Made by a program: the position numbers and the translations under genes | Notes under the pieces: generated by a model | What the model was told of the DNA's origin: nothing | Databases searched by the model: none | The model's input: only the letters and a program-made list of their open reading frames with translations | In this document: positions 1 through 64,000 of the stretch, piece by piece | Position numbering within the stretch: position 1 is the first letter of the stretch | Layout: every line of letters begins with the position of its first letter | DNA from: Alphaproteobacteria bacterium | Lineage (GTDB): Bacteria; Pseudomonadota; Alphaproteobacteria; Ferrovibrionales; Ferrovibrionaceae | DNA length: 64,000 nt | Assembly: GCA_017307375.1 (NCBI GenBank) | Contig: JAFKFH010000004.1 | Span: 620,001-684,000, forward strand | Direction of reading: 5' to 3'

Positions 1-291
1 AAGATGACCGAGGAGATTGCGGAATTGCGGGCCGAGATCGAGCAGGGCGCATCCCCTGCCCGGCTCGAAGACGAGTTCGGGGACATCCTTTTCGTTTTCG
101 CCAATCTCGCCCGGCATCTGAAGATCGAGCCCGAGCAGGCGCTGCGCGGGGCCAATGCCAAGTTCGTGCGCCGCTTCACCCGGATCGAGGCGCTGCTGGC
201 CGAACGCGGCAAGACCCCGGAGCAGTCCACCCTCGAAGAGATGGACGCGCTCTGGGATCAGGCTAAGGCGGAAGAGAAGAAAGGCAGTTAG
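1..291 (+). CDS. mazG: Nucleoside triphosphate pyrophosphohydrolase MazG, C-terminal part (5' cut by window edge)
   Basis: The reading frame is open from the window edge, so only the last 96 residues or so are present. They match the second MazG helical domain: a Glu-rich helix (EEIAELRAEIE), then LEDEFGDILFVFANLARHL, which carries the Glu/Asp metal ligands, and the family sequence ALRGANAKFVRRFTRIE. MazG hydrolyses NTPs to NMP and pyrophosphate and acts in the cytosol in nucleotide house-cleaning. The gene ends one base before the convergent phosphatase gene, with no room for a separate terminator. Confidence 0.9.
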   Translation, partial: KMTEEIAELRAEIEQGASPARLEDEFGDILFVFANLARHLKIEPEQALRGANAKFVRRFTRIEALLAERGKTPEQSTLEEMDALWDQAKAEEKKGS

Positions 292-292
292 T

Positions 293-1114
293 TCAGGGCT
301 TTGGCGTGAAGATTTCATCCCGGAGCCAGCCGAACCGCTCGTCGTCCGGTGCTGCCATCATCGGGGCTGCCACGTCGAGATCGCCGGGCCGGTAGCGCGC
401 CCCGTTGTCCATCCGGCGGACGACGCCGCCCGCTTCCTCGACGATCAGGGCGCCGGGTGCGTGATCCCAGGGATAAGTGCGCTGGAAATAGGCGAAGTCG
501 ACCCGGCCCTCGGCCACGGCGACATATTCCTGTGCGGCCGAGCGCATCATGATCCATGACCCGAGCTTCTTCAGCTGGCGCACGACGTGGACCGCGAATT
601 CCGGCTCGCCGAAGCGGATGTTGGGAATGCCCGACATGTAGGCGAGGCTCGGCGCCTTGGCGACCTTCAGCCGGCGGTCGCCGACGAAGGCACCCGAGCC
701 GCGCTCGGCCCGGGCGGTCCAGCCGGCCACCGGGTCGTGGATCCAGCCCGCGAGGGTTTCGCCACCCTGGACCAGCGCCACCATCACGCCGAACAGCGGC
801 AGGCCGGCGGCGAAGTTCAGGGTCCCGTCGACCGGGTCGATGATCCAGACCGGGGCATCGCCGGCGATCGCCCGCATCACCTCGGGATTTTCCGAACATG
901 CTTCCTCGCCGACCACGCGCGATCCCGGCAGCATGGCGGCAAGCGCGGGGGTCAGCAGGCGCTCGGCGTCCAGATCGGCCTGGGTGACGACGTCGGCCGG
1001 CCCGGTCTTCTCGATCGCGGCGAAGCGGTCGGCGCTGCGGAAACGGGGCATCACCACCTCGGCGGCGACGCCCTCGATCAGCGCGGTCACCCGCGCGATG
1101 TCGATGCTGCTCAT
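293..1114 (-). CDS. Inositol monophosphatase family protein
   Basis: A 273-residue Mg-dependent sugar/inositol phosphatase fold. Visible motifs are the metal-binding GEE (VVGEEACSE), the signature IIDPVDGTLNFAAG and the C-terminal YPWDHAPGALIVEEAGG. The substrate cannot be told from sequence: members act on inositol phosphates, PAP or histidinol phosphate. An in-frame TTG at 1150 would add 12 residues, but it lies inside the -35 box. The ATG at 1114 is preferred because a -10 box ends 7 nt before it, which predicts a leaderless mRNA. It is convergent with mazG and divergent from the thiamine operon. Confidence 0.85.
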   Translation of the reverse strand: MSSIDIARVTALIEGVAAEVVMPRFRSADRFAAIEKTGPADVVTQADLDAERLLTPALAAMLPGSRVVGEEACSENPEVMRAIAGDAPVWIIDPVDGTLNFAAGLPLFGVMVALVQGGETLAGWIHDPVAGWTARAERGSGAFVGDRRLKVAKAPSLAYMSGIPNIRFGEPEFAVHVVRQLKKLGSWIMMRSAAQEYVAVAEGRVDFAYFQRTYPWDHAPGALIVEEAGGVVRRMDNGARYRPGDLDVAAPMMAAPDDERFGWLRDEIFTPKP

Positions 1115-1121
1115 GCCCGGC

Positions 1122-1150
1122 GTTGTAGGCGCCGGGCTGGCGGTTGACAA
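1122..1150 (-). promoter_or_regulatory. Predicted leaderless promoter of the IMPase gene
   Basis: On the minus strand there is TTGTCA (1145-1150), a 17-bp spacer and TACAAC (1122-1127), followed by 7 nt and the ATG at 1114. Transcription would begin at or next to the A of the start codon. The -35 hexamer overlaps the -35 hexamer of the divergent thi promoter. This is inferred from spacing and match to the sigma70 consensus only. Confidence 0.5.
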
Positions 1151-1171
1151 GCCGCCACGGCCGGATATCTT
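1144..1171 (+). promoter_or_regulatory. Predicted thi operon promoter
   Basis: A perfect -35 TTGACA (1144-1149) is followed by a 16-bp spacer and TATCTT (1166-1171). The expected start near 1178-1180 falls just before the first base of the TPP riboswitch at 1181, which supports the call. Confidence 0.6.
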
Positions 1172-1180
1172 GGCCGCATT

Positions 1181-1259
1181 GTGACACGGGGTGCCGGATG
1201 GCCGGCTGAGATCACACCCGCATCACCTGATCTGGTTCGCACCAGCGTAGGGACGTCAC
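1181..1259 (+). ncRNA. TPP riboswitch (THI box) upstream of thiE
   Basis: The conserved THI-box blocks are all present in order: GGGGTGCC, GGCTGAGATCACACCC, then ACCTGATCTGGTTCGCACCAGCGTAGGGA. The ends GTGAC (1181-1185) and GTCAC (1255-1259) pair to close helix P1. The RNA binds thiamine pyrophosphate and represses the downstream genes, here thiE-thiD and the transporter genes. Helix closure and position just after a sigma70-like promoter make the assignment firm. Confidence 0.95.
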
Positions 1260-1278
1260 CGTGAGCCGTTCGAGCCTT

Positions 1279-1346
1279 CCGATCCCCCATCTGCCGATCG
1301 AAGTGCCTTGCCGCCCGCGCCCCTGCGCTCAGCCGGGGAGTATCGG
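1279..1346 (+). promoter_or_regulatory. Possible SD-sequestering expression platform of the TPP riboswitch
   Basis: CCGATCCCC (1279-1287) can pair with GGGG (1335-1338) and ATCGG (1342-1346), which would bury the thiE ribosome binding site GGGGAG (1335-1340). No hairpin with a T-tract is visible between the aptamer and thiE, so translational control is more likely than termination. The pairing was judged by eye and not folded. Confidence 0.35.
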
Positions 1347-1348
1347 GC

Positions 1349-1990
1349 ATGGGCCGCGCCGATTTTGATCTTTCGCTCTATCTGATCGCCGACGTCGAAG
1401 GCGCCCGGGGGGCCGACCTCGTCGCCATAACCCGGGCCGCGCTCGCCGGCGGCGCGACGCTGGTGCAACTGCGCGCCAAGTCGATCGATGGCGGCGCCAT
1501 GGTCGACCTTGCCCGCGCGTTGCTGGCAGAGACCCGTGCGGCAGGCCGCCGGCTGATCGTCAACGACCGCATCGACGTCTGCCTCGCCGCCGGGGCCGAT
1601 GGCGCCCATGTCGGCCAGGACGACATCGCCCCGGCCGATGCGCGCGCGATGCTCGGCCCCGACCGCATCCTCGGCCTTACCGCCTCGAGCCCGGCCGAGT
1701 TGCGACGTTTCGATGCCGCCATCGTCGACTATGTCGGCATCGGGCCGGCCTACCCGACTGCGAGCAAGGACACGCCGAAACCGGTGCTCGGACCCGACGG
1801 GGTAGGGCGGCTGGCCCGCACCCTGCCCTGCCCGGCCGTCGGCATCGGCGGGATCGGCCCGGGCCGTGCGGCCCCGGTCATCGCGGCCGGTGCCGGCGGG
1901 GTCGCCGTGATCGGTGCCCTGTGCGGCGCAGCCGATCCGGCGGCGGCGGCCCGGCAACTGATCGACGAAATCAACGAGGCCCGTTCATGA
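1349..1990 (+). CDS. thiE: Thiamine-phosphate synthase
   Basis: A 213-residue TIM-barrel enzyme that joins HMP pyrophosphate and thiazole phosphate to give thiamine monophosphate. Family signatures are seen in order: LVQLRAKSID, RLIVNDRIDVCLAAGADGAHVGQDD (pyrophosphate/Mg site), DYVGIGPAYPTASK and the phosphate-binding VGIGGIGPG. The ATG follows GGGGAG by 8 nt. It is the first gene after the TPP riboswitch, and its stop overlaps the thiD start as ATGA. Confidence 0.93.
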   Translation: MGRADFDLSLYLIADVEGARGADLVAITRAALAGGATLVQLRAKSIDGGAMVDLARALLAETRAAGRRLIVNDRIDVCLAAGADGAHVGQDDIAPADARAMLGPDRILGLTASSPAELRRFDAAIVDYVGIGPAYPTASKDTPKPVLGPDGVGRLARTLPCPAVGIGGIGPGRAAPVIAAGAGGVAVIGALCGAADPAAAARQLIDEINEARS

Positions 1991-2805
1991 TTCCCAACGC
2001 ACTGACCATCGCCGGTGTCGACCCCTCCGGCGGCGCCGGGATCGTCGCCGATCTCAAGGCATTCTCGGCGCTGGGAGCCTATGGTTGCGCCGTGGTGGCG
2101 GCGTTGACCGCCCAGAACACGCGCGCCGTGACGGGGGTCGAACTGGTCGACCCCGCCTTCGTGCGGCAGCAGATCGACACGCTCTACGACGACGTCCGCA
2201 TCGATGCCGTCAAGCTCGGCATGCTGGGCACCGCTCCGATCATCGCGGCGGTCGCCGACGGGCTCGTCGCCCGCAACCGCGCACCGATCGTGCTGGACCC
2301 GGTCATGGTGGCCAAGAGCGGGGCGAGCCTGCTGGCGATGGAGGCGGTCACGGCGTTGCGCGCCCGCCTGCTGCCGCTTGCCACCGTCATCACCCCGAAC
2401 CTGCCGGAGGCGGGCGTCCTGCTCGACCGCCCGCCTCCGGCAACCCTGGCCGACATGCGTGACGCTGCCCGGGCGCTGCAGCGGCTCGGCCCGCGTTGGG
2501 TGCTGCTGAAGGGCGGGCATCTCGCGGATGGCCCGGCCGTCGACATCATCGATGACGGCGAGCGCCAGATCGAACTGTCCGCGCCGCGTATTGCCACGAA
2601 GAACACCCATGGTACCGGCTGCACCCTGTCGGCCGCGATCGCGGCCTTGCTGCCCCAGCGTTCCGACCCGATCGCGGCGATCGAGGGCGCGAAGGCCTAC
2701 CTGACCGCGGCGATTGCCGAAAGCGGCAGCCTGGCGGTCGGGGCCGGCCATGGTCCGGTTCATCATTTCCATGCGCTATGGCCCGCCTCGTCCGCACGGG
2801 ACTGA
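1987..2805 (+). CDS. thiD: Hydroxymethylpyrimidine/phosphomethylpyrimidine kinase
   Basis: A 272-residue ribokinase-fold enzyme that phosphorylates HMP twice to make the pyrimidine half of thiamine. Key blocks are the N-terminal IAGVDPSGGAGIVADLK, VKLGMLG, VLDPVMVAKSG, the LLKGGH strand and the anion-hole/catalytic motif THGTGCTLSAAI. The ATG at 1987 overlaps the thiE stop (ATGA), so the longer in-frame extension to 1921 is rejected. Its 3' end overlaps the permease gene by 28 nt, so the operon is tightly coupled. Confidence 0.93.
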   Translation: MIPNALTIAGVDPSGGAGIVADLKAFSALGAYGCAVVAALTAQNTRAVTGVELVDPAFVRQQIDTLYDDVRIDAVKLGMLGTAPIIAAVADGLVARNRAPIVLDPVMVAKSGASLLAMEAVTALRARLLPLATVITPNLPEAGVLLDRPPPATLADMRDAARALQRLGPRWVLLKGGHLADGPAVDIIDDGERQIELSAPRIATKNTHGTGCTLSAAIAALLPQRSDPIAAIEGAKAYLTAAIAESGSLAVGAGHGPVHHFHALWPASSARD

Positions 2806-3527
2806 CCCTCGCCGGGCTGGTCGCGGCCTGGGCGGCCCTGGTGACGGTGACCGGCGTGCCGGCCTATCTGCTGCCCGGCCCCGACCGGGTCGCCCGGGTG
2901 CTGGTCGACCGGGCGGACGTGATCGCGCGCCATGCCGGGATAACCCTGGTCGAAATCCTGCTGGGCCTTGCCGTCGGCGTGATCGCCGGCACGGCGCTGG
3001 CATTGGCGCTCGCCGCTTCGGCCGGTGCGCGGCGCTGGCTGCTGCCGCTGGTCATCGGCAGCCAGGCCATCCCGGTCTTCGCGATCGCACCGCTGCTCGT
3101 TCTGTGGCTCGGCTATGGGCTCGCCTCGAAGGTCGCGGCGGCGGCCTTGATCATTTTCTTTCCCGTGGCCGTGACGCTGCACCAGGGGCTGGCGCGGGCC
3201 GAGCGCGACTGGCTCGACGCCGCCCGCTGCCTTGGTGCCGGGCGCGGCAGCCTGCTGTGGCGCGTGCGCCTGCCGGCGGCCCTGCCCGCCTTCGGCCAGG
3301 GCCTGCGCCTCGCCGCGGCGGTCGCCCCGATCGGCGCCGTAATCGGCGAATGGGTCGGGGCGGGCGCCGGCCTCGGCTACCTGATGCTGCAGGCGAATGC
3401 CCGGATGCAGATCGACCTGATGTTCGCGGCGCTGATCGTGCTGATCGTCATGGCCGTGCTGCTGCACGCCGCGGCCGATCGGCTCGCGGACTTCCTGACA
3501 CCCTGGGCGCCCGCGCCCCAACCCTAG
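2778..3527 (+). CDS. ABC transporter permease, probable HMP/thiamine precursor uptake (ThiX-like)
   Basis: A 249-residue inner-membrane permease with about six hydrophobic segments and the EAA-type loop near DAARCLGAGRGSLLWRVRLPAALP, which docks the ATPase. The family is the SsuC/TauC/ThiX group. Position inside a TPP-controlled thi operon, directly before a ThiY-like binding protein, suggests import of HMP or a related pyrimidine. No ATPase gene (ThiZ) lies in the operon. Confidence 0.8.
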   Translation: MARLVRTGLTLAGLVAAWAALVTVTGVPAYLLPGPDRVARVLVDRADVIARHAGITLVEILLGLAVGVIAGTALALALAASAGARRWLLPLVIGSQAIPVFAIAPLLVLWLGYGLASKVAAAALIIFFPVAVTLHQGLARAERDWLDAARCLGAGRGSLLWRVRLPAALPAFGQGLRLAAAVAPIGAVIGEWVGAGAGLGYLMLQANARMQIDLMFAALIVLIVMAVLLHAAADRLADFLTPWAPAPQP

Positions 3528-3539
3528 GAGAAACTGCCC

Positions 3540-4475
3540 ATGTTGCGTCGGCTCGTCCTTGCCGCCACGTTCTGCCTGACCGCCGCGTTGCCGGCGCGGG
3601 CCGAGCCGGTGACCCTGCTGCTCGACTGGTTCGTCAACCCCGATCACGGGCCGATGATCGTCGCCCAGCAGAAAGGCTGGTTCAAGGAGGCCGGCCTCGA
3701 GGTGGAGATCGTGGCACCGGCCGATCCCAACGATCCGCCCAAGCTGGTGGCCGCCGGCAAGGCCGACCTCGCCGTCACCTACCAGCCGCAATTGACGCTG
3801 TTCGCCGACCAGGGCCTGCCGCTGGTCCGCATTGCCACGCTGGTGGCGACCCCGCTGAACTCTCTGGTCGTGCTCGCGGACGGCCCGATACGAACGCCGG
3901 CCGACTTGAAGGGTCGCAAGATCGGCTATTCGGTGGGCGGCTTCGAAGATGCGCTGCTGAAGGAGATGCTCGGTCGCCACGGGCTCAAGCTCGACGACGT
4001 CGCTCTCGTCAACGTGAACTTCTCGTTGTCGCCAGCCTTGTTTGCCGGCCAGGTCGATGCCGTGATCGGGGCTTTCCGCAATTTCGAACTGAACCAGATG
4101 GCGATCGAAGGCAAGCCCGGCCGCGCCTTCTTCGTCGAGGAGGAGGGCGTCCCGGTCTATGACGAACTGGTTCTCGTCACCCATCGCGACAAGCTGTCCA
4201 AGGCCGCCCTCGCCCGCTTCGTCCAGGTAGTCGAGCGCGCGACGCTCTATACCCTCAATCATCCGGGCGAAGCGTGGGAGGTCTTCAAGACCTACGACAA
4301 GACGCTCGATAACGAACTCAATCGCCGCGCCTGGTCCGACACGCTGCGGCGCTTCAATGCGTCGCCCGCGGCCCTCGATCCCGCGCGCTATGCCCGCTTT
4401 GCCGCCTTCCTGAAAAAGCAGGGGCTGATCCGGACCGAACCGAAGACGTCGGACTACGCCGTGACGCTGCCCTGA
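3540..4475 (+). CDS. ABC transporter substrate-binding protein, ThiY/NMT1-like (HMP precursor)
   Basis: A 311-residue periplasmic protein with a signal peptide ending at PARA (residue 21). The mature start VTLLLDWFVNPDHGPMIVAQQKGWF is the signature of the NMT1/ThiY family, which binds formylaminopyrimidine or HMP-like compounds. The fold is a two-lobed type II binding protein. A clear AGGAG precedes the ATG, 12 bp after the permease stop. The ligand is inferred from the riboswitch-controlled context. Confidence 0.85.
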   Translation: MLRRLVLAATFCLTAALPARAEPVTLLLDWFVNPDHGPMIVAQQKGWFKEAGLEVEIVAPADPNDPPKLVAAGKADLAVTYQPQLTLFADQGLPLVRIATLVATPLNSLVVLADGPIRTPADLKGRKIGYSVGGFEDALLKEMLGRHGLKLDDVALVNVNFSLSPALFAGQVDAVIGAFRNFELNQMAIEGKPGRAFFVEEEGVPVYDELVLVTHRDKLSKAALARFVQVVERATLYTLNHPGEAWEVFKTYDKTLDNELNRRAWSDTLRRFNASPAALDPARYARFAAFLKKQGLIRTEPKTSDYAVTLP

Positions 4476-4548
4476 CCGGGGGCTGTCACGCGCCTGTCAC
4501 GCCGCCGCTTTACGACTGGAGAAAGAACTCTGGCACGGGGAGCGACGG

Positions 4549-6957
4549 GTGGCAGGCGGCCTGACGGCCAGGCATTTCCTCGATACCGCCGTGGCGGCGT
4601 TGGCGGTGGCTCTCGGCCTCACGCTGCTGCTGGCCTGGCTCGACCTGCGCGAGTTTCGCCAGGACTTGGCTGCGAGCATCGGGACAGTCTTTGCGACGAT
4701 CACCCAACCCGCCGCCAAGGCGGTCTACGAGATCGATGGGCGGGCCTTGGGCGTCGTCCTCGACGGCGCGCTGGGCGAGCGACTGATCGACCAGGTTGCG
4801 GTCCGCGATGAAGCCGGCGCGCTGGTCGACCGGCGCGGCCGGGTGCAGGATCCCGATGGCGACCTGCCGCGCTGGCTTGCCGATACCCTGCTCGGCGCGG
4901 GTCTTCAGGCGATGTCCCGCCCCCTGGTTCAGGAGCGGCCGCAAGGCCCGCTGGTGGTCGGCACGCTGGAACTGGCGATCGATCGCGGCTACGCGACCGG
5001 CCGGTTCCTGGCGCGCTTCGGCCGTTCGGTCGTCGCCGTGTTCGTCCAGTCGCTGGTACTCGGCGCAATCATGGCGGCGGTGGCACAGGCAACACTCGGC
5101 CGTCCGATCCGGCGGCTGAGCGAAGCCCTGCTGGACCTGCAGCCCGAGGCGCTGGGCCTGCGCCACCGCCTGCCTGGCCGCCGCCGTGACGACGAACTCG
5201 GTGCCATGGTCCGCCGGATCGAATCCCTGCTCGACCGGATCGTCGCCGCCAGGATGGTGCGTGAGCAGGCCGAGGTCGAGCTGCGCGAAAGCGAGGCGCG
5301 ATTTCGCGATCTTGCCGAAGGATCCCTGCAGGGCATGGTAGTCCATCGCGATTTTCGGCCGCTGTTCGTCAACGACGCCCATGCCCGTGCCCTCGGCTAC
5401 GGTGATGCCGCGACCTTCTTGGCGCAAGAGCCGGACCTGCTGGACCTGATTCCCGCCGACATCCGCGAGGCGGTGGTCGAACGCTATCGCGACATCATCG
5501 CCGGTCGCGCCGTGCCCGTCGCCCATCGGATCGCCAACCGCAACCGCCATGGCGCGATCCGTCATTTTCTGGTGCTTGATCGTGCGATCGACTGGGGCGG
5601 CGAGCCCGCGCTTCAGGTCTCGCTCATCGACATTTCGCGCGAAGTGCAGGTCGAGGCCGAACTCAGTCGGCTGGCGACGCGCGACGGGCTCACCGGCCTG
5701 GCCAATCGCGCGCTGATCCATGAAACGCTCGCGACAGCGGTTGCGCAGGCCGCCGCCTTCAACCGCCGACTTTGGGTCGTGACCATCGATATCGACCGGT
5801 TCAAGGACATCAATGACAGTTTCGGCCATCCTGGCGGCGACAGCCTGTTGCGCAAGATTGCCCGTCGGCTGGAAGCCCGGTTGCGGCCGGGCATGACGCT
5901 CGGCCGCCTCGGTGCGGACGAATTCGTCGTGCTGGCGGCCGATCTTGCCTGGGACGGGTCGGAAACCGCCTGGCTGCAGGAGTTGGCCCAGGCATTCTCA
6001 CGCCCGTTCACGTTGGCCGGCCAGGAGGTTTTCGTCCGGGGCGCCTTCGGCATCGCGGCCTATCCCGAGAACGGCACGGCGGTGGACGACCTGCTGCGCG
6101 GGGCCCATACCGCCGCCAATGCGGCCAAGCGACAGGGGGCGGGCTTCGTCTTCTACGATGCGGCGATGAACCTGCGCGCCCGCAATCGCCTGCGGCTCGA
6201 GCGCGACCTGCGGCGCGAGATCGACCAGGACGGGTTCACCGTCCACTACCAGCCGCAGCAGGACATTTCGACGGGCGAAATCACTGGGTTCGAGGCGTTG
6301 CTGCGCTGGAAGGGCGCCGATGGGGTGGCGATACCGCCGGACCAGTTCATTCCGGTCGCGGAGGAGACGGGAATGATCGTGGCGCTCGGGGAACTCGTGC
6401 TGGAACGGGTCTGCCGGCGCGCGGCGGCCTGGCGGCAGCAATATCGCCGCCAACCCTCGGTCGCGGTCAACGTCTCGCCACTGCAGCTTCTCGACCCGGG
6501 ATTCGCCGACCGGGTCGTGGAACGGCTGGCGCGCCACGGTCTTCCCGCCACCGCCATCGAGATCGAGATAACCGAAACGGCGACGATCGCGCATATCGAG
6601 CAGGTACTGCCGGCGCTGCGGCAATTGCGCGATGCCGGCATCGCCCTGGCGATCGACGATTTCGGCACCGGCTACTCGTCGCTCAGCTACCTGAAGCGCC
6701 TGCCCCTGTCCTGCCTCAAGCTCGACAAATCCTTTGTCCGCGACCTGCCCGACGCCGAGGCGATGACGATCGCGCGCGCGATCGTCGTGCTGGGCCATCA
6801 GTTGGGCTTGAGCGTCACGGCGGAAGGCGTCGAGACCGAGGCTCAGCGCCGATTGCTTGTCGAACTGGGCTACGACCGGCTGCAGGGCTATCTCATCGGG
6901 CGTCCCACCCCGGACAGCGAACTGGTCCGCTTCCTCGATCCGCCGACGGCCGCCTGA
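4549..6957 (+). CDS. Membrane sensor with PAS, GGDEF and EAL domains (c-di-GMP turnover)
   Basis: 802 residues, GTG start after GGGGAG. Layout: membrane segment 10-28, periplasmic region to about 160, second membrane segment 162-183, HAMP-like linker, PAS about 243-365, GGDEF about 375-530, EAL about 545-795. The EAL domain looks active: FEALLRW (Glu582), NVSPLQL, DDFGTGYSSLSYLKRLP, KLDKSFV and EGVE are present. The cyclase motif reads GADEF (455-459) instead of GGDEF. The likely net role is c-di-GMP hydrolysis, with the GGDEF domain either weakly active or a GTP-binding regulator. Confidence 0.9.
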   Translation: MAGGLTARHFLDTAVAALAVALGLTLLLAWLDLREFRQDLAASIGTVFATITQPAAKAVYEIDGRALGVVLDGALGERLIDQVAVRDEAGALVDRRGRVQDPDGDLPRWLADTLLGAGLQAMSRPLVQERPQGPLVVGTLELAIDRGYATGRFLARFGRSVVAVFVQSLVLGAIMAAVAQATLGRPIRRLSEALLDLQPEALGLRHRLPGRRRDDELGAMVRRIESLLDRIVAARMVREQAEVELRESEARFRDLAEGSLQGMVVHRDFRPLFVNDAHARALGYGDAATFLAQEPDLLDLIPADIREAVVERYRDIIAGRAVPVAHRIANRNRHGAIRHFLVLDRAIDWGGEPALQVSLIDISREVQVEAELSRLATRDGLTGLANRALIHETLATAVAQAAAFNRRLWVVTIDIDRFKDINDSFGHPGGDSLLRKIARRLEARLRPGMTLGRLGADEFVVLAADLAWDGSETAWLQELAQAFSRPFTLAGQEVFVRGAFGIAAYPENGTAVDDLLRGAHTAANAAKRQGAGFVFYDAAMNLRARNRLRLERDLRREIDQDGFTVHYQPQQDISTGEITGFEALLRWKGADGVAIPPDQFIPVAEETGMIVALGELVLERVCRRAAAWRQQYRRQPSVAVNVSPLQLLDPGFADRVVERLARHGLPATAIEIEITETATIAHIEQVLPALRQLRDAGIALAIDDFGTGYSSLSYLKRLPLSCLKLDKSFVRDLPDAEAMTIARAIVVLGHQLGLSVTAEGVETEAQRRLLVELGYDRLQGYLIGRPTPDSELVRFLDPPTAA

Positions 6958-6968
6958 TCGAGGCCGCG

Positions 6969-7496
6969 TCAGAGGCGCTGGTCGTACTCTCGATGCAGGC
7001 GCCCCCAACTCTCCCAGAACGGCGCGGTCTTCCTGCCGTTTGCGACCTCGACCAGCAGATCGAGATGGGCGTGCCACCCGGCGCTGACCTTGAGCAGCAT
7101 GTCGCGATCGGGCAAACGGCGGTGGATCACCGTCAGCAGCACGTTGCTGCCGCGGGTTTCCAGGTCGAAGGAAACATCACCCGAATTGCCCCAGGCAATC
7201 GCCAGGCGGCGCGGCGGATCGAGTTCGGTGACGCGGCTAGCCATCCGCATCTCGGCAGCGAAGCCTTCCGGCCGCGTCGTCGGCTGGTCGCTCAGCTCGT
7301 CATTGCGCCAGACCAGTTCAAGCGCGCTGCCGATCCGCAGTTCCATTTCGCCGGCAGCCAGCCACTGGCGGCGGAGGTTGCCGTCGGTCAGATACCGCCA
7401 GATCCGGTCGATCGGACCGGGCAGCACACGCTGGATCTTCAGCGTCGCCGCTTCGATCAGCTTGCCATGGGCATCGACGGGCATCGCATCGTTCAT
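6969..7496 (-). CDS. SRPBCC (AHSA1-like) domain protein
   Basis: 175 residues with the START/Bet v1-like fold seen in AHSA1 proteins: VLPGPIDRIWRYLTDGNLRRQWLA at the start and GWHAHLDLLVEVANG near the end. Members bind hydrophobic ligands and are very often encoded next to an ArsR regulator. The ATG at 7496 overlaps the arsR stop as ATGA, so the longer in-frame ORF to 7598 is not needed. Ligand unknown. Confidence 0.85.
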   Translation of the reverse strand: MNDAMPVDAHGKLIEAATLKIQRVLPGPIDRIWRYLTDGNLRRQWLAAGEMELRIGSALELVWRNDELSDQPTTRPEGFAAEMRMASRVTELDPPRRLAIAWGNSGDVSFDLETRGSNVLLTVIHRRLPDRDMLLKVSAGWHAHLDLLVEVANGRKTAPFWESWGRLHREYDQRL

Positions 7497-7852
7497 GTCG
7501 TTGTTCCCTTGGTTTGCCCGGCGGCATCCTCGGCCCGGAGCAGCCGTTCGAGGGCGTCGAGGCTGGTGGTCCAGTAATGCTCGTAGAAGCTCAGCCACTG
7601 ATGGGCCGAGGCCAGCGGTCCGGGCTCCAGCCGACAGACATGGGTGCGGCCGCGGATCTCCCGGCGGATCAATCCGGCGTTCTCCAGGGCCTTGATGTGC
7701 TTGGAGGCCGCGGCCAGCGACATCGCGAACGGTTCAGCGAGCTGGCCGACCGTCCGTTCGCCGTCGTGGAGGTCGCGCAGCATGCGTCGCCGGGTGGCAT
7801 CACCCAGGGCGTGGAAGACCGCGTCCAGCGCGGCAAGCTGAGATTCAACCAT
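7493..7852 (-). CDS. ArsR-family winged-helix regulator partnered with an SRPBCC protein
   Basis: 119 residues with a typical ArsR winged helix: LDAVFHALGDATRRRMLRDL, the recognition helix MSLAAASKHIKALENAGLI and the wing RREIRGRTHVCRL. No CxC metal site is visible, so it is probably not a metal sensor. Two in-frame starts exist, at 7891 and 7852, each inside a copy of the same operator repeat. 7852 is preferred because TTGAAT-17-TATATT ends 6 nt before it. It is likely autoregulated and cotranscribed with the SRPBCC gene. Confidence 0.85.
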   Translation of the reverse strand: MVESQLAALDAVFHALGDATRRRMLRDLHDGERTVGQLAEPFAMSLAAASKHIKALENAGLIRREIRGRTHVCRLEPGPLASAHQWLSFYEHYWTTSLDALERLLRAEDAAGQTKGTTT

Positions 7853-7902
7853 GTGGTTAATATACCGGCGTCCCAGCCGATATTCAACCATGTAGTTTAA
7901 TT
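7843..7902 (-). promoter_or_regulatory. ArsR operator pair overlapping a leaderless promoter
   Basis: Two near-identical sites start at 7843 and 7882, both ATTCAACCATGT on the plus strand. Each is centred on AACCA-TG-T(G/A)GTT, so the first is a perfect 12-bp palindrome (7847-7858). Their centres are 39 bp apart. On the minus strand the upstream copy holds the -35 (TTGAAT, 7882-7887), the -10 TATATT is at 7859-7864, and the downstream copy holds the ATG at 7852. Binding would block both ends of the promoter. Confidence 0.6.
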
Positions 7903-9255
7903 CCAGGTCGGCATGCCGACGAAATCGAGAATGAGCTTGGCGTTGAGGACGATGATAACCATCGCGATCAGCGACACGACCGCGACGAGCCAGCCTGGCG
8001 CGCGCAGATCACCCATGCGGGCGCGGTCGGCGGCGATCAGCACCAGCGGGACCACCGCGAACGGCAGTTGCAGGCTGAGCACGACCTGGCTGAAGATCAG
8101 CAGCTTGCCGGCGCCGCTTTCGCCGTGGAGCATCGTGACGACGGCAGCCGGTGCGATTGCGGCCATGCGGGTGATCAGCCGGCGCAGCCACGGCGCCAGC
8201 TTGATGTCGAGAAACCCCTCCATCACGATTTGGCCGGCCATGGTTGCGGTTACGGTCGAATTCAGGCCGCAGCACAGCAGCGCGATGGCAAACAAGGTCG
8301 GCGCGATCGCCGAGCCGAGCAGCGGTGCGAGCAGGAAATGGGCCTTGTCGATGTCCGCAATCGCGGTCTCGCCCCGCATGTGAAACGCCGCCGCGGCCAG
8401 AATGAGAATGGCGGCATTGATCGTCAGCGCCCCCATCAGGGCGATCGAGCTGTCGATGGTGGCAAAGCGCAGGGCTTCCCGTCGCTGCGCCGGGCTGTCG
8501 CCGTAGGCGCGGGTCTGGACGACGCCGGAGTGCAGGTACAGATTATGCGGCATCACCGTCGCGCCGATGATGCCGAGCGCGAGATAGAGCATGTCCGGAT
8601 CGGTGACGACCCTGGCAGTCGGGGCAAAACCGCGAAGGACGGCCCCCCAGTCGGGATCCGCCAGCGCGATCGGGATGACGAAGCAGATCGCGATGACGGC
8701 GAGCAGGGCGATGACAAACGCCTCGATCCAGCGGAATCCCCTCGCCTGCAGCCACAGGATCAGCAAGACATCCGCCGCCGTGATCAGCACACCGAGTTCG
8801 AGCGGGATGCCGAACAGAAGATTGAGGCCGATTGCGGTGCCGATCACCTCGGCCAGGTCGGTGGCAATGATTGCCACTTCTGCGAACAGCCACAGGATCC
8901 AGGCGACCGGCCTGGGATAGGCGTCGCGGCAGGCCTGGGCCAGATCGCGCCCTGTCCCCACGGCGACCCGGGCACAGACATGCTGCAGGACGATCGCCAT
9001 GAGGTTGGACAGGAGCGCGACGAACAGCAACTGGTAGCCGAACCTGGATCCCCCGGCGAGCGACGTGGCCCAGTTGCCGGGGTCCATGTAGCCGACCGCG
9101 ACCAGGTAGCCCGGCCCGATGAAGGCCAAGCCCTTGCGCCAGGTCGCGCCGGTGTGCCGCACCGGGATCGAGCGATGGACATCTGCAAGCGATGGTTCGC
9201 CCCGACCGCGCCGCCACGGTGCGACCGCTGCGCCACCCGATAACCGAAGAGCCAT
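7897..9255 (-). CDS. mntH: Nramp-family divalent metal transporter (manganese importer)
   Basis: 452 residues with about 11 membrane helices. The signature DPGNWATSL in helix 1 and [15 protein letters not shown] in helix 6 are the metal-binding motifs of proton-coupled Nramp transporters. The start at 9255 follows GGGATGG. An in-frame ORF extends to 9405, but the extra residues are not family-like and cover the operator region. Two Fur/Mur-type palindromes lie just upstream, which fits manganese or iron control. Confidence 0.9.
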
Positions 9256-9270
9256 CGACCATCCCGTGTG

Positions 9271-9287
9271 TTGCAATTGATTCGCAA
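9271..9287 (-). promoter_or_regulatory. Fur/Mur-type palindrome, proximal to mntH
   Basis: The 17-bp site TTGCAATTGATTCGCAA has TTGCAAT and TTCGCAA arms around a 3-bp centre and lies 16 bp before the mntH start. It resembles the alphaproteobacterial Fur/Mur box (TGCAA/TTGCA arms). Confidence 0.5.
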
Positions 9288-9304
9288 TTAAGTTTGGGGC
9301 CAAT

Positions 9305-9321
9305 TGCGAACCATTTGCAAG
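9305..9321 (-). promoter_or_regulatory. Fur/Mur-type palindrome, distal to mntH
   Basis: TTGCGAACCATTTGCAA has arms TTGCGAA and TTTGCAA, which match as an inverted repeat in 6 of 7 positions. Its centre is 34 bp from the proximal site, about three helical turns. Confidence 0.5.
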
Positions 9322-9325
9322 TATG

Positions 9326-9781
9326 TCAGTTCGGCGATATCGGCTTGCGCATGAAGACGCGGGAATAACCGGCTTGTTCCCCGCGGTGGGTTTCGACGAA
9401 GCCAAGCCGCCGGTACAAGGTGATGTTCTCGGTCATCGTGATGTGGGTGTAGAGCCGGATTTCGTGCAGCCCCAGGCGGCGGGCCTCGGCCTCGGCAAAG
9501 GCGATCAGCCGGCGGCCGAGCCCCCGGCCCTGCGCTTCGGGCGCGACCGCGACATTGTCGAGCAGCAGATGGTCCGGCTGTGGCAGCAGCACGATCAGTC
9601 CGGCCGGCCGGCCGGCATGGTCGACCACCGTCACCCGGCCATCTGCTACCAGCGCGTGGTAATCGTCGAGCATCGGCCCGGGCGGCTTGCCGATGCGCGG
9701 CAGGTAGATCGAATAGGCAGCCCGGACGAGGGCTTCGATGCCGGCAACGTCTTCGATACCGGCCTGACGGAGTGTCACCAT
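9326..9781 (-). CDS. GNAT-family N-acetyltransferase
   Basis: 151 residues with the GNAT core: [27 protein letters not shown] (acetyl-CoA loop RGLGRR) and the [12 protein letters not shown]-terminal motif. The acyl acceptor is unknown. The ATG at 9781 follows GGGAG and starts at the first family-like residues (MVTLRQAG); a longer ORF to 9889 is disregarded. It lies upstream of mntH on the same strand but is separated from it by the mntH operator region. Confidence 0.82.
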
Positions 9782-9954
9782 CGCCGAACTCCCTGCCGAT
9801 GCTCGGGCCAAGGTTGGACCTGGCCATGAGGGCCTGTCAATCGCGCCGGCAATCGGCAGGCGGATGGAAATCCTAGGTCCGATCCGCATCCCCGGAACCG
9901 CTTCTCGCCGCTCGCGTTGCGCTTGGGTCTCCCCGCGACCGGAGGATCCGCATC

Positions 9955-12591
9955 TTGGCCGGCATTGCCACCTACAATCGCAAGCGCGACTTCTCCAAGA
10001 CCGCCGAACCGCCGGGCGAGATATCGAAGCGGCACCGGGGCGAACCCCGCTTTGTCATTCAGAAGCACGATGCCAGCCGGCTGCACTACGATTTCCGCCT
10101 CGAGATCGACGGCGTCCTCTGCAGCTGGGCGGTTCCCAAGGGACCGTCGCTCGATCCCGGTGAAAAGCGCCTCGCCGTGCGCACAGAGGACCATCCGGTC
10201 GCTTATGGCGGTTTCGAAGGCACGATCCCCGCGGGCGAATATGGCGGCGGGACGGTGATGCTGTGGGATGAAGGCACGTTCAGGCCGGTCGGCAATCCGC
10301 GCGACGGCCTGAAGCAGGGCGACCTCAAGTTCGAACTGCATGGCAAGCGCCTACGGGGCAGCTTCGTGCTTGCACGGATGCGGCCGCGACCCAAGGAAAA
10401 GGGCGAAAACTGGTTGCTGATCAAGCATCGCGACGCCGAAGGGCGCGCGGGGTCGGGTGATGCGGTGGTTCGCGACCACACGGCCTCGGTCAGGACCGAG
10501 CGGCAGATGGACGAAATCGCGGCGGGCGGCAAGACCTGGCATTCCAATCGCGCGGCGAAGGCCGGGAAACAGACCTCGAAGAAGCGCATCGAGCCGGCCG
10601 GGATTCCGATCGATGTCGCGGCGCTGACCGGGGCGAAGAAGGCGCGCCTGCCGCAGAAGTTATCCCCCCAGCTCGCCACGTTGATCGAGGATCCGCCCGC
10701 TGGTGACGACTGGCTGTCGGAGATCAAGTTCGACGGCTACCGGATGCTGGCCCGGATCGAGGACGGCTCGGTTCGGATATTCAGCCGCAACGGCCTGCCC
10801 TGGGAAAAGAAGCTGCCGAGGATTGCCGCATCGCTCGCGCGGCTCGCAGTCGACAGCGCCTGGCTCGACGGGGAAATCGTCGTGCTTGACGAAGAAGGTC
10901 GCTCGAGCTTCAGCCGATTGAAGAATGCACTCGGCGGCGAACAGGGCGATATCTTCTTCTTCGTCTTCGATATTCTGCACCTGAACGGCTTCAGCCTGAT
11001 GGACTGTCGCCAGGACGATCGCAAGGCGGTCCTGGAACAGGTTCTGGGGACGAACCCACCCGCTTGGCTGAAATATTCCGACCACATGGCCGGGCTGCCC
11101 GATCGCATCCGCCAGCGCGCCTGCGAGATGAATCTCGAAGGCATCATCGTCAAGGCCGCCGATGCGCCCTATCGACAGCAGCGGACCCGCAGCTGGCTCA
11201 AGTTGAAATGCATCCAGCGCGAGGAATTCGTTGTCGTCGGCTACACCGATCCGCAGGGCAGCCGGGAAGGTTTCGGCGCCTTGCATCTCGGCTATTACGA
11301 TGCCGATGGCAAGCTGCACTACGCCGGGGGATGCGGCAGCGGCTTCAATGCCAAGATGCTGAAAGCGCTGTATAACCGCCTGCAGGGATCGGTGCGCAGG
11401 ATTCCGCCGGGCATTCTGATCCACGGCGACGGGCCGCCACGGAGTCTCAACTGGGTCAAGCCGGAGATCGTCGTCGAAACGCAGTTCACCGAATGGACCG
11501 ACGGCGGGTCGGTGCGTCATTGCGTCTTCCTCGGCCTCCGTGACGACAAGACCCCATCCGACGTGGTCCGCGATCCGCCGACCGAACCGATCGGCCGCTT
11601 CTCGGGCGCCGGGACGGTGGTCACTGCCGTCGCGGCACGGCCGAGGAAGAAGAAGGCGGGCAGCAGGGAGAAAAGGAGCAAGCCTGAGGCACCTGCGATC
11701 GTCGACAATCGCCGCGACGAGGCCGAAGGGGTCAGGCTGACGCATCCCGCCAAGCTGCTTTGGCCGGACGAGAAAATCAGCAAGGCCGACCTTGCGCAAT
11801 ACTGGCAACGCGCCGGCGTCCACGCCCTGCCCTATGTCGCCGGGCGCCCGCTGGCCCTGGTTCGCTGCCCCGACGGGATAAAAGGCCAACAGTTTTTCCA
11901 GAAGAAGGTGTCGCCGGGCTTCCCACGCCAGATCGAGGATCTGACGATCGGTGACGAGCAGGTGATCGCCATCCGCGACGCCGACGGCCTGCGCGCCTTG
12001 AGCCAGATGGCTGCGATCGAACTTCATCCCTGGGGCGCGACAGTCGACGACATCGAGCGTCCGACCTATATCGTCATCGACCTCGATCCCGACATCGGCC
12101 TCGACTTCGAGGATGTGGTCGATGCCGCCCATCAGGTGCGTGAAGCGCTGAAAACGGCAGGCCTGGCCAGCTTCTGCAAGACAACGGGAGGCAAGGGGCT
12201 GCATGTGGTCGTGCCGTTCCGCCCGACCCTGGGCTGGAACGAGGCAAAGGCTTTCGCCCGGTCGATCGCTGCCGCCTTCACCAGGGCCGAGCCCGGACGT
12301 TTCGTCGACGTCGCGGCCAAGAAATCGCGCGGCGGCCGGATCTTCATCGACTACCTGCGCAACGGTCGCGGCGCAACCGCCGTGGCCCCGTTCAGCCCGC
12401 GGGCAAGACCGGGTGCTACCATCGCCATGCCGCTGACCTGGGGCCAGGTTAAGCCGGGCCTCGATCCGGCCGACTACACGGTCAGGTCTTCGGACAGGCA
12501 ACTCATGGCCGGGGCTGCCGCCTGGAAGGACTTCTTCGCAACCGATCAGGTCGTGTCGGCAAAGATCCGGCAGGCCTTCGAGAAACTCTGA
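9955..12591 (+). CDS. ligD: Multifunctional ATP-dependent DNA ligase LigD (PE-Lig-Pol)
   Basis: 878 residues, TTG start 8 nt after GGAGGA. N-terminal phosphoesterase: His38, His44, Asp46, Arg48, His80 and Tyr84 fit the spacing of the Pseudomonas enzyme. A basic linker (about 195-235) leads to the ligase, with catalytic Lys258 in EIKFDGYRM and RSWLKLKC as motif V. A second linker (570-595) leads to the polymerase/primase domain with IDLDPD metal ligands and TTGGKGLHVVVPF. It repairs double-strand breaks by end joining with Ku, encoded 11 bp downstream. The domain order is that of rhizobial LigD. Confidence 0.95.
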   Translation: MAGIATYNRKRDFSKTAEPPGEISKRHRGEPRFVIQKHDASRLHYDFRLEIDGVLCSWAVPKGPSLDPGEKRLAVRTEDHPVAYGGFEGTIPAGEYGGGTVMLWDEGTFRPVGNPRDGLKQGDLKFELHGKRLRGSFVLARMRPRPKEKGENWLLIKHRDAEGRAGSGDAVVRDHTASVRTERQMDEIAAGGKTWHSNRAAKAGKQTSKKRIEPAGIPIDVAALTGAKKARLPQKLSPQLATLIEDPPAGDDWLSEIKFDGYRMLARIEDGSVRIFSRNGLPWEKKLPRIAASLARLAVDSAWLDGEIVVLDEEGRSSFSRLKNALGGEQGDIFFFVFDILHLNGFSLMDCRQDDRKAVLEQVLGTNPPAWLKYSDHMAGLPDRIRQRACEMNLEGIIVKAADAPYRQQRTRSWLKLKCIQREEFVVVGYTDPQGSREGFGALHLGYYDADGKLHYAGGCGSGFNAKMLKALYNRLQGSVRRIPPGILIHGDGPPRSLNWVKPEIVVETQFTEWTDGGSVRHCVFLGLRDDKTPSDVVRDPPTEPIGRFSGAGTVVTAVAARPRKKKAGSREKRSKPEAPAIVDNRRDEAEGVRLTHPAKLLWPDEKISKADLAQYWQRAGVHALPYVAGRPLALVRCPDGIKGQQFFQKKVSPGFPRQIEDLTIGDEQVIAIRDADGLRALSQMAAIELHPWGATVDDIERPTYIVIDLDPDIGLDFEDVVDAAHQVREALKTAGLASFCKTTGGKGLHVVVPFRPTLGWNEAKAFARSIAAAFTRAEPGRFVDVAAKKSRGGRIFIDYLRNGRGATAVAPFSPRARPGATIAMPLTWGQVKPGLDPADYTVRSSDRQLMAGAAAWKDFFATDQVVSAKIRQAFEKL

Positions 12592-12602
12592 GGAACCAGG
12601 TG

Positions 12603-13529
12603 ATGCCAAGGCGTTCCAAGCAGGTGTCGCGTCCGCTGTGGCGGGGCTATCTCAAGCTCTCGCTGGTCTCCTGCCCGATAGCGGTGTTCAACGCGATCAC
12701 CGAGTCCGAGGACATCCACCTCAATTTCCTCAACCCCGAAACCGGCAACCGGATCCGCTATCAGGTGGTCGACGCGGAAACCGAGGAACTGATCGATCGC
12801 GCCGATCTGGTCCGGGGCTACCAGTTTCAGAAGGACCGCTACGTCACCCTCACCGACGACGAATTGGACGAGCTGAAGATCGAAAGCTCCGAGGTGATGA
12901 AGGTCGAGGAATTTGTGCCGTTCGCCGAAATACCGCCGATGTACTTCGAACGTGGCTACTACATCGTGCCCGACGGCGAGGCAGGTGAGGAAGCCTACGC
13001 CGTCATTCGTGAGGCGATGTCCCGCTCAGGCATGTTCGCGATCACCCGTGCCGTGATCGCCCGCAAGGAGCGGGTGATCGCCCTCAAGCCGAGTGGGCGG
13101 GGCATCGTCGGCCATGCGTTGCGCGAGGCAAGCGACATCCGGCCTGAAAGGGAGTTCTTCGGCGGCATCGATGCGGCCAAGCCCGACAAGGATGCGCTGG
13201 CAATCGCGCTGCAACTGGTCGAACAGAAGACGGCACGCTTCGATCCGGCGAAGTTCGAGGATCGCTACGAAGCCCGCCTGCGTCAGCTGATCGATGCCAA
13301 GCTCGAAGGGGTCGAGCTCGAGCCGGAGGAGATCGAGGAGGCGCCGAAGGTGACGAGCCTGATGGAGGCGTTGAAGCGCAGCCTGGCGGAAGGTGGCAAG
13401 GGTGCCCGTCGGGGGTCGCCGAACGACGATGCCGGCGACGAGCCGAGGGCTGCCACGATTCACCGGCTGCAACCCAAGAAGAAGGCACCGGCGAAGAAGA
13501 AGCCGGCGAAGTCCCGACGGCGCGCCTGA
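12603..13529 (+). CDS. ku: Non-homologous end-joining protein Ku
   Basis: 308 residues. The core begins RPLWRGYLKLSLVSCPIAVFNAI, typical of bacterial Ku, and forms the homodimeric ring that threads on DNA ends and recruits LigD. The C-terminus (from about residue 265) is low-complexity and Lys/Arg-rich (KKKAPAKKKPAKSRRRA), like tails that aid DNA binding and ring movement. The ATG at 12603 is 8 nt after AGGA; a GTG one codon earlier is also possible. It follows ligD closely and is presumably cotranscribed. Confidence 0.95.
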   Translation: MPRRSKQVSRPLWRGYLKLSLVSCPIAVFNAITESEDIHLNFLNPETGNRIRYQVVDAETEELIDRADLVRGYQFQKDRYVTLTDDELDELKIESSEVMKVEEFVPFAEIPPMYFERGYYIVPDGEAGEEAYAVIREAMSRSGMFAITRAVIARKERVIALKPSGRGIVGHALREASDIRPEREFFGGIDAAKPDKDALAIALQLVEQKTARFDPAKFEDRYEARLRQLIDAKLEGVELEPEEIEEAPKVTSLMEALKRSLAEGGKGARRGSPNDDAGDEPRAATIHRLQPKKKAPAKKKPAKSRRRA

Positions 13530-13591
13530 AGGGAACCTCGCCGCTTCTGTACGGTTTGTCCTGCGACGGACCAACCAGCAGGAGAAACCCA

Positions 13592-14236
13592 ATGGCCAAG
13601 CGCGCCACCAGGACATCGACGACGACTGCCCGCAAGACCAAGACCACCGCCGCCTCGGCCGGGACCTCCGCACGGCGCAAGGCCGCGGCCCCGCGGCGCA
13701 AGTCGAGCGGCCTGGGGCTGACGAGCGTTACCCCGGCCCTGGCGAGACTCGCCAAGGAGATGACGTCAGCCCTGGCAGCCGCAGTCGCGCCCGGCGATGC
13801 CATTGCCCTGCTGAAGGCCGATCACCGCAAGGTCGAGCAATTGTTCAAGGATTTCGAGGCCGCCGAACGCAACGTGGAAAAGGGCAAGCTTGCCGCCCAG
13901 ATCTGCCTGGAATTGCGCGTGCATGCCAAGATCGAGGAGGAGTTGCTGTATCCGCCGGCGCACGAGGAGATCGAGGAAGACATCGTCGACGAGGCCATCG
14001 TCGAACACGCCGGGGCGAAGAACCTGATCAAGCAGATCGAGGCGATGAAACCGGGCGAGCATCTCTTCGACGCCAAGGTCAAGGTGCTCGGCGAATACAT
14101 CAAGCACCATGTAAAGGAAGAGGAAAACGAGATGTTCCCGCAGCTTCGGCAGAGCGGGTTGGATCTTGCCGAACTCGGCGCGCAGTTGAAGGCTCGAAAG
14201 CAGGACCTGCTGCAACAGCTTTCATCCAAGAAATAG
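13592..14236 (+). CDS. Hemerythrin HHE-domain protein with a histone-like basic N-terminal tail
   Basis: 214 residues, start after GGAGAAA. Residues 1-40 are almost only Lys, Arg, Thr, Ala and Ser, like a histone tail. The rest is a hemerythrin-like four-helix bundle with His and Glu ligands in LLKADHRKVEQLF, HAKIEEELLYP, EAIVEHAGAKNLI and YIKHHVKEEENEMFP, consistent with a di-iron site. It is third in a ligD-ku operon, 62 bp after ku. A 9-bp imperfect hairpin (13553-13576) lies before its ribosome binding site. A DNA-associated oxygen or iron sensor role is inference. Confidence 0.85.
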   Translation: MAKRATRTSTTTARKTKTTAASAGTSARRKAAAPRRKSSGLGLTSVTPALARLAKEMTSALAAAVAPGDAIALLKADHRKVEQLFKDFEAAERNVEKGKLAAQICLELRVHAKIEEELLYPPAHEEIEEDIVDEAIVEHAGAKNLIKQIEAMKPGEHLFDAKVKVLGEYIKHHVKEEENEMFPQLRQSGLDLAELGAQLKARKQDLLQQLSSKK

Positions 14237-14242
14237 TCTGCT

Positions 14243-14288
14243 TGCGCCGCTTCTTCCAACCACCAAAATATATCGGAGAAGCGGCGCA
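14243..14288. terminator. Bidirectional hairpin terminator between convergent genes
   Basis: TGCGCCGCTTCTTCC (14243-14257) pairs with GGAGAAGCGGCGCA (14275-14288) with one bulged base, around a 17-nt AT-rich loop. It sits between the ends of the hemerythrin gene and the convergent methyltransferase-like gene. Confidence 0.6.
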
Positions 14289-14296
14289 TCCCGCCG

Positions 14297-15073
14297 TCAG
14301 CGGTCCATTTCCCGCCATGCTGTGGCCAGATCCGGCGACAGGCTATCACTGTAAAATGCCTGCTGCGGGAACACGAACGGCGCTGCACTTGTTTTTCGAG
14401 CGAGAAACATCAGTCCCGAATAGCGCGCCAACCGCTCTTCCACAGCGATTCTTATATATGATTCTCGTGAAGTAATTGGAACCAGTTTACCTGGCCTTTC
14501 CGTGCCGTCGAGATAAGAAAACATCAGTAATTTATAAGAATTTGCTTCGGCGAGGTCAAAAATAAAGGTCGGATGGTAATTGTAAAATCCGTGGTCGTAG
14601 CATCCCTGATTTGGCAGCGAATGAAACATAAGGCCGCCTGATGTTGTGGCTTCGTGCATGGTTTTAAAGAATTGTGCTTGATTGAAAATATGCTCTGCCG
14701 TTCCAAAATTAGTCGTCAAGTCAAACTGGCGAGGTAGCTCGATCGGAATATTTAGGTCATGCTTCATCGAAGCACTTGTCCCATGCAAATCAACCGCTAG
14801 GTATTCCCGTATGCCAAACACAATCTGGTAGAAGAGTTTCGCGACATCGAACCGCCTCTCCCGACCGCCAAGCAATAACGATTGCTGCCCAACCCATTCG
14901 ACGAATGCCGGATCCCGTCCGAAGAAGGCGGCGATCCGGGGTAGTTCCCCAACCGCGACGTCACCGTACCAGTTCTGTTCACCAAACTCGAGCATGGCAT
15001 GAGAGGCTTGCGGGAGGTGTCCTTGTGCAGCCGCCTCCAGTATAAAAGTGACGTGAGCGTGGGTAATTGCCAT
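14297..15073 (-). CDS. Methyltransferase-like protein of low GC content
   Basis: 258 residues. The middle reads FDLTTNFGTAEHIFNQAQFFKTMHEATTSGGLMFHSLPNQG, like SAM-dependent methyltransferases seen in surface-polysaccharide loci (FDLVxNxGTxEHxxNQ pattern), but a glycine-rich SAM motif I is not clear. The gene is far richer in A+T than its neighbours, so recent transfer is likely. Start: a TAGTAT -10 lies 7 nt before the ATG at 15073; a GTG at 15079 with AGGGA is the alternative. Substrate unknown. Confidence 0.65.
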   Translation of the reverse strand: MAITHAHVTFILEAAAQGHLPQASHAMLEFGEQNWYGDVAVGELPRIAAFFGRDPAFVEWVGQQSLLLGGRERRFDVAKLFYQIVFGIREYLAVDLHGTSASMKHDLNIPIELPRQFDLTTNFGTAEHIFNQAQFFKTMHEATTSGGLMFHSLPNQGCYDHGFYNYHPTFIFDLAEANSYKLLMFSYLDGTERPGKLVPITSRESYIRIAVEERLARYSGLMFLARKTSAAPFVFPQQAFYSDSLSPDLATAWREMDR

Positions 15074-15080
15074 GACCACA

Positions 15081-15110
15081 ATACTATCCCTAAGCTCGAG
15101 TTGATGCCAC
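15081..15110 (-). promoter_or_regulatory. Predicted leaderless promoter of the methyltransferase-like gene
   Basis: On the minus strand there is GTGGCA (15105-15110), an 18-bp spacer and TAGTAT (15081-15086), then 7 nt to the ATG. The -35 matches the consensus at four of six positions. Confidence 0.35.
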
Positions 15111-15152
15111 GCCGGCCGCGCTTGCAGGCCACGGATTCCATGAGGCAAGTGG

Positions 15153-16181
15153 ATGCAGTTTCGGCGACTTGGTGCCGCAGGGCTGTTTGTGCCCGCCTTG
15201 AGCTTCGGCACGGCCACCTTCGGGGGGCAAGGCGACTTCTACAAGGTTTGGGGCTCGACCGACGCCGCCAAGGCGCGGCGGCTGGTCGATATTGCGCTTG
15301 ATGCCGGCGTCTGCCTGTTCGATACCGCGGACAGTTATTCCGGCGGTATGGCCGAAGAAATCCTCGGCACGGCGATTGCCGGCAGACGCTCGCAGGTATT
15401 GATCTCCACGAAATCCACGTTCCGGCTCGGTCCCGGCGCCAACGATGTCGGCTCTTCGCGGCATCGGCTGATTGCCGCGTGCGAGGCGAGTCTTCGCCGG
15501 CTCGGGATCGACCATATCGATCTCTGGCAGATGCATGGCTTCGATGCCGCGACGCCGATCGAGGAGACTATGCGAGCGCTGGACGATCTGGTGACCGCCG
15601 GCAAGGTTCGCTACGTGGGATGCTCGAACTTCTCCGGCTGGCACCTGATGAAGTCACTGGCGATCAGCGATCGCCACGGCTGGGTCCGTCACGTCGCCCA
15701 TCAGGCATACTACTCGCTGGTCGGTCGCGACTACGAGGCCGAGCTGATGCCGCTGGCCCTCGACCAAGGGGTCGGCACCGTAGCCTGGAGCCCCCTGGCC
15801 GGCGGGTTGCTTTCCGGCAAGATCCGCCGCGGCCGTCCGCCGGCCGAAGGCACGCGGATGTCGGTGCAGGACGGCCCGGGTCGGCACTATCCGCGTGAGC
15901 AGCTTTATGCCGTCGTCGATCTATTGGACGAGATCGCGGCCGAGGCCGGCCGCAGCGTGTCGCAAGTCGCGCTGAACTGGGTCATGCATCGGCCGACAGT
16001 CGCGACCGTGGTGATCGGGGCGCGCACCGAGGCTCAGCTGCGCGACAATCTCGGCGCCGCTGGCTTTCGCCTCACGGCCGACCAGGTGGCGCGCCTGGAC
16101 CAAGTCAGCGCGCGCCCCCTGCCCTACCCGTATTGGCACCAGCGCTTGACACTGCCCGACCGCAATCCGCCGCCTGTCTAG
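15153..16181 (+). CDS. Aldo/keto reductase
   Basis: 342 residues, an NADPH-dependent TIM-barrel oxidoreductase close to the YajO/Gfo-like group of AKRs. The catalytic tetrad is visible: FDTADSYSGG (Asp, Tyr), VLISTKST (Lys) and LWQMHGFD (His). Cofactor-binding blocks VVIGARTEAQLRDNL and SPLAGGLLSGK are present. The ATG follows GAGGCAAG. Substrate unknown. Confidence 0.9.
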   Translation: MQFRRLGAAGLFVPALSFGTATFGGQGDFYKVWGSTDAAKARRLVDIALDAGVCLFDTADSYSGGMAEEILGTAIAGRRSQVLISTKSTFRLGPGANDVGSSRHRLIAACEASLRRLGIDHIDLWQMHGFDAATPIEETMRALDDLVTAGKVRYVGCSNFSGWHLMKSLAISDRHGWVRHVAHQAYYSLVGRDYEAELMPLALDQGVGTVAWSPLAGGLLSGKIRRGRPPAEGTRMSVQDGPGRHYPREQLYAVVDLLDEIAAEAGRSVSQVALNWVMHRPTVATVVIGARTEAQLRDNLGAAGFRLTADQVARLDQVSARPLPYPYWHQRLTLPDRNPPPV

Positions 16182-16200
16182 ACGAACCGCCCGGCGGCGG
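16167..16200. terminator. Hairpin between convergent aldo/keto reductase and hflX
   Basis: CCGCCGCC (16167-16174) pairs with GGCGGCGG (16193-16200) over an 18-nt loop. The left arm lies inside the last codons of the reductase gene. No T-tract is present. Confidence 0.35.
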
Positions 16201-16211
16201 CTTGCAGCGCG

Positions 16212-17582
16212 TCAGACGGCGTGAATGGCCCCTGGCCCGAGACGCTTGCGCAACTGGCCAAGTTCGGCTTCGTCGAGCGCGACGGTCAAAGTGACCCGGC
16301 CATCATCGCCCTTGCGTCCGAGCACCTCGCCATGGCGGTGCAGCCAGGCAAGCGTCGCACCGTCGCCGGCATCAAGCGTGACCGTCATCGGCTGGCGGCT
16401 CGCCCCCAGTCGGCGTGCCAGTTCGGCGAGCAGCCCGTCGCAACCTTCCCCGGTCAGGGCGGAGACCGCGACATGGTCCGGACCATCCGCGCGGCTGGTC
16501 AGCGCCTCGTGCCGTTCCGGCGTCAACAGGTCGATCTTGTTCCAGATTTCAATGAGGTTCTCGTGGGTGTCGGGCTCGACGCCCAGGTCCCGCAACACAT
16601 CCTCGACATCGGCAGCCTGGGCATCGCTGTCGGCGTGGGCGATGTCGCGGACATGCAGGATGATGTCGGCCTCCAGCACCTCTTCCAGCGTCGCCCTGAA
16701 GGCCGCGACGAGGTGCGTCGGCAGATCGGAGATGAAGCCGACAGTGTCGGACAGGATGATCCGCCGCCCGTCCGGCAGCTTCAGCACCCGCATTGTCGGG
16801 TCCAGCGTCGCGAACAGCATGTCCTCGGCCAGCACTTCGGCACGGGTCAGCCGGTTGAACAGCGTCGATTTTCCGGCATTGGTGTAGCCGACCAGGGCGA
16901 CGATCGGATAGGGCACCTTGCGCCGGGATTTCCGGTGCAGTTCACGGGTGCGAACAACCTGATCGAGCTCCTTGCGCAGCTTGGCGATACGCTCGCCGAT
17001 CAGCCGGCGGTCGATTTCGAGCTGGCTCTCACCCGGGCCGCCGAGGAAGCCGAAGCCGCCCCGCTGGCGCTCGAGATGGGTCCAGGTGCGCACCAGGCGC
17101 GACCGCTGATAGGTGAGATGGGCCAGTTCGACCTGCAACCGGCCCTCGCGCGTCCGCGCACGTTCACCGAAGATTTCGAGGATCAGCCCGGTACGGTCGA
17201 TGACCTTGCACTTCCAGGCCTTCTCGAGATTGCGCTGCTGGACCGGGGTCACCGCCGAATCGACGACCACGACCGTGACGTGCATCGCCTCGATCAGTTC
17301 GCCCAGTGTTTCTACCCTGCCGCTGCCGAAAAGTGTTGCCGGCTTGGCGGCGGGAAGGACCACCACCTCGGCATGGGCGACTTCGAGCCCGATGGCGTGC
17401 GTAAGGCTTGCCGCCTCGGCCAGCCGCGCTTCGGGGTCGCGGCGGACCGCCGCCTCGTCCGTCTGGCCCCGCCGTTGCTTCAGCGCGGGGTGGAGGACGA
17501 GGGCACGCCCCGAGCTGCCCGCCGTTGCCGGCGGGTCGAGCCCGGGGTCGTGCCCCGCATCCATGTCGTCGTTGCGGCTCAC
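16212..17582 (-). CDS. hflX: Ribosome-associated GTPase HflX
   Basis: 456 residues. N-terminal HflX domain, then a GTP-binding domain with G1 [10 protein letters not shown]3 DTVGF and G4 NKID, and the family glycine-rich [30 protein letters not shown] linker region. It splits stalled or stressed ribosomes. The ATG overlaps the hfq stop (ATGA), the usual hfq-hflX arrangement in proteobacteria. Confidence 0.95.
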
Positions 17583-17851
17583 CCGTGACCTTCGGTCTGC
17601 TGGCCGCCACCGCCCGCAACCGCGGCCGGGTCGAACAGCTGGATCGGACCAGCAGGCATGACCGTCGAGATTGCATGCTTGTAGACAAGCTGGACATGAC
17701 CATCACGGCGCAACAGCACCGAGAAGTTGTCGAACCAGCTGATCACGCCTTGCAGCTTGACGCCGTTGATGAGGAACACCGTCACCGGAGTTTTATTCTT
17801 GCGGACGTGGTTCAGGAACACGTCCTGAACATTCTGCGCTCTTTCCGCCAT
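17579..17851 (-). CDS. hfq: RNA chaperone Hfq
   Basis: 90 residues, a normal alphaproteobacterial length. Sm1 and Sm2 motifs are intact: [27 protein letters not shown] and [11 protein letters not shown] (YKHA). It forms a hexamer that pairs small RNAs with mRNAs. The ribosome binding site AAAGG is 7 nt before the ATG. The short C-terminal tail is Gly/Gln-rich. Confidence 0.97.
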
Positions 17852-17905
17852 CGTATGACCTTTCTTGTTTTTGTGTGCTTGTTATTGTTTATGACTCTTG
17901 TGTTA
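17852..17905 (-). promoter_or_regulatory. A-rich hfq 5' leader with ARN-type Hfq-binding repeats
   Basis: In this GC-rich window the 50 nt before hfq are strikingly A-rich as RNA. They contain AAC-AAU-AAC-AAG (17878-17889), four A-R-N triplets in a row, the motif bound by the distal face of Hfq, and further A-rich triplets up to the ribosome binding site. Autoregulation by Hfq binding its own mRNA is known in E. coli; it is inferred here. Confidence 0.45.
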
Positions 17906-17999
17906 CGCGGCAACTGTAGGCAATCGACTCCGTCCAGCCCTGGCCGCCTCAGGGATGTCCGTCGCTAACATGGGGGCTCGCTCGCCCCAGGGCAAGGAG

Positions 18000-18860
18000 C
18001 TAATCAGCAGGGCTCATATGCGCGTCGTAGATGCGCCGCAGGCGCATGGTCAGGTCGCCCGGACGCCCGTCGCCCACCGCCTTGCCGTCGAGCCGTACGA
18101 CCGGCATCACGAAGGCCGTGGTCGAGGTCGTGAACGCTTCTCGTGCAGCCAGAACTTCCTCGACGGTGAAAGGTTGCTCGGCGATCTCGATGCCGGCCCG
18201 TCCCGCCTCGGCGAACAGGACCTGGCGGGTGATGCCCGGCAGGATCGCCTGGCTCAGCGAACGGGTGCGCAACCGGCCCGTGGCATCGACGATCCAGGCA
18301 TTGCTCGACGACCCTTCGGTGATCAGGCCGTCGCGATCGACCATCCAGCATTCGAACGCACCCGCGGCACGCGCGGTCTGCTTGGCCAGCACATTGGCCA
18401 GCAGCGACACGGTCTTGATGTCGCAGCGGCCCCACCGGATGTCGGGCTGCGTGACCACCCCAACGCCCTGCGCGGCCGTAGCCGCTATCCTGGCGAAATC
18501 AAGCCGCTTGGCCGTCATCACCAGCGCCGGGCGCACCGGCCTGCCCGGAAAGGCGTGGTCGCGGGGCGACACGCCGCGGGTGACCTGGAGATAGACCATG
18601 CCGTCGCGGATGAGGTTGCGGCGGATCATTTCGTCATGAAGCATCGCCACCGTTCCCCGCGTCGCGGGCATCGGGATCGAAAGCTCGGCCAGCGACCGTT
18701 CCAGACGGTCGAGATGCGGCTCCAGGTCCTGCGCCTTGCCCCGCAGGACCGCGGTCACCTCGTAGACGCCATCGGAAAACTGGTAGCCGCGATCCTCGAC
18801 ATGCACGCGAGCCTCGGAATGGGGGACGAAGCGGCCGTTGACATAGGCAATTCGGGACAT
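18000..18860 (-). CDS. dat: D-amino acid aminotransferase (PLP fold type IV)
   Basis: 286 residues. Catalytic Lys149 sits in WGRCDIKTVSLLANVLAKQ, and the phosphate-cup region EGSSSNAWIV and the ILPGITRQ block are typical of D-alanine transaminase. It interconverts D-alanine and D-glutamate with 2-oxo acids, supplying cell-wall D-amino acids. It lies between ntrX (9 bp upstream) and hfq. A branched-chain aminotransferase role is less likely. Confidence 0.88.
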   Translation of the reverse strand: MSRIAYVNGRFVPHSEARVHVEDRGYQFSDGVYEVTAVLRGKAQDLEPHLDRLERSLAELSIPMPATRGTVAMLHDEMIRRNLIRDGMVYLQVTRGVSPRDHAFPGRPVRPALVMTAKRLDFARIAATAAQGVGVVTQPDIRWGRCDIKTVSLLANVLAKQTARAAGAFECWMVDRDGLITEGSSSNAWIVDATGRLRTRSLSQAILPGITRQVLFAEAGRAGIEIAEQPFTVEEVLAAREAFTTSTTAFVMPVVRLDGKAVGDGRPGDLTMRLRRIYDAHMSPAD

Positions 18861-18869
18861 GGCTGGACC

Positions 18870-20255
18870 TCAATTGGGGCGGTCGGTACCGGAAACGCCC
18901 AGCGACTTCAGCTTGCGGTGCAGGGCCGAGCGTTCCATGCCGACGAAGGCGGCGGTTTTCGAGATGTTGCCACCGAAGCGGGTGATCTGGGCCAGCAGAT
19001 ATTCGCGCTCGAAGATTTCTCGCGCATCGCGCAGCGGCAGCGCCATGATCTCTGTCGCGGCGTCGGCCCGCGGCATCGACGGGCGCCGCCCGCCGAAATC
19101 GGCCGGCAGCATGTCGGCCCTGACCGGGGTGCGGGCATCGCCCGGCGCCAGGATCAGCAGGCGGGCGACCAGGTTGCGCAATTCGCGAACGTTGCCGGGC
19201 CACTCCGCCGATTGCAGGGCGATCAGCGCATCCTCGGCCAGTTCCCGGACCGCGAGCCCCTGGGCTTCCGATTCCCGCCGCATGAAGTAGCGCACGAGAT
19301 CGGGGATATCCTCGCGCCGTTCCTTCAGCGGCGGTACCCGCAGCGGCACGACGTTCAGCCGGTGATAGAGGTCGTGGCGGAACCGGCCGGCCGCGATTTC
19401 CGCCGTCAGGTCCCGGCTGGTCGCGGTGATCACCCGCACGTCGACTTGAACCTTGGTGCGTCCCCCGACCCGCTCGAACGTCTGGTCGACCAGTACGCGC
19501 AGGATCTTCGCCTGGGTCTCGGTCGGCATGTCGGCGACTTCGTCGATGAACAGCGTGCCACCATGGGCCTGCTCGAACGTGCCGACCTTGCGCCCGTCCG
19601 GTCCGTTGCTTTCGTCGCCGAACAGCTCGAGTTCCATGCGATCGGGCGCCATCGAGGCGGCGTTGAGGACGACGAACGGACCCTCGACCCGGCGCGACTG
19701 CTGATGCAGCAGGCGGGCGACCACCTCCTTGCCCGCTCCGGGAGGCCCCGAGATCAGGACGCGGCTGTTGGTCGGCGCCACCCGTTCGACGGCCTGGCGC
19801 AACTGGGTGATCGGCGCGGAAGCGCCGACCATCTCGACGAAGGCCCCGGCGCGCTGGCGCAACTCGGTATTCTCGCGCCGCAGCTTGGCGGTCTCGACGG
19901 CGCGGATCACCTGCAGCAGCAGCCGATCGGCCTTGAACGGCTTCTCGATGAAGTCGTAGGCGCCCTTCTTGATGGCGGCAACGGCAGTCTCGATCGTGCC
20001 GTGGCCGGAGATCATGATGACCGGCAGGCCCGGATGGTTGGCCGTGACCTCCTCGAGGATCTGCAGCCCGTCGAGGCGCGACCCCTGCAGCCAGATGTCG
20101 AGGATCAGCAGGTTCGGTCGCCGCGCGGCGATCGCGGCGAAGGCCGTGTCGGCGTCGCCCGCCGTTCTGGTCTGGTACCCCTCGTCGTCGAGGATACCCG
20201 CGATCAGATCGCGGATATCGGCTTCATCGTCAACGATCAGGACGTCGTGTGCCAT
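18870..20255 (-). CDS. ntrX: NtrX-type response regulator (AAA+, GAFTGA-less)
   Basis: 461 residues: receiver domain with acceptor Asp53, AAA+ domain with Walker A GPPGAGKE (170-177) and GGTLFIDEVADMP, and a Fis-like HTH at the C-terminus (GGNISKTAAFVGMERSALHRKLKSLG). The sigma54-contacting loop that should read GAFTGA is replaced by DESNGPDGRKVG (214-225). NtrX works with NtrY in nitrogen and redox response. Loss of GAFTGA suggests repression or sigma70 regulation, as in some other alphaproteobacterial NtrX proteins. Confidence 0.92.
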   Translation of the reverse strand: MAHDVLIVDDEADIRDLIAGILDDEGYQTRTAGDADTAFAAIAARRPNLLILDIWLQGSRLDGLQILEEVTANHPGLPVIMISGHGTIETAVAAIKKGAYDFIEKPFKADRLLLQVIRAVETAKLRRENTELRQRAGAFVEMVGASAPITQLRQAVERVAPTNSRVLISGPPGAGKEVVARLLHQQSRRVEGPFVVLNAASMAPDRMELELFGDESNGPDGRKVGTFEQAHGGTLFIDEVADMPTETQAKILRVLVDQTFERVGGRTKVQVDVRVITATSRDLTAEIAAGRFRHDLYHRLNVVPLRVPPLKERREDIPDLVRYFMRRESEAQGLAVRELAEDALIALQSAEWPGNVRELRNLVARLLILAPGDARTPVRADMLPADFGGRRPSMPRADAATEIMALPLRDAREIFEREYLLAQITRFGGNISKTAAFVGMERSALHRKLKSLGVSGTDRPN

Positions 20256-20261
20256 CTCCCC

Positions 20262-22535
20262 TCACACCCCGGTGGTGGCTCGGGCGGGTTCTTGCCCCGC
20301 CTCGCTGGTATCTTGATTGTCCGACATGATCGATGCGGCAGGAAACCGCAGGGTTATCCGCGCACCGCCGCCCGGCGCATCGGCCAGGCGCAACTCGCCG
20401 CCATGCTCCTCCATCACCTTGCGGACGATGGCGAGGCCTAGCCCGGTGCCCTTTGCGCGCGTCGTGACATAGGGTTCGACGAGCCGCTCGCGGTTTTCCA
20501 CGGGCAGGCCGCGGCCATTGTCGGTGACGGTCAGGACAAGATCTCCTTCGGCTGCGATCGTCACGGCGGTGGCGATGTTGCCGCGCGGCAGGTCCTCGCC
20601 GCTGCGGCCATCGATCGCGTCGGCGGCGTTCTGGTAGAGGTTGGTCAGGACCTGCGACAATTGCCGGCCGTCGCACAAGATGTGCAGATGGTCCGGCGCC
20701 TCGACCGGATAGGCGATGTCGCCATGGGCCTGCGCCTGGAGAAAGACCGCCTGGCGGACCAGCTCGACCACGTCTTCGCGGGCGAACTGCGGTGCCGGCA
20801 TCCGCGCGAAGGACGAAAACTCGTCGACCATCCGCCCGATATCGCCGACCTGCCGCACGATCGTCTCGGTGCACTTGATGAAGACGTCGGGGTCCGAGGT
20901 CACTTCCTTCAGGTACTTTCGCTTCAGCCGTTCGGCGGCGAGCTGGATCGGCGTCAGCGGGTTCTTGATTTCATGCGCGATGCGCCGCGCGATATCGGCC
21001 CAGGCGGCGGTGCGCTGAGCCAGCACCAGTTCGGTGATGTCGTCGAAGGTCACGACATAACCCAGGCTTTCGGCAAAGGCGCCCTCGCGGGCCACCCGCA
21101 CCATCAGCGTCGTGGCCCGGCCTTCGCGTACCAGCACCACCTGGCCATGGCTCTGCCGCAGGCCGGACTGGGCCACCTGGGCGAACAGTTCGGCCATCTC
21201 GGGCAGGGCCTCGGCAAAGGGACGGCCGCTCAGTTCGGATTCCGGCGTGCCGAGCAAGGTGCTCGCCGACCGGTTGGCAATCGTGATGCGCCCTTCCGGG
21301 TCCAGCCCCAGCACGCCTGCCGAAACGCCCGACAGCACGGTTTCGGTGAAACGGCGGCGGGCGTCGGCCTGGGCATGGGTATCGATCAGCTGGTCGCGTT
21401 GGGCCGAAATCTCGCTGGTCATCCGGTTGAAGGCGCGGCCGAGCGTGCCCAGCTCGTCATGTTCGGCGCCCTCGGCGACCCGGGCGGCAAAGTCACCCGA
21501 TCGGACGCGCTCGGCCGCTGCGATCAAGGCGCCGATCGGACGTACCAGCTGATTGGCAATGGACAGCCCGAACCAGATTGCGGCCAGCAGGATCAGCAGG
21601 GCGACCATGATGAATAGAATCGCGAAGGTCAGTTCCAGGTCGGATCGGGCGGCTTCAAGCTGGCTGTACTGCTCGGTGGCGTCGCGGGTCCGGTCGAGAT
21701 GGCTGAGGACCCTCGGATCAATGAAGCGACCGACGAACAGGTAGGCGTCGAGGAAGCCGTCGAGCTTGACCAGCGCGCGGACCCGGTCGTCACGGTCCGC
21801 GGTCAGGACCGAGACCAGCCCGGCATTGGCATCCCGCACCGCCCATTCGGGGACCTTGTCGAACTCCATCAACAGCGACAGGCCGGTGCGCCCCAGGACC
21901 TGCCCGGCGGAGGTCACCACGATTGCTTCCGACAGGTTCCGCAATTCGGCCTGCACCTTCAGGACCTGGCCGAAGTAGTAGGGATTGAACTGCAACCGGA
22001 TGGCTTCGCGGTTCAGGTCGGCGGCCATCGCCAGGATATCGCCCTGGATCGCCTTGCGATGTTCCTGGATGTAGGCCTCGGCAACTGCGACGGATTCGCG
22101 TACCGCGGTGTTCACCCGGCCGGAGAACCAGGCCTGCAGACCGAGATTGAAGAACATCACGGAGAAGACGGCGACGACGATCGTCGGCGTCACCGCCACC
22201 ACCGAGAACAACCCGACCAGCCGGGCATGCAGCCGCGAGCCCGCGGCCCCGCGCCGCCGCTGCACCCAGATCAGCACGAGGCGGCGCAGAATGAAGGCGA
22301 CCAGCATCAGCAGCAGGACGAGGTCGCACAGCAACAGCCCGCGGACGAGCTGCGGATTGATATTGCCGGCCGAGGACGGGGTCAGGGCGACGAAGGTCGC
22401 AATGCCCGAGGCAAGCGCCAGCAATGCCAGGCCGAGCGCAAGGCGATTGCCGATGCCGGCGGCACGGGCCCGAGCCCAGCGCTGCCGCATTCTGGTCCAT
22501 AGATCGGTTCTGGTCTCGGTACCGTTCGGGGTCAT
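20262..22535 (-). CDS. ntrY: NtrY-type membrane histidine kinase
   Basis: 757 residues. Several N-terminal membrane segments frame a periplasmic region, then HAMP (after LVRPIGALIAAAERV), a PAS domain, a HisKA domain with the phospho-acceptor in RRIAHEIKNPLTPIQLAAERL, and HATPase with VLTNLYQNAADAI and VTDNGRGLP. It phosphorylates NtrX, whose gene starts 6 bp downstream. ntrY is first in the transcriptional direction ntrY-ntrX-dat-hfq-hflX. Confidence 0.94.
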   Translation of the reverse strand: MTPNGTETRTDLWTRMRQRWARARAAGIGNRLALGLALLALASGIATFVALTPSSAGNINPQLVRGLLLCDLVLLLMLVAFILRRLVLIWVQRRRGAAGSRLHARLVGLFSVVAVTPTIVVAVFSVMFFNLGLQAWFSGRVNTAVRESVAVAEAYIQEHRKAIQGDILAMAADLNREAIRLQFNPYYFGQVLKVQAELRNLSEAIVVTSAGQVLGRTGLSLLMEFDKVPEWAVRDANAGLVSVLTADRDDRVRALVKLDGFLDAYLFVGRFIDPRVLSHLDRTRDATEQYSQLEAARSDLELTFAILFIMVALLILLAAIWFGLSIANQLVRPIGALIAAAERVRSGDFAARVAEGAEHDELGTLGRAFNRMTSEISAQRDQLIDTHAQADARRRFTETVLSGVSAGVLGLDPEGRITIANRSASTLLGTPESELSGRPFAEALPEMAELFAQVAQSGLRQSHGQVVLVREGRATTLMVRVAREGAFAESLGYVVTFDDITELVLAQRTAAWADIARRIAHEIKNPLTPIQLAAERLKRKYLKEVTSDPDVFIKCTETIVRQVGDIGRMVDEFSSFARMPAPQFAREDVVELVRQAVFLQAQAHGDIAYPVEAPDHLHILCDGRQLSQVLTNLYQNAADAIDGRSGEDLPRGNIATAVTIAAEGDLVLTVTDNGRGLPVENRERLVEPYVTTRAKGTGLGLAIVRKVMEEHGGELRLADAPGGGARITLRFPAASIMSDNQDTSEAGQEPARATTGV

Positions 22536-22691
22536 CTGACCACCGGACAGCGAGTCGAATCATCAACCATCTCGGCATGCTTACCACAGACCGTGGCAAG
22601 ATTGCATCACCCTGTGGGCATTTTAGGGAGGGCCTGATTGTCGCGCCCGGGGCATACTGGCGCCGACGCAGATTCGAAGGATGTCGCCGTC

Positions 22692-23687
22692 ATGTCGCCT
22701 ATTCGTCTGGTGGCGGTGCTGGCGCTGCTGCTGCTCGCTATTCTCGGCTGGTTTGCCTATCGCCTCACCTCGGCACCGGACCTCGCCGCTTATGTCGACC
22801 GGCAGATGCCCCCGGCGCCGGCATCGCCCGGCAGGGTGAGCGCCACGTTCCTCGGGGTCACGACGGTCCTGTTCGACGATGGGGAGACCGCGATCCTCAC
22901 CGACGGCTTCTTCAGCCGGCCGGGTCCCCTCAAGCTCCTGACCAAGGTCGAGCCGGCGCGCGAGGTGATCGCCGCACATCTGCATCATGCGGGCATCACC
23001 AAGCTGGCCGCCGTCATCGTCAGCCATTCCAACTATGACCACGTGATGGACGCACCCGAAATCGCCCGGGTCACCGGCGCTACGCTGATCGGGTCGGAAT
23101 CGACGGCCAATGTCGGGCGGGGCTGGGGCCTGCCCGAAAACCAGATCTATGTACCCAAGCCGGGCGAGGTCATGCGCTTCGGCCAGTTCCAGGTCCGCCT
23201 GCTGCCGTCGGCCCATGTGCCGGGCGGCCGCTGGGCAATCGGCGAGATCAAGAGCCCGCTGCACCCGCCGGCCGCGGTCAGCGACTATCGCGACGGCGGC
23301 ACCTATGCGCTGGTCATCGGCCATGGCGGCCGCACCATGGTGATGAACGCATCCGCCGGATTCATGCCCGGGGCGCTGAAGGATGTCCGTGCCGACGTCG
23401 TCTTCCTCGGCATCGGGACGCTGGGGCGGGAAAGCAGCGACTATCAGGAAAACTACTGGCGCGAAGTGGTTGCCGCGATTCAGGCCAGGCGGGTGATCCC
23501 GGTGCATTGGGACAATTTCACCATCCCGCTCGACCGGCCGATGGTGCCCCTGCCCCGCCAGTTCGACGATCTCGACGTCACCATGGCCTTCCTGACCCGG
23601 CACGGTGCCCGCGACAACGTCGACATTCGCCTGCCCGTGGTCTGGCAGCCCTTCGATCCGTTCATCGGGCTGGCGCCCCGGGATTAG
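22692..23687 (+). CDS. Membrane-anchored metallo-beta-lactamase-fold protein with altered metal motif
   Basis: 331 residues. One N-terminal hydrophobic helix (LVAVLALLLLAILGWFAY) anchors or exports it. The fold is MBL-like: FLGVTTVLFDDGETAILTDGFFS, SAHVPGG and PVHWDNF are visible. The main metal motif reads HSNYDH (112-117), with Asn where HxHxDH has the second His, so metal binding may be changed. It overlaps the aroA stop by 4 nt on the opposite strand and diverges from ntrY. The ATG at 22692 is chosen over an upstream in-frame start at 22638. Confidence 0.75.
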   Translation: MSPIRLVAVLALLLLAILGWFAYRLTSAPDLAAYVDRQMPPAPASPGRVSATFLGVTTVLFDDGETAILTDGFFSRPGPLKLLTKVEPAREVIAAHLHHAGITKLAAVIVSHSNYDHVMDAPEIARVTGATLIGSESTANVGRGWGLPENQIYVPKPGEVMRFGQFQVRLLPSAHVPGGRWAIGEIKSPLHPPAAVSDYRDGGTYALVIGHGGRTMVMNASAGFMPGALKDVRADVVFLGIGTLGRESSDYQENYWREVVAAIQARRVIPVHWDNFTIPLDRPMVPLPRQFDDLDVTMAFLTRHGARDNVDIRLPVVWQPFDPFIGLAPRD

Positions 23688-24949
23688 GTTTCGAGGGCGA
23701 CGCCGAGCGCGGCAAGTGTCGCCCAATAGCCCGGATAGGTCTTGGCCACGCAGCCGGGGTCCAGGATCGTGATGCCGCCGATCTTCAGCCCGGCCAGGGC
23801 GAAGCTCATCGCGATGCGATGGTCGGCATAGGTTTCGATCCGCGTCGGCAGCGACTGGCCCGCGAGCGTGCGATCCGCGGTGACGATCAGGTCGTCACCG
23901 TCCTCGATACCCAGGCCCGGGCGGATCCGCGAGAGTTCGGTCGCCAGCGCCGCGACCCGGTCGCACTCCTTGACCCGCAGATTCGCGATGCCGGTGAAGC
24001 GCACCGCGTGGTTATTGAACGCCGCCAGCACCGCCAGTGTCGGCACGGCGTCCTGGATCTGCGAACCGTCGATCTCCGCCGGCATGTCCGGGAAGGCCGA
24101 GATCAGCGCCCATGCCCGCGCGTCGGGCTGGGTGAAGGCCTCGGGCGCGATGCCGAGGTCGATGGCGCCGCCGGTCAGCTTCTCGGCCGCCCATAGATAG
24201 GTCGCGGCCGAGGCGTCGGGTTCGATCAGCAGGTCGGTGGCGGCATAGCCGGTCGGTGCCACTGTCCAACCGCCATCCGCCGTCGCCGTGATCGCCGCGC
24301 CGAACCGCGCCATCGCTGCAAGCGTCAGGTCGACATAGCCACGCGCCCCGATCTTCTCGCCGGCAAGCGCCACGGCGACAGGCTCTTGGCCGCAGGCGGC
24401 AAGCATCAGCAGCGCCGAAACATACTGGCTGGACAGCCCGGCATCGATCGTCACGCTGCGGCCCTCGAACCCGCCGCGTCCGTGGACGGTCACCGGCGGG
24501 CAGCCGGTCGGCGCCTCGACGACGACGCCAAGCCGTGTCAGCGCCTCGATCAGCGGCGCGATCGGTCGTTTGCGCATATGGGCGTCACCATCGACGACCA
24601 CGGTGCCGTCGACCAGTGCGGTCGCGGCCGTCAGGAAACGGGTCGCCGTGCCGGCATTGCCGAGGAAGAGCGGCTGGGCCGGCGCCTTCAGCCGCCCGGT
24701 CCCGGTGACCACGAAGGTCGTGGCGTCCGGTTCCGCGATCTCGACCCCCATCGCCGCCAGCGCCTCGGCCATGCGCGCGGTATCGTCGCTCTTCAGCGCG
24801 CCGTCGAGGCGACTGGTGCCGCGGGCGAGTGCCGCCAGCAGCAGGGCGCGGTTGGTGATCGACTTCGAGCCCGGCGGGGCGACGCGGCCACGCAACGGGC
24901 GAACCGGGGGCACGATGCTGACGGCACGGGCGGACAGGTAATCGGGCAT
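23684..24949 (-). CDS. aroA: 3-phosphoshikimate 1-carboxyvinyltransferase (EPSP synthase)
   Basis: 421 residues. It makes EPSP in the shikimate pathway. Signatures: [47 protein letters not shown]-type [10 protein letters not shown] and [16 protein letters not shown]. The active-site segment reads GNAGTATRF (98-105 region), where E. coli has GNAGTAMRP, so Met99 and Pro101 equivalents are Thr and Phe. It lies 37 bp after ntrC on the same strand, an unusual place, and may be cotranscribed with dusB-ntrBC. Confidence 0.92.
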
Positions 24950-24986
24950 CGGCAGGCCTCTGAAGCAGGAACGGCCCTTCCCTAGC

Positions 24987-26422
<1,436 letters not shown>

Positions 26423-26426
<4 letters not shown>

Positions 26427-27553
26427 TCTGGCGCAACCTCATGCAGGGGCAGCCGCACATTGAATTCGGTGCGACGGGGGCGGCTGTCGCATTCGATCAC
26501 GCCGCCATGGTCGCCGATGATCTTGGCGACCAGGGCGAGGCCAAGGCCGGTACCGTTGGGCTTGGTGGTGACGAACGGGTCGAACAGATGGGCCTTGAGG
26601 TCTTCGGGAACGCCCGGGCCGTTGTCGATCACCGTGACCTCGAGCGGCAGGTGGATGCGTTCGGGCGTTCCGCGGACGGCGAGGCGCACGCCATGGCGAT
26701 AGGCGGTGGCCAGCATGATTTCCGAGCCCGGCTCGGTCGCCGCCTCGGCCGCGTTCTTGATCAGGTTCAGGAACACCTGCACCAATTGATCGCGATTGCC
26801 CAGCACCGGCGGCAGCGACGGATCGTAGCGCTCGATGAAGCGGACATGCCGGCCGAAGCCGGCCTGCGCCACCTTGCGCACGTGTTCGAGCACCTGGTGG
26901 ATGTTGACCGGGCCACGCTCGATCGGGCGCTTGTCGGAGAACACCTCCATCGAATCGACCAGAGCCTTGATGCGGTCGACCTCGTCGACGATCAGCTGCG
27001 TCAGGTTGCGATCCTGGGCCGAGGCCGACAGTTCCAGCAACTGGGCGGCCCCGCGAATGCCCGATAGCGGGTTCTTCACCTCGTGCGCCAGCACCGCGGC
27101 CATGCCGGTCACCGACCGTGCGGCGCCGCGATGGGTCAGCTGCCGGTCGATCTTGTGCGCCATCGTGCGCTCGGTGAACTGCAGCACGACTGAACCGGGC
27201 ATCTCCGGGATGGCCGAGGCCTGCAGGTCGACAAGGCGGGGGGTGGCGAAACGCGGCGTTGCCAACTCGATGCCGTGTTCCGAGACCGATGCGGGATAGC
27301 GCGCCACCTGGTCGGCGAGCGCGACCACGGGCGAGTCCTTGGGGACGAGATCGTCAAGCCGATGCTTGGCGAGCTGGGTCGCCGACAGCGCGAAGAAATT
27401 CTCCGCCGCCGGGTTGGCGTAGCGCACCAGCGTGTCGGCCCCGATCACCAGCACCGGGTCCGACAGGGCCCCCAGGATGGCACCGGGATCGACGGCTGGT
27501 TCCGGCAGGCGGGCGAGATTGTCGCCGACCAACTCGACCGCCTTGCGCCTCAT
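26423..27553 (-). CDS. ntrB: Nitrogen regulation sensor kinase NtrB
   Basis: 376 residues, soluble. PAS domain (residues 25-130), HisKA with [21 protein letters not shown], HATPase with [20 protein letters not shown] and [11 protein letters not shown]. It phosphorylates and dephosphorylates NtrC under PII control. Its ATG overlaps the dusB stop and its own stop overlaps ntrC, giving strict translational coupling. Confidence 0.96.
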
Positions 27554-28536
27554 GCTGCCTCACGCTCGAGATGCGGATGGAAAAAGTCGTCGATCGCCTG
27601 GCGCACCGCCTTCGGATCGTCCAGCCGGTTCACCGCGTCGCGGAAATCGGCCGAGCCGGGCAATCCCTTGGAGTACCAGGAGATGTGCTTGCGGGCGACG
27701 CGCGCGCCGGATTCGACGCCGTAGTGGTCCAGCATCGCCTCATAGTGGTCGCGTAGCACGGCGAGCCGGTGTGCCAGCGGCGGTTCCGGGCTGCGTTCGC
27801 CGGTGCGCAGGAACCGCGCGACCTGATTGAGCAGCCACGGCCGGCCATAGGCGCCGCGGCCGATCATCACGCCGTCGGCGCCCGACTTCTCCAGCGCCTC
27901 GCGCGCCTCATCGCAACCGGTGATGTCGCCGTTGACCACGACCGGGATCCTGACCGCCTGCTTGACGCGCGCTACGAACGACCAGTCGGCCGAACCGGTA
28001 TACATCTGGTTGCGCGTGCGGCCATGCACCGTCAGCATCTGGATGCCGCAATCCTCGGCGATCCGTGCCAGTTCGGGCGCATTCAGCGACTGGTGGTCCC
28101 AGCCCATCCGCATCTTCAAGGTTACCGGCACCTTGACTGCCTTGACCGTCGCCTCGATCAGGCTGCGGGCATGGACCAGGTCGCGCATCAGCGCGGACCC
28201 GGCATGGCCGTTGGTGACCTTCTTGACCGGGCAGCCCATGTTGATGTCGATGATCGCGGCGCCGCGATCCTCGTTGAGCCGTGCCGCCTCGCCCATCACC
28301 CGCGCCTCACAGCCGGCAAGCTGCACCGACATCGGGAATTCCTCGGGCTCCGACTGGATCATCTTCATCGTCTGGCGCGATTCGCGGACCATCGCTTCCG
28401 AGGCGATCATCTCGGACACCACGAGGCCGACGCCCGCGCGCTTGACGACGCGCCGGAACGGCAGGTCGGTTACCCCCGACATCGGCGCGAGGATGACCGG
28501 ATCCTGCAGGGTGATCGGGCCAATCCGGATGGTCAT
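27550..28536 (-). CDS. dusB: tRNA-dihydrouridine synthase DusB (NifR3)
   Basis: 328 residues, FMN-dependent TIM barrel that reduces uridine in tRNA D-loops. Signatures: [16 protein letters not shown], the catalytic Cys102 in [18 protein letters not shown] and [16 protein letters not shown]. The ATG at 28536 gives the usual N-terminus; a GTG at 28551 would add five residues. It leads the ntrBC operon, the classical nifR3-ntrB-ntrC order. Confidence 0.94.
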
Positions 28537-28647
28537 AATGTAGGCATCCACGACAGATGATTAATTCGAAGGCACGATAGCCGGGTTCTTGTTGCGATGC
28601 AATATCGTTCCGGCGTCCGTCCAATCGGGCGGTCCGGGCGCTCCGCC

Positions 28648-28676
28648 TTGCGGCAGGCCCCGGAACCGGGTTTAGT
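28648..28676 (+). promoter_or_regulatory. Predicted leaderless promoter of ispDF
   Basis: TTGCGG (28648-28653), a 17-bp spacer and TTTAGT (28671-28676), with exactly 7 nt before the ATG at 28684 and no Shine-Dalgarno sequence. Confidence 0.4.
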
Positions 28677-28683
28677 CCGCGCC

Positions 28684-29829
28684 ATGTCTGTTGTCGTCCT
28701 CATCGTTGCAGCCGGTCGGGGCCAGCGCGCCGGCGCCGGTCTGCCCAAGCAGTACCGCCGGCTAGCCGGCCGGCCGGTGCTGGCGCGTACGCTCGCGGCG
28801 TTCCTGGGCCAACCCCGGGTCGATCGGGTCGCGGTGGTTATACACCCTGACGACCGTCCGCTCTACGACGAGGCGACGGCGGGCCTCGACCTGCTGCCCC
28901 CGATCGCCGGCGGCCCAACCCGGCAGGACAGCGTGCGTCTCGGGCTGGAGGCGCTGGCCGATCTTGGCCCGGATATCGTGCTGGTGCACGACGCCGCGCG
29001 ACCGTTCGTTTCGCCCGAACTGATCGGACGGGTGATCGATGCGGTCCCGGCGATCGCCGCCCTGCCGGTCGTCGACACGCTGAAACGGGCTGAGGACGGC
29101 AAGGCGACGACCGGCCCGGCACGCGACGGGCTGTGGCGGGCGCAGACGCCGCAGGGCTTCGCCTACCAGGCCCTGCGTGAGGCGCACCGCGCGGCCCATG
29201 GCGGCCCGGAACTCACCGACGACGCGGCGGTTGCCGCCACCGCCGGCATCGCGGTCGCGCTGATCGAGGGCGACGAGGCGAATTTCAAGCTGACCACGCC
29301 CGACGATTTCCGCCGGGCCGAGGCGCTGCTGATCAATCGTCACCCGGATGTCCGGGTCGGCCAGGGGTTCGACGTTCACGCGCTGGCCGACCTGCCCGGG
29401 CGTCCGCTGATGCTCGGCGGCATCGCCGTGCCCCATGCCAGGGCGCTGGCCGGGCATTCGGACGCCGACGTCGCCCTGCACGCTCTGACCGATGCCGTGC
29501 TCGGCGCCCTGGCCGAAGGCGATATCGGCCAGGCCTTTCCGCCTTCGGACGAACGCTGGCGCGGGGCCGCCTCGGACCAGTTCCTCGCTTTTGCCCGCGA
29601 CCGGGTGGCAGCGCGTGGCGGCGTCATCGCCCATGTCGACCTGACCCTGATCTGCGAGCGTCCGCGGATCGGGCCCCATCGCGAAGCGATGCGGACGCGT
29701 ATCGCCGACATTCTCGGCGTCGACCTCGACCGCGTCGCGGTCAAGGCGACCACTACCGAAAAGCTCGGCTTCACCGGCCGCGGCGAGGGCATTGCCGCGC
29801 AGGCGGTGGCCACGGTGCGCCTGCCGTGA
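28684..29829 (+). CDS. ispDF: Bifunctional MEP-pathway enzyme IspD-IspF
   Basis: 381 residues. The N-terminal half (1 to about 222) is MEP cytidylyltransferase: [34 protein letters not shown] and WRAQTPQGF. The C-terminal half is MECDP synthase: [25 protein letters not shown] and [16 protein letters not shown]. The fusion, common in alphaproteobacteria, catalyses two non-consecutive steps of isoprenoid precursor synthesis. The ORF runs upstream to 28597 but the family N-terminus starts at 28684. Confidence 0.95.
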
Positions 29830-30287
29830 CGCGCAAGGCTCGCATTGCCCGCATCGTTGCCACCTGGTTCGGGGCCGGCCTCGCGCGCAAGGCACCGGGG
29901 ACATGGGGCTCGCTCGCAACCCTGCCGCTCGGCATTCTGACCCTCTGGCTCGGCGGACCCTGGGCCACGGCGGCGGCCGGGCTGGCGGCAACGGTGATCG
30001 GCCTGTGGGCCATCGAGGTCTATCTGCAGACCGCGGCCCTCAAGGATCCGAAGGAAGTCGTCATCGACGAGGTCGCGGGCCAACTTTTCGCGTTGGTACC
30101 GGCGGGGCTCGACTGGCGTCTGTGGATCATCGCCTTCATCCTTTTCCGCTTCTTCGACATCACGAAGATCGGGCCGATCGGCTGGGCAGAACGCTTGCCG
30201 CGCGCCTTCGGCGTGATGATCGACGACGTCATCGCCGGCATCGTCGCCGGGCTGTGCCTGTGGGCCATCGCGAGGTATCTGCCGTGA
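29826..30287 (+). CDS. pgpA: Phosphatidylglycerophosphatase A
   Basis: 153 residues, GTG start overlapping the ispDF stop (GTGA). PgpA signatures: [31 protein letters not shown] and [12 protein letters not shown]. It is an inner-membrane enzyme that removes the phosphate from PGP to make phosphatidylglycerol. Three to four hydrophobic segments are visible. Confidence 0.92.
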
Positions 30288-30787
30288 TCGACCAATCCCT
30301 CATCGTATTGGCGGAAGAAGTCTTGCGTGCTTGTCGCGGCGCGGGCCTGACGCTTGCCACCGCGGAAAGCTGCACCGGGGGACTGATCAGCGGCTGCCTG
30401 ACCGAGGTCGCGGGTTCGTCGGACGTGGTCGAACGCGGCTTCGTGACCTATTCGAATCTGGCCAAGACCGAGATGCTCGGCGTCCCGGCCGCGCTGATCG
30501 CCTTGCATGGCGCGGTCAGCGAGCCGGTGGCCAGGGCGATGGTCGAAGGTGCGCTGGTCCACAGCAACGCCGACATCGCGGTCGCCGTCACCGGCGTCGC
30601 CGGTCCCGGCGCCTCGGAAAGCAAGCCGGCCGGCCGCGTTCATCTTGCCGTCGTCCGCCGCGGCGGACAGGTCGGTCATCTGCAGCGCGACTACGGCTCC
30701 ATCGGCCGCAACCGGGTGCGCCAGGCAACGATCCGCGACGCGCTGGAAATGCTGTTGGAACTGGCCGGACCGGGCATGGTCGCCTGA
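30284..30787 (+). CDS. cinA: CinA-family nicotinamide-nucleotide amidohydrolase (PncC)
   Basis: 167 residues, GTG start overlapping the pgpA stop. Only the CinA C-terminal amidase domain is present: [39 protein letters not shown] and AVTGVAGPG. It converts NMN to nicotinate mononucleotide in pyridine-nucleotide recycling. Last gene of the ispDF-pgpA-cinA operon. Confidence 0.92.
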
Positions 30788-30814
30788 ATAAGGCGATCAA
30801 GGCGCCGATCGGGA

Positions 30815-32170
30815 TCAGACCGTCGCCAGCGGCAGCACCACGGTTGCCCGCAGGCCGGTGCCCGGGCGGTTTGCCAGAATAACGTCGCCGCCATGACGGC
30901 GCAGCACGGTGCGGGCGATGGCGAGGCCCAGACCCACCCCCCCGGTATCCTTGCTGCGCGACCGGTCGACGCGATGGAACGGCGTGAAGACCTCCTCGAT
31001 CTCCTCGGGCGGGATCCCGGGGCCGTCGTCGTCGATGGTGACGGTTACCTGGGTCGCTTCGACCGTAAGCCCGACCTGGGCCCCGCCGCCATGCTTGACC
31101 GCATTGTCGATGAGATTGCCGAAGGCGCGGCGCAGGGCCACGGGGCGGCATTCAAGGGCAAAATGGTCGGGGCCGGCATAGGACGCCTCGGCCCCGGCAT
31201 CGGTCTGCCCCTCGACCAGGCTTTGCAGCAGGTCGGCGAGGTCGACCGGGACCCGGGCCTCGGACCGGGCGTCGTCGCGGGCAAAGGCCATGGTCGCCGC
31301 CACCATCTGCTCCATCTCGTCGACATCGGCGATCATCTTGCCCTGGATTTCGTCGTCGTCGATCAGGTCGGCGCGCAGCCGCATGCGGGTAAGCGGCGTT
31401 CGCAGGTCGTGGCTGATCGCGGCCAGCATCTGGGTCCGGTCTGCGACGAAGCGGCGCAGCCGTTCCTGCATCTGGTTGAACGCCCGCGTGGCGGTCTTCA
31501 GTTCGGACGGGCCGAGTTCGGGCAGCGGCGGCGCCTCGCCATCCATGCCCAGCCGCTCGGCGGCGGCGGCGAAACGGCGCAATGGCGCCGAGATGCGCTG
31601 GGCTGCGAGGACAGACAGCCCGCCGATGACGACAACCGAGCCGAGCAGCCAGAGCCCGAGCCGCAAGGTCCAGCTCGAATCGTCGCCGGTGGAGAAGACC
31701 ACCCATTGGCCGTCGGCCAGCCGCACCAGAATCCGCAGGCGCGGCGCCGGCGGTTCGGCCGCCAGCCCCAGCAGCCGGGGTGGGGGCGGAGCTGCCGAGA
31801 TCAGCACCGGCCGGCGCTCGTCCTCCAGTTCGCTGCGCACGCGGCGGCGGATCGCATCGCCGAACCAGCCCGGCTCACCTTCCGGCCCCATCCGCTGCGG
31901 CGGCGGCAGGCTGGGATCGCGCAGCCGCACTTCGAGATTGGGTTCGTCGAGCGCATGGACGATGCGCTGCCGTTCCGATGGTGAGGTCTGGTCGAGGACG
32001 CGGACGACGGCGGTGACGCGCTGGGCCAGGACCCGCGGGGGATAGTTCTGGCGGGCTTCGTCGCGCCCGATCCAGAACACCGCCGCCGACACCGCCTGCA
32101 ACAGCACCAGCGCCGCAACCACGGTCAACGCGAACCGCGCGGCAATGCCGTTCGGCAGGAAGCGGCGCAT
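30815..32170 (-). CDS. EnvZ-like membrane histidine kinase
   Basis: 451 residues. Membrane segments at about 12-34 and 165-187 enclose a periplasmic Pro-rich domain. HAMP follows, then HisKA with ISHDLRTPLTRMRLRADL and HATPase with NLIDNAVKHGG, DDGPGIPPEEI and VGLGLAIARTV. All catalytic boxes are intact. The start overlaps the stop of the OmpR-type regulator gene (TGATG), so the two form a pair. Divergent neighbour is a Spy-like periplasmic protein, which hints at envelope stress or metal sensing. Confidence 0.92.
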   Translation of the reverse strand: MRRFLPNGIAARFALTVVAALVLLQAVSAAVFWIGRDEARQNYPPRVLAQRVTAVVRVLDQTSPSERQRIVHALDEPNLEVRLRDPSLPPPQRMGPEGEPGWFGDAIRRRVRSELEDERRPVLISAAPPPPRLLGLAAEPPAPRLRILVRLADGQWVVFSTGDDSSWTLRLGLWLLGSVVVIGGLSVLAAQRISAPLRRFAAAAERLGMDGEAPPLPELGPSELKTATRAFNQMQERLRRFVADRTQMLAAISHDLRTPLTRMRLRADLIDDDEIQGKMIADVDEMEQMVAATMAFARDDARSEARVPVDLADLLQSLVEGQTDAGAEASYAGPDHFALECRPVALRRAFGNLIDNAVKHGGGAQVGLTVEATQVTVTIDDDGPGIPPEEIEEVFTPFHRVDRSRSKDTGGVGLGLAIARTVLRRHGGDVILANRPGTGLRATVVLPLATV

Positions 32171-32889
32171 CAGAGGCGCGCGACGTCGGGCGTGAAGATA
32201 TAGCCGCCCGAGCGTACGGTCTTGATCACCGTCGGTTCCTTCGGGTCGGGTTCGATCTTCCGGCGCAGCCTGCTGACCTGGACGTCGATCGAACGGTCGA
32301 ACGGGGTGGCCGCGCGACCTCGCGCGAGGTCGAGGAGCTGGTCACGGGTCAGGACCCGCTGCGGCCGCTCGGCAAAGGCCAGCAGCAGGTCATATTCGCC
32401 GGCGGAAAGCTGAACCTGCACGCCGTCGGGCGAATGCAGCGATCTCCGCGCCAGATCGAGCCGCCAGCCATCGAATTCGAGCACCCTGGCCCCTTCCGGG
32501 CGCTCGGCCTCGGCCGGCTGGTGGCCGCGGCGCAAGACTGCCTTGATCCGGGCCAGCAACTCGCGCGGATTGAACGGCTTGGCGAGATAATCGTCAGCAC
32601 CCATCTCCAGGCCGATGATCCGGTCGGTCTCTTCGCCCATCGCGGTCAGCATGATGATCGGCAGGCGCTGATCGGCGCGGATCTTGCGGCAGAGGCTGAG
32701 CCCGTCTTCGCCGGGCAGCATCAGGTCGAGCACGATGAGGTCGATGCGCGCGGCTTCGAGCGTGCGGAACATTTCCGGGCCGTCCTTGGCCACCGACACG
32801 CGGCAGCCGTGGCGGCCGAGGAATTGCGACAGCAATGCGCGGATTTCGCGGTCGTCGTCGACGATGAGGATATGGGGCGAGCGTTCCAT
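32170..32889 (-). CDS. OmpR-family response regulator
   Basis: 239 residues: receiver with IVDDDREIR, acceptor Asp in IVLDLMLPGEDG and Lys in YLAKPFNP, then a winged helix ending DVQVSRLRRKIEPDP and TVRSGGYIF. A CATAAT -10-like box (32896-32901) lies 6 nt before the ATG, so the mRNA may be leaderless, though no good -35 is seen. It probably controls itself and the divergent Spy-like gene. Confidence 0.93.
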   Translation of the reverse strand: MERSPHILIVDDDREIRALLSQFLGRHGCRVSVAKDGPEMFRTLEAARIDLIVLDLMLPGEDGLSLCRKIRADQRLPIIMLTAMGEETDRIIGLEMGADDYLAKPFNPRELLARIKAVLRRGHQPAEAERPEGARVLEFDGWRLDLARRSLHSPDGVQVQLSAGEYDLLLAFAERPQRVLTRDQLLDLARGRAATPFDRSIDVQVSRLRRKIEPDPKEPTVIKTVRSGGYIFTPDVARL

Positions 32890-32932
32890 GATCCCATTAT
32901 GGCGTCAGGCGCGGCAGGCGGCAGCGGCTAAT

Positions 32933-32976
32933 CGTTACGCTCGGCAACAGCCGCGCGCCCTGCAACAGCGCGTTAC
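32933..32976. repeat. Direct repeats between the OmpR-type regulator and the Spy-like gene
   Basis: CGTTAC occurs at 32933-32938 and 32971-32976, and GCAACAGC at 32944-32951 and 32962-32969 (18 bp apart). The nested arrangement in a 184-bp divergent intergenic region suits tandem response-regulator sites. Function is inferred. Confidence 0.35.
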
Positions 32977-33073
32977 AAACCCCCGGCGTTCCCGACATCA
33001 TCGAGTTACGCGCGGCCCCCATGGTGGTTCCTGTCCGAATGATCCCCCGCCGGACCCAACAATGGAGCCCAAG

Positions 33074-33559
33074 ATGCGTAAGTCCCTCGCCGCCGCGCTC
33101 GTCGTCCTGACCACCGGCCTTGCCGCTGCCCAGGGTCTGCATGCCGCCCCCGCCGACAGCCCGGCGGCCGGTACCGGCCCGGACTTTGCCAAGATGTGCG
33201 AAGTTCGTGAAGCCCACCAGGCCGGTCATCTCGCCTACATCCAGAAGCGGCTGAACATCACGGCCGCCCAGCAGGATGCGTGGAACCGTTTCACCGCCAA
33301 GATGGCCGTGGCCAATGAACCGGTCAATGCGTTGTGCACGAGCCTGGCAAGCCAGCCGCGCCCGACGACACTGCCCCAGAAGCTCGACCGGGCCGAGCAG
33401 ATGATCAACGCCCGCAACACCCAGTTCGGCGCGATGAAGGTGGCGGCTGTCGAGCTCTACGGCCAGCTGACGCCCGACCAGCAGGCGATCGCCGACAAGT
33501 TGCTCGCCCGTGGCCCCGGCGCACCGGGCGGCCAGCACGGCGGTCCCCGCCGCGGCTAA
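33074..33559 (+). CDS. Spy/CpxP-like periplasmic protein
   Basis: 161 residues with a signal peptide (cleaved near QGLHAAP). Two LTxxQ-type motifs are visible: LNITAAQQDAWNRF and LYGQLTPDQQAIADKLL. This is the helical chaperone or metal-binding family of Spy, CpxP and ZraP. The ATG at 33074 has GGAG upstream. It is divergent from an OmpR/EnvZ pair, which likely controls it, and ends in a strong terminator. Confidence 0.8.
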   Translation: MRKSLAAALVVLTTGLAAAQGLHAAPADSPAAGTGPDFAKMCEVREAHQAGHLAYIQKRLNITAAQQDAWNRFTAKMAVANEPVNALCTSLASQPRPTTLPQKLDRAEQMINARNTQFGAMKVAAVELYGQLTPDQQAIADKLLARGPGAPGGQHGGPRRG

Positions 33560-33582
33560 GCCTTAAGGTACATGATTACCGG

Positions 33583-33605
33583 CGGCGGGGCCTTGCGCCC
33601 CGCCG
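33583..33605 (+). terminator. Rho-independent terminator after the Spy-like gene
   Basis: CGGCGGGGC (33583-33591) and GCCCCGCCG (33597-33605) form a perfect 9-bp stem with a 5-nt loop, followed by TTGATTTG. Confidence 0.75.
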
Positions 33606-33610
33606 TTGAT

Positions 33611-33639
33611 TTGCAATCGCCCCCCAGGGTCGCTAGGTT
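33611..33639 (+). promoter_or_regulatory. Predicted leaderless promoter of the four-gene signalling/ligase operon
   Basis: TTGCAA (33611-33616), a 17-bp spacer and TAGGTT (33634-33639), with 8 nt to the ATG at 33648. It starts 5 bp after the terminator stem of the preceding gene, which supports an independent transcription unit. Confidence 0.4.
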
Positions 33640-33647
33640 TGTGCGAC

Positions 33648-35087
33648 ATGTCCGGCGAAGCCCCGAGCCACCCCGAAAAACGTCAGCCGACGGTCCTCCT
33701 GGTCGAGGACACGCCCTCCTTGGCACGAATTTACCAGGAATACCTGCGCCCGATTCCGTCACGGGTGCTGACTGCCTCGACCGGGGCGGAAGCCTTGGCG
33801 CTGTTGCAGGCGCAGTTGCCGGCGGTCGTCCTGCTCGATCTCAATCTGCCCGACATTTCGGGCCTCGACGTCCTGCGTCGTATCCAGGAGTGGCGAATGC
33901 CGGTGGCGGCCGTGGTCATCACGGCGCACGGTTCGGTCAATGTCGCAGTCGAAGCCATGCGGGCCGGGGCCGTCGATTTTCTGGCCAAGCCGTTTTCGGC
34001 CGAACGCCTGCTGACGACGGTACGCAACGCGCTCGAACGCCAGCGCCTCGCGGTGATGGTCGAGGATCTGCAGGAAACCTTCGGCCGCGATCGTTTCGAA
34101 GGCTTTATCGGCACCAGCCTCGCGATGCAGGGCGTCTATCGCATCATCGACAGCGCGGCATCGAGCCGGGCGACCGTTTTCGTCACCGGCGAATCGGGGA
34201 CCGGAAAGGAACTGGCCGCCGAGGCCATTCACCGGCGCAGCCCGCGCCGAGCCGGTCCTTTCGTCGCGATCAACTGCGCGGCGATCCCGCGGGATCTGAT
34301 CGAATCGGAACTTTTCGGCCATGTCCGGGGTGCGTTCACCGGTGCGTTGTCGGATCGCGAGGGCGCCGCCTGGCGGGCCGACGGCGGCACGTTGTTCCTC
34401 GACGAAATCGCCGAACTCGACCTCAATCTCCAGGGCAAGCTGCTTCGCTTCCTCCAGAGCGGGCGTTTCACCCCTGTCGGGTCGGACAACGAGCAGAGTG
34501 TCGATATCCGGATCGTCTGCGCGACCAACCGCGACCCGATGAGCGAGGTACGTGCCGGCAGGTTCCGCGAGGATCTCTATTATCGCCTCCATGTCGTGCC
34601 GATCGCGATCCCGCCGCTGCGCGAACGCGGCGAGGATTCGATCCTGCTGGCACGCCATTTCCTCAGCCGTTCGTCGGCCGAGGAAGGCAAGCGCTTTGCG
34701 ACCATCGCGCCGGAGGCCGAGGGCCTGATCGCGGCCTATGACTGGCCCGGCAACGTACGCGAACTCGAGAACGTCATCCGCAATATCGTCGTGCTCAACA
34801 ACGGCACTGTTCTCGAGGCTTCGATGCTGCCCGACGCGCTGCGCAGCGGGGCTGCGGCGACGCCGTCGACGGCCGACGCCGTCCCGGCGGCGGTAACCGA
34901 TACAGGGGCTGCGTCCTGGCGAGCGGCCGGCGACATCCAGCCATTATGGCAAGTCGAAAAAGGCGCCATCGACCGTGCCATCGCCCTGTGCAACGGCAAC
35001 ATCCCGCGCGCGGCAGCGCTTCTCGAAGTCAGCCCCTCGACGCTCTATCGAAAGATCCAGCGCTGGCAGGAAGAGGGGCGCAGCTGA
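33648..35087 (+). CDS. Sigma54-dependent response regulator of a degenerate hybrid kinase operon
   Basis: 479 residues: receiver with acceptor Asp64 (VVLLDLNLPD), AAA+ domain with Walker [10 protein letters not shown], intact GAFTGA (ELFGHVRGAFTGALSDREG), and a Fis-type HTH (GNIPRAAALLEVSPSTLYRKI). The architecture is that of LuxO/NtrC activators. The start at 33648 is chosen from the promoter spacing and family N-terminus. Its stop overlaps the probable CTG start of the next gene. Target promoters are not evident in the window. Confidence 0.92.
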   Translation: MSGEAPSHPEKRQPTVLLVEDTPSLARIYQEYLRPIPSRVLTASTGAEALALLQAQLPAVVLLDLNLPDISGLDVLRRIQEWRMPVAAVVITAHGSVNVAVEAMRAGAVDFLAKPFSAERLLTTVRNALERQRLAVMVEDLQETFGRDRFEGFIGTSLAMQGVYRIIDSAASSRATVFVTGESGTGKELAAEAIHRRSPRRAGPFVAINCAAIPRDLIESELFGHVRGAFTGALSDREGAAWRADGGTLFLDEIAELDLNLQGKLLRFLQSGRFTPVGSDNEQSVDIRIVCATNRDPMSEVRAGRFREDLYYRLHVVPIAIPPLRERGEDSILLARHFLSRSSAEEGKRFATIAPEAEGLIAAYDWPGNVRELENVIRNIVVLNNGTVLEASMLPDALRSGAAATPSTADAVPAAVTDTGAASWRAAGDIQPLWQVEKGAIDRAIALCNGNIPRAAALLEVSPSTLYRKIQRWQEEGRS

Positions 35088-37432
35088 CGCCTTGGCCGTC
35101 ATCGCGCCGCCCGTGGCTGGCGCTTCTCCTGGCCCTGCTGGCAACGGGCCTCCTGGCCGGGGGAGGCGCCTTGATCTGGGATTCCCTGCGGACAGCAGCG
35201 GCACGCGAGACCGGGCTCTACGCGCGCGCCGCCGCGACACAGGCCTCCCGCGCGATGGATTTCGCACAGGAGGCGCTCAGCGCAGTAGGCGCCCAGGCCC
35301 TGACCGACCTGCGCAAGCGCGGCCCCGATGTCGTCGCCGAGACCCTCACGCGCCAGGCCGATGCGGATCGTGAAACCCAGTGGATCGGCCTGTTCGATCC
35401 GAAAGGCGGCCTGATCGCCGCGTCGTCGCCGGATGGGCCGGAATTTGCCGGTCTGGTCGACCCGCTCGGCGATCGCGTCGAATTCGCCCGCGGCTTCTAT
35501 GTGGGGCTGCCCGTCGTCGCCTCCTGGCGTGACCGACAGCTGATTCCGATGACCCGGCGGCTCTACGATGCCGACGATCGGCTTGAGGCCGTCATCGTCC
35601 TCTTGACGACACCGGAATTCCTGCTCGCCCTGCCCACCGGAAGCGAGCCCGAGACCCGCATCCAGCTGCGGCGCGGCGATGGCGCCTTGCTTGCCCGGGT
35701 CGGCCCCGATCAGGTCGATGACCGCGCGATCGAACGCGCCATCGATCACAATGTCCTGGCGCCTGGCGATCCCGGCGGCGTAGCAGTCGCCACCAACGAT
35801 TTGCTGGTCGCCGCCCTGCCGCTGGAACGCTACCCGCTGATCGCCGTCGCCGCGCTGCCGGCGCCGCAGCTTTCCGATGGCGGACGGCCGCTGGCGGTCC
35901 TGGCGCTGCTGGTGCTTGCGGTCTTCGTCGCGGTCGGGGCGGGCGCGGCCTGGCGATGGCAGCGCGACGAGGATCGGGCCGGCGCGGCGCCCGACCTCGA
36001 AACCCGCCTGCTGGGCCTGCTCGGACGTCGCCTGCGCGAGCCGGTATCGACCATCGCGCAGGCCGCGACGGCGCTGATGGCCGAACCGCTGTCGGTCGAG
36101 CAGCGGGAGCAGGTCTTTGTGTTGCGCCGCGCCGCGGCCGCGCTGGGCCGGGCCGCCGGCGACCTTGCCGATTGGGCAGGACCTTCCGATCCGCCGGGCG
36201 AGACGAGCTTCGACCCGACCGCGCTGCTGGCCCAGCTCGCCGCCGCCGCCGGCCCGGCAGCAAGGGCCCGGGGCTTGCGTTTCGACACCGTGACGGATCC
36301 CGATCTGCCGCCCAGCCTGACCGGCGACCCGGCGCGCTTCACCCAACTCGTGGCGGCGCTGATCGACCAGGGGATCGAATCGACCGAGGCCGGGATAGTC
36401 CGGCTGCTCGCGGGCGTCGTCAGTCAGGACGGTGACGCGGTCACGCTCGAAATTCTGGTCACCGACACCAGCCGGCCCGTCGACACCGCGCGCGAGGATG
36501 AGCGTCGGACCCGCCTCGACCTTGCCCGACGGATGGCAGCCGGCCTGGACGGGACGCTCGACGTGACCAGTCAGGCCGATGGCGGCCTCGCCGTCCGCGC
36601 AAGGCTGCGCCTGGCACGCGGCAGCGCGCCCGCGGTCGACGACGGCAGGCAGCCCCGACCGGCCGGGAATGGCTTGTCGATCCTGCTGATCGAGGACAAC
36701 AGCGCCAACCGCCAGGTGGCCGCCGGCCTGTTGGGCCGGCTCGGGCATCGCATCGCCCCGGCAGCGGATTCGGAAAGTGCCTTCGTGCTGCTGGAGAAGC
36801 AGCGCTTCGATCTTGTGCTGCTCGACATCCATTTGCCCGGACGCGATGGAATCAGCACGGCGGCGATGATCCGGGCGATGCCGCCCCCGGTCGGGCGCAT
36901 CCCGATCATCGCGCTGACTGCCGACACCCTGCCTTCGACTGCCGAGCGCTGCCGCGCAGCCGGGATCGACACCGTGCTGACCAAGCCGGTACGGCAGGCC
37001 GACCTGGCCGCTGCGATCAGCCGGATTGCCGGCCCGCGGAACGGCTCCGAACCCTTGTTGATCGACAATGCCGGAGTGGCCGAGTTGCGGGCAGCCCTGT
37101 CGCCCGACGCGATCGGCAGCCTGCTGCAGCAACTCGCGACCGATATCGACGATACGCTGGCCCGGTTGGACGCCGCCGCCGCCCGCGGCCTTTTCGCAGA
37201 GGTGGCGCGACAGGCCCATGTGATCAAAAGTGTCGCCGCCACCTTCGCCCTGCCTGCGCTGTCCGATCTGGCCGCGGTGGCCGAGGCGACGGCGCGGACC
37301 CTCGACGACGGCGGCTCGACCGCGACGGCGCAGGAGTTGCGCGCCGCAGCGCTGCGCCCGATCGCGGAACGCAGCCTCGCCGCGCTGCGCCTGGCGTTGC
37401 TGCCGGCGGATCTGCACGAAACTCAGCCGTGA
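35084..37432 (+). CDS. Hybrid sensor with degenerate kinase core, receiver and HPt domains
   Basis: 782 residues counted from a CTG at 35084 that overlaps the upstream stop and follows GAGGGG by 5 nt; an ATG at 34946 would give a 141-nt overlap. Membrane segments at 11-31 and 269-289 frame a Cache-like periplasmic domain. The DHp helix reads GRRLREPVSTI, with no His where H-E/D-x-x-x-P is expected. N box (ALIDQGIEST) and G boxes (VTDTSRPVD) are eroded. The receiver (acceptor Asp581 in LLDIHLPG) and HPt (His712 in QAHVIKSVAATFAL) are intact. Confidence 0.8.
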   Translation: MTPWPSSRRPWLALLLALLATGLLAGGGALIWDSLRTAAARETGLYARAAATQASRAMDFAQEALSAVGAQALTDLRKRGPDVVAETLTRQADADRETQWIGLFDPKGGLIAASSPDGPEFAGLVDPLGDRVEFARGFYVGLPVVASWRDRQLIPMTRRLYDADDRLEAVIVLLTTPEFLLALPTGSEPETRIQLRRGDGALLARVGPDQVDDRAIERAIDHNVLAPGDPGGVAVATNDLLVAALPLERYPLIAVAALPAPQLSDGGRPLAVLALLVLAVFVAVGAGAAWRWQRDEDRAGAAPDLETRLLGLLGRRLREPVSTIAQAATALMAEPLSVEQREQVFVLRRAAAALGRAAGDLADWAGPSDPPGETSFDPTALLAQLAAAAGPAARARGLRFDTVTDPDLPPSLTGDPARFTQLVAALIDQGIESTEAGIVRLLAGVVSQDGDAVTLEILVTDTSRPVDTAREDERRTRLDLARRMAAGLDGTLDVTSQADGGLAVRARLRLARGSAPAVDDGRQPRPAGNGLSILLIEDNSANRQVAAGLLGRLGHRIAPAADSESAFVLLEKQRFDLVLLDIHLPGRDGISTAAMIRAMPPPVGRIPIIALTADTLPSTAERCRAAGIDTVLTKPVRQADLAAAISRIAGPRNGSEPLLIDNAGVAELRAALSPDAIGSLLQQLATDIDDTLARLDAAAARGLFAEVARQAHVIKSVAATFALPALSDLAAVAEATARTLDDGGSTATAQELRAAALRPIAERSLAALRLALLPADLHETQP

Positions 37433-37893
37433 CGGACCTGCGGCCGGTCACGCAGGATGATATCGACGCGCTGGTCCGGCTGGAGGCTATCTGCTTTCCC
37501 GGCGACCGCCTGACACGAGCCCGATTCCTGGATCTGCTGCGGCGGCCCAGCGCCGCCTTCATCGGCGCGCCCGCCGCCGTGACCGGGGCCGGCGCAACCG
37601 GACTCGCCGGTTATGCGTTGATTTTGTTCCGGCGCGGCAGCAGGGTTGCGCGTCTCTATTCGATCGCGGTCGATCCCGAGGCCCGTGGCCGCGGGCTGGG
37701 CCGTCGGCTGATGGAGGCAGCTGTCGATCTGGCTCGGCAAAGGGGAGCCGACCTGCTGCGGCTGGAGGTGCGTGTCGACAACCCGTCGGCCATTGCCCTT
37801 TACCGCGCGCTCGGCTTCCATGATTTCGCCACGCGGCGCGACTACTACGACGACGGAACCGACGCATTGCGATTCGAGAAGGCCCTAGTCTGA
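37429..37893 (+). CDS. GNAT-family N-acetyltransferase, RimI-like
   Basis: 154 residues, GTG start overlapping the sensor stop (GTGA). Full GNAT core: [51 protein letters not shown] and a final [14 protein letters not shown], close to RimI-type peptide acetyltransferases. Its stop overlaps the start of the ATP-grasp gene (TGATG). GNAT and RimK-like ATP-grasp pairs are known from comparative genomics as predicted peptide-modifying or peptide-making systems. Confidence 0.85.
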
Positions 37894-39452
37894 TGCCGAA
37901 CCCGGTCGACCTGCACCCGCGTGCCGCTGAGCCGCTGCATGTGATCATCGTCGAGCGGAAGGGCAATTTCCGCTATCGCCATCCGGGTTGCCTGGTCGTC
38001 AACAACCGGGAATTCATCACCCGGCCCGAGCTGCTGGGCGGGCGCCCGGCGCGCATCATCAACCTGTCCAAGGACTACAGCTACCTCGGCTACGGCTACT
38101 ATTGTTCGCTGCTGGCCGAGGCGCGCAACCTGAAAGTCCTGCCATCGGTGGCGACGATCCTGGAACTGCGCGAGAAATCGATCTATCGCCACGCCCTGCC
38201 CGAACTCGACGACCTGCTGCGCCAGCAACTCCGCCGCCTCGGCCTGACCCCTCTCGGTCCCTTCGTCGTCAACGTGTTCTTCGGCCGGACCGACGATGAC
38301 CGTTTCAAGGACCTTGCCCGAAGGGCCTTCGACCTGTTCCGCTGCCCGCTGCTGCGGCTCAACATCACCCCGGACGACGACTGGCGCATCAGCTCGATCA
38401 GGCCGATGGCCCTGGGCGACCTCGGCCTCGACCAGCAATTGATGTTCGAACAGGCGCTGGAAGCCTATACCCGCGTGGCCTGGCGGGCACCCAAGGCCAA
38501 GGCGCCGCGCTACAGCCTTGCCATCCTGCACAATCCGCAGGAGAAGATGCCGCCCTCCTCGGCCCGCACCCTGCAGAAATTCGTCAAGATCGGCGAAGGG
38601 CTCGGCCTCGAGGTCGACCTGGTCGAGAAGAAGGACTACGCCTCGCTCGCGGAATACGATGCGCTGTTCATCCGCGAGACGACGGCGATCGACCATCACA
38701 CGTTTCGTTTCGCCAAGAAGGCCGAGAACGAGGGCATGGTCGTCATCGACGATCCGACCTCGATCCTGCGTTGCACCAACAAGGTCTACCTCGCCGAGTT
38801 GCTGCGGGCCCACAACATCCCGACGCCCAGGACCGTCGTCCTCGACAATCGTCAGGTCGTGGAGATGGTCGAGCAGGAATTGACCTACCCTGTCGTGCTC
38901 AAGATCCCCGACGGGTCGTTCTCGCGCGGCGTGATCAAGGTCGGCGACCGGGCCGAGCTGATCGACGGGGCCAGCCGTCTTCTCAAGGAGTCGGACGTCA
39001 TCCTGGCCCAGCAATACATCTACACGGAGTTCGACTGGCGGATCGGCATCCTCAGGGGCCAGCCGATCTACGCCTGCCAGTATTTCATGTCGCGCAATCA
39101 TTGGCAGGTGGTCAAGCATGAACCCGGCGGCCGCTTCACCGAGGGGGGCAGCCGGACGCTTGCGGTCGAAGCCGCACCGCCGGAGGTCGTCAGCCTGGCC
39201 CTGCGCGCGGCCGAACTGATCGGCGACGGCCTCTACGGGGTCGACCTCAAGCAGACCGCGCAGGGCATCTATGTCATCGAGATCAACGACAATCCGTCGA
39301 TTGACATGGGGTGCGAGGACGCCGTCCTGAAGGACGATCTCTATCGCCGGATCCTGCAGGAATTCGTCCACCGGCTGGACAGCCGCACCCCCAGCGCGCT
39401 GCGCGGCGAACCCGAACTTCCCCTCACCCTTACGGCTGCGGCGTCGGACTGA
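37893..39452 (+). CDS. RimK-like ATP-grasp ligase with RLAN-type N-terminal domain
   Basis: 519 residues. Residues 1 to about 215 fit the RimK-like ATP-grasp N-terminal (RLAN) region ([29 protein letters not shown]). The C-terminal ATP-grasp fold has [19 protein letters not shown] for nucleotide binding and [26 protein letters not shown] with the metal-binding Glu/Asn. Such enzymes join a carboxylate to an amine via acyl phosphate. The substrate is unknown. The operon with a GNAT and a two-component system suggests signal-controlled synthesis or tagging of a peptide. Its 3' end overlaps the convergent lysR gene by 23 nt. Confidence 0.85.
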
Positions 39453-40323
39453 CCTCGGCCGCCAGCCAGTCCCGGAACGCCACGATCTTCTGTTCCGAAC
39501 CCGCCTCTGCCGGATAGACCAGCCAATAGGCCCGGACCGGATCGCGCCAGACGGTCTCGAAGGGCCGGACCAGCCGGCCGTCGCCCAGCGGAATGTCGAA
39601 GAAGGCCGGATTGAGCAAGGCGACGCCCTGCCCTGCTATCGCGGCGCGGCCGGCCATGTGCTGGCGGGGAAACGTCGCGGCAATCGTCGGGCGCTGCCGC
39701 GGCGCGGCGATGCCGGCCGCGGCAAGCCAGGGCAGCCACATCTCATAGGGCTGCAGCAGCGGCAGGGTCATCAGGTCGTCCGGTACCCGGACATTGGCGA
39801 GCAATTCGGGCCGGCAGCACGGGGTCAGCTCGACCGGCATGATCCGATGCGCCACCAGGCCCGGCCCTCCGCCCGTCCCGACGCGGATCGCGACATCGCT
39901 GCCCCGCCGCTCGAGATCCCCGACATCGGCGGCGTCGACGGCGTCGAGGCGGACGGCGACACCCGGATGGGCAAGCTGGAACCGGCCCAGCCGCGGGACC
40001 AGCCAGTTGTTGGCAAAGGTCGGCACCGCACTGATCGACAGCACGGCCGACGCGGTTGCCGTCAGCGTGGCGGCGGCGAAGGCCGCCTGAAGCCGCAGGA
40101 ACGCGTCGGCGATGCCGGGTGCCAGCGCGGAACCGACCGACGTCAGGGTCAACCGGCGCGGCTGGCGCAGGAACAGCTTCTGGCCCAGATGGGATTCCAG
40201 GGTCTTGATCTGCCAGCTGACGGCCGCCTGGGTCATCCCCAGTTCGGCGGCGGCCTTGGTGAAGCTCAAATGTCTCGCCGCGGCCTCGAAGGCGCGTATC
40301 GACCCGAGCGGCGGCAGGCGCAT
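39430..40323 (-). CDS. LysR-family regulator, GcvA-like
   Basis: 297 residues. [50 protein letters not shown], then a periplasmic-binding-like effector domain. The N-terminus [18 protein letters not shown] is typical of the GcvA/AmpR branch. The ATG at 40323 has GGAG 7 nt upstream; an ATG at 40335 lacks one. It is divergent from the small ORF and MFS gene, which are possible targets. Confidence 0.9.
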
Positions 40324-40436
40324 AAACATCTCCATGGATAAATCAGACTTATTCTAACAGTCGCAGAACTCGTTTGTCGCCATCCGTCGGATGGATCAGG
40401 TTTTCAGTAGGAATTTCAAAGAAAGCCACGATCTCA

Positions 40437-40595
40437 ATGCTGCCCGATGCGCCCGATCCGGCGCAGGTGACGTCCTGCGTCTTGAACAAACTGAATTTGG
40501 GAGAGTGGCTCCGGCGCCGCCTGATTCGGATCTGGACCTGGCTCGACCGGATCGACCCGGCGCGGCTGATCGGCGGTTCCGACGTCTTCAAGTGA
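40437..40595 (+). CDS. Possible small cationic protein (52 aa) in the lysR-MFS gap
   Basis: The 327-bp gap 40324-40650 holds this ORF and the lysR upstream region, including a 6-bp perfect hairpin (CCATCC-GTC-GGATGG, 40380-40394). The ORF has strongly G/C-biased third positions in this frame only, which suggests coding. It encodes LNLGEWLRRRLIRIWTWLDRI, a cationic amphipathic helix, and ends GGSDVFK. No ribosome binding site is clear, and an in-frame TTG at 40374 is an alternative start. No family recognised. Confidence 0.35.
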   Translation: MLPDAPDPAQVTSCVLNKLNLGEWLRRRLIRIWTWLDRIDPARLIGGSDVFK

Positions 40596-40650
40596 CAAGT
40601 CGGTCCGGCATCGCCTACGGTGCCGGCAACACGAAGAGTCCTTGGGGGAA

Positions 40651-41916
40651 ATGCCGTTGAAGACCGCCACGCGCTGGTGGCCCGCCGCGATGTTCGCGAC
40701 GCTGGCCGCGTCGTACTCGCTGAGCCAGTTTTTCCGTGCCGCCAATTCGGTCATCGCCCCCGACCTGAAGGCTGAAATGCACCTGGCGCCCGACGATCTC
40801 GGCGTGCTCACCGGCGTTTTTTTCCTGGTCTTCGCCGCCTGCCAGATCCCGGCGGGCATTTCGCTCGACCGGTTCGGGGCGCGCCTCACGATGGGCGCGA
40901 CCATGGTGGTGGCGGTAGCCGGCGCCGCCTTGTTCGCTGCGGCCGAAGGCCTGGCCGGACTGACCTTCGCCCGCGCGCTGCTCGGACTGGGTTCCTGCTG
41001 CCTGCTGATGGGGCCGCTGATGGTCATCGCCCGGTGGTACCCGCCGGACCGTTTCACCCAGCTCACGGCGGTCATCATCGGCATCGGTACGCTGGGCAGC
41101 CTCGTCGCAACCGCGCCACTGGCCCATGTCGCCGCCGCCATCGGCTGGCGCGGCGCGTTCTGGCTGATGACTGTGCTGACCGCGGCACTCACCGTCGCGA
41201 TCTGGGCGATGGTCCGCGACGCGCCGCCCGGCGCCGTGCCGCCAACGGGCGGCGGGGAATCGCTCCGGCAGTTGCTGTTCGGCGTTGGCGATGTCTTCCG
41301 GCTGCCCGGGATCGTGCCGATCCTGCCGGTCTATGCCTCCTGCTATGCGGTGACGGCCGCGATCCTGGGCCTGTGGGGCGGTCCCTATCTCCATGACGTC
41401 CACGGCCTGGACGGTCCGGCGCGCGGCAACGTGCTGCTGGTGATGGCGGGGGCGACCGCGCTGGGCTACTTCACCACCAGCTCGCTCGACCGGCGATTCG
41501 ATACCCGCAAGGGGATCGTTCTGGCCGGTGGCGGGATCAATGCCGCGCTGCTGGTCCTGCTTGCCGCCGTGCCCGCCCCGCCGCTGTGGCTGGTTACCAC
41601 GCTGCTCGGGCTGATGGGCTATACGTCGAGCTACTTTGCCGCCGTCATGGCCCATGGCCGGGGCCTGCTGCCGGCGCGCCTCCTTGGGCGCGGTCTGACC
41701 GTGCTGAACATGGCCAACATCCTGGGCGTCTCGGCGGTGCAGTTCCTGTCGGGCTGGCTGATCGGTGCCCTGACGCCTTCAGGCGCGGCGGCGCCGGAAC
41801 ATGCCTATCGGCTGGCCTTCGTGCTGTTCGCGGCTTGTCTCGGCCTGTCGCTGGTGATCTATGCCGCCCGGGTGCCGGACCGGAAGCCTTCGGCGCTGGC
41901 TCAACCCGCCCAGTAG
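40651..41916 (+). CDS. Major facilitator superfamily transporter
   Basis: About 421 residues with 12 predicted membrane helices. The loop 2-3 motif SLDRFGARLTMGATM is the usual MFS motif A (GxxxDRxGRR type). The nearest types are nitrate/nitrite porter-like and GudP-like organic anion permeases; the substrate is not evident. Start uncertain: ATG 40651, or TTG 40657 which is better spaced from GGGGGA. It overlaps the convergent ligase gene by 16 nt. Confidence 0.85.
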   Translation: MPLKTATRWWPAAMFATLAASYSLSQFFRAANSVIAPDLKAEMHLAPDDLGVLTGVFFLVFAACQIPAGISLDRFGARLTMGATMVVAVAGAALFAAAEGLAGLTFARALLGLGSCCLLMGPLMVIARWYPPDRFTQLTAVIIGIGTLGSLVATAPLAHVAAAIGWRGAFWLMTVLTAALTVAIWAMVRDAPPGAVPPTGGGESLRQLLFGVGDVFRLPGIVPILPVYASCYAVTAAILGLWGGPYLHDVHGLDGPARGNVLLVMAGATALGYFTTSSLDRRFDTRKGIVLAGGGINAALLVLLAAVPAPPLWLVTTLLGLMGYTSSYFAAVMAHGRGLLPARLLGRGLTVLNMANILGVSAVQFLSGWLIGALTPSGAAAPEHAYRLAFVLFAACLGLSLVIYAARVPDRKPSALAQPAQ

Positions 41917-43442
41917 GGGACCCGCAACTCCCGCTTGAGCAGCTTGCCGATCGGCGAGCGCGGCAGCGTGTCGCGGAACTCGATGCCGGCGACGCGCTGG
42001 GCCTTGCCGACCCGGCCATTGACGAAGGCGGTCAGTTCGTCGGCACTTGCCGCCATGCCCGGCCGCAGCACGACCAGGCCCAGCGGGGTCTCGCCCCAAC
42101 GCTCGGACGGAACGCCGATGACCGCGCAATCGGCCACGGCGGGATGGCGCGACAACTCGGCCTCGATATCGACCGGATAGATGTTGAAGCCGCCGGAAAT
42201 GATCACGTCCTTCGCCCGGTCGAGCAGGACGAGGAAGCCATCCTCGTCGAACCGCCCCATATCGCCCGATCGGAAGAAGATCTGGCCGTCCGGCGACCGC
42301 CACAGGATAGCCTCGGTGAGTTCGGGACGATTGTGATAGCCCAGCATCATCGAGGCGGCGCGGCCGACCACTTCGCCCACCTCGCCCCGCGGCAGTTCGC
42401 GGCCGTCCGGATCGATGATGCGGATGTCGGCGTTCGGTGCCGGCTGGCCGACGGTGTGCAGCTTGCCGGGGTGGTCGTGGGCGCGCAACAGGCAGGAGCC
42501 GCCGCCCTCGGTCAGACCATAGATCTCGATGAACTTGCCGGGCCAGCGCGTGATCAGCTGCCGTTTCAGCTCGGCGCGCAACGGCGCGCTGGTGCACCAT
42601 TTCAGCCGGAACGACGACAGGTCGTAGCGGTCGAAATCGGGGTGTTCCAGCAGGCGCTGGTACTGGACCGGTACCAGCATCGTAACGGTCGCGCGATGCT
42701 GCCGGGCCAGCGCCAGGTAATGCGTCACATCGAATTTCGGCATCAGGATCGCCGTGCCGCCCTTGGCCAGCGTCGGCAGCAGCACGACCAGCGTGGTGTT
42801 CGAATAGAGCGGGGTGGCAAACAGCGAAACCGAGGTTTCGTCGATTCCCTCGCCGCTCATCCGCCGGATGATGCCCTCGCGCGTGCCATGGGCGTGGACG
42901 ATGCCCTTGGGCGTGCCGGTGGTGCCGGACGAATAGATGATGTTGAAGGGATCCTCGCGGCCGATCGCGACCTCGGGCCGCGACGCCGGGGCACCGGCCA
43001 GCCAGTCCTCGAACGAAGGCCAGCCCGGCTCGGCATGGTCGAGGCCGAGCCGGAACGGCGCCTGGGCGGTCGAGGCCAGGCCGAGGTAATGGCGATCGAC
43101 GGCAAAGACCTTGGCCCCCGCATCGGCGACCATGGCCGCCAGTGATTCGGGCGACGCCAGGCCCGACAGCGGCACGGCGCAGGCGCCCGCCGCCAGTGTG
43201 CCGAGGAACAGTTCGACATAGGCGATCGAGGCCTGGGCCAGCATGGCCACGCGATCGCCTTTCCCCACGCCGGCCGCCGCCAGCGCGCAAGCCACCCGCT
43301 CGACCCGCGCGGCCAGGGCCGCGTAGTCGCGCCGGTCGCTGCCGCAGATCAGCGCGGTCGCGTCTGGCCGGGCCGCCGCGGTCGCGGCAATGGCTGCGGG
43401 CAGGCTGACGAAATCGTCGGGAAAGGCGAAGGCGTAGAACAT
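41901..43442 (-). CDS. AMP-dependent acyl-CoA synthetase/ligase family protein
   Basis: 513 residues of the ANL superfamily. Signatures: IIYSSGTTGTPKGIVHAH (AMP/phosphate loop), YGLTEGGGSCLL (adenine motif), SGDMGRFDEDGFLVLLDRAKDVIISGGFNIYPVDIE (hinge Asp and A8) and the catalytic Lys near the end in PRSPIGKLLKREL. It activates an organic acid to an acyl-CoA; the chain type is unclear. The ATG at 43442 is 2 bp after the SDR stop, so the in-frame extension to 43730 is not real. Confidence 0.9.
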   Translation of the reverse strand: MFYAFAFPDDFVSLPAAIAATAAARPDATALICGSDRRDYAALAARVERVACALAAAGVGKGDRVAMLAQASIAYVELFLGTLAAGACAVPLSGLASPESLAAMVADAGAKVFAVDRHYLGLASTAQAPFRLGLDHAEPGWPSFEDWLAGAPASRPEVAIGREDPFNIIYSSGTTGTPKGIVHAHGTREGIIRRMSGEGIDETSVSLFATPLYSNTTLVVLLPTLAKGGTAILMPKFDVTHYLALARQHRATVTMLVPVQYQRLLEHPDFDRYDLSSFRLKWCTSAPLRAELKRQLITRWPGKFIEIYGLTEGGGSCLLRAHDHPGKLHTVGQPAPNADIRIIDPDGRELPRGEVGEVVGRAASMMLGYHNRPELTEAILWRSPDGQIFFRSGDMGRFDEDGFLVLLDRAKDVIISGGFNIYPVDIEAELSRHPAVADCAVIGVPSERWGETPLGLVVLRPGMAASADELTAFVNGRVGKAQRVAGIEFRDTLPRSPIGKLLKRELRVPYWAG

Positions 43443-43444
43443 GC

Positions 43445-44206
43445 TCAGGTCAGGCCGAGACCATCGTCGGCCGAGACGATCGAACCGGTGAGGAAACGGG
43501 CTTCGCTGGAGGCGAGCAGCAGCAGCAGGCCATCGAGATCGGAGGGCTCGCCCACCCGCCGACGCGGGAAGCGGCTGATCAGCTTCTTGCCGCCCTCGGT
43601 CTCCCAGTAATAATCGTTGATCTCGGTACGGATATAGCCCGGGCAGATCGCATTGACGTTGATGTCGTGGCGCGCCCATTCGAGTGCCAGCGCCTTGGTC
43701 ATCTGCACCACCGCGGCCTTCGACATGCAATAGACCGACAGGTCGGGAATGACCTTGAGCCCGGCAACCGAAGCGATGTTGACGATCCGACCCTTGATGT
43801 TGTGCCTGATCATGCCGCGGGCGACGGCCTGGGCGACGAAGAACGCCCCGCGCACGTTGGTCCCGAAGGTGAAGTCGTAATCGTCGGCCTCGACGTCGAC
43901 GGCACGCTTCGGGGCGCTGACCCCGGAATTGTTGATCAGGATGTCGATCGGCCCCAATTCCGTCTCGACTGTATCGACCGCGGCGCGGACGCCGGCGATG
44001 TCGTTGACGTCCATCTTGACCGGCAGGGCACGGCCGTCGAAGCCCGCGATCTCGTCGGCCAGCGCGGCCAGCCGGTCGGTGCGGCGGGCGGCGAGCGCCA
44101 CGCGGGCGCCGGCGCGGGCCAGCGTCAGGGCGAACTGGCGGCCGAGGCCACTCGAGGCGCCGGTGACCAGCGCGGTTTTGCCGTCCAGGCGAATTTCATT
44201 GGACAA
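43445..44206 (-). CDS. Short-chain dehydrogenase/reductase (SDR)
   Basis: 253 residues from a TTG start that follows GGAGGA by 9 nt; a longer in-frame ORF to 44272 lacks support. Classical SDR: TGASSGLGRQFAL (TGxxxGxG), NNSG, catalytic Ser in NIASVAG, YxxxK as YCMSK, and PGYIRTEI. It is coupled to an acyl-CoA ligase gene, which suggests a small catabolic operon acting on an acyl or hydroxyacyl compound. Confidence 0.9.
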   Translation of the reverse strand: MSNEIRLDGKTALVTGASSGLGRQFALTLARAGARVALAARRTDRLAALADEIAGFDGRALPVKMDVNDIAGVRAAVDTVETELGPIDILINNSGVSAPKRAVDVEADDYDFTFGTNVRGAFFVAQAVARGMIRHNIKGRIVNIASVAGLKVIPDLSVYCMSKAAVVQMTKALALEWARHDINVNAICPGYIRTEINDYYWETEGGKKLISRFPRRRVGEPSDLDGLLLLLASSEARFLTGSIVSADDGLGLT

Positions 44207-44341
44207 AATCGTTATTCCTCCCACTGAACCGATAACGGCGGGCATCGTTGGCGCAACATCGGGCGCGGTCAAGGGCCGGGGTTGTCAGCGCAGGGAAAAT
44301 CGGCGCAGACTGACCGGGGAATCAACCTCAGCGGGCTCGGC

Positions 44342-45583
44342 ATGCCGGTCATCGCGCGCGTCATCGTCGTCGACAGCGACCCGCAGGCCGCACGCGACTG
44401 GTGCGGGCGGCTGGAACGGCTTGGCTACGGCTGCGAGACGGCCTCGCCCACCGCGCTGCCCGTGCTCACCGCCTTCGATCTCGCCTTGCTTACCGACGGC
44501 GACCCCGAGGTGATGGGTCGGTTGCGCCCGTTGCCCATCCTGGTGGCCGGCGACGTCATCCCGGCCGGGGCGGCGGCGATCCTCGATCCCGGTTGCACCG
44601 ACGCGGCGTTGCAATCGCGGCTCGATGCCCTCAGCCGGCTGGACACCATGCGCCGGGAGATCCGGCGGCGCGGCGCCGTCACCGAGGGTTATGGCGGCGA
44701 GGCCGTCAGGTTGCCGAAAGCGCCGCTGCAGGTAGCCGACGCCCGCATCCTGCTCTATTCGCCGACGGCCGGTGAAGCCGCAATGCTCGAATCGGCCGGC
44801 GAAATCGCCGCGATCGATGACCGCTTTGCGCTGCTCGACCTTTTGCAGCGCCAGCCGGCCGATGCGGTGATCCTGGCCGGACCGGAAAGCCCTGCGGAAC
44901 TGTTCGAACTGATCGACGACATCAGGCGCAATCCGCGCCTCTTCCACCTGCCGCTGATCGCCTTGCGCGACGATGCGCTGGACGAGGCGGCCGCCTATGG
45001 CCACGGCCTTACCGATCTGTGGCGCCAGCCGCTTAACCTGCCGCGGGCGCTCAGCCATCTCGACACGCTGATGCGCCAGTACCGTCATCGCCTCGGGCTG
45101 ATGCGTGCGGCGCGCGAGTCGCGTCATCCGGCAACCGTGGACTCGCTGACCGGCCACTACACCTTCGGCTTCTTCATGGCCAATCTCGCGGCCCAGATCC
45201 GCGAGGCGCGCGCCGACAACCGCCAGCTCAGCCTGCTGCTGCTGGACGTCCTGGCGATGCGCGATCTGAACCGCGCCCACGGCCATATCGGAGGTGACCG
45301 CCTGCTGCGCCAGATCGCCAGCCTGCTGGGCGGCCTCGTCCGGGGCGAAGACGTCGTGGCCCGGCTGCCGGGTGCAGCCTTTGCGGTCGTGCTGCCCGAT
45401 ACCGCGCCCGATGTCGCCCGCCGGGTGCTGGCGCGGCTTCAGTCGATCGTCGAACATACGGAATTTGCCCTGCCCGGCCGGGACGAGGCGGTCTATCTTG
45501 GCTTGAAACTCGGTGTCGCCGCGGTAGGTCCGGGTGATGACGCCGAAACCCTGCTGGCCCGCGCGCTGGCCGACATGCGCTGA
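44342..45583 (+). CDS. PleD-like protein with degenerate receiver and GGDEF domains
   Basis: 413 residues from the ATG at 44342; an in-frame TTG at 44282 would add 20. Two receiver-like domains (1-115 and about 138-255) precede a GGDEF-fold domain (about 280-413), as in PleD. The first receiver lacks the acceptor Asp (DLALLTDGDP). The cyclase signature reads PGAAF (343-347) in place of GGEEF, and the DxxxFKxxND segment reads LDVLAMRDLNRAHGHIGGD. It is unlikely to make c-di-GMP and may be a scaffold or dead sensor. Confidence 0.8.
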   Translation: MPVIARVIVVDSDPQAARDWCGRLERLGYGCETASPTALPVLTAFDLALLTDGDPEVMGRLRPLPILVAGDVIPAGAAAILDPGCTDAALQSRLDALSRLDTMRREIRRRGAVTEGYGGEAVRLPKAPLQVADARILLYSPTAGEAAMLESAGEIAAIDDRFALLDLLQRQPADAVILAGPESPAELFELIDDIRRNPRLFHLPLIALRDDALDEAAAYGHGLTDLWRQPLNLPRALSHLDTLMRQYRHRLGLMRAARESRHPATVDSLTGHYTFGFFMANLAAQIREARADNRQLSLLLLDVLAMRDLNRAHGHIGGDRLLRQIASLLGGLVRGEDVVARLPGAAFAVVLPDTAPDVARRVLARLQSIVEHTEFALPGRDEAVYLGLKLGVAAVGPGDDAETLLARALADMR

Positions 45584-45595
45584 AAGGTTTGTTCG

Positions 45596-46252
45596 ATGAC
45601 CGCCCCGATCCAGATCGATATCGTTTCCGACGCCATCTGCCCGTGGTGCTTCATCGGCAAGCGCCGGCTGGAGAAGGCCTTGGCCGAACGGCCCGATATC
45701 GAGGTCGCGATCAACTGGCGGCCGTTCCAGCTCAACCCCGACATGCCGCGCGAAGGCATGGACCGGGCGGATTATGTCGCCGCCAAGTTCGGCTCGGTCG
45801 AACGGGCTAGGCAGATGTATGCCAGCGTGGCCGCGGCCGGTGCCGGCGAAGGCGTCTCGATCGCCTATGACAAGATGCAGCGCACGCCCAATACCCTCGA
45901 TGCCCACCGGCTGATCCGCTGGGCGGACAGCGCCGGCGTCCAGGGCAAGGTAGTCGAACTCCTGTTCACCCGCTATTTCGAGCAGGGCGCGGATATCGGC
46001 AACCATGACACGCTGGTGGCGGTGGCGACCGAGGCCGGCATGGACGGCGCGGTGGTGCGCGACCTCCTGGCCTCCGACGCCGACCTCGAGGCGGTCCAGG
46101 CCGAGGACGCCTATGCGCGCAAGCTCGGCATCCAGGGCGTGCCCTGCTTCATCATCGATCGCCGCTACGCCGTTTCCGGCGCGCAGGAGCCGGAAGCCTT
46201 CGTCGAGATCTTCAAGCGCGTCCAGGCCGAAGCCGCCGCGGCCGCCGAATAG
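45596..46252 (+). CDS. DsbA-family oxidoreductase, FrnE-like
   Basis: 218 residues. Thioredoxin-like fold with the CPWC redox pair in VSDAICPWCFIGKRRLEKAL and the cis-Pro loop GIQGVPCFIIDRRYAVSGAQ, a classic FrnE feature. There is no signal peptide, so it acts in the cytosol. AAAGG precedes the ATG. It is convergent with dsbB. Confidence 0.9.
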   Translation: MTAPIQIDIVSDAICPWCFIGKRRLEKALAERPDIEVAINWRPFQLNPDMPREGMDRADYVAAKFGSVERARQMYASVAAAGAGEGVSIAYDKMQRTPNTLDAHRLIRWADSAGVQGKVVELLFTRYFEQGADIGNHDTLVAVATEAGMDGAVVRDLLASDADLEAVQAEDAYARKLGIQGVPCFIIDRRYAVSGAQEPEAFVEIFKRVQAEAAAAAE

Positions 46253-46267
46253 CGGCTCGGCCGGTCG

Positions 46268-46804
46268 TCAGCGGCTGAACAGCCAGTAGCTCGTCGGATC
46301 GTCTGGGCATTCGATCGGGCCGCACTGGACGAAAGTGGTGACGGCATTGGCCAGCACCAGGGCGATCACCAGGAAGGCGGCGGCCGTGGCCGGCACGCCC
46401 GGCTGATGCCGGGTGCCGGCGGCGGGCACGCCCATCAACAGCAGCACGGCGACGCCGAGCACGAGCAGCCCGAACAGGATGAAGGCCCAGCTGTAGAAAT
46501 GCAGCCCCAGCACGGCCGAGCCGTAGGCTCCCGAACCCGGCACGATATGCAGCATCACCTGTCGGCCCGACGCGGTCATGCCGAACAGGGCGGCCAGGAT
46601 GATCAGGCCGTAATGGGCGGGTTTCGCGCCGAAACGCAGGTTCATCACGAAGCCAAAAGCCGTCAGGGCAAAAGCGATGCGCTGCAAGGTGCAGAGCGGA
46701 CAGGGCAGTTCGCCCAGGGCAAACTGGAACCCGTAGGCGGCAAGCAGGACGATGCCCAGGCCCAGCACGGCCAGCAGGTTGGCGAATTCGACCAGACGCG
46801 GCAT
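46268..46804 (-). CDS. dsbB: Disulfide bond formation protein B
   Basis: 178 residues, four membrane helices. The first periplasmic loop has the redox pair in ELPCPLCTLQRIAFAL, and a second pair of Cys lies in FVQCGPIECPDD. It passes electrons from periplasmic thiol oxidases to quinones. The DUF5993-type small gene ends 1 bp before its start. Confidence 0.92.
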   Translation of the reverse strand: MPRLVEFANLLAVLGLGIVLLAAYGFQFALGELPCPLCTLQRIAFALTAFGFVMNLRFGAKPAHYGLIILAALFGMTASGRQVMLHIVPGSGAYGSAVLGLHFYSWAFILFGLLVLGVAVLLLMGVPAAGTRHQPGVPATAAAFLVIALVLANAVTTFVQCGPIECPDDPTSYWLFSR

Positions 46805-46805
46805 C

Positions 46806-46961
46806 TCAGAACCCCAGGGCCAGCGGATCGGTGATGTGATGGTTGAGCCAGGCCAGCGACAGCAGGAAAGCCACGACGAAGACGCCGACGGCGAGGCGCC
46901 AGCGTCCGGCCCAGCCGATGATCATCGCGACGGCGGTCAGCAGGAACAGCAGGCTGCTCAT
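46806..46961 (-). CDS. Small membrane protein, DUF5993-type, next to dsbB
   Basis: A 51-residue protein, MSSLLFLLTAVAMIIGWAGR and then RLAVGVFVVAFLLSLAWLNHH, ending DPLALGF. It has two hydrophobic helices and a strong GGGAGGA ribosome binding site 5 nt before the ATG. Small proteins of this kind (DUF5993) occur directly upstream of dsbB in alphaproteobacteria. It is too short for usual gene-length filters. A DsbB-accessory role is inference. Confidence 0.75.
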   Translation of the reverse strand: MSSLLFLLTAVAMIIGWAGRWRLAVGVFVVAFLLSLAWLNHHITDPLALGF

Positions 46962-47033
46962 CGATTCCTCCCTGGTCTCGGGCGCAGCTTATAGTATCGT
47001 CCGACCGGTCGTAACCATGCCGATAGGACGTCC

Positions 47034-47414
47034 GTGACATATCTGTGGGTGGCTTTGGGCGGCGCGCTCGGCAGCATGGGCCGCTACTGGCTGGGCGCAC
47101 TGATCGCGCGCAGCATCGACACCTTTCCCCTCGGCACGATGATCATCAACATCATCGGTTCATTCGTGATCTCGTTCTTCGGCACGCTGACCGCGCCGGA
47201 CGGGCGGTTGTTCGCGCCGGCCGATGCCCGTGTCTTCGTCATGGTCGGGATCTGCGGCGGTTTCACCACCTTCTCGTCCTTCTCGCTGCAGACGCTGACG
47301 CTGGCCCAGGACGGCGAATGGCTCTATGCCGGGCTCAACGTCGTCGGCTCGATCATGCTCTGCCTTGTCGCCGTGTGGCTCGGCCACGCGCTCGCGACGC
47401 TGATCAACCGCTGA
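47034..47414 (+). CDS. crcB: Fluoride efflux channel CrcB/Fluc
   Basis: 126 residues, GTG start, four membrane helices. Family blocks: GGALGSMGRYWLG, the pore Asn in IINIIGSF and GGFTTFSSFSLQTL with the phenylalanine box. It forms a dual-topology dimer exporting fluoride. No fluoride riboswitch motif is seen upstream. A DUF190 gene follows 15 bp later, the common crcB-DUF190 arrangement. Confidence 0.93.
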   Translation: MTYLWVALGGALGSMGRYWLGALIARSIDTFPLGTMIINIIGSFVISFFGTLTAPDGRLFAPADARVFVMVGICGGFTTFSSFSLQTLTLAQDGEWLYAGLNVVGSIMLCLVAVWLGHALATLINR

Positions 47415-47429
47415 GCCCCGGAGGGCCCG

Positions 47430-47753
47430 ATGGCGCAACTGACGGAAATGCTGGCCCTGCGCATCTATCTGAGCGAGCGCGAACGGCACGAGCACCAGCC
47501 GCTCTACGAGCATCTGGTGCTGCGGGCGCGCGAGGCCGGCCTGGCCGGGGCGATCGTTCTGCGCGGCCATATGGGCTTCGGGCATAACCGCCAGCTGATG
47601 ACGACCAAGATCCTGCAGCTGTCCGAAGACCTGCCGGTGCTGATCGAGATGGTCGACGAGGCCGCCAAGGTCGAGGCCTTCGTCGATACGATCGAGGGTG
47701 AGCTGCGCGGCGGGCTCATCACCGTCGAGAAGGTGATGGCCCGCCGCTTCTGA
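47430..47753 (+). CDS. DUF190 family protein
   Basis: 107 residues, PII-like ferredoxin fold. Signatures: LRIYLSERERHEHQPLYEHLV, AGAIVLRGHMGFG and SEDLPVLIEMVDEAAKVEAF. DUF190 proteins are often encoded beside crcB and are thought to sense a ligand and tune the channel. GGAGGG lies before the ATG. Confidence 0.9.
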   Translation: MAQLTEMLALRIYLSERERHEHQPLYEHLVLRAREAGLAGAIVLRGHMGFGHNRQLMTTKILQLSEDLPVLIEMVDEAAKVEAFVDTIEGELRGGLITVEKVMARRF

Positions 47754-47757
47754 GCGC

Positions 47758-48492
47758 TCAGATCCGGCGCAGATAGCCGCCGGGATTCTGTGTCAGCAGG
47801 AAGCGTTCGCGCCCTTCGTCGACCTCGAAGGGCGGGTTCTCCGCCAGATAGGTGGCAAGCGCCTCGGTCGGGCCCGGGCCGTGTTCGGGCACCACCGGGT
47901 GACCGTTCACGTTGCCGTCCTCGACGATCATGTAGCAGCCCGGGGTCACCAGCGGTCCGTAGAGGCGCATTTCCGCCAATACGTGCTCGTAGTGATGGTC
48001 GCTGTCCAGGATGACCATCACCCGGCTGTCTGCATCGATGTGCTGGCGCACGGCGTCGATCGTCGCGGGGTCGGTCGAGGAGGCGTTGATGTAGCGCAGC
48101 ATGCCGTGCACCGGCCGGTCGGGCTGTTCGTCGATATCGATCGAGATGACGGCGCCGCGCCCGACCAGCTGGCAGATCGAGGCGAGATAGAGGGCCGAGC
48201 CGCCGAAACGCGTGCCGCATTCGATGATCAGGTCCGGCGCGGTTTCGACGATGATTTCCTGATAGGCCCAGAGATCGAGCGGGCTCTTATAGGCGAGGTA
48301 CCCGAGCCAGGAGACCGAGTGGGATTCGCGTCCGTCCTGCCAGAGGTCGTAGGACAGCTGGTGGAAGCGACGCACGATTTCCTTCTGCTCGTCGGTCAGC
48401 GGCCAGTAGCGGCCCTTCGGCCGGAACGGCCCGGGCACCGCGTAGCGGAAGATCTGGCGGTTGAAATAATCCAGCGGAATGGCAGCCGGCAT
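47758..48492 (-). CDS. CmcI-like (cephalosporin hydroxylase family) methyltransferase-fold protein
   Basis: 244 residues. A Rossmann SAM-binding fold with LIIECGTRFGGSALYLASIC, SIDIDEQ and VILDSDHHYEHVLAEM, the signature of the CmcI/rhamnosyl O-methyltransferase family. Those proteins are usually O-methyltransferases in sugar or antibiotic pathways. No sugar or secondary-metabolite genes are adjacent. GGGGAGG lies before the ATG. Substrate unknown. Confidence 0.8.
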   Translation of the reverse strand: MPAAIPLDYFNRQIFRYAVPGPFRPKGRYWPLTDEQKEIVRRFHQLSYDLWQDGRESHSVSWLGYLAYKSPLDLWAYQEIIVETAPDLIIECGTRFGGSALYLASICQLVGRGAVISIDIDEQPDRPVHGMLRYINASSTDPATIDAVRQHIDADSRVMVILDSDHHYEHVLAEMRLYGPLVTPGCYMIVEDGNVNGHPVVPEHGPGPTEALATYLAENPPFEVDEGRERFLLTQNPGGYLRRI

Positions 48493-48518
48493 CGTCGCCT
48501 CCCCTGTTTTGGGGTCGA

Positions 48519-51500
48519 TTATGCCGTCGCGATCTTCGCCAGGGTAGCCGCGAGTTCCTGCGCGCCCTTAGCCCGGGCCGGGGCTTCTTCCCAGTCGCGC
48601 ACGAACACCACCTTGTGGTCGGGGCGCACCTTGGCGGTGCCGACCTGGCGGGCGATGAAATTGACCAGCCCCGCCGGATTGGCGAAGGCGTTGTTGCGGA
48701 ACGAGATGACCGCGCCCTTCGGCCCGGCTTCCAGCCGGTCGACGCCGGCCTGACGGCAGAGCTGCTTGATCAGCACGATGTCGAGCAGATGGCGAACCTC
48801 GTCGGGCATCGGGCCGAAGCGGTCGACCATCTCGGCGGCCAGCGCGTCGATCTCGGCCTTGTCCTCCAGCCGCGCGACGCGGCGATAGAACTGCAGCCGC
48901 AGGCTGAGATCGGCGATGTAGCTCTCGGGGATCAGCACGGCGGTGCCCAGGTTGATCTGGGGCGACCATTTCTCCTCGGCCCCCGCCTTGTCGTCCTCGC
49001 TGCCGCGGGCGGCGGCCACCGCCTCCTCCAGCAGTTCCTGGTAGAGCTCGAAGCCGACTTCGCGGATATGGCCGGACTGTTCCTCGCCCAGCAGGTTGCC
49101 GGCGCCGCGCAGGTCGAGGTCGTGGCTGGCCAGGGTGAAGCCGGCGCCGAGGGTGTCCAGCGCCTGCAGCACCTTCAGCCGCTTCTCGGCGGCAGACGAC
49201 AGCTTCTTCTTGGCCGGCACCGTCAGATAGGCATAGGCGCGCTGCTTGGAGCGCCCGATGCGGCCGCGCAGCTGATAGAGCTGGCCCAGGCCGAACATGT
49301 CCGAGCGATGGATGATCATCGTGTTGGCGGTCGGGATGTCCAGCCCGCTTTCGACGATGTTGGTCGACAGCAGCACGTTGTACTTGCCGTCGTAGAAATC
49401 GTTCATCACCTGGTCCAGCTCGGCCGCCGAGAGCCGACCGTGGGCGATCACCGGCTTGACCTCCGGCACCATCTCGCGCAGGAACCGCTCGGCTTCCGGC
49501 AGGTCCTCCAGCCGCGGGCAGACGTAGAAGCTCTGCCCGCCGCGATAGAGCTCGCGCAGCAGCGCCTCGCGGATGACCACGGGATCGAACGGCAGCACGT
49601 AGGTACGTACCGCCAGGCGATCGACCGGCGGCGTGGTGATCAGCGACAGTTCGCGTACGCCCGACAAGGCCAGCTGCAGGGTGCGCGGAATCGGTGTCGC
49701 CGACAGGGTCAGGACATGGATGTCGGACTTAAGCTGCTTCAGCCGCTCCTTGTGGCGGACGCCGAAATGCTGTTCCTCGTCGATGATCAGCAGGCCGAGA
49801 TCGCGGAAATCCATGCCCTTGGCCAGCAGCGCGTGGGTGCCGACGACGATGTCGACCTGGCCATCCTTCAGGCCCTTCCTGGTCTCGTTGGCCTGCTTGG
49901 TCGTCACCATGCGCGACAACTGCTCGACGCGCACCGGCAGGCCCTGGAAGCGGTTGGAGAACGTCTTGTAATGCTGGCGGCAGAGCAGCGTGGTCGGGCA
50001 GACCAGCGCCACCTGCTTGCCATTCAAGGCGGCGGAGAATGCCGCGCGCAAGGCGACTTCCGTCTTGCCGAAGCCGACGTCGCCGCAGACCAGCCGGTCC
50101 ATCGGGCGCGTGGTCGACAGATCGTTCAGCACGTCGTCGATCGCCTTCTGCTGGTCCTCGGTCTCCTCGTAGGGGAAGCGGGCGCAGAACTCGTCGTAGA
50201 GGCCCTGGGGCGGCGGCAGCGCCGTCCCCTCGCGCAGCTGGCGGGCGGCGGCGATCTTGATCAGTTCCTCCGCCATGTCCTTCAGCCGCTGCTTCAGCTT
50301 GGACTTGCGCGCCTGCCAGGAGGCGCCGCCGAGCTTGTCGAGGTTGACGGCGGTATCGTCGGAACCGTAGCGCGACAGCAGGTCGATGTTCTCGACCGGG
50401 ATATAGAGCTTGTCGCCGCCGTCGTAGACGATCAGCAGGCAGTCATGCGGGGCATTGCCGATCTCGAGCGTCGCCAGACCCTCGTAGCGGCCGATACCGT
50501 GATCGACATGGACGACGTAGTCGCCGACCGCGAGTTGCCCCGCTTCGGCGATGAAATTCTCGGCCCGCCGCGTCCGCCGTCGCGGGTGGGCCATGCGATC
50601 GCCGAGAATGTCGGGTTCGGCGATGACGGCGAGATCGTCGCTGTCGATGCCGTGGTCCAGCGGCAGCACCACCAGCGCCACCGCATGATGGGGCAGTCCG
50701 CGCGCCTCCTGCCAGCTTTCTACGGCGAAGGCCGGCTCGATGCCGTGATCGTTCAGGAGGGTGACGAAGCGGTCGCGGGCGCCGGTCGTGTAGCAGGCGA
50801 CGACCACCCGCTTCTTCTCGCTGCGCAGGTCCGCCACGTGCTGCTTCAGCGCCGTGAAGACGTTGGCGCCCTTGGTGCGTTCCTCGGCGAAATCGTGCCC
50901 CTTGCGGGCGCCCAGGTCGAGAACCGTGGCGCCGTCCGGCGGCAGCACGAAGGGGGTGAAGGCGCCGACCGGGCGAACCGACAGCCGCCGGTCCCACTCG
51001 CGCTCGTTCAGGTAGAGCCTTTCCGGCGACAGCGGCTTGTAGGGTGCGCCGCCCTCGGCCAGGCCGGACTTCAGCGCGGCCTTGCGCGCCTCGTAGTAGT
51101 CGGCGATCGCGGCGAAGCGCTGGTCGCGGGCCTCCAGCGCCAGCGCGTCCAGCGTGACCAGCGCGCCGGGCAGGTAGTCGAAGACGGTATCGAGCTTTTC
51201 GTGGAACAGCGGCAGCCAGTGTTCCATGCCGAACTGCTTGCGGCCTTCCGATACGGCGGCGTAGAGCGGATCCTCGTCGGTGACGGCGCCGAAGGTTTCG
51301 CGATAGCCGGCCCGGAAACGCTGGATCGACGCGGGATCGAGCATGACCTCGCTGACCGGGACCAGTTCGAGGCTGTCCAGGCGCACGGTCGTAAGCTGGG
51401 TCAGCGGATCGAAGCGGCGTATCGAATCGAGCGTGTCGCCGAACAGGTCGAGGCGCACGGGCTCTTCGAAACCCGGCGGGAACAGGTCGATCAGTCCGCC

Positions 51501-51995
51501 GCGTACCGCATATTCGCCAGGCTCCATCACCGTCGAGGCGCGGTTGTAGCCCGATCGGGTCAGGAAGGCGGTCAGGCCATCCAGGTCGACGGCATCGCCA
51601 AGCCTGGCGACGAACGACGAATTGGCGACCACCTCGCGCGCCGGCACCCGCTGGACCGCGGCATTGACCGTGGTCAGCAGCACCGTCCCGGGCGGCACGC
51701 CCTTGGCAAGCTTCGACAGCGTATCCAGGCGACGGGCCGAAATGTCGCCGTTCGGCGAAATGCGGTCATAGGGCAGGCAGTCCCAGGCCGGCAGGACCAT
51801 CACCGGCAGCCCGGGGGCGAAGAACTGCAGCGAACGGGCCAGTTGCGACAGGCGGGCATCGTCGCGCGCGACATGGATCACGCCCTTGTCGCCGACGCCG
51901 GCGGCGATCTCGGCCAGGGCGCGCGCATCCATGCCTTCCGGCGCACCGCCCAGGGTGACGAGGCCGGGGCGGTCGAATACCCGTATCCAATCCAT
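48519..51995 (-). CDS. mfd: Transcription-repair coupling factor Mfd
   Basis: 1158 residues. N-terminal UvrB-like module, RNA polymerase interaction domain (GDYVVHVDHGIGRYEGL, YIPVENIDLLSRY), a RecG-like translocase with Walker A CGDVGFGKTEVALRAAF, DEEQ box (IIDEEQHFGVRHKERLK), and the C-terminal TRCF domain. It removes stalled RNA polymerase and recruits UvrA. It starts 3 bp after sdhE, so it shares the sdhE promoter. Confidence 0.97.
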   Translation of the reverse strand: MDWIRVFDRPGLVTLGGAPEGMDARALAEIAAGVGDKGVIHVARDDARLSQLARSLQFFAPGLPVMVLPAWDCLPYDRISPNGDISARRLDTLSKLAKGVPPGTVLLTTVNAAVQRVPAREVVANSSFVARLGDAVDLDGLTAFLTRSGYNRASTVMEPGEYAVRGGLIDLFPPGFEEPVRLDLFGDTLDSIRRFDPLTQLTTVRLDSLELVPVSEVMLDPASIQRFRAGYRETFGAVTDEDPLYAAVSEGRKQFGMEHWLPLFHEKLDTVFDYLPGALVTLDALALEARDQRFAAIADYYEARKAALKSGLAEGGAPYKPLSPERLYLNEREWDRRLSVRPVGAFTPFVLPPDGATVLDLGARKGHDFAEERTKGANVFTALKQHVADLRSEKKRVVVACYTTGARDRFVTLLNDHGIEPAFAVESWQEARGLPHHAVALVVLPLDHGIDSDDLAVIAEPDILGDRMAHPRRRTRRAENFIAEAGQLAVGDYVVHVDHGIGRYEGLATLEIGNAPHDCLLIVYDGGDKLYIPVENIDLLSRYGSDDTAVNLDKLGGASWQARKSKLKQRLKDMAEELIKIAAARQLREGTALPPPQGLYDEFCARFPYEETEDQQKAIDDVLNDLSTTRPMDRLVCGDVGFGKTEVALRAAFSAALNGKQVALVCPTTLLCRQHYKTFSNRFQGLPVRVEQLSRMVTTKQANETRKGLKDGQVDIVVGTHALLAKGMDFRDLGLLIIDEEQHFGVRHKERLKQLKSDIHVLTLSATPIPRTLQLALSGVRELSLITTPPVDRLAVRTYVLPFDPVVIREALLRELYRGGQSFYVCPRLEDLPEAERFLREMVPEVKPVIAHGRLSAAELDQVMNDFYDGKYNVLLSTNIVESGLDIPTANTMIIHRSDMFGLGQLYQLRGRIGRSKQRAYAYLTVPAKKKLSSAAEKRLKVLQALDTLGAGFTLASHDLDLRGAGNLLGEEQSGHIREVGFELYQELLEEAVAAARGSEDDKAGAEEKWSPQINLGTAVLIPESYIADLSLRLQFYRRVARLEDKAEIDALAAEMVDRFGPMPDEVRHLLDIVLIKQLCRQAGVDRLEAGPKGAVISFRNNAFANPAGLVNFIARQVGTAKVRPDHKVVFVRDWEEAPARAKGAQELAATLAKIATA

Positions 51996-51998
51996 GAT

Positions 51999-52274
51999 TT
52001 ATGTTTCGATCTTGAACTGCTGTAGCAGCTTCATGACAGGGGTGTCGTAGTCCGGCGGCACCGGGTCGCGGCCGATCGCCCAGGCATAGATCAGCGGGTC
52101 TTCCTGGGTATCGAGCAAGTGTTCGTATTGATCGAGCTCGTCGGGTCCGAACCCCGGCAGGTGGGCGCGGGCGAAGGCGCCGAGCAACAGGTCGGTCTCC
52201 TTCATACCCGTGTAGAGCGAGCGATAGATCAGCCGCTTGCGGCGCGCTTCCAGCAAATCGTTCGTGTCGGTCAT
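51999..52274 (-). CDS. sdhE: FAD assembly factor SdhE (DUF339)
   Basis: 91 residues. The SdhE fold is recognised from RKRLIYRSLYTGMKETDLLLGAF and DPLIYAWAIGRDPVP. It helps attach FAD to succinate dehydrogenase. The conserved RGxxE motif reads TGMKE here, with Thr22 where Arg is usual. The longer in-frame ORF to 52463 is rejected because a promoter -10 box lies 7 nt before the ATG at 52274. sdhE-mfd is a common alphaproteobacterial pair. Confidence 0.9.
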   Translation of the reverse strand: MTDTNDLLEARRKRLIYRSLYTGMKETDLLLGAFARAHLPGFGPDELDQYEHLLDTQEDPLIYAWAIGRDPVPPDYDTPVMKLLQQFKIET

Positions 52275-52281
52275 GCGGGGA

Positions 52282-52310
52282 GATATAGACCGCCGCCCCC
52301 GCGATGTCAC
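52282..52310 (-). promoter_or_regulatory. Predicted leaderless promoter of sdhE-mfd
   Basis: On the minus strand GTGACA (52305-52310), a 17-bp spacer and TATATC (52282-52287) precede the ATG at 52274 by exactly 7 nt, with no Shine-Dalgarno sequence. Confidence 0.5.
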
Positions 52311-52353
52311 CACCAGGGAGAACATATCATGGCCCTCCCGGCAAAACCGGCCA

Positions 52354-52382
52354 TTGGCGCCGGCGGCGCGGCCCCGTATAAG
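52354..52382 (+). promoter_or_regulatory. Predicted leaderless promoter of recG
   Basis: TTGGCG (52354-52359), a 17-bp spacer and TATAAG (52377-52382) precede the ATG at 52390 by exactly 7 nt. It mirrors the divergent sdhE promoter. Confidence 0.5.
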
Positions 52383-52389
52383 TCCGCGG

Positions 52390-54489
52390 ATGCGTCCGGA
52401 GTTGCTCAACCCCGCCTTTACCGCGATCGATGTGCTCAAGGGCTGCGGCCCGCGCATCGCCAAGCTGCTCGAAAAGCTCTTGCGCGGCGGGCGGTTGCTC
52501 GACCTGTGGTGGCACCTGCCGAGTGGGCTGATTGACCGGCGCTACGCCCCGCCGGTTGCGGAGATCGAGCCTGGCCGGATCGCGACGCTGACGGTGACCA
52601 TCGAGGACTATCGCCCCGGGCAGAGCGCGCGTCACCCGTTCAAGGTGGTCGCCTCCGACGAGACCGGCTCGATCGACCTGATCTTCTTCAAGCCGCATGA
52701 AGATTGGCTCAAGACCGCCCTGCCGATCGGCGAGACGCGAATCGTCTCGGGCGCGGTCGAATGGTTCAACGGCCGGCCGCAGATGAGCCACCCGGACCGG
52801 ATCGGCGGGCTGGACGAGCGCGCCGCGATCGAGACGGTCGAGCCGGTCTACCCGCTGACCGCAGGGCTGACCAACCGCCCGCTGACCAAGCTGGTATGGC
52901 AGGCGCTGCTGCGGTTGCCGCCGCTGCCCGAATGGCTCGATCCAGCCCTGATGGAACGCGAGAAATGGCCGGGCTGGGCCGCCGCCCTGCGTGCCGCCCA
53001 CGCGCCGAAGGATGCCGCCGACCTTGACCCCAACGCCCCTGCCCGCGCCCGGCTGGCCTATGACGAACTGCTGGCCAACCAGCTCGCCCTGATCCTGGTC
53101 CGGGCCCAGACCCGGCGCCAGGCCGGTCGGGCGATGGTCGGCGACGGGCGGATCACGGCACGGCTGGCGGCGAACCTGCCCTACCGGCTGACCGGGGCGC
53201 AGACCCAGGCGCTGGCCGAGATCGCCGCCGATCTGGCTTCCGACACCCGCATGTCGCGGCTGCTGCAGGGCGATGTCGGTTCCGGCAAGACCGCGGTCGC
53301 GCTGTTCGCCCTGGCCATTGCGGCCGAGGCCGGCGCGCAGGGCGCCCTGATGGTGCCGACCGAAATCCTGGCCCGCCAGCATTACGACAGCCTGTCGCGG
53401 CTGGCCGAGAACACGGGCCTGCGCGTCGCCCTGCTGACCGGCCGCGACAAGGGGCGGGCGCGGGCCGACCTGCTGGCCCGGCTCGAAGCCGGCGAGATCG
53501 ACCTGCTGGTCGGCACCCATGCCCTGTTCCAGGACGACGTGGTGTTTCGCGACCTCGGCCTGGTCGTGATCGACGAGCAGCACCGCTTCGGCGTGCACCA
53601 GCGTGTCAAGCTGGCGGCGAAGGGCCAGCGCGATCAGGGCGGGATCGATCTGCTGGCGATGACGGCGACGCCGATCCCGCGCACCCTGGCGCTGACCGCC
53701 TATGGCGACATGGACGTCTCGAAGCTGACCGAGAAGCCGCCGGGGCGGCAGCCGGTCGATACCCGCTCGGTCGCCCTGGACCGGCTGGACGAGGTCGTTG
53801 CCGCCGTGGGCCGCAAGCTGGCGGCCGGCGACCAGGTCTACTGGGTCTGCCCGCTGGTCGAGGAAAGCGAGGTGGTCGACCTGGCCGCCGCCGAGGAGCG
53901 CTTCGCCCATCTGCGCGAAGCCCTGCCCGGCCACGCGATCGGCCTGGTGCACGGCAAGCAGAAGGCGGCGGAAAAAGACGCGGCGATGGCCGATTTTGCC
54001 GCCGGCCGCACCCGGCTGCTGGTCGCGACCACGGTGATCGAGGTGGGCGTCGACGTGCCGACCGCCACGCTGATGATCATCGAGCATGCCGAACGCTTCG
54101 GTCTGGCCCAGCTGCACCAGTTGCGCGGCCGGGTCGGCCGCGGCGGGCTGAAGGGCAGTTGCCTGCTGCTTTATGCTTCCAATATCGGTAAGGTGGCCCA
54201 GGCGCGCCTGAAGATCATGCGCGAGACCGAGGACGGCTTCCGGATCGCCGAGGAAGACCTGGACCTGCGCGGCGCCGGCGAACTGCTCGGGGCCAAGCAG
54301 AGCGGCGTGCCGGAATTTCGCGTCGCCGACCTTGATGCCCATCGCCGCCTGCTTGAAATCGCGCGCGACGATGCCCGGCTGATCGCCGAGACCGACCCGC
54401 GGCTGGAAACTGAGCGCGGCCAGGCCCTGCGGGTGCTGCTGTATCTGTTCGAGCGCGACCAGGGCGTCCGCCTGTTGCGCAACGGCTGA
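52390..54489 (+). CDS. recG: ATP-dependent DNA helicase RecG
   Basis: 699 residues, close to the usual length. N-terminal wedge domain (OB fold), then helicase motifs: LLQGDVGSGKTAVAL (Walker A), VVIDEQHRFGV (DEQH), MTATPIPRTLALT and the C-terminal QLHQLRGRVGRGG. It rewinds and reverses stalled replication forks. The ORF extends upstream to 52237, but the family N-terminus begins at 52390. Confidence 0.96.
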   Translation: MRPELLNPAFTAIDVLKGCGPRIAKLLEKLLRGGRLLDLWWHLPSGLIDRRYAPPVAEIEPGRIATLTVTIEDYRPGQSARHPFKVVASDETGSIDLIFFKPHEDWLKTALPIGETRIVSGAVEWFNGRPQMSHPDRIGGLDERAAIETVEPVYPLTAGLTNRPLTKLVWQALLRLPPLPEWLDPALMEREKWPGWAAALRAAHAPKDAADLDPNAPARARLAYDELLANQLALILVRAQTRRQAGRAMVGDGRITARLAANLPYRLTGAQTQALAEIAADLASDTRMSRLLQGDVGSGKTAVALFALAIAAEAGAQGALMVPTEILARQHYDSLSRLAENTGLRVALLTGRDKGRARADLLARLEAGEIDLLVGTHALFQDDVVFRDLGLVVIDEQHRFGVHQRVKLAAKGQRDQGGIDLLAMTATPIPRTLALTAYGDMDVSKLTEKPPGRQPVDTRSVALDRLDEVVAAVGRKLAAGDQVYWVCPLVEESEVVDLAAAEERFAHLREALPGHAIGLVHGKQKAAEKDAAMADFAAGRTRLLVATTVIEVGVDVPTATLMIIEHAERFGLAQLHQLRGRVGRGGLKGSCLLLYASNIGKVAQARLKIMRETEDGFRIAEEDLDLRGAGELLGAKQSGVPEFRVADLDAHRRLLEIARDDARLIAETDPRLETERGQALRVLLYLFERDQGVRLLRNG

Positions 54490-54503
54490 GTGAGGCTTCC
54501 ACG

Positions 54504-56069
54504 ATGCGTCGCCTGCTGATCACCGCGGCCCTGGCGCTGGGCCTGCTGCCCACCCTCGCCCGGGCCCAGACCGACAATCGGACGCTGGGGGGCGACGATA
54601 TCCCGCCTACACGCTGGCCGATCGTGGCAGCGCTGCTGCACGGCGGCGCGCCCGGTTGCGGTGCCGTGCTGATCGCGGAAAGCTGGGTGGTTACCGCCGC
54701 CCACTGCGTCTACCGGAACGGTGCGGCGCTCGAGCCTGCCGTATTGTCGGTCCGTTTCGGTACCGAGCTGCCCGACAGCGCTGCCGGCGAGGTGGTCGAC
54801 GTTGCCGAGGTCGTCGTCCACAAGGATTTCGCGGCGCCGACTCCGCCGCCGAATAATTTCAGCTATTTCGTCAACGACATTGCCCTGCTGCGCCTCGGCC
54901 GCCCGGTCGCGCTCGCCCCGGCTCAGCTGTTAGGCACGACACGCGCGGCCGCGCTGGCCGCCGTCGGCAAACCGGCGACCGCGATCGGCTGGGGCACGCT
55001 TGCCGAGGCATCGGCCCCGACCGGGACGACGATCCTGAAGCAGGTCGCGATGACGGTCGCAGCCAGCGGCGTCTGCGCGACGACGATCGCGCCGCGGCCC
55101 TACCTGGCAGGGATGCTGTGCGCCGAGCCGCAATCGGCGACTCCGGCCGCCGCCGATGCCACCTGTGGCGGCGACGCCGGTGGGCCCCTGTTGCTGCCGA
55201 ACGGCCGTGGCGGCTTCGTGCTGGCCGGCATCCTGTCGGGCCTGCGCGTCGACTGCACCGAGCCCGGGCCAGCGATCGCGACCGCCATGCCCGACTATCT
55301 CGACTGGATCGTTGCCCGCGTGCCGACCCTGATCGTCGACGGCAACGTCGTCGAGAGCGGCTTCTGGGGCATCGACGGCGCGGCGGCGGCCGGGGTTGCC
55401 ATCGAGATCCAAGGCAGCCGTTTGATTCTCGGCCTGATGCTTTACGACGCGGCGGGCAGCCCGACCTGGTACTTTGCCAGCGGCGCGTTCAGCGGACTCG
55501 GAACCTTCACCGCACCGCTGCAGGAATTTGCCGATGGCAGCGACATGCTTTACGGCGCGGGTCTCGGGACGTACCAGACCCTTGCCTCGCCAGGTACGGT
55601 CACCCTGACCTTTCAGGCCGCCGATCGCGCGCGGTTGACGGTCGCCGGTCGCGACTGGACGATCCGCCGCAGCGACCAGATTGCCGGACGACCGGCCCCC
55701 GACGCCGGCTTGCCCGAGACCGGCTGGTACCGGAGCCGACGTGATCCCGGTCGCTTCTGGTTCGTCGAAGCCCAGGGCGCCCGCATGATGGTGGCGGATT
55801 TCGCCTACGGCACGGCCCGCGTCGACGACCATTACCCCGCACGCTGGACGATCGCCGCGGGCACCGCGGCCAAGGTCGGCACCGCCGCCGTGATGAGCGC
55901 ACCGATATATGGCTGCGTCGGCGGGCCGGGACTGAAGACCACGGGCGGCACCGCCAGCTGCGGCGATACCGACTTTGCATTGTCGCTGATGTATCCCGGC
56001 GTCTTCACCGGCTGGCTAATACCCGACGGTTCGCGTGCGGTCGCTGTCGGCCGCTACGTCGCGCCATAG
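54504..56069 (+). CDS. Secreted trypsin-fold protein with Ser-to-Ala active site (pseudoprotease) and C-terminal beta domains
   Basis: 521 residues; signal peptide ends at ARA (residue 21). The first 275 residues are a chymotrypsin-type S1 domain with His67 (VVTAAHC) and Asp125 (NDIALLRL). The nucleophile motif GDSGGP reads GDAGGP, with Ala225 coded by GCC at 55176-55178. Paired cysteines remain. The C-terminal half contains the ESGFWG...QGSRLILGLMLYDAAGSPTWYF pattern of exported beta-rich repeat domains, with a weaker second copy. It is probably a non-catalytic binding protein. Confidence 0.85.
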   Translation: MRRLLITAALALGLLPTLARAQTDNRTLGGDDIPPTRWPIVAALLHGGAPGCGAVLIAESWVVTAAHCVYRNGAALEPAVLSVRFGTELPDSAAGEVVDVAEVVVHKDFAAPTPPPNNFSYFVNDIALLRLGRPVALAPAQLLGTTRAAALAAVGKPATAIGWGTLAEASAPTGTTILKQVAMTVAASGVCATTIAPRPYLAGMLCAEPQSATPAAADATCGGDAGGPLLLPNGRGGFVLAGILSGLRVDCTEPGPAIATAMPDYLDWIVARVPTLIVDGNVVESGFWGIDGAAAAGVAIEIQGSRLILGLMLYDAAGSPTWYFASGAFSGLGTFTAPLQEFADGSDMLYGAGLGTYQTLASPGTVTLTFQAADRARLTVAGRDWTIRRSDQIAGRPAPDAGLPETGWYRSRRDPGRFWFVEAQGARMMVADFAYGTARVDDHYPARWTIAAGTAAKVGTAAVMSAPIYGCVGGPGLKTTGGTASCGDTDFALSLMYPGVFTGWLIPDGSRAVAVGRYVAP

Positions 56070-56073
56070 GTTT

Positions 56074-57972
56074 TCAGAAGTCGATCTGGATCCCCAGCTC
56101 GATCGAGCGCGAGGCCGGCGCCCCGACATATTCGGCGACCGGCCGCCCGCGGCTGTGCAGCCAGCGGAACGGCCGGCGATACCAGCGCCAGCCCCGTTCC
56201 GGCGCGGCGCGCAGACCTTCCCGGCCGAAGATGTAGACGAGGTCGCCGGCATCACGCCACAACGCGTAGGGGCCGGCGGCCTCGACCAGTGCCTTCAGGT
56301 CGGGGGTCTCCATGAAGCCGTGGCGGGCGATCAGCTGGTGGATGCCGCGGCCCTTGGGCAGCAGTGTCAGCCGCTCGGCCTCGGGGACCCGCGGCCGGTC
56401 GTCGGTGACCAGGCTGAGGATGATCGTCGGCATGTACAGCGAATCGGTCAGCTGCATCTGCTTGAGCAGCGCCGGCGGCACCATCTCGGGCAACGGCAGA
56501 TGGCTGACATAAAGCGCCGGCTTGTCGATCCGGTGCAGGTCGGCGCGTTCGCCGACGCTGTCCGCGAACAGCCCGATCGGCATGTCCAGCCGCTCGGCCC
56601 GGTCGTTCAATTCGCGGCTGCCGGCGCGCCAGGCCGCCATCAGCCACCCCAGCCCGATCGCGATGCACAACGGCACCCAGCCACCGACATGGATCTTCGG
56701 TAACGTCGACAGGAAGAAGGCACCGTCGAAGACGCCGAGGAACCCGACCAGCGCCAGCGCCCCGGCCGGATGCCAGTTCCACACCCGGGTGAGGACGAAG
56801 AAGAAGGCGACCGTCGTGATCACCATCGTCGCCGCCACCGCGAAGCCGTAGGCGGCGGCCAGCCGGCTGGACGACCCAAAGCCGATGACCATCATGACGC
56901 AGGCGATCATCAGCAGCCAGTTGACCGTCGGCAGGTAGACCTGGCCCTGCGCCTTGTCGGACGTCTGCACGATCCTGAGCGGCGGCAGGTAGCCGAGCTG
57001 GATCGCCTGGCGGGTCAGCGAGAATGCGCCGGAGACCAAGGCCTGCGACGCGATGATCGTGGCGAGGGTCGCCAGCACGACCATCGGCAGGACGAAGCCA
57101 GGCGGGACCAGCGCGTAGAACGGGCTGATCCCGGGCAGGGGGCCATCGAGCAGCAGGGCACCCTGGCCGAAATAGTTCAGCACCAGCCCGCCCAGCGCCA
57201 CACCGTACCAGGCCAGCCGGATCGGCCCGCGCCCGAAATGGCCCATGTCGGCGTAGAGCGCCTCGCCGCCGGTCACGGCCAGCAGGACCGAACCGAGCAG
57301 CAGGAAGGTCCGCCAGCCCAGTTCATCGATCACGGCGATGCCGTAGAGCGGATTCACCGCGGCCAGGATTTCGGGCGCCTGGATGATGCCGCGCAGGCCC
57401 AGCCCGGCCAGCACGACGAACCACAGCAGCATGACCGGCCCGAAGATGGCGCCGATCCGGGCGGTGCCGAAGCGCTGCATGACGAAGAACGCGACGAGGA
57501 TCAGGCAGGTCAGCGGCACCACGGCCTCGCCGGCCTCCGGCATCGCGACCTCGAGCCCTTCGATCGCGGATATCACCGACAATGCCGGGGTGATCGCCCC
57601 GTCGGCGTAGAGCAGCGCGGCCGCTGCGGCGACCATCAGGCCGAGGGCGAAGTTCTCCCGCCGCCCCAGCGCGCGCGCCCGGGCGCGCAGCAGCCCCAGC
57701 ATGGCGAAGATGCCCCCTTCGCCCTGGTTGTCCGCCCGCATGATGAACACAAGGTATTTGAGGCTGACGACCAGCATCAGCGACCAGAAGACCAGCGAGA
57801 CCACGCCGAGAACATTGCCGCGGCTGACGGTGAGGCCGTGCACGGAATGGAAACATTCGGCCAGGGTGTAGAGTGGACTGGTGCCGATATCGCCGAACAC
57901 GACGCCCAGCGCGCCGAGCGCCAGCAAGGCCGTGCGCCGGGGGCCGCCCTGCCCCGGCTTCGTCATACTCAT
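56074..57972 (-). CDS. kup: Low-affinity potassium transporter Kup
   Basis: 632 residues: about 12 membrane helices then a cytosolic C-terminal domain. Family start LGALGVVFGDIGTSPLYTL, then GEGGIFAMLGLLR, LYADGAITPALSVISAIEGLEV and GGEALYADMGHFGRGPI. It imports K+ with protons. The ATG at 57972 (or 57966) precedes the first family residues; an upstream ORF extension to 58062 overlaps the next gene and is rejected. Confidence 0.93.
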   Translation of the reverse strand: MSMTKPGQGGPRRTALLALGALGVVFGDIGTSPLYTLAECFHSVHGLTVSRGNVLGVVSLVFWSLMLVVSLKYLVFIMRADNQGEGGIFAMLGLLRARARALGRRENFALGLMVAAAAALLYADGAITPALSVISAIEGLEVAMPEAGEAVVPLTCLILVAFFVMQRFGTARIGAIFGPVMLLWFVVLAGLGLRGIIQAPEILAAVNPLYGIAVIDELGWRTFLLLGSVLLAVTGGEALYADMGHFGRGPIRLAWYGVALGGLVLNYFGQGALLLDGPLPGISPFYALVPPGFVLPMVVLATLATIIASQALVSGAFSLTRQAIQLGYLPPLRIVQTSDKAQGQVYLPTVNWLLMIACVMMVIGFGSSSRLAAAYGFAVAATMVITTVAFFFVLTRVWNWHPAGALALVGFLGVFDGAFFLSTLPKIHVGGWVPLCIAIGLGWLMAAWRAGSRELNDRAERLDMPIGLFADSVGERADLHRIDKPALYVSHLPLPEMVPPALLKQMQLTDSLYMPTIILSLVTDDRPRVPEAERLTLLPKGRGIHQLIARHGFMETPDLKALVEAAGPYALWRDAGDLVYIFGREGLRAAPERGWRWYRRPFRWLHSRGRPVAEYVGAPASRSIELGIQIDF

Positions 57973-58016
57973 TCCCGCGATCCCCCACCAGCCATGCGGG
58001 GCGCAGTGTGGCGCAA

Positions 58017-58049
58017 GCCGGACACGACGCCAAGGGCGCCGTGTCCGGC
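58017..58049 (-). terminator. Strong hairpin between the small secreted protein gene and kup
   Basis: GCCGGACAC (58017-58025) and GTGTCCGGC (58041-58049) pair perfectly, and the stem continues inward with one mismatch to a 3-nt loop. Only two T residues follow on the minus strand, so it may be a terminator or a kup leader structure. Confidence 0.5.
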
Positions 58050-58058
58050 CTGGCCGGA

Positions 58059-58346
58059 TCAACCCTTGACGGCGGTGTCGAGCTGCTTCAGCGCGCTATC
58101 GACCTGATCGGCGGTGCAGCCCGAGCCGTTGGCGACGCGGCCGCGCAGCGCGCGGCGCTTGACGCTGCTGCCCAGCACGTCGCGGATCGCGGCGTCGTTC
58201 ATGCCATCGGCCTTCATCTTGTCGTGCAGTGTGGCCGACAGGGTCGAGGCGTCGCACTTGCCCTGGGCAAGGGCTTCGCTGGCGAAGGTCAGGGCGATGG
58301 CGGCGGCGGCAAGAAGGCCCGCGGCGATCAGGACGGGACGGCGCAT
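58059..58346 (-). CDS. Small secreted protein of unknown function
   Basis: 95 residues with a clear signal peptide ending at EALA (about residue 27), leaving a basic mature domain of about 68 residues with two Cys (GKCDAS and GSGCTAD) that could form one disulfide. AAGGA precedes the ATG. No family recognised. It is followed by a strong hairpin, so it is probably a single-gene unit. Confidence 0.7.
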   Translation of the reverse strand: MRRPVLIAAGLLAAAAIALTFASEALAQGKCDASTLSATLHDKMKADGMNDAAIRDVLGSSVKRRALRGRVANGSGCTADQVDSALKQLDTAVKG

Positions 58347-58497
58347 GCGAGAAATTCCTTGTGGCGTTGTCGATGGGATGACCCTTAAGGGCCGCCCCGC
58401 CCCAGCCGCAAGGCCTCAGGCGGATTATGCCCCAAACGGGGTAGAGGGCTAGACGACGCCGTCTTTCGCCTGCCGTCATCTCGGGTATGCTCAGAGC

Positions 58498-60900
58498 ATG
58501 GCTGTATCGGCAAATCTGATTCGCGGTCCGCAACTGGCCGCTGCCGCCGCGATCCTGGCGGCGCTTGGGCTGTTTGCCGCCGTGGCCCTGCTGATGCGGG
58601 ACGAACCTGCCCTGCCCGAGGCGCGACCGCAGGGCGGCGTGCTCGACCTGAGCGACTGGAACGTCGCCGACGAACCGCTCAGGCCGCTCGGCGCCGGCTG
58701 GCAGTTCTATTGGAACGTCCTGCTGCCACCGGCCGAATTCGAAGGGCCGGAGGTACCACCGGGCAGCATCCCGGTCGACTTGCCGGCCGCCTGGCAGTCA
58801 CCGGAGGACGACCGAACCGGCCGCGCGGGGCGCGGTGTAGCCACCTACCACCTGCGCATCGAACTGCCGGATCGCCATCCGCCGCTCGCCATCCGGCTGC
58901 CGACCACCTACAGCGCCTCGATCCTCTGGGGCAACGGCCTGCCGCTGATCGTCAACGGTCAGCCCGGCCGCGGATTCGCGCTCGAGCGGCGCATCATCCA
59001 GGATCGCATCGCCGTGCTGCCCGAGCGCTGGAGCGGCGGACCTCTCGATCTCGTGCTGCAGGTATCGAACCACATGGTGCTGAGCGGTGGCCCGACGCGG
59101 AAACCCGCGATCGGTACGCCAGACGCGCTCTACCAGCAATTCGGCCGCCAGGTGGCCCGCGACCTGTTCGTGGTCGGCGCCTGCGTCGTCGTCGGGCTGT
59201 TCTTCCTGGTGCTGTTCGCAACCCGGCCCCAGGAACGCGGCTTTGCCTGGTTTGCCGCCTTCAATCTGTCGGTCAGCGTGATCTATGCGCATCTGTCCGA
59301 TGTGCCGCTGCTGTTCGCCCCGGACCTGCTGGCAGCGACCCCCAATGCCTACCTGATACTGATGCTGGTGGCCGCGCCGATCGGGGCGGGCCTCTTCCTC
59401 CTGGTCCTGCAGGCCCTCTATCCCGGGGAAATTTCGCTCCGGATCGTGCTGGCGGCCTGCGCCCTGCTGCTGGCCTATCCCGTTGTTCTGACGTTCGGCA
59501 GGGTACTGGCGCCCGACATGCTGTCGCCCTACTGGGAAGACGTGCGCAGCGTCAGCCACGCCGTCGTGCTGGCCTGCCTGGCCTACGGAATTGCCGGCGT
59601 CACGGTCGCGGCCTTCCGCCGCCGCCGCGGCGCCATCGCCGCCACCGCCGCCGTCCTGATCTTTGCTGCTGCCTCGCTGCACGACCTGTCGGCGGTCCAA
59701 TCGGGCGCCACCGCAACGCCGCTGATCGGTGCCGGCCTGCTGATCCTGGTTTTCGCCTATGCGACGATCCTGGGCGGCAGGCTCAATGCGGCCATTACCG
59801 ACGCGGAAGCCTTGTCGGCGGATCTGCGCCTCCTCAACCTGACCCTCGAGCGCAAGGTGGCGGACCGTACCGCGGATCTGGAGCAGGCGGCGCGCCGGGC
59901 CGAGGCGGCCGACCGGGCCAAGTCGCTGTTTCTTACCGCCGCCAACCACGACCTGCGCCAGCCGCTGCACGCCATGGCGCTGATCATCGGCGCGCTGCAA
60001 GGGCGGCTGCAGGAACCGAGCCTGCGCGAGATGGTGGCAACGCTGCAGACCTGCCTGGCCGGCACCCGCCGCCTCCTGGCCGGCATGCTCGACGCGGCCC
60101 GCCTCGATGCCGGCGCCGTCCGGCCGGAACGTGCCGTCTGCGACCTCGCCGCTATCGTCGACCAGGCCGTTGCCGAACTGGAGCCGTTCGCCGCGGAACG
60201 CGGCGTGCAACTGGCCCGGGTCAATATCGGGCATTCGGTACTGGCCGATCCGGCCATGCTCGCCCGTGTCCTGGCCAACCTGATCGGCAATGCGATCAAA
60301 TATGCGCCCGGCGGTCGCGTCCTGGTCGGATGCCGGCGGCGTGGTGCCGGGTTGCGGCTGGAAGTCCGCGACAACGGCATCGGCATCCCGCCGGCCGACC
60401 ACGACCGGATCTTCGCCGAGTTTCACCAGGGCGATCCCGCCCCCCGTCATGTCCGGGAGGGGCTCGGTCTCGGCCTGTCGATCACGCGGCGCTTCGCCCG
60501 GCTGATGGGCACCGACATCGCCGTTCGTTCGGCCCCGGGTCGTGGCTCGTGCTTCTCGCTCGACTTGCCCCTTGCGCCCGCGCCCGCCCGCGCCTCCGAC
60601 GACGACCTCGCCGGGCTGCGCGTCATGGTCGTCGCGACCGACGCCGCCGCGATCGACGCCCTGCTCGTCGGCTGGGGATGCATTCCCGACAGCGAGCGGC
60701 CCGACATCCTGCTTGCCGATACCCCGGCAACCGTTGCCGAGATTCGCCAGCGCTGCGGAAGGGACCTGCCGGCGGCACTGATCGGCACCGCTGCCGATGC
60801 CGGGACCGGTCTGGCCACCCTGCGGCGGCCTTTCCAACCCGGCAATCTCGCCAGCCTCGTCCGCCACCTGGCGCGGCAGAACCGGACGCTTGCGGCATGA
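58498..60900 (+). CDS. 7TM-DISM sensor histidine kinase with pseudo-receiver
   Basis: 800 residues. N-terminal membrane segment (11-33), an extracytoplasmic jelly-roll domain to about 200 (DISMED type, often carbohydrate-binding), seven membrane helices (about 215-415), a coiled coil, HisKA with His484 in AANHDLRQPLHAMAL, and HATPase with ANLIGNAIKYAPGG, VRDNGIGIP and GLGLGLSITRRFARLMG. The C-terminus (about 700-790) is a receiver-like fold without the usual acidic pair (VMVVATDAAA). A TATGCT box ends 6 nt before the ATG. Its partner is the LuxR-type regulator downstream. Confidence 0.88.
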   Translation: MAVSANLIRGPQLAAAAAILAALGLFAAVALLMRDEPALPEARPQGGVLDLSDWNVADEPLRPLGAGWQFYWNVLLPPAEFEGPEVPPGSIPVDLPAAWQSPEDDRTGRAGRGVATYHLRIELPDRHPPLAIRLPTTYSASILWGNGLPLIVNGQPGRGFALERRIIQDRIAVLPERWSGGPLDLVLQVSNHMVLSGGPTRKPAIGTPDALYQQFGRQVARDLFVVGACVVVGLFFLVLFATRPQERGFAWFAAFNLSVSVIYAHLSDVPLLFAPDLLAATPNAYLILMLVAAPIGAGLFLLVLQALYPGEISLRIVLAACALLLAYPVVLTFGRVLAPDMLSPYWEDVRSVSHAVVLACLAYGIAGVTVAAFRRRRGAIAATAAVLIFAAASLHDLSAVQSGATATPLIGAGLLILVFAYATILGGRLNAAITDAEALSADLRLLNLTLERKVADRTADLEQAARRAEAADRAKSLFLTAANHDLRQPLHAMALIIGALQGRLQEPSLREMVATLQTCLAGTRRLLAGMLDAARLDAGAVRPERAVCDLAAIVDQAVAELEPFAAERGVQLARVNIGHSVLADPAMLARVLANLIGNAIKYAPGGRVLVGCRRRGAGLRLEVRDNGIGIPPADHDRIFAEFHQGDPAPRHVREGLGLGLSITRRFARLMGTDIAVRSAPGRGSCFSLDLPLAPAPARASDDDLAGLRVMVVATDAAAIDALLVGWGCIPDSERPDILLADTPATVAEIRQRCGRDLPAALIGTAADAGTGLATLRRPFQPGNLASLVRHLARQNRTLAA

Positions 60901-61535
60901 AAATCCTGATCGCCGACGATCATCCGCTGGTCATCGCCGGGCTGCGGGGCCAGGTCGCCCTGCTCGACGCCGCGGCCGAGACGCTGGTCGCGCGCTCGTT
61001 GTGGGAAGTGTGCGAACTGATCTCGGTGCATCCCGACCTCGCCCTCGTCCTGCTCGATTTCCGCATGCCCGGCATGGAGGGGGTAGCCAGCGTGCGCCGC
61101 GTCGTCGACCTTGTGCCGACGGCGCCGGTCGTCGTGGTCTCCGCCCATCACGGCGCGACCTTCCCCGCCGACCTCGCCGCTGCGGGCGCCGCCGGGCTGA
61201 TCCCGAAGAATGTCAGCGAGCCGGTCGTGGTCGCCGCGCTGCGCCAGGTCCTTGCCGGACAGCGCTATTTTCCGGCGGCGCTGTTCGCCATGAAGGTGGC
61301 GGCCGAGGAAGACGCCGCGCCGGGCGACGAATTGCCGCTTGCCACCCGGCTGGCCACGCTGACACCGCGTGAACGCGAGGTGCTCGACCATCTGGCGACC
61401 GGGCTGTCGAACAAGGGGATCGCCCGGCTGGTCGGCTGTTCGGACGCTACGGTCAAGGTCCATGTCAAGGCGATCCTGAAGAAACTGGATGCCCCAAGCC
61501 GCGCGGTCGTCGCGGCGATGGTCAAGGCGGTCTAA
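60897..61535 (+). CDS. NarL/LuxR-type response regulator
   Basis: 212 residues: receiver with IADDHPLV, acceptor Asp in LVLLDFRMPGMEG and Lys in LIPKNVSE, then a LuxR HTH (LTPREREVLDHLATGLSNKGIARLVGCSDATVKVHVKAILKKL). The ATG overlaps the kinase stop (ATGA), so this is a cognate pair. Targets unknown. Confidence 0.93.
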   Translation: MKILIADDHPLVIAGLRGQVALLDAAAETLVARSLWEVCELISVHPDLALVLLDFRMPGMEGVASVRRVVDLVPTAPVVVVSAHHGATFPADLAAAGAAGLIPKNVSEPVVVAALRQVLAGQRYFPAALFAMKVAAEEDAAPGDELPLATRLATLTPREREVLDHLATGLSNKGIARLVGCSDATVKVHVKAILKKLDAPSRAVVAAMVKAV

Positions 61536-61619
61536 CCCCAGATCTACCCAGAATGGCCGATGGCGCGCGGCCGTCGCCCCGGCCAGGATCCGCCTGTCAA
61601 GAACGTCAGGGTGGATATC

Positions 61620-62153
61620 ATGCTACGTCACGTCGCCATCATCGGCCTGCTCGGCCTTGGCGGTTGCGTCGGCGCCGTCGCCGAGGGCGCCAATATCGCC
61701 AAGGACAAGGCGACGATCAGCGCCAACTACGACGCTGCCCGCGCCGGCAATGCCGAGGCGCAATACAAGGTCGGCGAAGCGCTGTGCTGTTCGGTCAACG
61801 AAAGCGAAGGCTTCTACGATACGCCGCGCTCGGTGGCCTGGCTGTGCCGTGCCGCCGCCCAGAATTACGGTCCCGCCGCCTACAAGCTTGGCGAGATCTA
61901 TGCCGGCGAAGTGGTCTCCGGCGCCCGTGTGATACGCCGCATCAGCCAGACGGTCGTCGGCAGCAGCACCAACAAGACAATCGCCTATGCCTGGCTGTCC
62001 CGCGCGTCGAGCCTCGGCGTCGCCGATGCCGGCAAGGCGGCGAGTGCGCTGTGGCCGAAGCTGTCGGCCGTGCAGCAATCCGATGCGCAGGCCATGGCGA
62101 CCGGCCGCAAACCGCTGCCCTGCGAATGGGAAACGGTCGTCGGCCGGTCGTAG
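61620..62153 (+). CDS. Lipoprotein with Sel1-like (TPR) repeats
   Basis: 177 residues. The signal peptide ends in a lipobox (GLGGC, Cys16), so it is lipid-anchored. Sel1-like helices follow: AARAGNAEAQYKVGEALC, SVAWLCRAAAQNYGPAAYKLGEIYAGE and AYAWLSRASSLGVADAGKAAS. Such proteins act as adaptors in the periplasm. The upstream in-frame ATG at 61560 would hide the signal peptide and is rejected. Partner unknown. Confidence 0.75.
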   Translation: MLRHVAIIGLLGLGGCVGAVAEGANIAKDKATISANYDAARAGNAEAQYKVGEALCCSVNESEGFYDTPRSVAWLCRAAAQNYGPAAYKLGEIYAGEVVSGARVIRRISQTVVGSSTNKTIAYAWLSRASSLGVADAGKAASALWPKLSAVQQSDAQAMATGRKPLPCEWETVVGRS

Positions 62154-62163
62154 CCGCCCTGGA

Positions 62164-62541
62164 TCAGCCGATCAGGCTGACATGGGCGGCGACCACGCGC
62201 CAGCCATCGGGTGTGCGCATCCATGTCTGGCTCTGCCGGCCGGTCTTCGGGCTGCCGTCGCGCTGAAACTCGGTATTCGCGGTCGCGAAATCGCGGCCGT
62301 AGGTGGTGATGACCGTATTCCAGATCCGGCGGGCCAGTCCCGCCGGCGAACGGCCGGCGCGGAAGGCCGCGATCTCGGCATAGCCGTAGAGATTCTCGCC
62401 CACGCCATAGCGCAGCGTGCGCGTATCGTTCCAGAACAACTCGTCGAGTACGGCGACGTCGTTCTCGACCAGCGCCTTTTCGTAGCGGGCGAAGGCCGCC
62501 TCGACCTCGGCCTTGACCTCGGGGATATCGATCTCAGGCAT
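62164..62541 (-). CDS. hpxZ: HpxZ-like SnoaL-fold protein (oxalurate catabolism)
   Basis: 125 residues of the SnoaL-like DUF3225 family: [45 protein letters not shown] and [10 protein letters not shown] with [21 protein letters not shown]. HpxZ is encoded with amidases of oxalurate or ureido-acid breakdown. The start overlaps the amidase stop by 8 nt, so the two are coupled. An upstream ATG at 62556 is possible. Confidence 0.82.
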
Positions 62542-63919
62542 GGGCGATCTCCGCAACCGGGGCGGCGCAGATGCCGCGGGTTTCGAGTTCGGCGGCGACG
62601 CGCAGCGCCCGGTCCTCGGCCCACGGCGCGGCGATGACCTGGACCCCGACGGGCAGGCCGCCGGCGGACTTCAGCGGCACCGCCACCACCGGCAGCCCGA
62701 TGAACGAGATCGGCTGGGTGAAGATGCCCAGCGAAGCGCGCACCGGCACCGTCTGGCCGTCGATCACCATCGTCTGCTGGTCGACGGCCGGAGCCGCGCA
62801 GGGCGTCGCCGGCGCCAGGATGATGTCGACCGCCGTGAACAGCTTGGCCACTTCGGCCTGGTACCAGCGCCGGAAGCGCTGGGCCTGCACATACCAAGTG
62901 GCCGGCGCCAGCGCATTGGCGAGGAAGCGATCGCGGGTTTCCGGGTCGAAATCGCCCGGCCGCGCCTTCAGCCGCGCCAAATGGAGGTTTGCCCCTTCGG
63001 CGGCGGTGATGACGAACGCGGCTGCCCGCGCGCGCGCGGCTTCCGGAATTTCGATCCGGGTCGTCGCCCCCAGCGCCGCGGCGACACGCGACACCGCGCC
63101 GAGCGCATCGGCATCGGCGCCGCGCGTGAAGTAGCCGTCGGCCACGGCGATGCGCAAGCCTTCGGCACCACGCGCAAGCAGACCGGAAACCGGTTCCGCC
63201 GGCCGTACCGTGCAGACCGGATCGTCGGCGTCCGGTCCCTGCATCGCGTCGTAGGCGGCGGCGAGATCGGCTGAGGACCGGGCGATCGGCCCGAGATGGT
63301 CGAGGCTGCCGACGAACATGAAGCTGCCGGCGCGGGTCAGCCGGCCGTAGGTCGGCTTCAGCCCGAAGCAGCCGCACAGCGCCGACGGCACCCGGATCGA
63401 GCCGTTGGTGTCCGACCCCAGCGCCAGCGGCACCATCCCCGCCGCCACCGCCGCGCCCGACCCGGACGACGACCCCCCGGTCATCCGCGAGGGATCGTGC
63501 GGGTTGCGGCAATGGCCGTAATGGGCGTTCCGGCCGCTGAAGTCATAGGCATACTCGCCCATCGCCAACGTGCCGACCAGCACGGCACCGGCCGCCTCCA
63601 GCCGGCGCACCAGCGCGCCGTCGCGGCCAGCCGGGGGCAGGTCACGATTGATCTTCGAGCCGGCCAGGGTCGGCAACCCGGCGACGTCGATAAGGTTCTT
63701 GACGGCAAAGGGCACGCCGGCCAGCGGGCCCACATCCTGGCCGGCGGCAATGGCGGCATCCAGGCGGTCGGCGCGGGCACGGGCGCGATCGGCCAGCGTG
63801 TCGACCACGGCATTGACGACCGGGTTGACCTCGGCGATCCGGCGCAGGGCATTCTCGGTGACGCTGCGGGCGCTGACCTCGCCGCGGCGGACGGCGCGGG
63901 CAATGGTGGTCGCCTTCAT
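62534..63919 (-). CDS. AtzE/HpxY-family amidohydrolase
   Basis: 461 residues of the amidase signature family. The Ser-cisSer-Lys triad is visible: Lys74 in [11 protein letters not shown], Ser150 in [15 protein letters not shown] and Ser174 in [13 protein letters not shown]. AtzE-like enzymes hydrolyse 1-carboxybiuret; the HpxY branch is tied to oxalurate. With HpxX-like and HpxZ-like partners on both sides, the oxalurate/ureide role is favoured. The start overlaps the upstream gene stop (ATGA). Confidence 0.88.
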
Positions 63920-64000
63920 GCCGTGAACACCGGGGCGGCTTCGACGTCGTCGGGCATCGGGAATTCGGCGACTTGGCGCGCAACGGCGGCCAGGCGCTCC
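63916..64000 (-). CDS. hpxX: AtzG/HpxX-like small subunit, C-terminal part (5' cut by window end)
   Basis: Only the last 27 residues are inside the window: ERLAAVARQVAEFPMPDDVE and then AAPVFTA. This matches the end of the small AtzG-like (DUF4089) proteins that pair with AtzE-type amidases. Its stop overlaps the amidase start as ATGA, as in atzG-atzE and hpxX-hpxY pairs. Confidence 0.7.
   Translation of the reverse strand, partial: ERLAAVARQVAEFPMPDDVEAAPVFTA

Follow-up and report, generated by a model that had tools for sequence, protein, structure and literature searches.

A trypsin-fold protein with alanine at the nucleophile position and a paired beta-barrel tail: a putative exported pseudoprotease

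The stretch of DNA that was analysed here (the window, 64,000 nucleotides) contains a gene for a protein of the trypsin family, P0001, in which alanine stands in the place of the catalytic serine. P0001 is most likely a serine protease homologue (SPH) of the PF00089 family, a kind of protein already known among bacteria from MamO. The explanation that we prefer, and to which we give slightly more than an even chance, is that it is an exported pseudoprotease that arose by duplication and probably serves as a non-catalytic binder. This explanation draws on the alanine at residue 195 (chymotrypsin numbering), which is unique among five paralogs, on the concentration of the losses at functional positions, on the intact reading frame, on the mid-range codon usage, on the tail that is shared with the paralogs and on the precedent of MamO.

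More specifically, the ancestor of P0001 would have been a secreted trypsin with a paired beta-barrel tail, one of a family that has four other full-length members in the genome. After duplication, P0001 would have lost its nucleophile and the residue normally used for activation, but neither its fold and disulfides nor His57 and Asp102. The trypsin scaffold, positioned by the barrel tail, could then bind proteins or peptides without cutting them. Its ligands might for example be the molecules that the active paralogs cut or are inhibited by, and towards those proteases P0001 would act as a competitor, a decoy or a partner. As judged from the residues present, P0001 should be unable to cut by the serine-protease mechanism; it is probably exported, a binding role is plausible, and the gene would have been retained by selection.

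Gene, product and active site

The gene opens with ATG and has no internal stop across its 521 codons; the stop codon is included in the coordinates given in Table 1. It begins 14 bases past the stop of a recG-like gene. It lies between this recG-like gene and a convergent kup-like gene (window positions 52237-58062), both named by the look of their sequences. A scan of positions 52000-56300 revealed no promoter-like site, which we count against the preferred explanation, and a terminator scan gave nothing convincing.

The trypsin assignment is not a matter of chance, since the Pfam match (residues 29-269) reaches 118.6 bits where the cut-off is 20.6. The only other Pfam match, Trypsin_2, lies under its cut-off, and the C-terminal half has no match at all. 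The AlphaFold model, for which a 42-row alignment served as input, has a mean pLDDT of 83.0, and its trypsin domain superposes on the solved trypsin 8vis_H with a Z score of 32.0 and an rmsd of 1.8 over 226 aligned residues. The many structure alignments that pair residues 27-275 with 16-244 fix the chymotrypsin numbering that is used here. The chymotrypsin double-barrel fold is predicted to be intact. The short propeptide ends in Arg at the position where trypsin zymogens are cut, and cleavage probably takes place there.

Table 1. Features of the P0001 gene and its product (window positions)
Feature	Position	Strand	Basis
Trypsin-fold pseudoprotease ORF (putative), 521 aa	54504..56069	+	PF00089, E 4.6e-34; no internal stops
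Signal peptide, residues 1-21 (MRR, a hydrophobic core and ARA)	54504..54566	+	read by eye
Short propeptide QTDNR, residues 22-26	54567..54581	+	alignment with 4 paralogs
Trypsin domain, residues 27-275 (chymotrypsin 16-244)	54582..55328	+	Pfam; AlphaFold model against 8vis_H
C-terminal beta barrel 1, residues about 274-390	55323..55673	+	predicted model
C-terminal beta barrel 2, residues about 395-519	55686..56060	+	predicted model
Thr27 = residue 16 (activation end)	54582..54584	+	trypsin-segment alignment
His67 = catalytic His57, CAC, kept	54702..54704	+	direct read and alignment
Asp125 = catalytic Asp102, GAC, kept	54876..54878	+	direct read and alignment
Ala219 = residue 189	55158..55160	+	paralog and relatives alignments
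Ala225 = residue 195, GCC, replacing the nucleophile Ser	55176..55178	+	direct read and alignments
Ala259 = residue 228	55278..55280	+	relatives alignment

Positions 55170-55187 read GGC GAC GCC GGT GGG CCC, which encodes GDAGGP. The first-pass annotation had claimed that the catalytic serine of a trypsin fold is replaced by alanine and that the catalytic His, the Asp and the cysteines are kept, and all of this is borne out. The six cysteines of the trypsin domain (52, 68, 191, 206, 221 and 251) align with the three chymotrypsin disulfide pairs 42-58, 168-182 and 191-220. Gly193 (= Gly223), Asp194 and Ser214 are kept as well.

Within the S1 family, losing Ser195 amounts to losing the nucleophile, and a threonine at residue 16 puts normal zymogen activation in doubt. 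P0001 has an incomplete His57-Asp102-Ser195 triad, and the Ile or Val that forms the new N-terminus of an active enzyme is absent, so that Thr16 may well block activation. A family fold (as predicted) combined with a replaced catalytic residue is what characterizes serine protease homologues, or pseudoproteases. Alternatively, P0001 could be a working hydrolase that employs the kept His57-Asp102 pair in another mechanism, perhaps on non-peptide substrates. The retention of both residues together with Gly193, Asp194 and Ser214 would agree with this; however, a replacement nucleophile is not evident at the site, and the kept His and Asp also fit a retained fold or ancestry, which makes such an enzyme very unlikely in our estimate. 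To our knowledge, there is no S1 enzyme that uses His57 and Asp102 with a different mechanism.

Paralogs and relatives

The source genome (7.54 Mb in 41 contigs) encodes four other full-length members of the same architecture (L002-L005). Like P0001, each of them combines a signal peptide (seen by eye) with a trypsin domain and a paired barrel. Their mutual identity is 37-63%, versus 31-34% to P0001. All four carry GDSGGP, Asp189, Ile16, Gly216 and Tyr228 and, by their sequences, look active, whereas P0001 alone of the five has Ala195. The positions that are invariant in the four paralogs and changed in P0001 include 189, where Asp has given way to Ala, as well as 16, 192, 195, 215, 216 and 226-228. 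A search of the genome with PF00089 returned 10 places, the five proteins included; the others are by eye three HtrA-like proteins and a further trypsin-like one with GNSGG, and a protein that carries GSSGSG. Serine is kept at all nine places other than P0001 (by eye for the distant ones). Two of the active-looking trypsin-barrel paralogs, L003 and L004, lie in tandem on contig 12 (303021-306141; locus L104) and are 63% identical.

Further relatives came from a scan of GTDB r220 that was seeded with six short P0001 peptides. It yielded 411 relatives, the best 80 loci of which were kept, and no full-length match to P0001 was present among these best 80 of 411. The trypsin-segment alignment comprises 100 rows; the 99 other rows derive from 85 loci and are mutually related, and the sampling relied partly on the His57 motif, which favours a kept His in the sample. 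Of the 98 other rows in which position 195 is occupied, 97 have Ser, the exception being a Gly in a row that is itself degenerate. An A and an L at this position in alignment A1 (40 other rows) were discarded as misplaced letters, since the rows concerned (L006 and L008) represent only C-terminal parts and lack the trypsin domain. At residue 16 we found 85 Ile, 8 Val, 1 Leu and no Thr in the 94 of the 99 other rows with a residue there, and residue 228 is Tyr in 91 of 98 and Ala in one. The change at residue 189 alone means little: Asp is present in only 60 of 98 other rows and varied residues in the rest, nearly all of them with Ser195, although Ala is found in P0001 alone. Changes at 215 and 216 are likewise seen in relatives with an intact Ser195. 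At most, the changes at 189 and 215-216 would point to an altered specificity.

The annotation had also remarked that the alanine codon GCC is one base from TCC. This is true, but the distance is no guide to the age of the change, because other functional residues are altered as well. The single-base distance and the occurrence in one genome only would suit an error in the sequencing, or a single mutation of very recent date in an otherwise active trypsin. We consider this the least probable of the explanations weighed here, in view of the accompanying changes relative to the four paralogs and of a Thr16 that none of the 94 rows shares. By comparison of the sequences, Ala195 is not an isolated odd codon.

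The distribution of the losses was counted over 16 positions named as functional, 10 of which are at least 80% conserved, and over 34 other columns conserved to that degree; four of the 100 rows were left out (two pieces of L089, one fragment of L066 and the degenerate L081 copy). P0001 lost 3 of the 10 functional columns (16, 195 and 228) versus 2 of the 34 others, a contrast that with such small numbers is not significant alone (Fisher p 0.07) and that we count against the preferred explanation to this extent. Two other rows also lost three functional columns, through N-terminal gaps. At least two of the 34 non-functional columns were lost in 56 of 95 other rows, and thus the loss in P0001 outside the functional sites proceeded at an ordinary rate. 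The pseudoprotease half of the earlier proposal of an 'exported pseudoprotease' is well supported by the three losses and the fold that is predicted to be intact; its other half, export, is probable from the signal peptide seen by eye and the look of the relatives.

In a tree built on the first 62 of 97 rows, the end branch of P0001 is the longest (2.84 changes per column versus a median of 0.45), as is expected after a change in constraint. The tree does not group P0001 with its four paralogs, which counts against the duplication that we propose, but the test does not reject a clade that unites all five (p-AU 0.43), and common descent is favoured because the barrel tail is shared. One relative deserves mention in its own right. 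A cluster of three trypsin-like copies in a Pseudolabrys MAG (L081) includes one, the third (segment at 4759), in which His57 and Asp102 are retained but CFRFGG stands where GDSGG is expected; next to copies that have Ser, it is another candidate for a bacterial pseudoprotease of the trypsin type.

Distribution and constraint

Orthologues of P0001 were sought in overlapping sets of genomes, with at most three candidates per genome being scored in the searches of the class and the phylum. None was found in 60 other genomes or in 397 other genomes of the phylum (both at E <= 1e-40), and the order, with 17 further genomes, gave none at 1e-30 either. A single one of 384 other genomes of the class (G289) gave a match at 1e-30, and this has Ser and a frame broken by one TGA. 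That locus (L089, G289 contig 20) represents the same trypsin-barrel architecture with Ser195 in another genus, and the TGA between its two halves is a frameshift, a stop or an assembly error. Fifteen recG loci of the family (L131-L145) had no match to P0001 at E <= 1e-4 within the flank, which covered about 1.5 kb downstream (short in L134, none in L145). As far as the searched genomes go, the gene thus appears private to its lineage. The lack of an orthologue and the restriction to one genome count against the preferred explanation.

The motif itself is rare as well. Of 398 genomes of the phylum, 12 contain CxGDAGGP, with 13 DNA sites between them, and P0001 is the only in-frame trypsin among these sites. 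The other 12 were rejected, their reading frames lacking the His and Asp motifs; one of these has a 73-aa frame with a loose GHC string and no further mark of a trypsin. The Ser-like pattern occurs at 88 sites in 58 of the 398 genomes, with 79 Ser codons by hand count and 5 Cys, 3 Thr and 1 stop in the remaining nine; the 79 CxGDSGGP sites are pattern matches and not each a confirmed trypsin. Both patterns require Cys191 and Gly193, and trypsins without these are missed. Bacterial trypsins without a nucleophile are rare: a survey of 91 prokaryotic genomes reports 2 SPHs among 247 trypsin-like proteins (PMC2605481), and here we have one CxGDAGGP trypsin versus 79 Ser sites. Among the papers listed by the literature searches we found no account of a natural secreted bacterial trypsin with a Ser-to-Ala change, which by itself does not prove that there is none.

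The main rival explanation is decay, in which P0001 is a redundant copy of five that lost its active site and is drifting, without function, towards a pseudogene. We hold this to be a serious possibility, although a less probable one than retention as a binder. Redundant, active-looking paralogs are present and the branch is very long. Moreover, none of the genomes searched contains an orthologue that would attest retention, the recG loci of the family that were looked at hold no relative of the gene, and the GGRGY motif of the barrels (see below) is gone from P0001. In addition, with recG, mfd and kup as codon reference, P0001 has the lowest score of eight genes (0.547, the others 0.658-0.831), which fits weak expression or relaxed constraint; both the score and the lost motif are counted against the preferred explanation too. 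However, the frame has stayed open. In a crude neutral simulation that started from the paralog L003 and allowed substitutions only, no more than 10 of 200 runs were free of stops at 80% amino-acid identity, and 1 of 200 at 60%. The ordinary retention of the non-functional conserved columns likewise speaks against drift, as does codon usage, which is unremarkable among 43 window ORFs that were picked mechanically (13th lowest of the 43 in codon adaptation, rank 21 of 43 for GC3). The GC content by codon position is 0.69, 0.59 and 0.84. Thus the stop-free frame as compared with the simulation, the ordinary column retention and the non-extreme codon usage argue that constraint on P0001 lasted through most of its divergence, with room left for a recent relaxation.

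Known systems and the barrel tail

The closest precedent, for a binding role as well as for the promotion of a partner, is MamO of the magnetotactic Alphaproteobacteria. This bacterial trypsin-fold pseudoprotease binds metal and promotes the activity of a partner protease (PMC4794232); it has lost catalysis, as P0001 presumably has, and shares its cell with an active protease, as P0001 does with active-looking ones. MamO is HtrA-like, however, with Thr at the nucleophile position, a residue other than glycine at 193 and a TauE transporter domain (same source), whereas P0001 is a PF00089 trypsin with Ala195, Gly193, the cysteines for three disulfides (by alignment) and a barrel tail. Judged by the kept Gly193 and the absence of a TauE domain in Pfam, P0001 is not a MamO. 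The SPHs of the 2008 survey resemble P0001 in belonging to a serine-protease family with catalytic residues missing or replaced; the paired-barrel architecture is not named for them in the available part of that survey (PMC2605481).

VesB of Vibrio cholerae (4lk4) is a secreted bacterial trypsin with a C-terminal beta domain (PMC12369372) and in this resembles P0001, for which export is probable. It differs in its natural Ser and in having one Ig-fold domain and GlyGly-CTERM, where P0001 has two predicted barrels. Its Ig-fold carries secretion information, and when its Ser is changed to Ala by engineering, VesB loses catalysis but is secreted all the same (PMC12369372), so that an inactive site need not stop export. 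The GDAGGP in the 4lk4 chain is presumably this engineered change. By eye, P0001 has no GlyGly-CTERM tail (a glycine motif, a hydrophobic helix and a basic end), and in its model the strands run close to the C-terminus.

The C-terminal repeat-like beta domains that the annotation had described are recovered in residues 274-521 as two repeats, predicted to form two small beta barrels (mean pLDDT 90.8). The tail was compared with lipocalin-like and other known barrel families, and its best structural matches are the designed barrels 6czj and 8ah9 (Z 10.1), followed by 1jju (9.0) and 1ei5 (8.9). The nitrophorins (7.8) and factor H binding protein match more weakly (Z 7-8), and their likeness may be a mere common arrangement. 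A Foldseek search with the barrel pair had no hit at E <= 1e-3, and the matches at E 5e-3 to 0.2 were set aside as mostly misfits by rmsd. Among the sequences of solved structures there was no match at E below 0.1, and neither Pfam nor NCBIfam matched the tail. An Ntox6 match of the paralog L002 (E 0.029, 14.3 bits) was rejected as far below the cut-off of 25.

A profile of the barrel pair, based on 13 rows (12 from the source genome), detected 42 stretches in that genome at E <= 0.001, 12 of them by construction; 21 of the 42 cover at least 230 of the 240 positions. In the class the pair is sporadic (5 of 289 genomes at E <= 1e-10, the source genome included). Besides the trypsins, its carriers include M23 and M12 (reprolysin-like) peptidases, the GSSGSG trypsin-like protein, and dioxygenase-like and cellulase-like proteins. 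The pair might serve secretion, anchoring or ligand binding.

A wider, and in our estimation improbable, proposal is that the genome maintains a dead trypsin next to four active sisters that bear the same tail, and that this trypsin permanently competes with them or assists them, put in place by the paired barrels as a new sorting or attachment domain. P0001 would then meet the substrates or inhibitors of its sisters at the same place, and the domain would also label other proteins of the cell (M23, M12, dioxygenase-like and cellulase-like). Such an arrangement would be the counterpart, in an extracellular digestive set, of the pairing of active and inactive proteases in magnetotactic bacteria. 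Since one genome encodes both the putative dead copy and four active-looking paralogs that share its architecture, competition and partnership are directly testable.

The barrel pair recurs as an accessory domain that no Pfam or NCBIfam family covers, and with its 42 matched stretches it may matter more than the putative dead trypsin that carries it. Many proteins of the source genome that are unrelated to one another and apparently secreted have it at their C-terminus. The pair is present at window positions 55323-56060 and in L002-L008 and L100-L102, among others. Its typical signature is GWWW...GGRGY...E...W, and the copies scanned had no Pfam or NCBIfam match over the cut-off. Most copies other than P0001 carry GGRGY in one or both repeats, and P0001 has lost it from both barrels.
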